IMG/VR virus record: IMGVR_UViG_3300010885_031376
Span: 1 to 35,605 of that record
Strand: one strand, 5' to 3'
Origin: a virus
Length of the DNA: 35,605 nt
Position 1 is the first letter of the stretch. Every line of letters starts with the position of its first letter. Of the stretch, positions 1-35,605 are shown in pieces. Made by a program: the position numbers and the translations under genes. The notes beneath the pieces were generated by a model that worked only from the letters and a program-made list of their open reading frames with translations, had not been told where the DNA came from and did not search any database.

Positions 1-123
1 AGCACTCGCATACATGCCCAGATTGTTTTCATTACGATGGTTTTTTGTTTTCCTGTGTGTGCGAAGCGGAAAGGGCGGTGTCGGTTCGGCTTAAAGGTCC
101 CGCAATTTTGCGGGCCGCTATTC
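1..123. repeat. Left copy of 123-bp terminal direct repeat
   Basis: Bases 1-123 are identical to 35483-35605. The repeat lies inside an open reading frame that continues unbroken across the joint, so it is more likely the assembly overlap of a circular or circularly permuted genome than a physical phage end. A true short direct terminal repeat cannot be fully excluded from sequence alone. Confidence 0.95.
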
Positions 124-260
124 GAATAAATCAAGAGCGTGAACAAGTCCGAAATATGATTTCTGCGGTTGTGCGTTGTGCGCTAAGCCCCGATTGTGAT
201 TGTGCCGAATGCCGAAACGCGCGGGTAATAGAATTAGAAAAAGAACAGATGATACACTAA
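1..260 (+). CDS. Cysteine-rich protein, C-terminal part (gene crosses contig joint)
   Basis: This is the 3' part of the gene that starts at 35206. The reading frame at base 3 (CAC) continues the frame reaching the window end, and the joined protein is 178 aa. This part carries several cysteines: a CPDC pair, then CVC, and near the end C-x5-CDCAEC. They suggest a zinc-binding or zinc-ribbon-like fold, but I do not recognise the family. The TAA stop at 258-260 shares a base with the ATG of the following VRR-NUC gene, so the two are translationally linked. Read in isolation from base 45 with a TTG start it would look like a 71-aa ORF; that start is an artefact of where the contig was cut. Confidence 0.8.
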   Translation, partial: HSHTCPDCFHYDGFLFSCVCEAERAVSVRLKGPAILRAAIRINQEREQVRNMISAVVRCALSPDCDCAECRNARVIELEKEQMIH

Positions 261-637
261 TGGGAAAACATAACGCTAAAATAGAGCATCAACATCAAAG
301 CGCTTTTTTTGAATGGGTAAGAATAAAGGAAAAAACAAATGAAGATTACAGAACAATCTTTGCTATTCCAAATGGAGGAAATCGCGATATTGCAACGGCT
401 GTTTCTCTCAAACGAGAAGGAGTTCGAGCGGGCGTTTGGGATGTTTTCTGTGCCACGCCCCGAGACGGCTGGTCGGGCTTGTGGATTGAATTTAAATCTC
501 CCGGCGGAAAGCTTAGAAAAGAGCAAAAAGACTGGAAACTCTTAATGGAAACGCGCGGCTATAAATTAGTCGTGGCGTTTGATTGGGAAGAAGCGAAAAG
601 ACAAACAGAAGTTTATTTAGGGTCTACGGCTGAATGA
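260..637 (+). CDS. VRR-NUC domain nuclease
   Basis: A protein of 125 aa from the ATG at 260, which overlaps the previous stop (TAATG). A longer ORF begins at 200 but would overlap the upstream gene, so 260 is preferred. The pattern is that of stand-alone phage VRR-NUC proteins: IPNGG near residue 37, an LKREGVRAGVWD segment, WIEFKSPGGKL with the E-x-K of a PD-(D/E)XK centre, then a conserved Q in RKEQKDW and a GYKLVVAFDW strand. Such proteins are predicted endonucleases, possibly acting on branched DNA during replication or recombination. It sits in the rightward early operon together with the Sak4-type ATPase and the DUF3820 protein. Confidence 0.85.
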   Translation: MGKHNAKIEHQHQSAFFEWVRIKEKTNEDYRTIFAIPNGGNRDIATAVSLKREGVRAGVWDVFCATPRDGWSGLWIEFKSPGGKLRKEQKDWKLLMETRGYKLVVAFDWEEAKRQTEVYLGSTAE

Positions 638-640
638 TTT

Positions 641-919
641 ATGGGAGATGCGGTAACCCGCGAGGGCCCGACGCCTGATTATAGATTAAGGCTACCATCT
701 CCCGCTTTTTACATATGGGCTACGATAGCGAAGGAAAGAGCAGACCAGTTGGGTGATGATTTTGAATTTTGTGCCGCATCTCGCACAGATCTGCCAGCCC
801 TAGTAAAATGGGCGAGCGAGGCGAGAAGGTTGCTTGCAAATCTAGACAACGATCATAACGAGATGGCCTTAAACGACGTGATGCGAATAGACAAACTTTT
901 ATCCGAAATCGAGGAATGA
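641..919 (+). CDS. Unknown small protein (92 aa)
   Basis: An ORF of 92 aa, three bases after the nuclease stop. The sequence is mixed charged and hydrophobic, with a helical C-terminal half (about residues 45-90: WASEARRLL, MRIDKLLSEIEE). No motif is recognised. No clear Shine-Dalgarno is present, so translation probably depends on coupling to the upstream gene. Its stop overlaps the next start (ATGA at 916-919). The weak match to any family means it is an ORFan for this reader. Confidence 0.65.
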   Translation: MGDAVTREGPTPDYRLRLPSPAFYIWATIAKERADQLGDDFEFCAASRTDLPALVKWASEARRLLANLDNDHNEMALNDVMRIDKLLSEIEE

Positions 920-1188
920 TGACACAAGAACCAAACTACAAAGCGATCGTTGAGGAACTGCAAAACATTATGGATAGCTATTTGGGCCCAGTAAAGTTCG
1001 CTCCTGATTATATTCGAGCCATCATCGCCAAGCACACGCCCAAGCCGGGGACGCTGGAAGATGTTTTACGCAAATTATTAGAGGAGCTGCGACCAGACCC
1101 GCATAGTAATTCGTTTGCTCGGTGGGTAGGGCTTTGGAATCAATGCGACAAACTTCTGAAGGAGCGGGAGCCGAAAAATGAAGGATGA
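916..1188 (+). CDS. Unknown small protein (90 aa)
   Basis: An ORF of 90 aa that starts at ATG 916 (or the second ATG at 919) inside the previous stop. GAGGAATG supplies a plausible Shine-Dalgarno. The protein looks all-helical (IVEELQNIMDSYLG, LEDVLRKLLEELRPD, NQCDKLLKEREPK) and has no recognised motif. It overlaps the following amber-interrupted ORF by 11 bases. The gene spacing matches the tight packing of this operon. Confidence 0.65.
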   Translation: MMTQEPNYKAIVEELQNIMDSYLGPVKFAPDYIRAIIAKHTPKPGTLEDVLRKLLEELRPDPHSNSFARWVGLWNQCDKLLKEREPKNEG

Positions 1189-1405
1189 GCTGATCGAATT
1201 ACATAATCATTGCGTGATGTGTATGAAAACAATTGCCGCGGCTGAATTTGGCCGATGTTTTAATGCAAAACTTTAGACCTATCAATCAGTAATTGAGGTA
1301 ATTGAGCGCATGATTGCCGCACGGGATACTGGAAGCCCCAAAGATCTAGACAAGGATATTGGCTATTCTTATGCGTTCAATTGGAGAGACTGGAGAGTCA
1401 AATAA
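1178..1405 (+). pseudogene. Small ORF interrupted by one in-frame amber codon
   Basis: From ATG 1178 the frame encodes 32 aa (MKDELIELHNHCVMCMK...), meets TAG at 1274-1276, and continues open for 42 more codons (TYQSVIEVIERMIAARD...) to TAA at 1403-1405, directly before the next ATG at 1406. Without the TAG it would be a 75-aa protein that fills the gap with the same tight packing as its neighbours. The simplest reading is a recent nonsense mutation or a sequencing difference. Readthrough or host amber suppression is possible. TAG serves as a normal stop elsewhere in this genome (the terminase and an internal virion protein), so there is no genome-wide recoding. Confidence 0.6.
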
Positions 1406-1717
1406 ATGAAAACCCCAGAAGAAATCGACAAGTTAACAATTCAAAAAGATGAATCAATCGTCGATAAAATGACGCAAGCTATTTTGAATTTCCAAATGCA
1501 TTGGTGCGAAAAGCCTGTCGCCTTAATTCTTTCACCCTATGCGTTTTTGCAGCTTGAATGTTGGATGAGAGAAAACCATCGATTTCATAGCGTCGAAAGT
1601 AAATTCGAGTTTAGCGGAGTCGAGTTGATTTGTGCCGACACTGATAAGTTTATTACATGCGCGATGTCTCCAAAACTTGCGGCTCATTATCAATACAAGC
1701 TTGAGAAAGGTTTATGA
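1406..1717 (+). CDS. Unknown protein with MKTPEEID leader (103 aa)
   Basis: A 103-aa ORF starting right after the previous TAA. GGAGAG about 10 bases upstream is a likely ribosome site. The first eight residues (MKTPEEID) are identical to those of the next gene, and the identity extends to the DNA (23 bases), while the rest of the two proteins differ. Residues 35-103 include an ALILSPYAFLQLECWM segment and FSGVELICADTD, a mixed alpha/beta pattern. No family recognised. The stop overlaps the next start (ATGA at 1714-1717). Confidence 0.7.
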   Translation: MKTPEEIDKLTIQKDESIVDKMTQAILNFQMHWCEKPVALILSPYAFLQLECWMRENHRFHSVESKFEFSGVELICADTDKFITCAMSPKLAAHYQYKLEKGL

Positions 1718-2145
1718 AAACCCCAGAAGAAATCGATGCGCTGACGAAAGAGGCAAACAGTATACTCAATTGCTACGATAGAGTTTTCCCTAAGACTATC
1801 TTAATGGGAGTCAGGGACCGTTCTGCTGAATCGTCAGTCGATTATTGTAACGACGAATGCCGACGGTTACTGGTTTCTTTTATGTCTTTGTGTCGCGAGC
1901 AGCGAGAGGAGATTGCGCGGCTGAACGGGAAAACGAACTTCTGCGCTGGTTGCGAAACGTTGGCGCGGCAGTTTGCCGAGAAGAGAGCGCGCTGGGAGGA
2001 GCTGCGGAAATTCGTAGTTGAAGAGTTTGTAAATTGTCATCCATCGGATACTCAATATGATACGCCATTTGACCACGGTGCTCTTTATCGCGGGTCAAGA
2101 ATTATGTGCAAGATTGAAGAGCTGGAGGCGAAAAAGGGTGAGTGA
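1714..2145 (+). CDS. Unknown protein with MKTPEEID leader (143 aa)
   Basis: A 143-aa ORF beginning with the same MKTPEEID leader as the gene before it. The middle and end are helical and charged (LVSFMSLCREQREEIARLNGK, ARQFAEKRARWEELRKFVVEEF) and could form a coiled coil. A CAGC motif lies between the helices, around residue 77. No family recognised. It is coupled to the upstream gene by an ATGA overlap and to the next gene by an 8-base overlap. Confidence 0.7.
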   Translation: MKTPEEIDALTKEANSILNCYDRVFPKTILMGVRDRSAESSVDYCNDECRRLLVSFMSLCREQREEIARLNGKTNFCAGCETLARQFAEKRARWEELRKFVVEEFVNCHPSDTQYDTPFDHGALYRGSRIMCKIEELEAKKGE

Positions 2146-2299
2146 CGAATTAATCTACGATTTACGAAACACGCGCGCCGCTTTACTTTGGCTTGTTTTC
2201 TTTCTTTGCTTATTTCTAGCTATCGCCGCGAGGTCTTGTAGTGATGCGCAGGTTGAACAAGCTAAATGCGTTACAAAAACTGTTGAGGCTGAAAAATGA
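2138..2299 (+). CDS. Small single-pass membrane protein (53 aa)
   Basis: I place the start at GTG 2138, preceded by GGAGG at 2124-2128, rather than at an ATG 81 bases upstream that lies deep in the previous gene. The resulting 53-aa protein has a short charged N-terminus (SDELIYDLRNTRA), one hydrophobic segment (about residues 16-33, LLWLVFFLCLFLAIA) and a polar cysteine-containing tail. It is predicted to sit in the inner membrane. Function unknown. Confidence 0.6.
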   Translation: MSDELIYDLRNTRAALLWLVFFLCLFLAIAARSCSDAQVEQAKCVTKTVEAEK

Positions 2300-2436
2300 C
2301 TAAGCAAAAAATCGAGCCGCTACCATGCGCGATATGTAAGGCCAAGGCTTTTGTTGCGGGGCAAGAATCAATCGATCGTGACGGAAGCATTATGAAGACA
2401 TACGAAGACTGGCTGAAATCGCGGGGGAAGGAATGA
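2296..2436 (+). CDS. Tiny CxxC protein (46 aa)
   Basis: ATG 2296 overlaps the previous stop (ATGA). The 46-aa product starts MTKQKIEPLPCAICKAKA and has one CxxC near the N-terminus. That arrangement recalls the first half of Lar-type zinc ribbons (LKPCPFC), but the second CxxC is missing, so any zinc binding would need a dimer or a partner. The tail is a charged helix (IMKTYEDWLKSRGKE). Family assignment is tentative. Confidence 0.5.
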   Translation: MTKQKIEPLPCAICKAKAFVAGQESIDRDGSIMKTYEDWLKSRGKE

Positions 2437-2630
2437 GCGATTTAAAAACTTGGGTAAAATTTTCTTTAGTGGCTTCCCTCGCTTGGCTCTTTTACCTCTT
2501 TGGATTTTCAGTGATGATTTCAGTTTTGGTTGCTTGTTTTCTTCTGGCGTTTATATTCTCGCACCCTTTTTGCTGTCGCGAAGAAGGGATTAGCGACTGG
2601 GTTTATAAATCAGAAGAGCACTCAAAGTGA
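2433..2630 (+). CDS. Small two-helix membrane protein (65 aa)
   Basis: The ATGA overlap at 2433 and the GGGGGAAGGA sequence before it support this start. The 65-aa product has a hydrophobic stretch from about residue 9 to 45 (VKFSLVASLAWLFYLFGF and VMISVLVACFLLAFIF), enough for two membrane helices, followed by a polar Cys-Cys tail. It could be a holin-like or exclusion protein, but nothing specific is recognised. Confidence 0.6.
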   Translation: MSDLKTWVKFSLVASLAWLFYLFGFSVMISVLVACFLLAFIFSHPFCCREEGISDWVYKSEEHSK

Positions 2631-2764
2631 ACTCGCTAATCACGCTGACGTGTTGTGATGGCAGCAAGTCTTCTTACCAATTCGGAGACGGCGACTATAA
2701 GCGATGGTTTTTAGTATATCTTATCGTAACCGAGATTAATCGACAGCAGGTGATGAATAAATGA
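2627..2764 (+). CDS. Mini-paralogue 1 of a tandem triplet (45 aa)
   Basis: A GTG at 2627 overlaps the previous TGA (GTGA). The 45-aa product begins MNSLITLTCCDG and ends with a helix VYLIVTEINRQQVMNK. The next two genes share this plan: M-[NT]-S-[LIV]-[IL]-T-L-T, a variable middle, then [IL]-x-x-E-I-x-R-Q. The shared ends and 4-base overlaps indicate tandem duplication. Predicted fold is a short beta hairpin then a helix. No known family recognised. Confidence 0.6.
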   Translation: MNSLITLTCCDGSKSSYQFGDGDYKRWFLVYLIVTEINRQQVMNK

Positions 2765-2892
2765 CTTCTATAATCACGCTGACTTCTCCAATGTTTAAAC
2801 TGAGTTTCGATTCTTCTCAGCGTCGATCGAAGACTAAGTTTTGGAAGATTTTGCAACGGGAAATTAAAAGACAGCAGGAGATAAACAAATGA
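2761..2892 (+). CDS. Mini-paralogue 2 of a tandem triplet (43 aa)
   Basis: ATG 2761 lies in the ATGA overlap with the previous gene. The 43-aa protein begins MTSIITLTSPMFKLSF and ends WKILQREIKRQQEINK. It keeps the MTSxxTLT start and the E-I-x-R-Q-Q helix of its neighbours, while the middle has diverged and become basic (SSQRRSKTK). AGCAGGTGATGAATAAATG gives a usable ribosome site. Function unknown. Confidence 0.62.
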   Translation: MTSIITLTSPMFKLSFDSSQRRSKTKFWKILQREIKRQQEINK

Positions 2893-3062
2893 CTTCCGTG
2901 CTTACACTAACATACCCAGAGGGCGGAACGTTTACCTACGAGGTAAACAAATCCTTTATCCGCGGCATTGTCGTAATTATCATTCATAGAGAAATTGACC
3001 GACAAATGTTTTTTAATAAAAACGGTAAATGGCCATGGTGGGGAAAAAGCCAAAATGACTAA
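2889..3062 (+). CDS. Mini-paralogue 3 of a tandem triplet (57 aa)
   Basis: ATG 2889 overlaps the previous TGA, preceded by CAGGAG at 2875-2880. The 57-aa protein begins MTSVLTLTYPEGG and contains IHREIDRQMFFNK, the counterpart of the E-I-x-R-Q helix. It is longer than its paralogues by an aromatic basic tail (GKWPWWGKSQND). It overlaps the next gene by eight bases. Function unknown. Confidence 0.62.
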   Translation: MTSVLTLTYPEGGTFTYEVNKSFIRGIVVIIIHREIDRQMFFNKNGKWPWWGKSQND

Positions 3063-3216
3063 CTCTCAAATAGGAATTCCTCGCACACACCCCGACTTTA
3101 TAAAGGTTCGTCGTGAGCGTTTTATAAAATTGCTTCGAGAAGCAAAGCGCATATTGAAGTTATCGCCTGAAGAGAAAGCAAAAGTGAATGAACTTATTGA
3201 GATGATAAAGAGATGA
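3055..3216 (+). CDS. Unknown small basic helical protein (53 aa)
   Basis: Start chosen at ATG 3055, eight bases inside the previous gene; a TTG 60 bases upstream would overlap that gene almost entirely. The 53-aa product (MTNSQIGIPRTHPDFIK...) is basic, with a long helix (VRRERFIKLLREAKRIL) and a second helix (PEEKAKVNELIEMIKR), a pattern compatible with nucleic-acid binding. Its stop overlaps the next ATG (ATGA). Confidence 0.6.
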   Translation: MTNSQIGIPRTHPDFIKVRRERFIKLLREAKRILKLSPEEKAKVNELIEMIKR

Positions 3217-3539
3217 CTAACTGGGAAAAGCTGAAAACGTGGCTAAATGAATGGCGACTACAATGCGATAAGTTAGTAGATACACCAATAAACCTTTACA
3301 CTAAGGCTAATTTGCGTTGTGTCATTAATCGCATGGCCGAGATTGAAGCGGAGGAAGTCCCACGAGTAGGTTTTCAGGAGGTCCACATAGATACCACGCC
3401 AGAATCCCGCATACGCGAAATTGTGCGTGAGGAAATATCAAAAGCAAAGATAATTGAAATAGGTATTAGTTGGGATTACTCCAAACAAATACCCGCGGAC
3501 GTTCCGGCGAATTACCGAATCGAGCCTGGTGATGAATGA
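3213..3539 (+). CDS. Unknown protein (108 aa)
   Basis: A 108-aa ORF starting in an ATGA overlap. The N-terminal half is helical (WEKLKTWLNEWRLQCDKLV, TKANLRCVINRMAEIEAEE); a charged linker and a second helix (RIREIVREEISKAKI) follow, ending in an acidic tail. No motif recognised. The stop again overlaps the following start (ATGA at 3536). Confidence 0.65.
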   Translation: MTNWEKLKTWLNEWRLQCDKLVDTPINLYTKANLRCVINRMAEIEAEEVPRVGFQEVHIDTTPESRIREIVREEISKAKIIEIGISWDYSKQIPADVPANYRIEPGDE

Positions 3540-4012
3540 CTAAGACAAACGCTCAGCTAATAGCGGAAACTCGTAATAATATTTCGCAAGTATCGTATAA
3601 TGGTATGGTATTAAGGTTGGAAGGTGGCACTAGCGAATTATGTTTACAACTCTGCGACCGACTAGAAAGGGCGGATGCGCTAAGCCTAATGCTATTAGAC
3701 GAGCATTGCCGCGACGGTTACAATGCCATGCTTAAGGCCACTGCCGTTAGTGAGGCCGAAAAGGATAAGCAGATCGTTGAACTGAAAAAGCAGTTGGACC
3801 ACGAACGTGGTATAAAAATAAAGCTTCAAGATGATCTAATGTTCAATAAAGCTAATCCAGACTACTATCTAACCGAGAATAATGAACTAAAACATCTTTT
3901 AGACGAAGCATATTGCGCCATTCCGGTTGAATTTTGTGAATGCGCTAAAATTGGTTGTAAGAAGTGTTTTCGTAATAGTGTTGTTACCAGCATAGAGGAA
4001 AAGCTAAAATGA
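3536..4012 (+). CDS. Coiled-coil protein with C-terminal cysteine cluster (158 aa)
   Basis: A 158-aa ORF in ATGA overlap with both neighbours. Residues about 70-130 form a charged coiled-coil-like region (SEAEKDKQIVELKKQLDHER, NNELKHLLDEAY). The last 30 residues hold a cluster CECAKIGCKKC that could bind a zinc ion. The layout is typical of small phage early proteins of unknown role. Confidence 0.65.
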   Translation: MTKTNAQLIAETRNNISQVSYNGMVLRLEGGTSELCLQLCDRLERADALSLMLLDEHCRDGYNAMLKATAVSEAEKDKQIVELKKQLDHERGIKIKLQDDLMFNKANPDYYLTENNELKHLLDEAYCAIPVEFCECAKIGCKKCFRNSVVTSIEEKLK

Positions 4013-4269
4013 ATTTATTGATTTCGATATTTTGGGCGGTAGTAACAGGGTCGTCTTATCAAGCGTGCTATAAAGAAGGTTCGCTAGCCGAAGTCTGCGC
4101 GCCTGCAAATGGTGTCGGAACACACGCATTTAGTGGGCTGAAGTTCGACACTGATTATGTGTTTACATACAAGCAAGATGGTGTTGAGTCGTTGCCGTGG
4201 AGTTATCACACACCAGTAAAAAAAACTCCGCCGCTGACTGCTCCAACGCTGGTAGTTGTAGCACAATGA
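4009..4269 (+). CDS. Small exported-looking protein with Fn3-like stretch (86 aa)
   Basis: An 86-aa ORF from ATG 4009. The first 20 residues (MNLLISIFWAVVTGSSYQAC) are hydrophobic and look like a weak signal sequence. The rest has a beta pattern, HAFSGLKFDTDYVFTYK...WSYHTPV, that resembles the end of a fibronectin type III domain (the L-x-P/D-x-T-x-Y motif region). Two cysteines (about residues 20 and 30) could form a disulphide if exported. A surface or periplasmic role is possible, but the family is not certain. Confidence 0.55.
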   Translation: MNLLISIFWAVVTGSSYQACYKEGSLAEVCAPANGVGTHAFSGLKFDTDYVFTYKQDGVESLPWSYHTPVKKTPPLTAPTLVVVAQ

Positions 4270-4403
4270 TTTATAATTCCCGCGATGGTCAAACGTGGCG
4301 GGAATATTATAAAGCATCGTGCAAAACTACATATCAAATGTGGACAAGGTTTGAGGGTCCTTGGCCCGCCGAATGGGATAAATGCTATGAGGATAGTTTT
4401 TAA
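4266..4403 (+). CDS. Unknown tiny protein (45 aa)
   Basis: The start is ATG 4266, overlapping the previous TGA; a longer frame upstream would lie wholly inside the previous gene. The 45-aa product (MIYNSRDGQTWREYYK...) is rich in Trp, Tyr and Phe and has two cysteines. Nothing is recognised. It ends in TAA immediately before the next ATG (TTTTAAATG). Confidence 0.5.
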   Translation: MIYNSRDGQTWREYYKASCKTTYQMWTRFEGPWPAEWDKCYEDSF

Positions 4404-4760
4404 ATGAATATCTGGCGATGGTTCAGAGAACGAAGAGATTTTGATGATTGTCCGCAGTTAATAAACAATCTCGTTTCTATTCTTCGGGATATTAATGAAA
4501 ACGTATATAATATAGAGATGAGGATTATGTCCGTACAAGATGATTTCGATAAGTTGTCAACTGATGTTTTATCTGTAATTCAAGGGCTTAAAAACGACGT
4601 TGTTACCTTGCAAGCGCAAGTAGCCGGAAACGGTGAAGCGGCGGCAACTTTAATTGCATTGGATGGCAAGATCAACGCTTTAGATGCTGCGGTAACTGCT
4701 GCGGTCGCTCCAGCACCGGCCGTCGCTGTTCCGCCGGTTGATCCAACACCGGCTAGTTAA
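4404..4760 (+). CDS. Coiled-coil protein with Ala/Pro-rich tail (118 aa)
   Basis: A 118-aa ORF directly after the previous stop. Residues about 43-78 (SVQDDFDKLSTDVLSVIQGL) form an amphipathic coil, and the tail is AVAPAPAVAVPPVDPTPAS. An internal ATG at 4528 is preceded by GATGAGGAT, and the shorter product would begin MSVQDDFDKL, which resembles common small phage coiled-coil proteins. Two products from one gene are therefore possible. No function assigned. Confidence 0.65.
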   Translation: MNIWRWFRERRDFDDCPQLINNLVSILRDINENVYNIEMRIMSVQDDFDKLSTDVLSVIQGLKNDVVTLQAQVAGNGEAAATLIALDGKINALDAAVTAAVAPAPAVAVPPVDPTPAS

Positions 4761-4768
4761 TGGTTTTT

Positions 4769-4835
4769 GGGGCGTTCCGTCTAGGCTTGTATACTATAAG
4801 CAATCCTGGGAGGAGCCTAGCGGCGTCCCGCTTTT
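4769..4835 (+). ncRNA. Long inverted repeat before tRNA-Asn; attenuator or structured RNA
   Basis: Three nested complementary blocks are visible: GGGGCG (4769-4774) with CGTCCC (4824-4829), CCG (4777-4779) with CGG (4821-4823), and CTAGGCT (4781-4787) with AGCCTAG (4814-4820). That makes 16 pairs with only small bulges, a loop of about 26 bases and a GCTTTT end. A TATACT hexamer (4790-4795) lies in the loop and could be a -10 box with TTGGGG (4767-4772) 17 bases upstream. It may act as a terminator or attenuator between the early genes and the tRNA-groES segment. Confidence 0.45.
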
Positions 4836-4907
4836 CCGAGATAGCTCAATTGGTCGAGCAACGGGCCGTTAACCCGTAGGTTCTAGGTTCGAATCCTAGT
4901 CTCGGAG
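4835..4907 (+). tRNA. tRNA-Asn (GTT)
   Basis: A full cloverleaf can be drawn over 73 bases. The acceptor is TCCGAGA/TCTCGGA, the D stem GCTC/GAGC, the anticodon stem ACGGG/CCCGT and the T stem CTAGG/CCTAG with T loop TTCGAAT. The anticodon is GTT at 4868-4870 and the discriminator base is G, as in bacterial tRNA-Asn. CCA is not encoded. The anticodon loop reads CCGTTAA, so position 33 is C instead of the nearly universal T. Confidence 0.9.
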
Positions 4908-4934
4908 CTTTAATTTTTAAGAGGAGAAAAAGAA

Positions 4935-5225
4935 ATGCAAATAGTTCCACTCAACGATCGCGTTATGATTCAAAAAATAGAAATGGAAAGTAAAACCGCC
5001 GGGGGTCTTTTTATTCCCGATGCGGCAAAAGAAAAGCCGTTTACTGGCAAAGTGTTGGGCGTTGGCCCTGGCCATTATTCGGCACAAGGGGTTTTTATTG
5101 CGACTACATTACAGCCCGGCGATGTTGTAGTATTTGGGAAATACGCGGGAAGTGAAATCGAAATAGATGGTAAAAAGTTGTTGTTGTTAAAAGAAGAAGA
5201 TGTTTTTGGAAAAGTAGAGGAATAG
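4935..5225 (+). CDS. groES: Phage-encoded co-chaperonin GroES
   Basis: A full-length 96-aa GroES (Cpn10). It has LNDRVMIQKIE at the start and the mobile loop KTAGGLFIPDAAKEKPFTG (about residues 20-38), whose GGL-F-I tip contacts GroEL. GKVLGVGPG follows, then LQPGDVVVFGKYAG and a C-terminal KKLLLLKEEDVFGKVEE. AAGAGGAG 11 bases upstream is a strong ribosome site. No GroEL is encoded, so it must act with the host chaperonin, probably for folding of phage proteins such as the capsid. The TAG stop is followed after AAT by the ATG of the next gene in the same frame. Confidence 0.95.
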   Translation: MQIVPLNDRVMIQKIEMESKTAGGLFIPDAAKEKPFTGKVLGVGPGHYSAQGVFIATTLQPGDVVVFGKYAGSEIEIDGKKLLLLKEEDVFGKVEE

Positions 5226-5228
5226 AAT

Positions 5229-5516
5229 ATGGCAAAATCAAGAAAAAGATTAGTTAGAGTTTTTATTGTAGACCCCAATCAATCGGTTCCGATTGAGCGT
5301 AGTGTTCTTTATGACGGGAAAGAGTTCTGGACTGATTTAGACGATCAAGATTTGATTTTACAAATAGATCTGCCGAACTTGTTAAAAACGCATAATGTTT
5401 ATCGCACAACACTTCCCGACTTATATGCACAACGAACCGCCGGGGCGACGTGTAACCTTGAAGCAGCAACTGTTATGGATATTAAAACGGGCATTATGAC
5501 TCTTTGTAGCGCATAA
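5229..5516 (+). CDS. Unknown protein following groES (95 aa)
   Basis: A 95-aa ORF three bases after groES, in the same frame, with GAGGAA as ribosome site. The N-terminus is very basic (MAKSRKRLVRVFIVDPNQSV) and is followed by a beta-rich body (SVLYDGKEFWTDLDDQDLIL). The end includes VMDIKTGIMTLCSA. I have no firm family for it. It is the last gene of the rightward unit, followed immediately by the terminator. Confidence 0.65.
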   Translation: MAKSRKRLVRVFIVDPNQSVPIERSVLYDGKEFWTDLDDQDLILQIDLPNLLKTHNVYRTTLPDLYAQRTAGATCNLEAATVMDIKTGIMTLCSA

Positions 5517-5521
5517 ATAAA

Positions 5522-5550
5522 AAGGGGCGAAAGCCCCTTCCTTTTATTTC
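5522..5550. terminator. Bidirectional hairpin terminator between converging units
   Basis: A perfect 7-bp stem AAGGGGC/GCCCCTT (5522-5528, 5533-5539) is closed by a GAAA tetraloop. CCTTTTATTT follows on the + strand, and on the - strand the complement of TAAATAAAA gives a T-rich tail. It sits between the last rightward gene (stop 5516) and the last leftward gene (stop 5544), so it can end both units. Confidence 0.85.
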
Positions 5551-5696
5551 TGTTTTGCAAACCTGTCATAGGTCTGCGAATCAATAAGACACATTGCCGG
5601 AACTTTCTCAAAGCGCTCTAAAGCAATCCAAGTTGACGCACCGATAAGCATACAGCCGACCGCGAAGAATGTGGTTTTGAAATATGAATCCAACAT
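5544..5696 (-). CDS. Small membrane-anchored protein (50 aa)
   Basis: A 50-aa ORF whose ATG (5694-5696) overlaps the TAA of the upstream lipoprotein gene. It begins MLDSYFKTTFFAVGCMLIGA; residues about 6-26 form one membrane helix, and the remaining ~24 residues are polar with one cysteine. It is the last gene of the leftward late unit, ending at the terminator. Coupling with a lipoprotein suggests a lysis or envelope role, but no family is recognised. Confidence 0.55.
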   Translation of the reverse strand: MLDSYFKTTFFAVGCMLIGASTWIALERFEKVPAMCLIDSQTYDRFAKQK

Positions 5697-5908
5697 TATC
5701 GTGCCCCCCGTGTTACTAAGCTTGCCAATTCTTGCCGGTCTTGTTGTGTGTGTTCTTCTAACGGCTGCTGTTTGCGCTTACTTAAATAACCTCGATTAGC
5801 TTCCGCAAGAAAACTTGTGCTCCCCATTACAAAGCCGTCACCCGTCGAAACGCCGCAAGCTGTTGTTGTGAGTAGTAGAAAAATAAGATAATATTTAACC
5901 TGGCGCAT
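5696..5908 (-). CDS. Small lipoprotein, possible outer-membrane spanin
   Basis: A 70-aa protein starting MRQVKYYLIFLLLTTTACGV. A basic start, a hydrophobic stretch and a cysteine at residue 18 preceded by TTA form a lipobox-like signal, with threonine rather than leucine at -3. The mature part is short and rich in Gln, Arg and Glu (KRKQQPLEEHTQQDRQEL). Size and layout fit a phage o-spanin that disrupts the outer membrane, but spanins lack strong sequence signatures. AAGGA precedes the start. It lies after the tail fibre, before the small membrane protein. Confidence 0.5.
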   Translation of the reverse strand: MRQVKYYLIFLLLTTTACGVSTGDGFVMGSTSFLAEANRGYLSKRKQQPLEEHTQQDRQELASLVTRGAR

Positions 5909-6033
5909 ATAGTTTAATTCCTTTTTCTATTTGTGTTGATTGGAACACAAGCCGTTTTTCCATTCCGGTATGCGCCCCTTTTAAACGTTAGATGTGGTGT
6001 ATCGAACGTTCGTTTCGAAGACTTTAGAAGTTT

Positions 6034-6771
6034 TTATAAGATTTGGTAAGTGAAACTGAAGAAAAACGCGCCGCTTGTCACTCCTACCGAAACATATTGA
6101 AACCTAGCTTTTTTACTTCCCGATTCAGCGTAAATTCCACAACTAAGGCTCGCGATATTCGTCGCTGACCCCGTTCCACCGAGTTGTTCCGCCGTGGTGA
6201 CACTTGAGGCGATAGGGAGAGCCATATCTAATTGTGTCGATGTTGCGGTAAGCGTTGCGGTTATATCCACGCGCCCGGAAACGGTGACGATATTTCCGAC
6301 TCGCGAATATTGGCAAGCATATGCTGTTGATGCCCCAACGTTTGTGGTGTTCGAAAGTGTTGGCGTATATGTGCCGGAATTCATAACCGGATTTCCAACG
6401 GGTGCAACGGCAATAAGCCTGTAAACATCATTTGCCAAATCATATTGCACCGAAACAGGAACGCCGCTTACAAGGTCTCCCGAGGCAAGCGCCGTTGTGC
6501 CATCCGAGCGTTTAATTGATTTTGATGCTATGCCCGCATTCCCAAAAGAATCGTTGATTGTAAGAGTTGCGGCACCCGTATTGGATGCGTTTGGAATAAA
6601 GCGGAAAAGTTCGCCGTCGATTACGCGATTAATAGGAACAGAAAGCGCCAATGTGTAAGCGTTGCTGCTATTAGTGCTCGTTCCGCCCCATGTCTCTCGG
6701 ATTGCGTCAATAACATCAGCTACGCGCCGATTAAAAACAACAGGGCTTCGAAGATAGTCACCTAGCGACAC
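6034..6771 (-). CDS. Tail fibre / receptor-binding protein
   Basis: A 245-aa protein starting at a GTG (6769-6771) with GAGGA eight bases upstream. The N-terminal ~120 residues (LGDYLRSPVVFNRRVADVID, INRVIDGELFRFIPNASNTG, LVSGVPVSVQYD) resemble the particle-attachment part of podoviral tail fibres. After a linker (VMNSGTYTPTLSNTTNVGA) comes a compact beta domain with SRVGNIVTVSGRVDITATLT and a FSFTYQIL end, as in fibre tips. It is short, so it may be one module of a larger fibre system together with the 16124-16834 product. Confidence 0.75.
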   Translation of the reverse strand: MSLGDYLRSPVVFNRRVADVIDAIRETWGGTSTNSSNAYTLALSVPINRVIDGELFRFIPNASNTGAATLTINDSFGNAGIASKSIKRSDGTTALASGDLVSGVPVSVQYDLANDVYRLIAVAPVGNPVMNSGTYTPTLSNTTNVGASTAYACQYSRVGNIVTVSGRVDITATLTATSTQLDMALPIASSVTTAEQLGGTGSATNIASLSCGIYAESGSKKARFQYVSVGVTSGAFFFSFTYQIL

Positions 6772-6773
6772 GT

Positions 6774-6980
6774 CTAGCGTCCTCTATGTATCTGGTGCGA
6801 TTCCAAGACGCAAATCCGTTCAGATAAATCATGTCGTTCTTCTTTGCATTCATCCGAGCGTTGGAATAGCTCTTTAATGTTCTGGTCAATCTGATCCAGC
6901 GTACGGCTAAGGAAAAAGCCGCCGCTACCAAGAATAATAGTGCTAAGAATCGCAATAATTGCATCAGAATGATCGCCCAT
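6774..6980 (-). CDS. Single-TM coiled-coil protein (possible i-spanin or holin-like)
   Basis: A 68-aa protein (MGDHSDAIIAILSTIILGSG...). Residues about 8-24 form a membrane helix and residues 28-62 a charged helix (LDQIDQNIKELFQRSDECKE) compatible with a coiled coil. This layout fits an inner-membrane spanin or a small phage membrane protein. A second frame (6758-6985) overlaps it almost fully and is also hydrophobic at its start. I prefer this frame because its tail has a clean heptad-like pattern. Confidence 0.55.
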   Translation of the reverse strand: MGDHSDAIIAILSTIILGSGGFFLSRTLDQIDQNIKELFQRSDECKEERHDLSERICVLESHQIHRGR

Positions 6981-6995
6981 GTCATGATCCTATCC

Positions 6996-8879
6996 CTACG
7001 ATTTTAGCTTTGAAAAAACTGCATCAATATAATCCTGCGCTTTGCTTGGAGTCTTCGCCCCGTTGTATTTCGCGAGTGCAAGTTTTACGTTTCCGTGTGT
7101 TTGCTGTAGCAAGTCACCCATGTAGAGTTTAAATAACCCTTCTCCGCCTTCTTTTGTTTTCGGGTCAAAGCTTGTGCCATGTTCTGCATTAACCATTTTT
7201 GCGGTTGACGGTAAAAACTGAAACTCACCTTGCGCGCGTTGCCCATCTGGAAGCAATCTACCCACTGCGCCCGGATTTCCCGAAGATTCCACGGCGCTAA
7301 TAGCTGGTTTTAGCTTTTCAACAATAGGCGAATAATCAGAAGAATTCGATTGTGCCGGCGCAACTATTGCCGGTGGTGTAAACGCGGGCCTATAGGCGGC
7401 TGAGTGGTCCATATTATCGCCTTTTTGCCCCAGAATAGCTGAGCCTATAGTTGGAGCTGCTGCGGAAGTAACGGAGCCTAACCCCGATAGAACATCAGAT
7501 CCAAGGCCGGTTAAGTTTGATAATTGTGCAAGCCCTTGAGGCGTCCTAGCTAACCATTCGCCAAGCGCCGCTGTAGCTCCAATTAGAGGGTGACCGCTAA
7601 CAATGCCTGCCATTAAAGGCACACCAGCACCCCCAGAGGTTCTATGCATTTGCAAGAGCCCTGTAACGGGGTCTGCGTTTTCTGCAATTCCCGCTGCTCT
7701 TTGTATAATCGGTGAGGCTAGAATATATTTTTGCGTTTCTTTGTTTATGGCTTTTACTTCTGGAACATGATTTTCAATAGTTTGCTGCATATCCGCATAA
7801 ACTGAGCGCCAAAAGTTATTACCTACTTTATTTGCGGGGTCCCATTTATTCGTTAAAGATTGCTTTTGTCCCTGGAGATACGCAAGCGAACCGTCACCCT
7901 CTTGCTTAATCGCTTGATCATAATCACTTAGCTTTCCTAAATACGTATCAATTTCATTTGCTGGCATTTTTGAAGATTGCAAATAGGAAAGCGTATTGTT
8001 CCAATTAGGCGTAATGTCTTGCACGCGCGCCGCGTCGACTGGCGTTATAGCATCATTCACTTGTTGCCCAAGGTCTTTCATCTTAGCGGAAACAACTTTA
8101 AGCAACTTAGCGGGATCTCTCGTGCTTCCAAGTTTATCGTTACTTAACAAATCGTCTAGCGCGGTCTTAGTTAAACTTTCCGCCCCATCTGGCGTATCGA
8201 TTCGCTGAACAGGATTTAATGTTTTTGAATAATCTGCCGCACGCGCCCCGATTGATTTTCGATCGAGCGCTAAAGACGCATCTTCTGCCGTTCCGCCTAG
8301 CCCCGATAAACCCTCCCCTAAAGCACTAAGGCCGCCGCCAAATAAAGCGCCCACTGGCGCCGCATCTTCTGCCGCTTGCAACTTATTTGTTTCCGCGTTT
8401 CCCGCCGCGCTTGTTCCGGCAAGTATTGAGCCAATCCCCGCATTTTTTGCAATATTCCCCGCCGCGCCTAAATCAGAACCTATTCCAAATAACGCATTTG
8501 CTGGATTTAATGCTGTCGCGCCTATAGCGTGCAATGATTGCGATTCAATTGGGTACGCCGTATCAAATTGTTTTTGGCCCCCGCGAATTGCCGCTAATTC
8601 ATTTTCGTAACTTCCGTAATTTGGCGATAAACCGACATCTTGCCGTAAGCTACTTGCGCCACTTCGAAGCCCCGCCGCTATTTCGTCGATCCAGTTTTCT
8701 GTTTGTCCGCCGCCAAGCGCCCCGGTCAATCCTGCCAATTTTTCTTGTGTTGATAATTCATGATCGGGCTGGTTATTATTAGACAAAAACCCTGGCGCGG
8801 GTAGTCCTGGCAATCCGGCTGCTGGCTGGTTCGCTGTTAAAAATCCTGGTGCTGGTAGACCTGGCAATCCATCGGCCAT
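6996..8879 (-). CDS. Internal virion protein with lytic transglycosylase domain
   Basis: A 627-aa protein. The N-terminus holds two copies of GLPGLPAPGFL (about residues 4-14 and 22-32). A long Gly/Ala-rich middle suits a protein stored in the head and ejected with the DNA. The C-terminal ~110 residues form an SLT domain: AISAVESSGNPGAV with probable catalytic Glu531, RAQGEFQFLPSTAKM, and ALAKYNGAK. Such virion transglycosylases open peptidoglycan for DNA entry. It ends in a TAG stop and overlaps the upstream gene by one base (TAATG). Confidence 0.85.
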   Translation of the reverse strand: MADGLPGLPAPGFLTANQPAAGLPGLPAPGFLSNNNQPDHELSTQEKLAGLTGALGGGQTENWIDEIAAGLRSGASSLRQDVGLSPNYGSYENELAAIRGGQKQFDTAYPIESQSLHAIGATALNPANALFGIGSDLGAAGNIAKNAGIGSILAGTSAAGNAETNKLQAAEDAAPVGALFGGGLSALGEGLSGLGGTAEDASLALDRKSIGARAADYSKTLNPVQRIDTPDGAESLTKTALDDLLSNDKLGSTRDPAKLLKVVSAKMKDLGQQVNDAITPVDAARVQDITPNWNNTLSYLQSSKMPANEIDTYLGKLSDYDQAIKQEGDGSLAYLQGQKQSLTNKWDPANKVGNNFWRSVYADMQQTIENHVPEVKAINKETQKYILASPIIQRAAGIAENADPVTGLLQMHRTSGGAGVPLMAGIVSGHPLIGATAALGEWLARTPQGLAQLSNLTGLGSDVLSGLGSVTSAAAPTIGSAILGQKGDNMDHSAAYRPAFTPPAIVAPAQSNSSDYSPIVEKLKPAISAVESSGNPGAVGRLLPDGQRAQGEFQFLPSTAKMVNAEHGTSFDPKTKEGGEGLFKLYMGDLLQQTHGNVKLALAKYNGAKTPSKAQDYIDAVFSKLKS

Positions 8880-10210
8880 TATTGCCCCACTAATCCTTTA
8901 GCTTGAAGCGCTGATATTTCTGCGGCACTATATCCTGCCGCAACTGCCTGAGATGCTGTGTATCCTGCCGCTGGTGGCGCTCCCGAACTTCCCCCCGGAA
9001 GGGCGCCCGCTTGTCTTAGGCTATCAACATTAGAAATTGGCGCCGCTTGATATGGTGTCCCCGGAACATTCAAAAGTTTTTGTAAATTATCAACTGCTGC
9101 CAATGCCTTTGCTTGTCCAGCTACGTCGGAGGTAATTGCAAGATTCCCCGCGTTGCTCAATAAATCCTTTTTATATCCATTTAAAATTCCGCGCACAGTG
9201 TCCGGGCCCTGAGCGCCACCAACACTTAATCCTTTTAAAACTTCCTGAAAACCTACTGGCCGCCCAGTACGGGAAATAGCATTTGCGATCTCAACTGCGG
9301 CATCAGGCAAAACAGCATTATAAATATGCTGTGGAGATGTTCCAGACATTTTGTCTTTTGCAGAGTCCCACATCCCGACAAGCGCCTCAGGAACACCCGC
9401 CGGATCGCTCATTTGATTCAGCGTTGCTTCTAAATTATTCATTTTCTGAATTGCGGAAGCGCCTGAAGAAATCCTATCAACTGTTGTTTGCGCTAGCTTT
9501 GATTGTGTTTCTTGTTCTTTAATCATAGATCGAGCCGTAGCGGGATCGCCCCCCGATTTTAAAAGCGCCTCGGGATAAGTCATGATACCTGGGCTCGACT
9601 CTTGAGAAAAACTAGGGTTAGCACCCGCGCCACTAACCGGCGCCGTTGCGCCTAACGGAATCGGCTGCGGGGATGATGTCGGATCGAACCCGGCTAAATG
9701 ATTTAAATCGGGACCGCCAAGCTCACGAGAAATTAACGGCGCTGCGGGATTGTTTAAAATTGCTTTTTGAGCATTTTCTTTTAACGCATCCGCTTCATCT
9801 TGTGCTTTTTGAGCATCGGCAAACTGTTTCGCTTCTTGAAGTTTACCAACGGAACTAAATACACTGTCGTCCATTCCCGAGGGCTGAGAAAGCACGCTCT
9901 TGGGGTTTTGTAGTAATTGGCTTACAAGCTGATTCCCCATTTGCTTTTGAGCGGTGATATAGTTATCGCCAACTTCATGCGATATGCCACCCGTTAAACC
10001 TGCAAGCACACCCGCAATTCCGGCTTGTAGCGGGTCTTGCGTGTGGACATTTCCTTGCGCGTCTCGATATGTTTGCCCGGCATCTTGCAAAACTTTCTGG
10101 CCGAATGAATCGCCAAAGTTTGACAAATTCGCCCAAGGATTTGAGGCCGTAGCCGCTTGATCTACACCGCCAAGAGCTGAAAGAATTGTGCTAAAATCTA
10201 GGTTTGCCAT
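8879..10210 (-). CDS. Putative internal virion protein (443 aa)
   Basis: A 443-aa protein rich in Ala, Gly, Gln and Ser. The N-terminus (DFSTILSALGGVDQAATASN, then a glycine-rich GIAGVLAGLTGGI) could contact membranes. The centre has a helical region with many Lys and Gln, and the tail is a low-complexity repeat (AAGYTASQAVAAGYSAAEIS). It lies between the beta-propeller and SLT virion genes, where podoviruses encode ejection proteins. No specific family is recognised. Confidence 0.65.
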   Translation of the reverse strand: MANLDFSTILSALGGVDQAATASNPWANLSNFGDSFGQKVLQDAGQTYRDAQGNVHTQDPLQAGIAGVLAGLTGGISHEVGDNYITAQKQMGNQLVSQLLQNPKSVLSQPSGMDDSVFSSVGKLQEAKQFADAQKAQDEADALKENAQKAILNNPAAPLISRELGGPDLNHLAGFDPTSSPQPIPLGATAPVSGAGANPSFSQESSPGIMTYPEALLKSGGDPATARSMIKEQETQSKLAQTTVDRISSGASAIQKMNNLEATLNQMSDPAGVPEALVGMWDSAKDKMSGTSPQHIYNAVLPDAAVEIANAISRTGRPVGFQEVLKGLSVGGAQGPDTVRGILNGYKKDLLSNAGNLAITSDVAGQAKALAAVDNLQKLLNVPGTPYQAAPISNVDSLRQAGALPGGSSGAPPAAGYTASQAVAAGYSAAEISALQAKGLVGQ

Positions 10211-10213
10211 AAA

Positions 10214-11323
10214 TTATTGCGCCAATGATAAAGAGCCCGGTGGCGTCGAATTAAAATGGGTTGCACTAATATTCGCAACGTTTGTTGCCGAGTTTGCGTT
10301 AATTCCGGCAACTGCTTTTTGTCCCGCTGTTTGCGTTTGAGCAACTTGCAATGCTGTTTGATTGTTGCCTTTCGCGATATTTTGACCGGTAACTGTATTA
10401 AATATCGAGTTGACATCTGGTTGCTGAAATCCGACCGATTGAAAGCCCTGTAACTTCGGATCGAAATATCCTGTTGACTGCAAAGAGTTTAACGGATTTA
10501 CAGAACCGGCAATACCTTGCAAACTATTCGTATTCGCGTTTTGCTGATTTACACTTTGCCCATACGCGTTTGTTGTTGCTGTATTCATTGCATCTGATTT
10601 TAGATTGTCGTAACGAGTATCTAAATCATGCATCGCGTTTGAATATGCCTGAGAACCTACAGGAATACCGCGTTGAGTTAGTGTTTGGTCGAGCTGTTCT
10701 TTTTCGCGTCCGTATGCTTGCCCGGTATCTTTTGTTAGATGCCCATAAATCGAGTTGATTAGATCTTGGCTTGGCCCTTGTTGCGGTCCAGCGTGATTTA
10801 CCGCATTTTGATACGCGCCCCCTTGTCCAAGAATTCCGCCGAGAACATTCGACGCGTTAACAGCGCTTCCCTGAGTGCCTTTAACAACATCTTGATTACC
10901 TTGTGAAAGATTCTGATTAACTGTCGGCTGCCCCGTTACGGGGTCAATAGTTACCTGAGAGCTTCCGAAAGCATTATTTTGATTCGGGTTTGTAAGGAGC
11001 TGCCCTTGTGGCGTTACTTGTCGTGCGGTATCTGTTGCCGCCTGTATTACACTTCCCGGATCGTTCAGCTTGATATTTGGGCTTGTGTTTGGTGTTGTTT
11101 GCGCCGCTTGCCCGCGCAAACGTGCTAATTCCGCATCAGCCTGAGCTTGATTAATTCCGCCGCTAGAAACTTGTTGCTGTAAATTTTGTTGCGCTTGCTG
11201 AATGTAAGGCGAATCCGGCCGAGGCCCCGCCGCGGGGTAAGATCCCGAAGTATTCGCGTTTGGTGCAGGTGCCGGTGCTGGTGCAGGCGTTGGCTTTGGT
11301 TTTGCTGCTGGTTTTTTAGCCAT
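10214..11323 (-). CDS. Putative internal virion protein, Gln/Asn-rich (369 aa)
   Basis: A 369-aa protein with a basic Pro/Ala N-terminus (MAKKPAAKPKPTPAPAPAPA) and a Gln/Asn-rich body (QQAQQNLQQQVSSGG, NQAQADAELARLRGQ). The centre includes YGREKEQLDQTLTQRGIPVG followed by SQAYSNAMHDLDTRYDNL, a motif seen in podoviral internal proteins. The low complexity suggests an unfolded protein ejected through the portal. Its start overlaps the stop of the upstream gene (TAATG). Confidence 0.65.
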   Translation of the reverse strand: MAKKPAAKPKPTPAPAPAPAPNANTSGSYPAAGPRPDSPYIQQAQQNLQQQVSSGGINQAQADAELARLRGQAAQTTPNTSPNIKLNDPGSVIQAATDTARQVTPQGQLLTNPNQNNAFGSSQVTIDPVTGQPTVNQNLSQGNQDVVKGTQGSAVNASNVLGGILGQGGAYQNAVNHAGPQQGPSQDLINSIYGHLTKDTGQAYGREKEQLDQTLTQRGIPVGSQAYSNAMHDLDTRYDNLKSDAMNTATTNAYGQSVNQQNANTNSLQGIAGSVNPLNSLQSTGYFDPKLQGFQSVGFQQPDVNSIFNTVTGQNIAKGNNQTALQVAQTQTAGQKAVAGINANSATNVANISATHFNSTPPGSLSLAQ

Positions 11324-12816
11324 TATCGTAGTTCCCCTTCAACATAGGTTGCTTCAAAACCTGTTAATTCGTTTCGTTCGCCCGTTGGCGTTTTCATAAA
11401 GCAATAAGATAAACGCCGCCCTTGACCGCCTGGCGCTACTTCCGCAACGCTATATAACCCCGCTGTCGTGGTTGTGCTGTTTGAAGAATAAACTGAACTC
11501 GTCGGCTCAACAAAATCCACACCTACCTTTGCCATAGTTATAAGCTTATTGTTACTCGTGTTTAAATCTTGCCCAATCATTCGAACCATTGAAGACTGTT
11601 TTCGATTATTACTGCCAAAATCATAAAATGGCGTTTTCCAAGACAACATACTAGCCGCCAATCCAGTATTTTCTCCCGCTCCAGAAACTTCAATTCTGTA
11701 AAGCCCAGTCAACCCCAATGCGCCTTGAGCCGAGTTGGTTCCATAAAATAAAAAACCGCCTGCGTTGCATATGCATGTCGGATAGGGAGTTACTCGCAAC
11801 GCGCTCCACGCGCCTCGTTCATAATTCATTGTATAGATAAAATGAGTAGAACTACAGCCGTAAAGAAACGGATTTTGTGGATCTAAAGAGAACTGCCGAT
11901 CGAGAAAAACGCCATTTGTTCCAACGTTCCGAGAAGCCGAATAGTATGTAACGTCTTCTTCCGTGCGACCCGCGAATATTTGACTAAGCTGGATAACACC
12001 ACGAGAGGTTGATATAAAAACTTCTTGCCCAAATTTAACAATACAATTTCGGCCGGTAGGTTTGGGAATTGATGCCCTTGCAACTAGCTGCCAATTTGAC
12101 GCCGCTGGCCAGTCACCAGAATAAAAAAGAATTTCCCCGGAATTTGAAATCAAAACCATTAATTCATCAGAGTTCAAGCCCTGGTTATACCCCCAAGAAA
12201 AGCCCGTAATAATATACCCCGGACGTTCTAAAACTTGCGCCAAATCAAAAGAAGTCATCGTGCCCGAAGTAGATCCAACGCCGCCATACCACAATAGTGT
12301 TGGCGTTCCGGTTGTTCCCTCAAGAGCATAAAGCCGATTTTTAAAATTCCATCCGTAGGCTAATTTACTAACCGTTGGCCCAGAAAATGACGTAGCAGCA
12401 CAATTCCCACCGGCTACAATGTCATATTTCCAAGGCGTCTGACCTTCGCAAAAAAAGAAAATGTTTTTGTTGAAATTGCAGATATTAACGCTTGCCGCAT
12501 TTACTGTAACAGCGCCTGTTATGTTTGTTGGCGAAGTATCAGACGTGCTGGCCATCAAATAAACAGTATTATTTGTGCCGATGAAAATTATTTTCTCAAC
12601 TCCTCCTTGCGTCCAAAAAGGATACAGCTGCTCTATTCCCGAGGCAGTGGAAAACATAAGCGTTTCAACGCCGCGCTCGCGAATGCCCCAATCATAGCAA
12701 TAATAATTGATAAGCTCGCGGGCTTCTGTGGGCTTGTAATCAATAGGCGAAGAGGTAAAATTAACCCCATCAACCGGAGCTTTTACAAAAACGCTTTTTG
12801 TTTGGGTATTGCTCAT
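11323..12816 (-). CDS. Tail nozzle / beta-propeller protein (P22 gp10-like)
   Basis: A 497-aa protein with a start typical of podoviral tail hub proteins: APVDGVNFTSSPIDYKPTEA then INYYCYDWGIRERGVETL. The body has many short strand-turn repeats (EKIIFIGTNNTVYLM, NIFFFCEGQTPWKYD, ELMVLISNSGEILFYSGDW) as expected for a beta-propeller. The C-terminal part (residues ~390-490) holds a separate beta domain. It is likely to form the tail tube or nozzle below the adaptor. It starts four bases inside the neighbouring gene. Confidence 0.75.
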   Translation of the reverse strand: MSNTQTKSVFVKAPVDGVNFTSSPIDYKPTEARELINYYCYDWGIRERGVETLMFSTASGIEQLYPFWTQGGVEKIIFIGTNNTVYLMASTSDTSPTNITGAVTVNAASVNICNFNKNIFFFCEGQTPWKYDIVAGGNCAATSFSGPTVSKLAYGWNFKNRLYALEGTTGTPTLLWYGGVGSTSGTMTSFDLAQVLERPGYIITGFSWGYNQGLNSDELMVLISNSGEILFYSGDWPAASNWQLVARASIPKPTGRNCIVKFGQEVFISTSRGVIQLSQIFAGRTEEDVTYYSASRNVGTNGVFLDRQFSLDPQNPFLYGCSSTHFIYTMNYERGAWSALRVTPYPTCICNAGGFLFYGTNSAQGALGLTGLYRIEVSGAGENTGLAASMLSWKTPFYDFGSNNRKQSSMVRMIGQDLNTSNNKLITMAKVGVDFVEPTSSVYSSNSTTTTAGLYSVAEVAPGGQGRRLSYCFMKTPTGERNELTGFEATYVEGELR

Positions 12817-14045
12817 TTCTTCGCATACGCTCCAACACCGAAAGACTGATCAAGACCGTTTTTCATTTCATCGGCTTGTTGCTGCGTTAGCTTTCCCGCT
12901 GCTTGATCAAGAATTACTTGGCCATATGCTTTGTCGTGGTTTAAACCAAAATTATTATAAAGCGTATCGGTTGAAACGCCCGATTTATGTGCGTTTGCAA
13001 GTGCCCCAGCTAAATCCGTGTATGCTTTTCCATCAGTCCCCGAACCAAGCAAATAAGCAAGCGGATTTGCCGCGCCAATATCTTGCGCCATCGTAGGTGA
13101 ACTTTGATCGTAATTATATGTTGTCGGGTTTTTCCGATAATCGTTTGCAGATAGATTGTAAGTCGTGCCGTCTGGATTATTAAATGACAGTAGCCCACTG
13201 CCTTTGGTGAGATTATTTAATGTAGTAGATCTATTGAGGCCGTCGTAGTAATTTTGCCCGTGGCCAATACCTAAAGCATCTTCAATCGGGTTTGCTAGAA
13301 AACTCATTCCAAACGTTGGAAGCGCTAAAGCTGCCTGTTCTAAAATGGGAAGATCTTTCCCCTTTGTAAAATCCTGAAGCCCTTTTAGTTGCTCGTATCC
13401 CGTCGCGCCGCCTGCCGCTATTGCGCCCGCACTGCCAAGAGCTCCCGTTGGGGCACCCGTTGCGCCAAGCCATCCTGAACCGGTTGCGCCTGGTGTTGTA
13501 GAAGCGCCCCAAAGAACACCTAAATGCCCGGCTGCCGCAGGCGCGTTTGTTACTGGCCCGCCCGAAGCTGTTACGCCATCAAATGCCGTTTGCCCCTGAG
13601 CTATTGGCTCACTCGCTCCCGCTTGGCCAAGCAATCCACTACTAGTTTGCGCTGCCCCTGGTAACGTTGCCGTTGGATTCGCCGCGCCTACAATAGTTGG
13701 CCCGCCTAATGATTGAGCTGTCGGTGTAACGGTTCCAACTGTTTGCGCCCCAGCCTGCGCACCGGCATTTGCTGCCGTGCTTCCGCCCATATTAGAAAGA
13801 TAGTGTATGCCAGCGAGCGTTGCGCCTGTTCCTACGCCCGCCGCTAGCGTTGGGGTAATTTGCGTTAAAAGCCCCGGCTGTTTAGGCGTGTTTTTGATGT
13901 AGCTATCTGTTTTTGGATCGTAGTGCGCGTTCGGCTGATTGCCAAAATATTGACCCTTCGGCCCAATTTGTTGACCTGGAAATTGATTCGGATCTAATGG
14001 TGTGCCCGGAGATGCTGCATACTGTGGGTAAGGATTATACGTCAT
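12813..14045 (-). CDS. Gly/Ala-rich putative internal virion protein (410 aa)
   Basis: A 410-aa protein opening MTYNPYPQYAASPGTPLDPN, then a long Gly/Ala/Thr-rich region (TLAAGVGTGATLAGIHYLSN, GATGSGWLGATGAPTGALGS) and a more ordered C-terminal third (GTDGKAYTDLAGALANAHKS). It sits between the adaptor and nozzle genes with 4-base overlaps on both sides. Composition and position suggest an ejected or tail-associated protein. No family is recognised. Confidence 0.65.
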   Translation of the reverse strand: MTYNPYPQYAASPGTPLDPNQFPGQQIGPKGQYFGNQPNAHYDPKTDSYIKNTPKQPGLLTQITPTLAAGVGTGATLAGIHYLSNMGGSTAANAGAQAGAQTVGTVTPTAQSLGGPTIVGAANPTATLPGAAQTSSGLLGQAGASEPIAQGQTAFDGVTASGGPVTNAPAAAGHLGVLWGASTTPGATGSGWLGATGAPTGALGSAGAIAAGGATGYEQLKGLQDFTKGKDLPILEQAALALPTFGMSFLANPIEDALGIGHGQNYYDGLNRSTTLNNLTKGSGLLSFNNPDGTTYNLSANDYRKNPTTYNYDQSSPTMAQDIGAANPLAYLLGSGTDGKAYTDLAGALANAHKSGVSTDTLYNNFGLNHDKAYGQVILDQAAGKLTQQQADEMKNGLDQSFGVGAYAKK

Positions 14046-15319
14046 AGCGTGAAATTCCCACTAGGCACATTCGGGTTAAGCCCAGCGAGGCCGTAGCCAT
14101 CGCTAAAGCAAATCTTTTTGCCTGCGTTATATCGAGCAACCGCGCTGCCTTTAAGCGCTTCGTATTCTGCTTGCGCTGATTCAAATTCAAGTCCGCGTGA
14201 TCGCATTAAGCGGTAACGAAAACCTGCGGTCATGATTTCTTCGTCGAATAAACAAAAATCATCGTCTGAGATTATTGTTTCCCGAGGCGCATCTTGATAA
14301 ACCCAAGACATTCCGCCCGGTCCGTCGGTGTGCGTTGTTGCTGTCCAAGACGGCTGAACTTTCCCGCTATAGGTCGATGCACTAGCTTGATTCGTTGGGG
14401 TAACAGCCCGCATGTAGGTTGTTCCGTTGCACAAAACGTGTGCCCCGTATGCGTAAAGCGTTTCGGCTGCCCACGCTGGCGCTGAAACGTAATACCAAGA
14501 AACGCCACCATCTACGATTAAAGCGGTTCCCGTGCCACTCGGCCCGGTGCTTCCAGAGATTCCTTGAACAGAACATTGATAAAGGTTGCCGCCTTTAGTT
14601 ACATAATCGCCCGGCGAATATGCCGTAGTAGCTCCCCATGCCGCTGGAGCCAACGCTAGCCAAGAAACGCCACCATCTTGCCCAACACTAAAAGCAACCG
14701 TTGGCGGAATAGTTCCGGTTGTTCCGTTGGCGGAAGTTTTATAAATATTTCCTGCGTATGAACGATAGTAATTTCCATCAGCGAGACTAAGCACCGTGCT
14801 TGCTATCCACGGGATAGGCAAAATAAAGCTTCTTGATATATATTCAAAAGAAATTGGCCGTCCGACATCGCCCGCACCTGGCGGAGGGCTTATTTGAAAT
14901 TGTCCGCCGTTGCTGCTTCCATAACTGCTTGTTCCGTTCGCAATATCTGGCCCGAAAACACGATACGCTTTTCTGTTTTCTATCGTTACATAACCATATG
15001 TGCGGTAATTCCACTCGGAATCAGACATAGGCCCTTGCATCTGCCATCGATTGCCCTGATCCCAATGCGTTCCTTCTAAAGCACAATAGAAGTCCGCCGG
15101 AAGTTGGTAATTTGTGCGTTGAAATTCGAGGCGAAAAGTATATTTCTTTTTAAGTTGTGGCCAACATCGACAATCACGCAATTCAAAAGCAACTGCTCTG
15201 AAAAGAGCTATCATTTGAAGCGTCAAACTATCACTAGTCGAAACAAGCGCGGACGGCGCGGGTATGTTTAGCTCATAGCAGGCGTTTTGAATGATCGTAA
15301 GACAACTTGTTAAGGCCAT
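14042..15319 (-). CDS. Head-tail adaptor (P22 gp4 / T7 gp11-like) with three inserted repeats
   Basis: A 425-aa protein. The N-terminal ~170 residues (IIQNACYELNIPAPSALVST, LFRAVAFELRDCRCWPQLKK, FQRTNYQLPADFY) match podoviral adaptor proteins that bind under the portal. The helical C-terminus (FDEEIMTAGFRYRLMRSRGL, EYEALKGSAVARYNAGKK) completes that fold. Between them, about residues 183-342, lie three related modules, each with an AxTAYxxGxxV/Y-type strand and a DGGVSW- or GGMSW-like end. They look like surface decorations, perhaps carbohydrate-binding. Confidence 0.75.
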   Translation of the reverse strand: MALTSCLTIIQNACYELNIPAPSALVSTSDSLTLQMIALFRAVAFELRDCRCWPQLKKKYTFRLEFQRTNYQLPADFYCALEGTHWDQGNRWQMQGPMSDSEWNYRTYGYVTIENRKAYRVFGPDIANGTSSYGSSNGGQFQISPPPGAGDVGRPISFEYISRSFILPIPWIASTVLSLADGNYYRSYAGNIYKTSANGTTGTIPPTVAFSVGQDGGVSWLALAPAAWGATTAYSPGDYVTKGGNLYQCSVQGISGSTGPSGTGTALIVDGGVSWYYVSAPAWAAETLYAYGAHVLCNGTTYMRAVTPTNQASASTYSGKVQPSWTATTHTDGPGGMSWVYQDAPRETIISDDDFCLFDEEIMTAGFRYRLMRSRGLEFESAQAEYEALKGSAVARYNAGKKICFSDGYGLAGLNPNVPSGNFTL

Positions 15320-15322
15320 TCA

Positions 15323-16111
15323 TTATGCCCCCGTTCCCCACGTAACTGTTGCATAATTATTTAGCAAGTAAAGATCTGCTTGCGCTGTCAAGTCACCCGC
15401 TCCCGCCGACACAACTGCGCGAAGTTCAAGCATTGTCTTAGCCGGGAAAACAAGCCCTTCATCAAAGAAAATTTGCCCTTGTCCGGGGCAAAAACCCGTA
15501 TTTGTAAGTGATACCTGTCCTTCTCCGACACATTGCGTTACGCCGTTAACGTCGATAGTGTTTAAGAAAACGCTGAGGCTTCCTGTCGTCGTAATGCTTG
15601 AAAAATAGATATTACCCATCACGCCGATATAACCGGCTGGAATGGTATAAATAAAATCTGCTGCCCTTCCGTTTCCTAGCCCCACGGACGAACTAATACG
15701 GCTTTTAACCGCACCGGCTGCTGTAACGCGCACATCTACGTTCCCGGCGTTTACTCCGCCCGACCCGACTGATGCTAGATAGAATTTATTGACCGCAACA
15801 AGCGAAGTGTTAACCATCTGAACAGCCGTTACGCCGTTTAATGTTACAGTTTCCTTTGTGGGTGCAAATGTAGCGTCAAGCCCTTCGACAACAACCGTCC
15901 TTGCTCCCGTTCCCGCCGCCGTATCGCTTGCGCTAGACGATACAACTTCAAGAGCCGTGCCGGTAGTAAGCTTTGCGTAGGTTGATCCAGGAGCCCAAAC
16001 GGTTTGCGGACTATTTGAAATAGACGCATTCCGCCCGCGCATCTGAACTTTTTTGATTCCCTGAAGGCCATTTACGGCCATCAAGAGTTCTGGGGGTGGC
16101 CTTAAATCCAT
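15323..16111 (-). CDS. Virion structural protein, beta-rich (262 aa)
   Basis: A 262-aa protein of beta character. The opening LLMAVNGLQGIKKVQMRGRN and the block GARTVVVEGLDATFAPTKET then VTLNGVTAVQM resemble a structural protein found in marine and freshwater T7-like phages. The C-terminal half (YTIPAGYIGVMGNIYFSSIT) has a jelly-roll-like strand pattern. It lies between the fibre-like and adaptor genes, so it may decorate the head or neck. Exact role unknown. Confidence 0.65.
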   Translation of the reverse strand: MDLRPPPELLMAVNGLQGIKKVQMRGRNASISNSPQTVWAPGSTYAKLTTGTALEVVSSSASDTAAGTGARTVVVEGLDATFAPTKETVTLNGVTAVQMVNTSLVAVNKFYLASVGSGGVNAGNVDVRVTAAGAVKSRISSSVGLGNGRAADFIYTIPAGYIGVMGNIYFSSITTTGSLSVFLNTIDVNGVTQCVGEGQVSLTNTGFCPGQGQIFFDEGLVFPAKTMLELRAVVSAGAGDLTAQADLYLLNNYATVTWGTGA

Positions 16112-16123
16112 ATAGCCTTTATG

Positions 16124-16834
16124 TTAACCGCAAAACCATTGGTTAGCGGCCTGACAAAAACAAATCATTGTCTTTCCGCCTTGCCCGGTTACGCCCTGAA
16201 CGTAAGCAGTATTCGCGCCCAACGCGTTAATAGTTGCGCCGGTTGCTGGAAAAACTTTCGCAAACTTATTCGTTACACCGTTTTGGATAAAATGAACTTC
16301 CCCGATATTTCCCGCTGCGCAAGCTGGAAGAGTAACCACTTTTGTTTCGTCAAAGCCTGTTACTTGATGAAAGAATTTACCCGCCGTTAGTGGTCCGTCA
16401 CCCTGAACAGATGTCCCCGCGGCTACCGTTTCAATTACAGAAGCACTTTGTTGAACCCCTGCTGAAGCTGTAACGATCCCCGTGCTTGAAATTGTTCCTG
16501 TATTGGTTACGCCCGTAGTTGTGATGGCACCAGAAAAAGATCCCGTGCTTCCGACAACCGCACCTGTATAACCATTAGTATCAATTTTACCTTTTTCGGT
16601 TCCGTTAACAGTAACAGAAAGTTTTTTCCCGGTCGCAACCGGGAGGACGATATTGAGGTTCGTATCTACCCCGATCATGTTTTTATACATGTAACGCGAA
16701 ATGGCGGTAGAAAGCCCTAGCACCGACATTTGATCGGCGCTATTTGGGTAAATCGCTTCCGCAATCGGAATGCAACAAAACGACGTAATCAACACAAGCG
16801 CCGTAATTATGTAACTCTTTTTAAGCTTTCTCAT
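16124..16834 (-). CDS. Fibre-like virion protein with N-terminal signal peptide
   Basis: A 236-aa protein that starts MRKLKKSYIITALVLITSFC and has an AEA cleavage site near residue 27, a textbook Sec signal, which is unusual for a virion gene. After it come Gly/Thr/Ser repeats (GSTGSFSGAITTTGVTNTGT) typical of fibre shafts and a beta C-terminus (NIGEVHFIQNGVTNKFAKVF). It may be a short head or tail fibre. Export of a virion protein would be hard to explain, so the hydrophobic start could instead be a membrane-binding or assembly segment. Confidence 0.6.
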   Translation of the reverse strand: MRKLKKSYIITALVLITSFCCIPIAEAIYPNSADQMSVLGLSTAISRYMYKNMIGVDTNLNIVLPVATGKKLSVTVNGTEKGKIDTNGYTGAVVGSTGSFSGAITTTGVTNTGTISSTGIVTASAGVQQSASVIETVAAGTSVQGDGPLTAGKFFHQVTGFDETKVVTLPACAAGNIGEVHFIQNGVTNKFAKVFPATGATINALGANTAYVQGVTGQGGKTMICFCQAANQWFCG

Positions 16835-17078
16835 CTGATGCCTCTGGAATAGGTGCCGCTTCTACGGGCTGTTCTGGTTCTGGTTCCAATACGGGAATTA
16901 ATTGCGCCGGGTCTGGGTTTTGACTAATCCAAACTTGATACGCAATTGACGCCATATCGTCATCATCTACTGGCCGATGAACTTCGTTTCCTGGTCCGCC
17001 GTAGACATTAGCGATCACAACAGTTTTCCCGCGGTAGTCGCCCCAATAAAATCCGTTATAAAGACAGTTTTCGCTCAT
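16821..17078 (-). CDS. Unknown small acidic protein (85 aa)
   Basis: An 85-aa protein. Residues 1-55 are mixed (NCLYNGFYWGDYRGKTVVIA, DDDDMASIAYQVWISQNP), and the tail is Pro/Glu/Ala-rich (EPEPEQPVEAAPIPEASDEK) and probably disordered. It overlaps its neighbours by 4 and 14 bases within the structural unit. No family recognised. Confidence 0.6.
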   Translation of the reverse strand: MSENCLYNGFYWGDYRGKTVVIANVYGGPGNEVHRPVDDDDMASIAYQVWISQNPDPAQLIPVLEPEPEQPVEAAPIPEASDEKA

Positions 17079-17719
17079 ACGCCCGCTTGCTCTTTATGCT
17101 TGCCTTTTGATTCATGCTTTTCGGCTAACTGAGCTTGTAAAGCATAATACGCATCTTTCGCAGCTTCGATTTCTGCTTTAATCTTGCGATTCTCTTCAAC
17201 CATTGCCCGCATTTCTTCCGACCAAGATTGTTCTTTAGAAACTTCTTTGCCGCGAACGTGGCGGATAGCCTTATCTCGAACATTTTTCCCATCAATTCCA
17301 AGCCTGTAAACTTCATGGTCTTGATAAGCCGCGGCCTGCTCAACTGTGACAACGCCTAACTGGATGAGACCGATCTTTTCGTTCTCATTCAGCATGTCCC
17401 AATCTTCGATCTGTGTATCAGTCGAATCTTTGCCATTCATGAACCGTTCATATAGCGGGCCGGATTTGATGCGCTGCTCTTGCGTCATATCCTGAATGCG
17501 GCACGTATAGCTGGAAAGAGCATCGTTTCTAAACGAGACCATTTCCACGGGCTTATACGTTTCCGCATTGGCAATTTCTGTTGCTTTTCCGTCCATAATT
17601 TTATGAACGAAAAACTTAATTTGTTGTGTCCCGCTAGAACCCGCAACGGCTTTCATAATACCCCGTTGCGAAGTTCCTTCCCCCATCGTTGGGATGATAA
17701 ATTGTTCTGGTGCTGGCAT
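17075..17719 (-). CDS. Unknown virion-region protein with C-terminal coil (214 aa)
   Basis: A 214-aa protein. The N-terminal part has beta character (QQIKFFVHKIMDGKATEIAN, MVSFRNDALSSYTCRI), the middle has NENEKIGLIQLGVVTVEQA, and residues ~170-210 form a charged coiled coil (EEMRAMVEENRKIKAEIEAA) with a basic end. It lies downstream of the capsid and decoration genes. The role is unknown; a head-completion or scaffold-like function is possible. Confidence 0.6.
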   Translation of the reverse strand: MPAPEQFIIPTMGEGTSQRGIMKAVAGSSGTQQIKFFVHKIMDGKATEIANAETYKPVEMVSFRNDALSSYTCRIQDMTQEQRIKSGPLYERFMNGKDSTDTQIEDWDMLNENEKIGLIQLGVVTVEQAAAYQDHEVYRLGIDGKNVRDKAIRHVRGKEVSKEQSWSEEMRAMVEENRKIKAEIEAAKDAYYALQAQLAEKHESKGKHKEQAGV

Positions 17720-17734
17720 AGGCCGCGCCTCCTA

Positions 17735-18229
17735 TTAGCTGTTTAGAGTTCCGCCGAGAGCCGAAGGAGCCCAGCAAGAAATAACTGCTGCGCCGCCTGT
17801 TGTGTTCCCAACTGTCTGAGCCCCGATTGCAGTTCCGCCCGTTCCAGCAACTTTCGTTGTGCCAGTCGTAGTAAGCTTCGTATTTGCCGAAACAGCATTC
17901 GCAACGGATAGGTTAAACAAACCGTTTCCGCTGAAGAAGTAACCAAACTGACCACTCGAGATCGCTTGCTGCGGAACAACAACCGCGTTTGCTACCGATC
18001 CAATTGTAGTTGTGGTTGTTGCGGAGACGCTATAAAGCCCGTCTGCTGAGAGCTGGCACAAGTCACCTGCTGCAAACGTTGCGCTAGCTTTTGCGTATAC
18101 GTATGTTCCGGCGTTTGTAACAACAGTCGTCCCAAGCGCCTGGCCCGGTATGGTTAAGTGATCGGTATCCCCACCGATAACCGTCAAGCTCTGCCCAACT
18201 GCAAAACCGTCAACAATAAATGTAGCCAT
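17735..18229 (-). CDS. Head decoration-like protein (164 aa)
   Basis: A 164-aa beta-rich, Thr/Ala/Gly-rich protein directly downstream of the major capsid gene, the usual place for a decoration protein. It contains YAKASATFAAGDLCQLSADG and FGYFFSGNGLFNLSVANAVS, a pattern common in small capsid-associated proteins of phages (entry of a value, then a Gly-rich strand). The family call rests on position and composition. Confidence 0.65.
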   Translation of the reverse strand: MATFIVDGFAVGQSLTVIGGDTDHLTIPGQALGTTVVTNAGTYVYAKASATFAAGDLCQLSADGLYSVSATTTTTIGSVANAVVVPQQAISSGQFGYFFSGNGLFNLSVANAVSANTKLTTTGTTKVAGTGGTAIGAQTVGNTTGGAAVISCWAPSALGGTLNS

Positions 18230-18245
18230 CTATATTTACCTAAAA

Positions 18246-19259
18246 TTAAGAATCAAACATTACAAATTGAAGGCCAGGCGCTGAGCAAGTCATGTTGCCC
18301 ATCCAGATCATCAACTTAACTTTCGCGTCTTGGTTGATCGAATGAACTTCGGGAAGCGGTTCAAAGTTTGCATCTTTGTGAACACGCATTTTTAGAAACT
18401 TTGTGTTCAATCCATAAGTCAAATCAGACTGAACTTGTGTTTCTCCGCCGAAGTTAACACCGCCGCCCATGAATGCCGGAATGCCCTTGTAAATAAGGGT
18501 CTCGAAGCCTGCTTTCACAGTCTTAGCTTGATCGGAAGTAACGCGTTGTAGCGCTTGGAGAGCTGTATCAAGCAACTGATAGTGGGTTTGACCCATATAC
18601 AAGAGCTTGATTCGGTCTGTTCCCCGAGTCGTTTGGTTAATTGCGTAGTCAAGGTTTTGACGAATCGTTGAGGCAGTAGAAACAGCGCCGCCCGGTGCTG
18701 GTGATGTTACGTCGTTTACGCAGTCATATTTTACGTTTCGGTAAAATATCCCGCCGGTTGTCGAGCGGTCAATACCACCAACTGTTCCAGTTGTCGGAGT
18801 TTTAGAAATAAGAAGCTTAAGACCGCCGATTTGCAGACCATTGTCTGATGTTCCGTCAGACAACATATCTTGCTGATACTTGTTGTTCAGCGTGAATTCG
18901 GCATTTTTAACCCGCGCGGTTGCGAGCTTAATAATCCCTTCCTTACCAGAATCCATCCGCTCTTCTCGACCGTTAATCGTGACGGCAATTGCGAACTGTT
19001 TCCAGTCGAATTCTGCCGCCGTCATGGTCGGGTTAAACGAGGTATTTAGAACTTGGCCGCCATAGTAGCGAATAAACGATGCGTTTTCAGCATACGCCAT
19101 TTCTTCAATAATGGTTCGTCCGCCGCTTTCCATTTCGATCGCGTCGTATTCTTCCATCGAAGCTTGCAACGGGTTGTTGTTCGAGATGTCATCTCGCAAA
19201 ACACCTTGCCGGTTCCGCTGCATCGCGGTGATATATTCGCTTAATCCTGGTTCAGCCAT
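18246..19259 (-). CDS. Major capsid protein (HK97-fold)
   Basis: A 337-aa protein of the usual size and place for a podoviral coat protein, between the scaffold and decoration genes. Typical features are the N-terminal helical arm (SEYITAMQRNRQGVLRDDIS), the FDWKQFAIAVTINGREERM strand region, IKLLYMGQTHYQLLDTALQA and the C-terminal end VKLMIWMGNMTCSAPGLQFV. It forms the shell around the scaffold. An 8-bp hairpin lies just before its start, and AAGGG serves as ribosome site. Confidence 0.85.
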   Translation of the reverse strand: MAEPGLSEYITAMQRNRQGVLRDDISNNNPLQASMEEYDAIEMESGGRTIIEEMAYAENASFIRYYGGQVLNTSFNPTMTAAEFDWKQFAIAVTINGREERMDSGKEGIIKLATARVKNAEFTLNNKYQQDMLSDGTSDNGLQIGGLKLLISKTPTTGTVGGIDRSTTGGIFYRNVKYDCVNDVTSPAPGGAVSTASTIRQNLDYAINQTTRGTDRIKLLYMGQTHYQLLDTALQALQRVTSDQAKTVKAGFETLIYKGIPAFMGGGVNFGGETQVQSDLTYGLNTKFLKMRVHKDANFEPLPEVHSINQDAKVKLMIWMGNMTCSAPGLQFVMFDS

Positions 19260-19268
19260 AGCCCTTAT

Positions 19269-19291
19269 CGGCTAGGGTTACATCCTAGCCG
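19269..19291 (-). other. Intercistronic hairpin upstream of capsid gene
   Basis: CGGCTAGG (19269-19276) pairs with CCTAGCCG (19284-19291) around a 7-base loop. It sits in the only sizeable gap between scaffold (stop 19295) and capsid (start 19259). No T tract follows on the - strand, so it is not a typical terminator. It may mark an RNA processing site or stabilise the capsid message. Confidence 0.6.
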
Positions 19292-19294
19292 CCT

Positions 19295-20461
19295 TTAGTT
19301 GTTACCGAAAAATTGGTCATATAGTGCTTCTGCTGTGTCCCTGACGGATTCGCCGCTTTTGGCTTTTCCGACCGTAGGAATCGCGCCATTGCCACGAGAT
19401 TTGACAGAAGAAGACGCACGTTTGATTTCTTGGATGTTTTGAGAGCCACTGAGCTTTTGGCCGTTCGGAGCGAGATTCCCGGATTGGCTACGCGACATAA
19501 AGATTGCTTTCTTTGTCGCATCAGCCCAGTTAATACCGGGTGTGATCTGCTGAACGTAAGCTACTAAGGGTTTCAGCGCCTCTATTTGAGAGTCAGAATG
19601 CAATTCGGGATACAAATATTGCCCCGAAAGATTCCGTTCGTCTTTGAGAGCTTTGACCTGTTCCACGCCCGCCGCTAGTGCAGACTGGAAAGATCTTTCT
19701 TGTTCTCTCTTCTCGATAATAGCGGCAATATGCGCTTCCGTCAAAACATTTTGTTGCGGTTGTTGCTGAACTTGTGGCTGCTGTTGAACGTGGCCGCCTT
19801 GCTTCCGATATTGGTAAATCTGTTCCGGAGTAACACCCGCACGCATCATGGCTTCATGCATTCCGACAATCGGGTTTTCGACTATCCTTTGCTGCAATGC
19901 GCAAAGTTCCTGAAGCGCTGCCACCGGGCCGATTCTTTGCAAGTTCCATTTCGGCGTATAGAAGTCTACAAGCTGCTTAATTTCGCCAAAATGCTGTTTT
20001 TCCTGCTGGATTTGCTGTTTTTCTTGCGCAAGTTCTTGTTGAACACGCGTGATCTGCCCTTGGAAGCCGGTTAAGCTTTCCGAAACGTGCTTTTGAGCCG
20101 TTGGCGGTAAGGAGTTAAACCACTCTTTTTCTTGCGCCGAAAACCTAGCCGGTGCCTCATACTTAGTACCCGATTCTTTATCGAGCGGCTCTAGTTCTGA
20201 TGCCTCAATTACCGTTCGTTTTGGCCGACTCTTCGCAAGTGTCGCGGCTGCCTTACTAACCCGCTTATCAACCTTCTTAGGTTCTTCCGCTGGCTTTTCT
20301 TCCGCGGCTTCCTCCTTAACAGGTTCTTCAACCGGCGGAGTTTCTTCTTCATCGGGAATCTGTGCTTCTAATTCCTCGTAAGTTCGCCGCGCAGTTTCAG
20401 CAACGCTTTCCGGTTCGTCATTCTCTAGGATTTCCGTCTCGATCTCGTTCTCGCCTATCAT
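19295..20461 (-). CDS. Scaffolding protein
   Basis: A 388-aa protein directly upstream of the capsid gene. It has an acidic Glu/Pro-rich N-terminus (DEEETPPVEEPVKEEAAEEK), a long coiled coil (residues ~130-160, RVQQELAQEKQQIQQEKQHF), a Gln-rich linker near residue 225 (GGHVQQQPQVQQQPQQ) and a basic C-terminal segment that would bind the capsid. This is the standard plan of podoviral scaffolds. Its start overlaps the end of the upstream gene by 44 bases. Confidence 0.8.
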   Translation of the reverse strand: MIGENEIETEILENDEPESVAETARRTYEELEAQIPDEEETPPVEEPVKEEAAEEKPAEEPKKVDKRVSKAAATLAKSRPKRTVIEASELEPLDKESGTKYEAPARFSAQEKEWFNSLPPTAQKHVSESLTGFQGQITRVQQELAQEKQQIQQEKQHFGEIKQLVDFYTPKWNLQRIGPVAALQELCALQQRIVENPIVGMHEAMMRAGVTPEQIYQYRKQGGHVQQQPQVQQQPQQNVLTEAHIAAIIEKREQERSFQSALAAGVEQVKALKDERNLSGQYLYPELHSDSQIEALKPLVAYVQQITPGINWADATKKAIFMSRSQSGNLAPNGQKLSGSQNIQEIKRASSSVKSRGNGAIPTVGKAKSGESVRDTAEALYDQFFGNN

Positions 20462-20831
20462 AACTATAGTTCTCCATATTGTGATCCATTATTTTGCAGC
20501 GCTCTTTATCAAGTTCGGTTAACGGTGCCATGCCATCGCGCACCGCATACCAAGCTTTCGTTGCGTCTTCTTCTAACTGCCGCTGATACGCGTCCGTTTC
20601 GGTGAAATGCACCGGCTTGTCGGTTCGATGGTCATTTCCTTTTTCGATAACTCCATATCGTCGATATTCTGCGCGTAAACTGGCTTTCGATGTGTGAATA
20701 CGCCCGGAAACCATGCTTTCGAGCGGCTCAATTTCGTCTGTAATGACGCCATGCGTTTCGGTCTTCGGTTGTTCTCCATAAGGCACAAGCTTTCCAAGTT
20801 TCTCATCCCAAGTAAATTTCCCTCTGCTCAT
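20418..20831 (-). CDS. Conserved-type small protein before scaffold (137 aa)
   Basis: A 137-aa charged protein starting FTWDEKLGKLVPYGEQP after MSRGK, an opening I associate with small unknown proteins in podoviral head modules. It has many Asp, Glu and Arg residues (LDKERCKIMDHNMENYSYDR). It overlaps both the previous gene (4 bases) and the scaffold gene (44 bases, different frame). Function unknown; association with the head or scaffold is likely from position. Confidence 0.65.
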   Translation of the reverse strand: MSRGKFTWDEKLGKLVPYGEQPKTETHGVITDEIEPLESMVSGRIHTSKASLRAEYRRYGVIEKGNDHRTDKPVHFTETDAYQRQLEEDATKAWYAVRDGMAPLTELDKERCKIMDHNMENYSYDRRERDRDGNPRE

Positions 20832-21628
20832 ACAAAATCATCCAAAAACGCTCTAATTAATATTTCTTCGTCTTGCCTTTTCTTTTTTCTTTTAATTTCA
20901 TTCAGTCTCGCTATTTCCTTCTGTTCAGCGGCAATTCTTTCTTCTTCAATCCGCTGCGCTTCGAGCGCTAACATCCTAACGATAAGCGCTTGCTTAAATG
21001 CTTCATCAATTTGAAGTTGAGCTTGCTCCGCGCTTTCGGCAACAATGGCGTCAAGAGAGAATTTTCTTTCGAGCGGAAGTTCTTCTATTTTTTCGCGAAC
21101 ATCTTTCGCTAGTTGATGCAAAACTTGCTTGCGCTTTTTCTTTCCAAACTCAACGCGCCCCCACGTAACTTTCCCTGCGCCGTCATATGGCGGAACAATT
21201 ACTTTTGGCTTTTTCTTTCGAAAAATCGGCTCGACTGTGGCGCTTAAAGGATAAACGCGTTTTCTAATTATTTGCGGTTGTTGAAAATCCCACTTATCAA
21301 CGAGAATCGCAGGTGCTGGTGCTATTGGGTTTGGATCTAAGAATGTCGCTGGCGATAGATGGCTTAAAGATCGCTTTGAATCTATTCTGCTTGGCGCATA
21401 TCCTGACCATCTATCCGCGGAAGTAACTTCTTTTCTTGTCGCGGCTAACGGGTCAATCGCATACCAGCCTTGTTGCCGTTGCGTAACCTGAACTGGTCTT
21501 TGATTTGTTATCGGTGCCCACGAATCCACTGTCGGAGTGGCAATAAACGGGCACCATGCAAGACTGGTATATATAACCGTCCGAACGAATGTAACGGCTA
21601 CGTCTGATTTTGGAAAATCATTAGCCAT
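20828..21628 (-). CDS. Unknown structural-region protein with C-terminal coil (266 aa)
   Basis: A 266-aa protein. The first ~130 residues are Pro/Trp-containing and appear weakly folded (TSLAWCPFIATPTVDSWAPI, YAIDPLAATRKEV); residues ~130-150 form a basic patch (FRKKKPKVIVPPYD). The last ~100 residues form a highly charged coiled coil (AQRIEEERIAAEQKEIARLN). It ends four bases inside the next gene. No family is recognised. Confidence 0.6.
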   Translation of the reverse strand: MANDFPKSDVAVTFVRTVIYTSLAWCPFIATPTVDSWAPITNQRPVQVTQRQQGWYAIDPLAATRKEVTSADRWSGYAPSRIDSKRSLSHLSPATFLDPNPIAPAPAILVDKWDFQQPQIIRKRVYPLSATVEPIFRKKKPKVIVPPYDGAGKVTWGRVEFGKKKRKQVLHQLAKDVREKIEELPLERKFSLDAIVAESAEQAQLQIDEAFKQALIVRMLALEAQRIEEERIAAEQKEIARLNEIKRKKKRQDEEILIRAFLDDFV

Positions 21629-22228
21629 TTAGCCCCCTATCATGACAACGCGGCGAAATATTTGCGTGTCAACTGACGGAACGTAAATAGAAGAAACAAC
21701 CGGAGTAAATCCGATATGCGCAAGAGTTGAACTTCCTGATTGCGGTGATGATGTGCCGATATAAACGTAACAAATGGTCGTGGCGAAAGTTACACGAACT
21801 TTTGTGTTAGATCCTGGCCAATTTGCCCCGCTGTAAATTGTTCCGGTTGCATCGTAGAATTGATCATTCGAAGATCCCGACGATTTGTCTATTGTAAGAA
21901 GAACGGAGGACGTGTCTTTTAATTGGAGGTATTGATATCCTTGCGAACTATTTTCATCGCCTAGCGCAATATCAACGTCGTAAGTTCCCGCAGTAATATC
22001 TAGACGCCAAAAAGCTTGCGTCCCATTCGCTCTTTGGTTAACTCCCGCAAGCCGCCTATCCACTGAGTTACTTCTATCACGCCGCAAATCTTGAAAAGAG
22101 TTCCAACCAAACGTTTGACTTGCTCTTGTAGTCGGATAAAGATCGTTTTCCCCCGATACGTACGTTTCGCCGGTGCCGTCCGTTACAAATCCCGCTGTAT
22201 CGCGAAAATTAAAACCAAAATAAGGCAT
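21629..22228 (-). CDS. Malectin/CBM-like beta domain protein (199 aa)
   Basis: A 199-aa protein whose sequence reads like a malectin or rhamnogalacturonan-esterase N-terminal beta domain: FGFNFRDTAGFVTDGTGETY, then FGWNSFQDLRRDRSNSVDRR, FWRLDITAGTYDVDIALGD and a late VRVTFATTICYVYIG. Such modules bind carbohydrate. In the head gene cluster it is likely a surface decoration. The family assignment is by pattern only. Confidence 0.6.
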   Translation of the reverse strand: MPYFGFNFRDTAGFVTDGTGETYVSGENDLYPTTRASQTFGWNSFQDLRRDRSNSVDRRLAGVNQRANGTQAFWRLDITAGTYDVDIALGDENSSQGYQYLQLKDTSSVLLTIDKSSGSSNDQFYDATGTIYSGANWPGSNTKVRVTFATTICYVYIGTSSPQSGSSTLAHIGFTPVVSSIYVPSVDTQIFRRVVMIGG

Positions 22229-22482
22229 TAGATAACCTTAATTTTCCCTTTTTCGTAAAGGTCTAGCTTTTTTTCAAAAGGAAAGTGGTCGACGCAAGAT
22301 GCGCCGCCGCACGTCATACCTTTGCACGCCATGCAATAGCTGCGCTTAATGCCGGAGCCCTTAACCCATTGGAAATGACCCCCGCAATGAACACACTGAA
22401 CGGTGTCTGCTTCGGAGATCATCCCCTCTGGACTTGTAAAAATAACAGTCCCGCTTGGTTTGCGAACGCTGCTTTCAAACAT
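22228..22482 (-). CDS. Zinc-finger-like small protein (84 aa)
   Basis: An 84-aa protein with four or more cysteines in metal-binding spacing: CVHCGGHF, then YCMACKGMTCGGASC and an FPFEKKLDLYEKGK end. Proteins of this plan are often found beside phage portal genes. The likely role is structural zinc binding. It overlaps its neighbours by one base on each side (TAATG). Confidence 0.7.
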   Translation of the reverse strand: MFESSVRKPSGTVIFTSPEGMISEADTVQCVHCGGHFQWVKGSGIKRSYCMACKGMTCGGASCVDHFPFEKKLDLYEKGKIKVI

Positions 22483-22955
22483 TATTCTTCAACCAAAAAG
22501 CAGAAGTTCATATTAACTGGCGAGCCAGCAACAACGAGCGACATTAAGGCAAGCCCGTTTGCGGAGGTTGCTGGAATTTTAAGCTCGCTTCCTGGAGCCG
22601 CAACCCAACGAAATGTTGCTCGCATGTTTTGTGCCCATTGAAGCAAAAAAGACGACGCGGTAAGTGTTGGACCGACAGAACAAACACCTTGGTTTGCTGT
22701 TGTGACAGCCGCAGGATCTCCAGGATCTAAAGCTTGCGGAGTAATTGCCGCGCCGCCCGCTCCCGCCCATGTTCCGGCTGTTGTGCAACGTTGAATTTTA
22801 TAACTCGCTGAGTTATCCGCTGGGGTCGCATCAGATCCCATCGTGATATCATAAATCATCGTGCGGACTGCTGTTGTTCCAAGCACGTTTGCGAGAGGCA
22901 GTGTAGCGCTTGCCGTGTTCAAACAGTTTCCAGTAATTCCGTATTTTCTTGCCAT
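22482..22955 (-). CDS. Unknown virion-type protein (157 aa)
   Basis: A 157-aa Ala/Thr-rich beta protein (MARKYGITGNCLNTASATLP, TMIYDITMGSDATPADNSAS, QWAQNMRATFRWVAAPGSEL). The pattern of an asymmetric beta sandwich in the portal-capsid region suggests a capsid surface protein. AGGA precedes the ATG. No specific function. Confidence 0.6.
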   Translation of the reverse strand: MARKYGITGNCLNTASATLPLANVLGTTAVRTMIYDITMGSDATPADNSASYKIQRCTTAGTWAGAGGAAITPQALDPGDPAAVTTANQGVCSVGPTLTASSFLLQWAQNMRATFRWVAAPGSELKIPATSANGLALMSLVVAGSPVNMNFCFLVEE

Positions 22956-22979
22956 CGTCTTTTCCTATCTAGTTGTTAA

Positions 22980-25487
22980 TTATCCAAGCCCCGGCAAGTT
23001 CACTGCCGAAACGTTCTCATCTGGAACATCTTGAGATTCAATTCCTATTGCATCCCCGTTCGCATCCCGCACAATCCGCCCGACTCGTCTTGTTGGCCGC
23101 GGTGCTGGTCCAACATTCAAATGTACCGCAGGAGGAGGCCCGCCGGTAAATGCTTGACCCGATTCCTTCATGGTCTTGTGTGCCTCTGCCATTACTTCGA
23201 GCTGTTTCATTTTCATTTCAAACATGCTTTGCATTGTATTGATTTGCGCCTGATGATCCATTTTCATCTTGTCGAATCCAGCTTGCATTTGTTGAATTTG
23301 CATTTTGTTTTGCGCCGCCGCTTGATCGGTTGCTATGCGTGCTTGAGCTTTTCTATCTTCTCTTGCAATTTCCGCTTGCGCTTTTGTTTGCTCAATTTGC
23401 TGGTCCGCTTGCATTCGAACTTGTTGCGCCTGAACGTGCGCCTGTGCCTTGATAATTTCAGGATCTGGCGGAGGTGGTGCCGGATTGTTTGCGGCCTCCT
23501 GCATTTGCTTGGAAATTTTCATAATGTCTTCTTCGATTTCCTTACCGTATCGAAGCCCGCGGGTTACGTAGGTAAGGAGCGACATTGCTGCTTGCGCAAA
23601 TTGTGGGTTTTGCTGAGATGCGGTAGCAACTGCCGAAAGCCCATCAAACACGGTTTTTGCTAAGTAGTTCCGTTGCTCAATATCTTCATTCTGATTCATC
23701 GTAATAGTCGAATCAGTTTCAATGTCGATACGAACCTTACGTTCATCGTCGTCTTGCAAGAGAAGCAAAACTTGTGGCCATGCTTGTTGATCTTCCTGAG
23801 AATCGTAATTGACCCCCATGATTTCTCTTAACTTGTCTTCGTCAAACTTCTTAAGCGCTAAATCGCACATAAGCTGAATACTGTTTGCAACAAGCCTTTG
23901 GAATTCGCGCTGAACAGCCGAGAATCTAAGCGATGTGTATTGCCCTTTAAGCTGTTGCGCCGCTGCTGTCTCTTGTGGGTCTGTTACCCCGCGCAAAATG
24001 TCTGGAATGCCGTAAATTTCGTAGAATTTCGATTCATACATTTGCAAAGATTCGGCTAGTTCCTTAGCTGCGTTTACAAACTCTTGTGTCGGAAAGAATT
24101 TGATAATCTTATCAAGATTCGCATCGCCCAGAATATTCCCTAGGTTCTTCATTCCAAGGAATTCTGTTTCTGCTGTGTCATTTGCAAGGTCCGCAAGCTC
24201 TGGAACGCTTGCGTCATAAATGCCTTTACGTTTCGTCGCTCTAATAACGCCTTGTAAGCGTTTCGCCATTGCGTTTACTTGATTGATAATCGGTTCGAGC
24301 TGCGAGAAATCAGGAACGGCGTATAAATCTTCGGCGCCGATAGTGCCAAGCATAAACGGTGGGCAAGGAAAGAATCCTTCTAGCTCATATAGGTCGTCTT
24401 CTACCTTCAAGAAGTCTTCTTTGTAGTTCGTATCGAGCCAGATCACTTTCTTTGTGCGCTTGTCCCAAATTTCCCAAACTTCAGCGTAAAGATTTACAAT
24501 CGTATCTTTGGTATTGTCGCTGCTCTTTCTGTCTTCGCTGTCGTCTCGATTGATCGGCGTATAGGTAAGAGCGTTTGCGATTTCAGCGCCAAACTTTTCC
24601 CTTACATCTGGCTTTGTCATGTTCGCTTTAAACGCTATCCAATCAATTTCTTCCCAATAGCGAGCATTCGGCGTGTGAAGAATGTCGTAATAGTAAACAG
24701 GCAATAGCTCACACGACATTTCTTCGATGTACTCTTCCGTCGATTCCTCGTAGACGCCTTGCTCATCTTGCATGAGCTGGCCTTGAGGTTGTTCGCCTTC
24801 GTCGTTTACCCAAATAAGCGGCGGTTGCGGAGGTGGTGCCGGTGGCATCATCGGCGGCGGTGGTTGCTGCTCTTGTGGTGGCGGCATCATGCCTTGTGGT
24901 TGCCCCTGGTCTGGTTGCGATCCGTCTTGTGGTTGCGGTTGCGCCTGTGGTGGCGGAGGCGGAGGAGGTGGCACCCAGTTAGGATCTGGGATCTGGACGT
25001 AGTAAATCTTTTTAGGCCGATTGCCTATCTTGGAATCAAAGCAGATGCGGTTGGTAGCTTTGCCGGTGTGAAGAAAATCATCTCTAGTCGCGTATTGCAC
25101 CCGGTCAAACGGGCAACATCGAATAAGATAATTTGCTAGCCGCTCAAGCTTAAGAGTCGCAAGCCGTGCAATATTATCTTCGGTATCAGAGAACGTTCGG
25201 TTAGCTACCGGCACCGGCGTGCGAGAGTATATCGCCGGTTGCATTGTCCGAATGCTTGACCAATAAATAGGGTAGCGTGCGTGCACAATGCGGCGCATTG
25301 CTTGCGGTGAATGTGCTTTGTAGCTTTGGTTTAGGTACTCGTCCCAAGCCGCACGGCCAATTTGACGCATGGGCTTTGCTGCTTTCTCCGCAGCACGCAA
25401 CGACATCAGCCAATGTTTAATGTTTGGCTTGTCGCTATCGTCTTCGTCGATCGCTTCGTCGGGTTGTGTGCTACCAGTTCGCGCCAT
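22980..25487 (-). CDS. Portal protein with Pro-rich insert
   Basis: An 835-aa protein directly downstream of the terminase. Typical portal sequence includes RIVHARYPIYWSSIRTMQPA near the start, PDFSQLEPIINQVNAMAKRL in the centre and IPDILRGVTDPQETAAAQQL. Residues ~171-225 are an insert of runs of Pro and Gln (eight consecutive prolines, then more). The C-terminal ~120 residues form a Gln/Ala/Met-rich coil (VQAQQVRMQADQQIEQTKAQ) ending with a Pro/Gly tail. It forms the 12-fold DNA entry ring. It overlaps the terminase end by 17 bases. Confidence 0.9.
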   Translation of the reverse strand: MARTGSTQPDEAIDEDDSDKPNIKHWLMSLRAAEKAAKPMRQIGRAAWDEYLNQSYKAHSPQAMRRIVHARYPIYWSSIRTMQPAIYSRTPVPVANRTFSDTEDNIARLATLKLERLANYLIRCCPFDRVQYATRDDFLHTGKATNRICFDSKIGNRPKKIYYVQIPDPNWVPPPPPPPPQAQPQPQDGSQPDQGQPQGMMPPPQEQQPPPPMMPPAPPPQPPLIWVNDEGEQPQGQLMQDEQGVYEESTEEYIEEMSCELLPVYYYDILHTPNARYWEEIDWIAFKANMTKPDVREKFGAEIANALTYTPINRDDSEDRKSSDNTKDTIVNLYAEVWEIWDKRTKKVIWLDTNYKEDFLKVEDDLYELEGFFPCPPFMLGTIGAEDLYAVPDFSQLEPIINQVNAMAKRLQGVIRATKRKGIYDASVPELADLANDTAETEFLGMKNLGNILGDANLDKIIKFFPTQEFVNAAKELAESLQMYESKFYEIYGIPDILRGVTDPQETAAAQQLKGQYTSLRFSAVQREFQRLVANSIQLMCDLALKKFDEDKLREIMGVNYDSQEDQQAWPQVLLLLQDDDERKVRIDIETDSTITMNQNEDIEQRNYLAKTVFDGLSAVATASQQNPQFAQAAMSLLTYVTRGLRYGKEIEEDIMKISKQMQEAANNPAPPPPDPEIIKAQAHVQAQQVRMQADQQIEQTKAQAEIAREDRKAQARIATDQAAAQNKMQIQQMQAGFDKMKMDHQAQINTMQSMFEMKMKQLEVMAEAHKTMKESGQAFTGGPPPAVHLNVGPAPRPTRRVGRIVRDANGDAIGIESQDVPDENVSAVNLPGLG

Positions 25488-27042
25488 TGTTTCCTGATTT
25501 GTTTCGCTGTACTTGTTTTAGTGCTTCTTCAAATGTCATTTCGTTTTTGAGTAATGCCGGGTCTATCCTTGGCTTTTCCGACTCGACAACTATTTCATGC
25601 GCCATCGCGGCTAGTCTTGCGCAGTCACAAGCGTGGGTTGCTTCGCCGTGCTCGGCTGCGTCTTCTCGCTTTGCTTCGTTTGGGTTACGCGGTAGTGCTG
25701 GCAAATATTCGCGGAGAAATTCGCACTGCTCTTGGATGTAAAACATCGGTGTGCGTTCTTCCGTGATAAGGTCGAAGCGCTTGCCGATTAACCGAGCGCG
25801 AAGCTGAGACCACCCAGTTATACGCGCCGTTTTTCCAAGTTTGAGATAAACGCCATTGTCGGCAAACGTTTTTGCAATTGTCTGCCCATGCTCATATCCA
25901 CGGTCGGGGAATACATAGGAGTCGGTAAGAGTGAGAAGATTTTTCTCATATGGCATCGGGCTGCGAAGCACTATGCCTCTAGCAATGTCCGGGTTTGACA
26001 TTCCTAGTCCTTGGCTTGGTTTGTTCAGATTGCAGCCGTACCATTCGCGGTAACAAATCAAAGCACCGCGGGGAAACCAAAACTTTCTCGGCACCTTCGT
26101 ATAGCCCGCGTCAAAGTTATCAACTTCAACTTCAAACTGTTCGCCGTCCGCAACCGTCCACCAGTAACAAGCAAACGGCTCTGCGCTTCCCCAATCGAAT
26201 GTTCGAAAACGAAACCAATGCGCTGGTGGTTCAAAGTTTGGAATAACGTGCCGCTTCTCGTCGTACTCGGGGAAGTAGTCACCCAACGGCGCATCCCATG
26301 AGCCGTGAAACAACGCTTGAAACATCGATTCGCCGCCCACATCACGAAGACGTTCTTCGGCGGCCTCTGTCGATTCACTTGGGTTATCTTGAACGCGTGA
26401 AGGAATATATTGCCGCTTGAATGCACCGACTTTCTCGATTGCAAAAGCTGGTCGACACTTAACAAACTCACGACGGAAAAAGCCGACACTCTGGCCGATA
26501 GGGTTTGCCGTGTAGATAATTCTCGGGAACTTGCCCTTGTATTTATCGGGCAATTGCTCTTGCATTTCCTTTGTCATCGTCACCCACCCGCGCAGGAACT
26601 TGATGATTTTTTCACTAAGCTGAGTGGCTTCGTCGAGCACGAGGACGTTCGTCCCCCGCCCTTGATACTTCTCAAGGTCGTCGTCTTGGCAATGGTGTAG
26701 CGAGATGAGCGACCCGTTAAAAAGAAATCTGACTTCGGACTGAACGACTTGAACAAGACCAACGCGGATAAGCGGCGCAAGCATTGCTTTAAAGCCAGTT
26801 TCAGACTCCATATGATTCGAGAGAACATCTTCAGAGAATCGGCGAAAAATTTTGCACTGCAAGTTTGGGATTTCAAGACACCACGTAACCAAAGCCGCGC
26901 GGATAAAATGCGACTTTCCCCCGCGGCTAGCGCCCCCAAATAGGACTTCAGTTGCATCCGTGTCGAATGCTTGCCGCTGACGTGGCCAGAATTTGATTTT
27001 GAATTCAAGTTCATTTGTTGCCTGAAATTCACTCGGATCCAT
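25471..27042 (-). CDS. terL: Terminase large subunit
   Basis: A 523-aa packaging motor. The ATPase part has Walker A GGASRGGKS at residues 36-44, Walker B VLVLDE at 133-138 and the coupling motif TANP at 178-181. The C-terminal RNase H-like nuclease starts with FDWG (Asp283). AAAGGA lies just before the ATG. It overlaps the small subunit by 14 bases and the portal by 17. It ends in TAG, showing that amber is a normal stop here. Confidence 0.95.
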   Translation of the reverse strand: MDPSEFQATNELEFKIKFWPRQRQAFDTDATEVLFGGASRGGKSHFIRAALVTWCLEIPNLQCKIFRRFSEDVLSNHMESETGFKAMLAPLIRVGLVQVVQSEVRFLFNGSLISLHHCQDDDLEKYQGRGTNVLVLDEATQLSEKIIKFLRGWVTMTKEMQEQLPDKYKGKFPRIIYTANPIGQSVGFFRREFVKCRPAFAIEKVGAFKRQYIPSRVQDNPSESTEAAEERLRDVGGESMFQALFHGSWDAPLGDYFPEYDEKRHVIPNFEPPAHWFRFRTFDWGSAEPFACYWWTVADGEQFEVEVDNFDAGYTKVPRKFWFPRGALICYREWYGCNLNKPSQGLGMSNPDIARGIVLRSPMPYEKNLLTLTDSYVFPDRGYEHGQTIAKTFADNGVYLKLGKTARITGWSQLRARLIGKRFDLITEERTPMFYIQEQCEFLREYLPALPRNPNEAKREDAAEHGEATHACDCARLAAMAHEIVVESEKPRIDPALLKNEMTFEEALKQVQRNKSGNNGANW

Positions 27043-27295
27043 CGTCCTTTGTCATTGTCTCAACGATAACTTTTAACGTTGCAATTCCGCCGTCTGCGCC
27101 TAGCAACTTGACTGACTCACTGGCTCGCCCCCAAGCATGTTCACAAATAAACTTTGCCGCTGGAAACTGCTGCGGGTGTTCTTTGCTTGTTGCCATCGCA
27201 AGAATTTCAACAAGCGCGGGAAATGAATACTGTTTACAAAGTTCACGGAAGTCTTTCTTGCTATCGACTCCCCCCATGTTGCCCTTCTTGGCCAT
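27029..27295 (-). CDS. terS: Terminase small subunit-like protein
   Basis: An 88-aa protein directly upstream of and overlapping the large subunit. The helical body (KKDFRELCKQYSFPALVEIL) and the CEHAWGRASESVKLLGADGG segment match the usual small-terminase pattern (W-G-[KR]-x-x-x-x-V). It is shorter than many small subunits and lacks a clear extended DNA-binding N-terminal domain. It would select phage DNA for packaging. Confidence 0.75.
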   Translation of the reverse strand: MAKKGNMGGVDSKKDFRELCKQYSFPALVEILAMATSKEHPQQFPAAKFICEHAWGRASESVKLLGADGGIATLKVIVETMTKDDGSE

Positions 27296-27466
27296 TTACT
27301 TCGGCGGGCAAGGGGACGGTGCAGCATGGTTAGACAACAAGCCGACGCCAACTAGCGCGGCCTGTAGCCACAAGCTTGGGTGTGCCGCTGTGTAGTCTGA
27401 CAACACCGGATAAAACGCTCCGAGAAATCCGCTTAAGTAGCCGAGGACTGGTAGTAGTGCGCTCAT
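27296..27466 (-). CDS. Small holin-like membrane protein (56 aa)
   Basis: A 56-aa ORF whose ATG overlaps the previous stop (ATGA) and which ends one base before TerS. It reads MSALLPVLGYLSGFLGAFYP, then a turn with a charged pair, and a second hydrophobic segment (LQAALVGVGLLSNH). Two membrane helices with short tails fit a holin. Its neighbours are a secreted protein and the packaging genes. The assignment rests on size and topology. Confidence 0.6.
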   Translation of the reverse strand: MSALLPVLGYLSGFLGAFYPVLSDYTAAHPSLWLQAALVGVGLLSNHAAPSPCPPK

Positions 27467-28284
27467 TTTAGTAATGCTCCATAGTTTGCGACATCCGCCG
27501 CTGTAATTATAAAAGTGCGCGATTTGCGCGGGAAAACAGGCTTATTGTTAACGGTCTTACCTTGAGAGATAGCGTTCCAAAGAAGGGCGATATAGCAATT
27601 GCGATTAGCTTGCATGAACGCACGCGACTCGCTCAGACTAAGCAAAGATCCATCCGGGTTAACTATCTGAGCACTCCCTGAACATCTCGCGCCGCTGCCA
27701 TGCGACTCTTTAAACAACGCGGGACTCACCGCGCCGCCATGATTGGGGCTGCGGATTAAAATGTAAGGCCACCATGCTCGCAGTACGTGCGAGAGGATTG
27801 CGTATGCTTGCGGGCTGTAGTCGTCTTCGAGGCCAGTCGATAGGACGAGCTGCGTGTTGCTGTTTGAGTATTTATCCACAACCGCGCGAATATCGGAGAG
27901 CCTGTCCCACACGGCCTGAAGCGCGTACGGGTTTGCGCTCGCTAGTATCTGCGACCAATGAGCAACACTAAATTGCGGGAAAAATTCGCCGTCCTCGCAA
28001 TTGCTGTTGCGTCGGCAAACTTCATCTGAAAAATGGATTTCTAAAGCATGCGGACGGTCGGCAAACTTGGCCAGGAAACGCTGTATGCATGTTGTGTCAT
28101 CGCCAAACGTGCCCCACAAGACAGCCATCGCGGGCTCTTTGGCGTGGCTCTCGATTTGCAGGAATTGATCGCACGGAAAGTGCGGAGACATCGCGGCATA
28201 AGCGCTGAAACCTTCATATTGTGCCGACGCGGTAGAAATACCGAGGAATAAGATGCATATGGGTAAAATATGTATCATTCGCAT
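27463..28284 (-). CDS. Secreted protein of unknown function (273 aa)
   Basis: A 273-aa protein with a clear signal peptide (MRMIHILPICILFLGISTAS, cleavage after residue 21). The mature part has a conserved-looking stretch RPHALEIHFSDEVCRRNSNC and ends in a region with QLVLSTGLEDDYSP and YIALLWNAISQG. The alternation of strands and helices suggests a TIM-barrel-type hydrolase, perhaps a glycosidase, but no catalytic motif is certain. Gene order (between the DUF5675 protein and a holin-like gene) suggests a lysis or envelope role. No clear ribosome site is seen, and a small inverted repeat covers the start. Confidence 0.6.
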   Translation of the reverse strand: MRMIHILPICILFLGISTASAQYEGFSAYAAMSPHFPCDQFLQIESHAKEPAMAVLWGTFGDDTTCIQRFLAKFADRPHALEIHFSDEVCRRNSNCEDGEFFPQFSVAHWSQILASANPYALQAVWDRLSDIRAVVDKYSNSNTQLVLSTGLEDDYSPQAYAILSHVLRAWWPYILIRSPNHGGAVSPALFKESHGSGARCSGSAQIVNPDGSLLSLSESRAFMQANRNCYIALLWNAISQGKTVNNKPVFPRKSRTFIITAADVANYGALLK

Positions 28285-28334
28285 ATCGGGAATATGCGGG
28301 AAAAAGTAAATGCCTGCAATACGGAAAATGTCAA

Positions 28335-28679
28335 TCAGTCATTGGCTTGATCGTATCGATGCAGCTCAAAGATCCGCGACTGCTCAAACAATTTCTCTAA
28401 TTTGCGCATGTCCAACATCGGCAATCCCAGGCTAGCCATTACCCAACGATATGAGCCCTCACGCGCATTGTCGCTGCGAAACCATCTGCGAGCCTCGCGG
28501 CGGATGTCGTCCCTAACAAGGGCGTTCGGCGGGCCTCCATTACGAGCTTTTGCGCCCGTCGCGTCGCAGTATGCGCGATACAAGATCGCGGACAATAACC
28601 GTCGGCACGCGTGCGTTTCGGCGTCCGCCAAAAAATAATCAAGGCCATCCGCACGCACATCAAATTTAATTTGACCCAT
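28335..28679 (-). CDS. Small protein with HTH-like pattern (114 aa)
   Basis: A 114-aa protein. The pattern DIRREARRWFRSDN...SYRWVMASLGLPMLDMRKLEKLF resembles a widespread small phage family with an AREWF...F..IC..LGLDP core of unknown function, whose C-terminal half looks like a helix-turn-helix. It may be a late-gene regulator. It starts 14 bases inside the end of the DUF5675 gene. Confidence in any function is low. Confidence 0.6.
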   Translation of the reverse strand: MGQIKFDVRADGLDYFLADAETHACRRLLSAILYRAYCDATGAKARNGGPPNALVRDDIRREARRWFRSDNAREGSYRWVMASLGLPMLDMRKLEKLFEQSRIFELHRYDQAND

Positions 28680-29073
28680 AGTTTTCCTCGATAACCAGTT
28701 GCGCGGTTTTAATGCCCGCCATTTGCCTCATAAATTCATTGAACGCGATTCTCGACGAAAGCACAGCAGGTAAGCCAACTAGATAACCGCTGCGCATTCC
28801 GAGTAATATACAACCGTGGGTATCACTGCGGGTATTGCCGACGTGGATCAAAATATCGCCCCGATTAGGGACACCGATTACCTCGTAAACATCGCCAAAC
28901 TTAGGCGATTGGTGCAGTTGAATGGTGTATGTTCCTACGGGAATACAAGAGAGGTTTGGTAGGTTGCTTAACCAGCATAATTCTAGTGTGCAACATGACC
29001 AACCGCCGTCTAATTCCAGCGTGCCAAGTGTGGTATTTTGCGCCAGAGAGCGGCGAGTGAGGAGTAGGTTCAT
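28666..29073 (-). CDS. DUF5675 family protein
   Basis: A 135-aa protein with the DUF5675 layout: LLTRRSLAQNTTLGTLELDG at the start, CTLEL, a central IPVGTYTIQLHQSPKFGDVY, then IHVGNTRSDTHGCILLG. Several of these proteins sit in phage lysis clusters and are suspected to act on the cell wall, but activity is not established to my knowledge. Here it is near the secreted and holin-like genes. AGGAG near the start supports initiation at 29073. Confidence 0.8.
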   Translation of the reverse strand: MNLLLTRRSLAQNTTLGTLELDGGWSCCTLELCWLSNLPNLSCIPVGTYTIQLHQSPKFGDVYEVIGVPNRGDILIHVGNTRSDTHGCILLGMRSGYLVGLPAVLSSRIAFNEFMRQMAGIKTAQLVIEENYGSN

Positions 29074-29420
29074 AATCTACAATTATCTCGTAGGTAATAG
29101 GTTTGTGACGGACATGACGGAGTGACGGACTTTTCTAGTTCGTCCTGGAGAAACGTAATAAAATAGTAGTATAGTAGGGATATATTTATATTTGTAATAT
29201 CTATATATATAATTATTTGTCATGTCTGTCATAAAAAGTATAATATATAATAAAAACAACAATTTAACCGATGACGGACCACAAAAAAAGTCCGTCATAA
29301 GTCCGTCACAATTCTGCAAAAGTCTGTCATTCATACATATCTTCCATGCTTCTTCTCGGACTATTAACCGCAGCAAGTTTGTTGCAATATTCCTCAGTAA
29401 AAAAAAGTCCGTCATAAACT
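29074..29420. other. Iteron cluster around AT-rich stretch; candidate replication origin
   Basis: TGACGGAC occurs at 29106 and 29123 (with one-mismatch TGACGGAG at 29115), and at 29272. The reverse GTCCGTCA occurs at 29290, 29301 and 29407, with one-mismatch GTCTGTCA at 29224 and 29322. The right-hand copies start 11 and 21 bases apart, so they face the same side of the helix. Between the groups lies about 100 bases of almost pure A/T (29157-29260). The neighbouring gene is a D5-type helicase, and the last copy lies inside its 3' end. The gap of 253 bases between genes holds no convincing ORF. Confidence 0.7.
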
Positions 29421-31012
29421 CGCTTTTTTGAATCCCGCAGCCTCTTTAAATTCCGCTGTGAAAGCTCCATTCCAAACTTGTTTTTACCCATGTGCCCCCG
29501 ACCATTTTCCTCTGCCCAGATCTCAAAAACGGCATACATATCGCTCGCTGAGATGCTCATATCTGCCATCGGAATAGTGCAGCAATCTAAGAATTGGCCC
29601 ACTATATCCATATCGTTTCTATATTCTTGACTAGCTTGCTTAACTTTGTCAGGTATAGCTAATCCCTCTCGCTGCCAATCTAAACAACCCTCTAAGGCCC
29701 ACATTAAAACGCCACTGAGCTCGCGGTTTACAATCTTATTCCGCAGCTCCTTGTCTTGTTCTGATTCTGGGATCTGGGCCTCAAACGGGATTAGCTGTAT
29801 CCTTTTCCACATCCCGGCCGACGAGTCAGATACGTCCGGTTTGTTGTTTCCGCGTATCATGAGCTTACATTGCGGTTTAAAATCGAAGAATTCTTTGCGT
29901 AGGAATCTAGCGGTAATAATGTCACCGCCGGTAAGGTCCTTAATCAAGGCGTCGTTCCATTCCTCGCCTTTTCCGGTCTCGGAGACTGTCGCGAGGCGAG
30001 GACCACAAAGCCGCGCAACATCGTTTGGTATGCCCTGATTACCGTATTTTTTCTTAATCAAAGTTTCGGTGCTAAGGGCCAGCGAGTAGTCGCCAAGAAG
30101 GGCGTGCAGAACTTCGATAAATACGGTTTTGCCGTTGTCACCGCTGCCGTAGCAAAAAAAGAAGCACTTTTCAGCGACACTGCCGGTTAAGCAATATCCC
30201 GCGGCGCGCTGTAGGTATTTCTCAAGTTGCGCATCCCCTTGAGTAATTTTTTTTAAAAATTCTAGCCATAGTGGGGCTTCTGAGCTATCAACACCATATG
30301 TTGCGGGTGATATACGCGTGCATAAAGCAGTGCGCTCGTGGGGCTGCAATAAACCTTTTTTGAGGTTTAGTAGTCCGTTTTGGCAGTTAAGTAACCACGG
30401 GTCGGCGTCGAAATCTTTCATTTCGGCGCGAATCGAGTTGTGAGAAGAGGACAAAAATACAATTGCGCGAAGACGGCTCGCGTCCTGCGAGCTTTTCGCC
30501 CAGTCTAATAGGGTCTCCTTTTTGTCGCCGGTCGCGAGCTTTGCCTCCTCCAAAATCATGCTAGACGTTTCTTTTGCGAGCTCTATCGCATCGTGAGAGC
30601 CGTTCTCCCACAATCCGCCGTTCCAGTGTAGCCACCCCAGCTCGTCCGTATAGCGCATGTCGCGCCCAAAATATTTTACAAATCTATTAGAGTTGGCGAG
30701 ATCTGAGTTAAGAATTCCAGCCTCTGCTTTTGCTGCTTTTTTGCTTTGATTTTCCGCTTTCAAATTGGCTTTGCGGATTGACCTGATTTGCTCCTTATAG
30801 CTGCTACCATCTGCCGGGTGCTGCTGGAAATGATCACAGAGAGTTTTGACTATATCTATATCGTAGGATGGGGGGAGATTTGCGGCGCGTTTGAAAATTC
30901 GCATTGTCTTGAGCATCGTCGGGCGGTCCGCCCAGACTGGAATAGTTAAAATACAATCCTGAATGGATTTTAATTCAACGAGAAACTCGTCAGTTGTATC
31001 TTCTTGCGCCAT
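29327..31012 (-). CDS. D5-type SF3 helicase (primase-helicase C-terminal type)
   Basis: A 561-aa replication protein. The D5 N-like region has WLLNCQNGLLNLKKG (about residues 206-220). The SF3 core has Walker A GSGDNGKT at 289-296, a Walker B-like ATVSE near 341-345, sensor KLMIRGNNKP at 383-392 and arginine finger MWKRIQLIPF near 401-410. No archaeo-eukaryotic primase domain is visible at the N-terminus, so the host or another protein may supply priming. It is the first leftward gene, preceded by AGGGG, and probably opens the adjacent iteron origin. Confidence 0.88.
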   Translation of the reverse strand: MAQEDTTDEFLVELKSIQDCILTIPVWADRPTMLKTMRIFKRAANLPPSYDIDIVKTLCDHFQQHPADGSSYKEQIRSIRKANLKAENQSKKAAKAEAGILNSDLANSNRFVKYFGRDMRYTDELGWLHWNGGLWENGSHDAIELAKETSSMILEEAKLATGDKKETLLDWAKSSQDASRLRAIVFLSSSHNSIRAEMKDFDADPWLLNCQNGLLNLKKGLLQPHERTALCTRISPATYGVDSSEAPLWLEFLKKITQGDAQLEKYLQRAAGYCLTGSVAEKCFFFCYGSGDNGKTVFIEVLHALLGDYSLALSTETLIKKKYGNQGIPNDVARLCGPRLATVSETGKGEEWNDALIKDLTGGDIITARFLRKEFFDFKPQCKLMIRGNNKPDVSDSSAGMWKRIQLIPFEAQIPESEQDKELRNKIVNRELSGVLMWALEGCLDWQREGLAIPDKVKQASQEYRNDMDIVGQFLDCCTIPMADMSISASDMYAVFEIWAEENGRGHMGKNKFGMELSQRNLKRLRDSKKRVYDGLFFTEEYCNKLAAVNSPRRSMEDMYE

Positions 31013-31213
31013 GCTACCCCTATAATCAACTTGGCCGCGATAGTGCGGGCCTTTAACGCTACATGACGGTATCTATATATACAACGATTATTTTATGCCT
31101 TAACACAAAATATTTTATAAAATCTTATAAAAAGCTATTGCATCTACTAAAAGGATGTGGGATGATGATTTTGTTGGACGGAATGGAAAACCGAAAACAA
31201 AAGGAACAAGACA
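31013..31213. promoter_or_regulatory. Divergent control region for both transcription units
   Basis: This 201-base, AT-rich gap separates the leftward helicase gene from the rightward operon. It contains a perfect palindrome TTTTATAAAA (31113-31122) and two direct copies of TTATAAAA at 31115 and 31125, exactly ten bases apart, which could bind the small XRE regulator. A rightward promoter candidate is TTGCAT (31138-31143), 17 bases, GATGAT (31161-31166). Leftward signals are less clear. AAGGA at 31201-31205 serves the first rightward gene. Confidence 0.6.
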
Positions 31214-31405
31214 ATGAAATGGAATAAAATTAATCAATTTAGCACAGCGCAAGATTATAAAGTGGGTACCGCGGTGGTGCACGAAATAAGGTCGCCGCAC
31301 CAAAAATCTGCGTATGCGCTAAAATTAGAAAACAAGCCGCCCCAATATTTTCAAACACGCGAACAAGTCGAGCAATATTTAAACAGCATCGATGAGGCGA
31401 AGTAA
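31214..31405 (+). CDS. Unknown first gene of the rightward operon (63 aa)
   Basis: A 63-aa protein (MKWNKINQFSTAQDYKVGTA...) with AAGGA eight bases before the ATG. It ends in a charged helix (TREQVEQYLNSIDEAK). Beta strands in the middle (YALKLENKPPQYF) suggest a small alpha/beta fold. No family recognised. Its stop overlaps the next start (TAATG). Confidence 0.65.
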   Translation: MKWNKINQFSTAQDYKVGTAVVHEIRSPHQKSAYALKLENKPPQYFQTREQVEQYLNSIDEAK

Positions 31406-31506
31406 TGTTAGTAGTAATTGGTTTTATCCCCGGCGGCATGCTTGGTTGGTATTTTGCCGGAAAACTTTTAAAAAGCAGTAAACAATGGGATCGAAATGGC
31501 AACTAA
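31405..31506 (+). CDS. Tiny membrane protein (33 aa)
   Basis: ATG 31405 overlaps the previous TAA. The 33-aa product MLVVIGFIPGGMLGWYFAGK is almost one membrane helix followed by a basic tail (LLKSSKQWDRNGN). It overlaps the next gene by 11 bases. Real translation is likely but not certain because of its size. Confidence 0.5.
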   Translation: MLVVIGFIPGGMLGWYFAGKLLKSSKQWDRNGN

Positions 31507-31702
31507 ATCTTTTGGCGCGTGGCTTGAATTGCAAATCTTTGGCGCTGGTTTAACGCGTCAACAATTCGCCAAAAAAATGCGAGTGCATGAAGCAACTATC
31601 GGCAATTGGATTGCGGGCAAATCAGTGCCTTACGATAAAAATCTTTTGGCGTTAGCAAAAGTTTTTAAAATGGACGCAACAAAAATAAAGGGAATGCTAT
31701 GA
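31496..31702 (+). CDS. XRE-family helix-turn-helix regulator (68 aa)
   Basis: A 68-aa protein with a single HTH: TRQQFAKKMRVHEATIGNWI then AGKSVPYDKNLLALAKVF. The size fits a Cro-type DNA-binding protein. It lies about 300 bases downstream of the divergent control region, whose TTATAAAA repeats and palindrome are candidate operators. No CI-type partner or integrase is present, so it may time early transcription instead of maintaining lysogeny. Confidence 0.8.
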   Translation: MATKSFGAWLELQIFGAGLTRQQFAKKMRVHEATIGNWIAGKSVPYDKNLLALAKVFKMDATKIKGML

Positions 31703-31857
31703 AAAAGAATGCTGGTGAGATCTTTTGGGTTATGTGGTCCGCTCTTTGGGTGTGTTTATTTTTTTATGCAATCCTAATTGCATGTTACGTTGCGAACGGT
31801 GAGTTGCCGACGAATGCACAACCGATAATTAAAAGTGGTGAAATGAATGGAAAATAA
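31699..31857 (+). CDS. Small membrane protein (52 aa)
   Basis: ATG 31699 overlaps the previous TGA. The 52-aa product MKKNAGEIFWVMWSALWVCL has one strongly hydrophobic segment (about residues 8-32) and a polar tail (NGELPTNAQPIIKSG). It overlaps the next tiny gene by 11 bases. Function unknown. Confidence 0.6.
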   Translation: MKKNAGEIFWVMWSALWVCLFFYAILIACYVANGELPTNAQPIIKSGEMNGK

Positions 31858-31927
31858 AGAAGAAAAAGCTTTCTGGTGTGACAAATGCGGGCGGCGTTTA
31901 AAACGAAAAGCATATAGGACTAACTAA
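31847..31927 (+). CDS. Tiny CxxC protein (26 aa)
   Basis: ATG 31847 starts a 26-codon frame (MENKEEKAFWCDKCGRRLKR...) with one CDKC pair in a basic context, ending in TAA just before the ATPase gene. GGTGAAATG is a weak ribosome site. It resembles half of a zinc ribbon. Short frames occur by chance, so confidence is limited, but it fills the gap exactly. Confidence 0.45.
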   Translation: MENKEEKAFWCDKCGRRLKRKAYRTN

Positions 31928-31928
31928 A

Positions 31929-32942
31929 ATGACCATCCAAATCAAAAAAGCAGTTCGCCTGCAAAAGAAATTCCGCGGATGCCTAAATGCTCCATCGGGC
32001 GCGGGTAAAACATACTCAGCGCTAATGCTAGCCGAAGGACTGAAGAACGGTGGCAGAGTGCTAGTCATTGACTCTGAGCGCGGTAGTTCTGTGCTGTATG
32101 CTGACAAGTTCGACTTCGATGTGCTCGAGCTTCCCGACCACTCGACGGATAGCTACTTAGAGGCAATCAAAGCAGCAGCAGGATATGACGTAGTGATTAT
32201 CGACTCTATGTCGCATGCATGGGAAGGCGTCAAAGAGGATGTTGATTCTTTCACGAAGCGAAATCCCCGCGGCAATACATTCGAGGCATGGGGTAAGGTC
32301 GGGACTCCAATTTTCAAAAAGATTATGAATGCCGTACTAGCACTGTCCGGTCACTGCATCGTCACTATGCGAGTTAAATCTGACTACATTATGGAAGAGT
32401 ATACAGACTCCACCGGGAAGAAGAAAACCAAGCCGGTAAAGGTAGGACTAGCACCAGAATTCAAAGCTGGTGCCGAGTATGAATTTGATTTAGTTGCCAA
32501 TATCGACCTTGAGCATAACTTCATTGTCGAGAAGACCCGAATAGAATTCCTAACTGATAAAGTCTACAACAAGCCGACAGCCGAACTCGGCACAGCGATA
32601 CGCGACTGGCTGAACTCCGGCGCGGAAGCACCGAAAGTTGAGAGCCTAATAATTCCAAATGGGAATGGAGTAGTTGGAATTAGACCAACCGTTACGGCGG
32701 CGCTAGCCAAGACAGTCAATAACGCCAATGTCAAGCCCGGTGAAGGTCCCTGGTATCACTTTATGGAATCCGGCATGTATACCGGACATCCACTAGCCAC
32801 TGTGCCAGATTCCTGGATGGTAGGAGCACTTGCAAAGCACCGCGATAAGCTTGCGGTCGATGATGTAACAGCAATCGAAGCCGCAATAGCTAACCCGGAA
32901 GGCCGAGCGGCTGCGCAAGAATATTATAATCAGGAAGCATAA
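31929..32942 (+). CDS. Sak4/AAA_24-type RecA-like ATPase
   Basis: A 337-aa protein. The ATPase core has Walker A APSGAGKT at residues 21-28, VLVIDSERGS around 44-53 and Walker B VVIID at 88-92 followed by SMSHAW. The later sequence (FDLVANIDLEHNFIVEKTRI) matches AAA_24 proteins, which include the phage Sak4 single-strand recombinases. The C-terminal 110 residues (GPWYHFMESGMYTGHPLATV onward) form an extra domain. It probably acts with an SSB in replication-linked recombination. The DUF3820 protein downstream carries an SSB-like tip. Confidence 0.85.
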   Translation: MTIQIKKAVRLQKKFRGCLNAPSGAGKTYSALMLAEGLKNGGRVLVIDSERGSSVLYADKFDFDVLELPDHSTDSYLEAIKAAAGYDVVIIDSMSHAWEGVKEDVDSFTKRNPRGNTFEAWGKVGTPIFKKIMNAVLALSGHCIVTMRVKSDYIMEEYTDSTGKKKTKPVKVGLAPEFKAGAEYEFDLVANIDLEHNFIVEKTRIEFLTDKVYNKPTAELGTAIRDWLNSGAEAPKVESLIIPNGNGVVGIRPTVTAALAKTVNNANVKPGEGPWYHFMESGMYTGHPLATVPDSWMVGALAKHRDKLAVDDVTAIEAAIANPEGRAAAQEYYNQEA

Positions 32943-32943
32943 C

Positions 32944-33623
<680 letters not shown>

Positions 33624-33627
<4 letters not shown>

Positions 33628-33812
33628 AAACTAAAGAACTAGAAGGCAGCATAGTAATCGGCGTCCGCCATCGCCCAGATCAAATAGCCCGGATGAAAAA
33701 CTATGCCCGGAATCGCGGTATGGATTGGGATAACTACGGCGATCAGCCTAGGGTGATTCGGGAGCTTATTAATATTGGACTGGAAGTCAGTAAGAAGCGG
33801 GGGAAGAAATGA
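33624..33812 (+). CDS. Ribbon-helix-helix-like small protein (62 aa)
   Basis: Start chosen at ATG 33624 (ATGA overlap). The pattern IVIGVRHRPDQIARMKNYAR then PRVIRELINIGLEVSKK resembles RHH/CopG proteins: a short strand, then a helix, a linker and a second helix with a V-I-R-E-x-I-x-x-G motif. It may bind DNA as a dimer. No partner toxin is visible. It overlaps the next gene (ATGA). Confidence 0.6.
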
Positions 33813-33985
33813 CAGTCCTAGAATACGCCCTAACAAACTACATTCGCGAGCTGCGCGAGCTAGAGTTCATCCACCGGAACGACCTGGAGTTGTGCGAGGA
33901 TTATGCTTGCAGGCGGGCAGAGCTGGAGAAACGGTTAGCTGATTGGATAATTGAGTTGAGAGAGAAGAGTGAGGTTTTACATTAA
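33809..33985 (+). CDS. Unknown helical protein (58 aa)
   Basis: ATG 33809 lies in an ATGA overlap, with GGGGGAAG as ribosome site. The 58-aa product (MTVLEYALTNYIRELRELEF...) is highly charged and helical throughout, with two cysteines (LCEDYACRRAELEKRL). It ends in TAA 12 bases before tRNA-His. No family recognised. Confidence 0.6.
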   Translation: MTVLEYALTNYIRELRELEFIHRNDLELCEDYACRRAELEKRLADWIIELREKSEVLH

Positions 33986-33997
33986 TAATATTGCGGA

Positions 33998-34069
33998 GTG
34001 TCCGTAGCATAATGGTAATGCGCCAGGATGTGGCCCTGGAGGATGCGGGTTCAATTCTCGTCGGGCACC
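33998..34069 (+). tRNA. tRNA-His (GTG)
   Basis: A cloverleaf of 72 bases has acceptor GTGTCCG/CGGGCAC (one G-T pair), D stem GCAT/ATGC, anticodon stem CCAGG/CCTGG with loop ATGTGGC, and T stem GCGGG/CTCGT. The anticodon is GTG (34030-34032) and the discriminator is C, as expected for His. The base before it is A, so the G at -1 that marks bacterial tRNA-His is not encoded. CCA is absent. Confidence 0.85.
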
Positions 34070-34094
34070 CCGGAGTTAAATAAAGAGAAGGTTT

Positions 34095-34595
34095 ATGAAA
34101 CAGGTTATTGCATTTATTTTATCCACTACACTGCCAGTTTTTTTAGTTGCCAAATATTGGCCGGATATGGAGCCGCTGCCGAGGACAGAGAGAGTTAGAT
34201 ATCAGGAGCCGCTTTTGAGTCAAGTGATTGAAGATGCTGCGAACAAGCATCATGTTCAGAAAGAAATTTTAATGGGTTTGATATTCCACGAGAGCAAATA
34301 TGATGAAACAGCATTCAACCCGGAAAAAGAAAGTAGATGTTATAAGCAAGCAAAGACGCCGAAAGAACGTCGTCGCTGTGGAAGTCACTCTCTCATGCAA
34401 ATTGTTAGTAAATGGTATGGAGGAGATCGAGATACATGGGTCGAGAATATACAAAGGGGTTCTAAAATCCTCGGGGACTGTATCCGCAGAGAAACTACTA
34501 TTAGACGGGGATTGGGATGTTACAACGGCGATAGGACAGGCGCCTATGCCGCCGCGGTCATTCAGGACGCGAAAGCATTCGGCTATAAAGGATAA
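34095..34595 (+). CDS. Membrane-anchored lytic transglycosylase (putative endolysin)
   Basis: A 166-aa protein with an N-terminal hydrophobic segment (residues 4-18, VIAFILSTTLPVFLV) and an SLT fold: ILMGLIFHESKYDETAFNP with probable catalytic Glu66, GSHSLMQIVSKWYG near 96-109 and CYNGDRTGAYAAAVI. It cleaves peptidoglycan glycans. The weak N-terminal segment fits a signal or signal-arrest-release anchor, so it may be the endolysin. It lies in the rightward unit, unlike the other lysis candidates. AGAAGG precedes the ATG. Confidence 0.8.
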   Translation: MKQVIAFILSTTLPVFLVAKYWPDMEPLPRTERVRYQEPLLSQVIEDAANKHHVQKEILMGLIFHESKYDETAFNPEKESRCYKQAKTPKERRRCGSHSLMQIVSKWYGGDRDTWVENIQRGSKILGDCIRRETTIRRGLGCYNGDRTGAYAAAVIQDAKAFGYKG

Positions 34596-34616
34596 ATAAA
34601 AAAGGAGAATAGGATA

Positions 34617-35003
34617 ATGGGTTACGACAGTACAAAATTCAGCAAGAGCGAAGAAGAACCGACATTGCCGTTCGGAAAATACAAAGGTTGGGTCTATGGC
34701 GAGGTGCCGGATTCATATCTGAAATGGATTGAAGAGAACACCGACTCGGAAAAGAAGGCTGCTAAATATGCGAAGGCCGAAATGGATAGACGGGCCGCGG
34801 AAGGGATCTCGATTGGGGATGATGATATTGACGCGAGCAAAGTCGTTGCGAAACCTGCCAAGACGAATCAATCGAATGATTTTCAATTGCTAAACGCTCG
34901 CATTGATGGGTTGGTCGCCAGGATTAAAAAGCTAGAGGCTAGAGTTTTTAAGGATGATATCGGGGAAACTATTAGCTTCGACTCGGACGACATACCTTTT
35001 TAA
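34617..35003 (+). CDS. DUF3820 protein with SSB-like C-terminal tip
   Basis: A 128-aa protein. Residues 15-41 (TLPFGKYKGWVYGEVPDSYL) match the DUF3820 core. A linker with acidic patches follows, and a coiled coil covers about 88-112 (LLNARIDGLVARIKKLEARV). It ends SFDSDDIPF, nearly the same as the C-terminal tip of bacterial SSB (DFDDDIPF), which recruits replication and repair proteins. A phage protein that binds or imitates SSB and works with the Sak4 ATPase is plausible. AAGGAG upstream is a strong ribosome site. Confidence 0.75.
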   Translation: MGYDSTKFSKSEEEPTLPFGKYKGWVYGEVPDSYLKWIEENTDSEKKAAKYAKAEMDRRAAEGISIGDDDIDASKVVAKPAKTNQSNDFQLLNARIDGLVARIKKLEARVFKDDIGETISFDSDDIPF

Positions 35004-35020
35004 AATGAGCACTAAAACAA

Positions 35021-35209
35021 ATGACTACCAAAGCTGAGCGCAGATTCAAAAAAAGGCGAACGAGAATATTTCGAATAATGCGTCGAGAGCTTCGAAAAGT
35101 AATACAACGTGATTTGCCGAACCCATTTTTAAAACTAATACCAAAAGAAGATTGTTTTTTCGGAGAACCTGTAAAAGTGCCGTTAATTTGGGGGGGAGAA
35201 GAAAAATGA
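35021..35209 (+). CDS. Unknown basic protein (62 aa)
   Basis: A 62-aa protein with a very basic helical N-terminus (TKAERRFKKRRTRIFRIMRR) and a short tail with aromatic residues (EDCFFGEPVKVPLIWGGEEK). The charge suggests nucleic-acid binding. Its stop overlaps the start of the next gene (ATGA at 35206). No family recognised. Confidence 0.6.
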   Translation: MTTKAERRFKKRRTRIFRIMRRELRKVIQRDLPNPFLKLIPKEDCFFGEPVKVPLIWGGEEK

Positions 35210-35605
35210 CCGATAGACTAATTTACATAGTGCCAAACGAGGCAAGTGAGAAAATTGGAATTTCTTTCGGCGCAACTGTGTCGCAAATTCCAAAAGGCGG
35301 TGAAAAATCAGAATTGATTTATTTGGCCGTCGAAGTCGCTGAATTATGGCACGTCACGGAAATGTTAAAAACTGTTCGAGCGAGGATGGGCGAAATAAAA
35401 ACGGAGCCAAAAGAAATAATGCTTTCAGCACCGCTTTATCTTGGCGTAATTGCCTGCTTGCGCGCGCACGCGAAAGAATTCCAGCACTCGCATACATGCC
35501 CAGATTGTTTTCATTACGATGGTTTTTTGTTTTCCTGTGTGTGCGAAGCGGAAAGGGCGGTGTCGGTTCGGCTTAAAGGTCCCGCAATTTTGCGGGCCGC
35601 TATTC
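35206..35605 (+). CDS. Cysteine-rich protein, N-terminal part (gene crosses contig joint)
   Basis: The ORF starts at ATG 35206 (GGGGGGAG before it) and is still open at the last base. It continues in frame at the start of the window to the TAA at 258-260, giving 178 aa in total. The first ~90 residues (IYIVPNEASEKIGISFGATV, YLAVEVAELWHVTEMLKT) show an alpha/beta domain with no recognised family. Cysteine pairs begin at HTCPDCFHYDG and continue in the part listed at 1-260. Confidence 0.8.
   Translation, partial: MTDRLIYIVPNEASEKIGISFGATVSQIPKGGEKSELIYLAVEVAELWHVTEMLKTVRARMGEIKTEPKEIMLSAPLYLGVIACLRAHAKEFQHSHTCPDCFHYDGFLFSCVCEAERAVSVRLKGPAILRAAI
35483..35605. repeat. Right copy of 123-bp terminal direct repeat
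   Basis: Identical to bases 1-123. It marks circular closure of the contig, or less likely a direct terminal repeat of the virion DNA. Confidence 0.95.

Follow-up and report, generated by a model that had tools for sequence, protein, structure and literature searches.

Two facing iteron sets 3′ of a D5-type helicase gene form a probable replication origin in an uncultivated phage genome

Introduction

In PICIs, the replication origin directly follows rep and invariably comprises two iteron sets that flank an AT-rich region, a plan that was described in 2018 as shared by no other known bacterial replicon (PMC6092414). The Rep protein of SaPIs reads its downstream iteron origin through its C-terminal domain, and the isolated C-terminal domain of Cch2, a D5-type protein related to SaPI Rep, binds downstream repeats as well (PMC7581432). 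Two phage origins are annotated at a comparable place: the rep_origin of Lactobacillus phage A2 (NC_004112, 32208–32717) has its start inside the 3′-terminal part of a D5-type primase gene, and the 302-bp origin of Streptococcus phage Sfi21 is a non-coding region that likewise begins in the 3′-terminal part of the primase gene. A replication-origin function has been ascribed to the Sfi21 element (PMC6356513). The alpha protein of P4 is a D5-type helicase with a C-terminal winged helix that binds octamer repeats, and in pRN1 an essential region lies directly 3′ of the gene for orf904, a helicase that also carries a C-terminal winged helix (PMC4234260).

Here we analyse the window, that is, the whole 35,605-nt stretch of the viral record IMGVR_UViG_3300010885_031376, in which a preliminary description had proposed an iteron-bearing origin recognised by its own initiator. 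The layout conserved among relatives, the annotated origins of A2 and Sfi21 and the published PICI and SaPI origins (PMC6092414, PMC7581432) support this proposal, and we put the probability that the element is a self-recognised initiator-helicase replication origin at about 90%.

Results

Genome context

Because positions 1–123 of the window are repeated identically and directly at positions 35483–35605, we read the genome as a circular assembly of 35,482 bp; identical 123-bp ends mean either such an assembly or a short terminal repeat. Genes lie on the plus strand at both genome ends and on the minus strand from 6.0 to 31.0 kb. The long late-strand block resembles portal, terminase and structural genes in size, order and sequence; the late genes were only partly confirmed by family search, in which the portal-sized protein had no Pfam match. 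Judging from this block, the 35.5-kb record reads as a phage rather than a PICI satellite island, and the element would lie in the circular or circularising genome of an uncultivated tailed phage. A plus-strand protein without a family match (32944–33627) carries a long tail rich in Ala, Asp and Tyr (AAYADADA...) that is encoded by short repeats.

Iteron cluster

The six exact TGACGGAC octamers and three one-mismatch copies (TGACGGAG once, TGACAGAC twice) that had been reported are all present (Table 1), and a genome-wide count confirmed that the sole other exact copy of TGACGGAC is at position 16393. The adjoining gene, which had been taken to encode a D5-type helicase, indeed gave D5_N, DUF5906 and Pox_D5 matches. 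The stretch of about 100 bases first described as nearly pure A/T was roughly right: 29156–29255 is 85% AT and is the most AT-rich 100-mer of the genome. Spacings of 11 and 21 bp place the copies at 29290, 29301 and 29322 in helical phase, as had been noted.

Table 1 Coordinates of the putative origin and its neighbouring genes
Feature	Position	Strand	Remarks
Iteron TGACGGAC	29106–29113	+	Exact; distal set, facing the core
Iteron TGACGGAG	29115–29122	+	One mismatch
Iteron TGACGGAC	29123–29130	+	Exact; inner copy of the distal set
Core between the two inward-facing sets	29131–29223		93 bp, 77% AT; probable unwinding region
Iteron TGACAGAC	29224–29231	-	One mismatch; inner copy of the helicase-proximal set
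Iteron TGACGGAC	29272–29279	+	Exact
Iteron TGACGGAC	29290–29297	-	Exact
Iteron TGACGGAC	29301–29308	-	Exact
Iteron TGACAGAC	29322–29329	-	One mismatch; overlaps the helicase stop codon
Iteron TGACGGAC	29407–29414	-	Exact; within the 3′ end of the helicase gene
Inverted iteron pair (29272+/29290-)	29271–29298		Starts 18 bp apart; 9-bp hairpin
Initiator helicase gene	29327–31012	-	D5_N (1.2e-26), DUF5906 and Pox_D5 domains; AlphaFold model compared with SaPI5 Rep
C-terminal winged-helix domain, probable iteron reader	29399–29578	-	Residues 479–538; predicted fold and covariation
DUF5675 protein gene	28666–29073	-	Next gene after the helicase, same strand
HTH_3 protein gene	31496–31702		2 kb from the element

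The iterons span from about 80 bp before to about 220 bp after the helicase stop codon, that is, immediately 3′ of the initiator gene. On the helicase strand, with distances in bp from the stop codon, > for TGAC... reading along that strand and < for the reverse, their order is >-88 >-3 >18 >29 <48 >95, the 93-bp core, <197 <205 <214. It follows from this order and orientation that the outer sets face each other across the core; the proximal set also contains one facing pair at 18–19 bp. A near-consensus sigma-70 promoter match (TTGTCA-16-TATAAT, 11/12; 29217–29244, plus strand) lies within the AT-rich core and points antisense into the helicase gene, and may be a chance match in AT-rich DNA.

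Outside the cluster, 15 matches with at most one mismatch occur in about 35.3 kb, so that 0.13 copies are expected per 310 bp, against the nine found (Poisson P ~3e-14). The genome-wide one-mismatch total of 24 is unexceptional by itself when compared with shuffled sequences (mean 17, s.d. 4.4); significance rests on the clustering of the octamers. No non-coding 8-mer other than TGACGGAC is clustered anywhere in the genome; a second cluster, at 33.4 kb, is a coding repeat. Cumulative GC skew, which had been suggested as a check, proved uninformative: its minimum is at 30,815, 1.4 kb off and at the gene-strand switch. Because its turning points track gene strand, we rejected skew as evidence, and it lends the origin no independent support.

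The helicase as probable iteron reader

Among solved structures, SaPI5 Rep was the best sequence match to the helicase (E 9e-14 over residues 195–535), and it was also a top fold match (Z 30.5 over residues 102–548) to the AlphaFold model, which has a mean pLDDT of 88. A domain search found no primase domain in the chain. Residues 479–538 are predicted to form a strand-helix-helix-strand-strand block with pLDDT >90, as expected of a winged helix.

Covariation of this domain with the iterons was assessed in 82 helicase pairs (near-duplicates removed) whose cores are at least 70% identical. In these pairs, which are not independent of each other, iteron similarity tracked C-terminal identity (partial rho 0.74 given the core) and showed no such relation to identity of the ATPase core (partial rho -0.04 given the C terminus). 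The word was the same in 23 of 23 pairs with at least 80% C-terminal identity and in 26 of the remaining 59. Three loci, L162, L166 and L173, have cores that are 98–100% identical, C-terminal domains that are 69–78% identical and three different words (CAGGGCA, GGTGTAT and TGGATAG). Among close relatives, the iteron word follows the C-terminal domain and not the ATPase core; at large divergence (core identity below 55%), word and C-terminal identity were uncorrelated.

Layout across D5 loci

Since loci must not be chosen by the motif under study, we collected 80 D5 loci from viral contigs by protein alignment only, which gave 79 testable regions including that of the window. Within a 700-bp stretch surrounding and following the helicase stop codon, a 7-mer was repeated significantly relative to shuffled sequences (p≤0.01) in 26 of the 79 loci, compared with 2–4 of about 70–80 in each of four control regions. 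More than half of the protein-selected loci had no significant exact repeat at p≤0.05 in this test, which misses degenerate repeats. A further 80 D5 loci were taken from named records of bacterial and archaeal genomes. In both sets together, a word with at least five copies was present in 59 loci, two facing sets in 50 of these, and a core of 47–92 bp in 33 of the 50, whatever the word. The words varied widely (TGACAGA, TGACGCA, ACCCTCC, AGTTACT, CGGACAC, GTGAATA and others). Because orientation was picked to maximise convergence, only the two-set symmetry is informative for these other words; with the word fixed as TGACRGR, a manual count gave more inward than outward copies in 24 of 30 loci and the reverse in none. 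The expectation that relatives would keep the repeats beside the helicase therefore holds for the layout, the same word being retained in a subset only. Previously recognised in a handful of phages and phage-dependent islands, this origin layout is common next to this helicase family, and the repeat 'password' differs per lineage.

We also searched by the DNA pattern itself. Three close TGACGGA copies occurred in 95 viral contigs. In 14 of them the locus also includes a D5-type helicase, mostly as the immediate neighbour of the cluster; the reversed control pattern occurred in 31 contigs, and in none of these was a D5 helicase close to it. The helicases of the 14 loci are just 22–37% identical to that of the window. 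The order of the window from >-3 to <214 (>-3 >18 >29 <48 >95, core, <197 <205 <214) recurs almost exactly in L032, L132 and L267, including the facing pair at 18–19 bp. Many of the 95 contigs were set aside, their repeats being collagen-like coding repeats or lying beside terminase genes; in L012, L089 and others, numerous TGACGGAG tandem repeats lie in large open frames, where they encode collagen-like repeats.

Clusters of TGACGGA[A/T] were also seen in intergenic DNA beside genes for DUF3987 (L003, L009, L069, L090), VapE-like (L016) and Prim-Pol plus AAA_25 (L008) proteins, whose helicase parts differ from D5; the convergent layout is unclear beside the DUF3987-type initiators. In Acidobacteriota (Bryobacterales/Solibacteraceae and others), repeats of the TGACGGA/ATGACGG type lie 3′ of D5 helicases (L262, L263, L266, L267, L269, L272, L274, L277), and some of these genomes have two such repeat-helicase loci each. 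Searching phage records at the DNA level with the helicase and origin region returned no match, single-protein searches of viral contigs gave almost none, and a literature search found no relevant paper on TGACGGA as a replication repeat.

Alternative explanations

The repeats might instead be an operator array at the junction of the helicase and late genes, bound by a transcription regulator such as the HTH_3 protein, whose gene is 2 kb away; promoter-like hexamers do lie within the core, though AT-rich DNA yields such matches easily. If so, copies would be expected at other operators, as the preliminary description had pointed out, yet there is none with at most one mismatch between 29414 and 33663, including the divergent intergenic region beside the HTH_3 gene. 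Operators also would not explain why such a variety of words appears in convergent sets, with a core of fixed length, downstream of D5 helicase genes, and the annotated origins of A2 and Sfi21 at this very spot argue against them too. We consider an operator array improbable.

More improbable still is that the region following the helicase gene acts as a transcription terminator or an RNA element. The 9-bp hairpin (29271–29298) does stand just beyond the stop codon, and the region as single-stranded DNA folds better than shuffled sequences (z -2.6), with pairing mainly from the inverted iterons; a terminator scan found none at the element, however, Rfam gave no match for it, and such a reading leaves the other copies and the two-set layout unexplained. 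We give just as little credence to a centromere-like partition site or a packaging site. Iterons are known at partition sites too, but no ParA- or ParB-like protein was found among the genes scanned, which cover part of the genome, and the large terminase is 2–4 kb off, whereas the repeats of relatives stay with the helicase.

Discussion

Our analysis establishes the repeats, their layout and their position; it also shows that this layout recurs across the helicase family and that word and C-terminal domain covary. By analogy with known relatives, we propose how a replication origin of this kind would work. The D5-type helicase encoded immediately upstream would read the TGACGGAC iterons through its C-terminal winged-helix domain. 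Because two iteron sets face each other across the 93-bp AT-rich core, two hexamers probably load, one on each side; once loaded, they would melt the core and move apart, and replication would start bidirectionally. As no primase is fused to the helicase, this function is presumably supplied by a separate phage or host protein.

For D5 phages and prophages in general, we somewhat favour a scheme in which the layout is constant and the octamer is free, being set by the C-terminal winged helix, with a wing that can change while the core stays 98–100% identical (L162, L166, L173); TGACGGA might in this scheme have arisen more than once, with DUF3987, VapE-like and AAA_25 prim-pol initiators arriving at it on their own. 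If this is true, nature has provided in these loci a collection of matched initiators and origins from which the code by which protein reads DNA could be deduced. Since iteron word and C-terminal domain change together, origin specificity is open to direct test. An uncultivated phage gains a putative origin and its probable reader. The phage loci suggest that the plan described as unique to PICIs is not confined to them but is widespread beside D5-type helicases in phages and prophages, and because it is widespread there, the origins of many metagenomic phages should be predictable from a few hundred bases 3′ of the D5 gene.

Among the systems compared, pRN1 differs in that its origin is a 100-bp stem-loop without iterons. 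P4 resembles the present locus in that alpha is followed directly by crr, which contains type 1 repeats; unlike here, the P4 origin proper (ori, 9.1–9.8 kb) stands some 4.5 kb away from the stop codon of alpha, the primase is part of alpha itself, and the type 1 repeat is another word, TGTTCACC. The locus agrees with PICI and SaPI origins in that it directly follows the initiator gene, that two iteron sets surround an AT-rich region, and that the initiator is a helicase related to Rep, self-loading in that system and of D5 type in SaPI5 Rep, with a C-terminal DNA-reading domain (predicted here at residues 479–538); it differs in its octamer and in its setting, a phage genome with portal-like and structural genes. 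The Sfi21 repeats, with the word GTAACTA, converge on a very AT-rich core where the primase gene ends. In A2, whose word is ACGGGAGG where the window has TGACGGAC, there is no match to the window at the DNA level, yet the iterons (>-10 >8 >20 >84 <161 <169 <237) converge at nearly the same spacings around an AT-rich core, and, as in the window, the origin overlaps the 3′ end of a D5-type gene.
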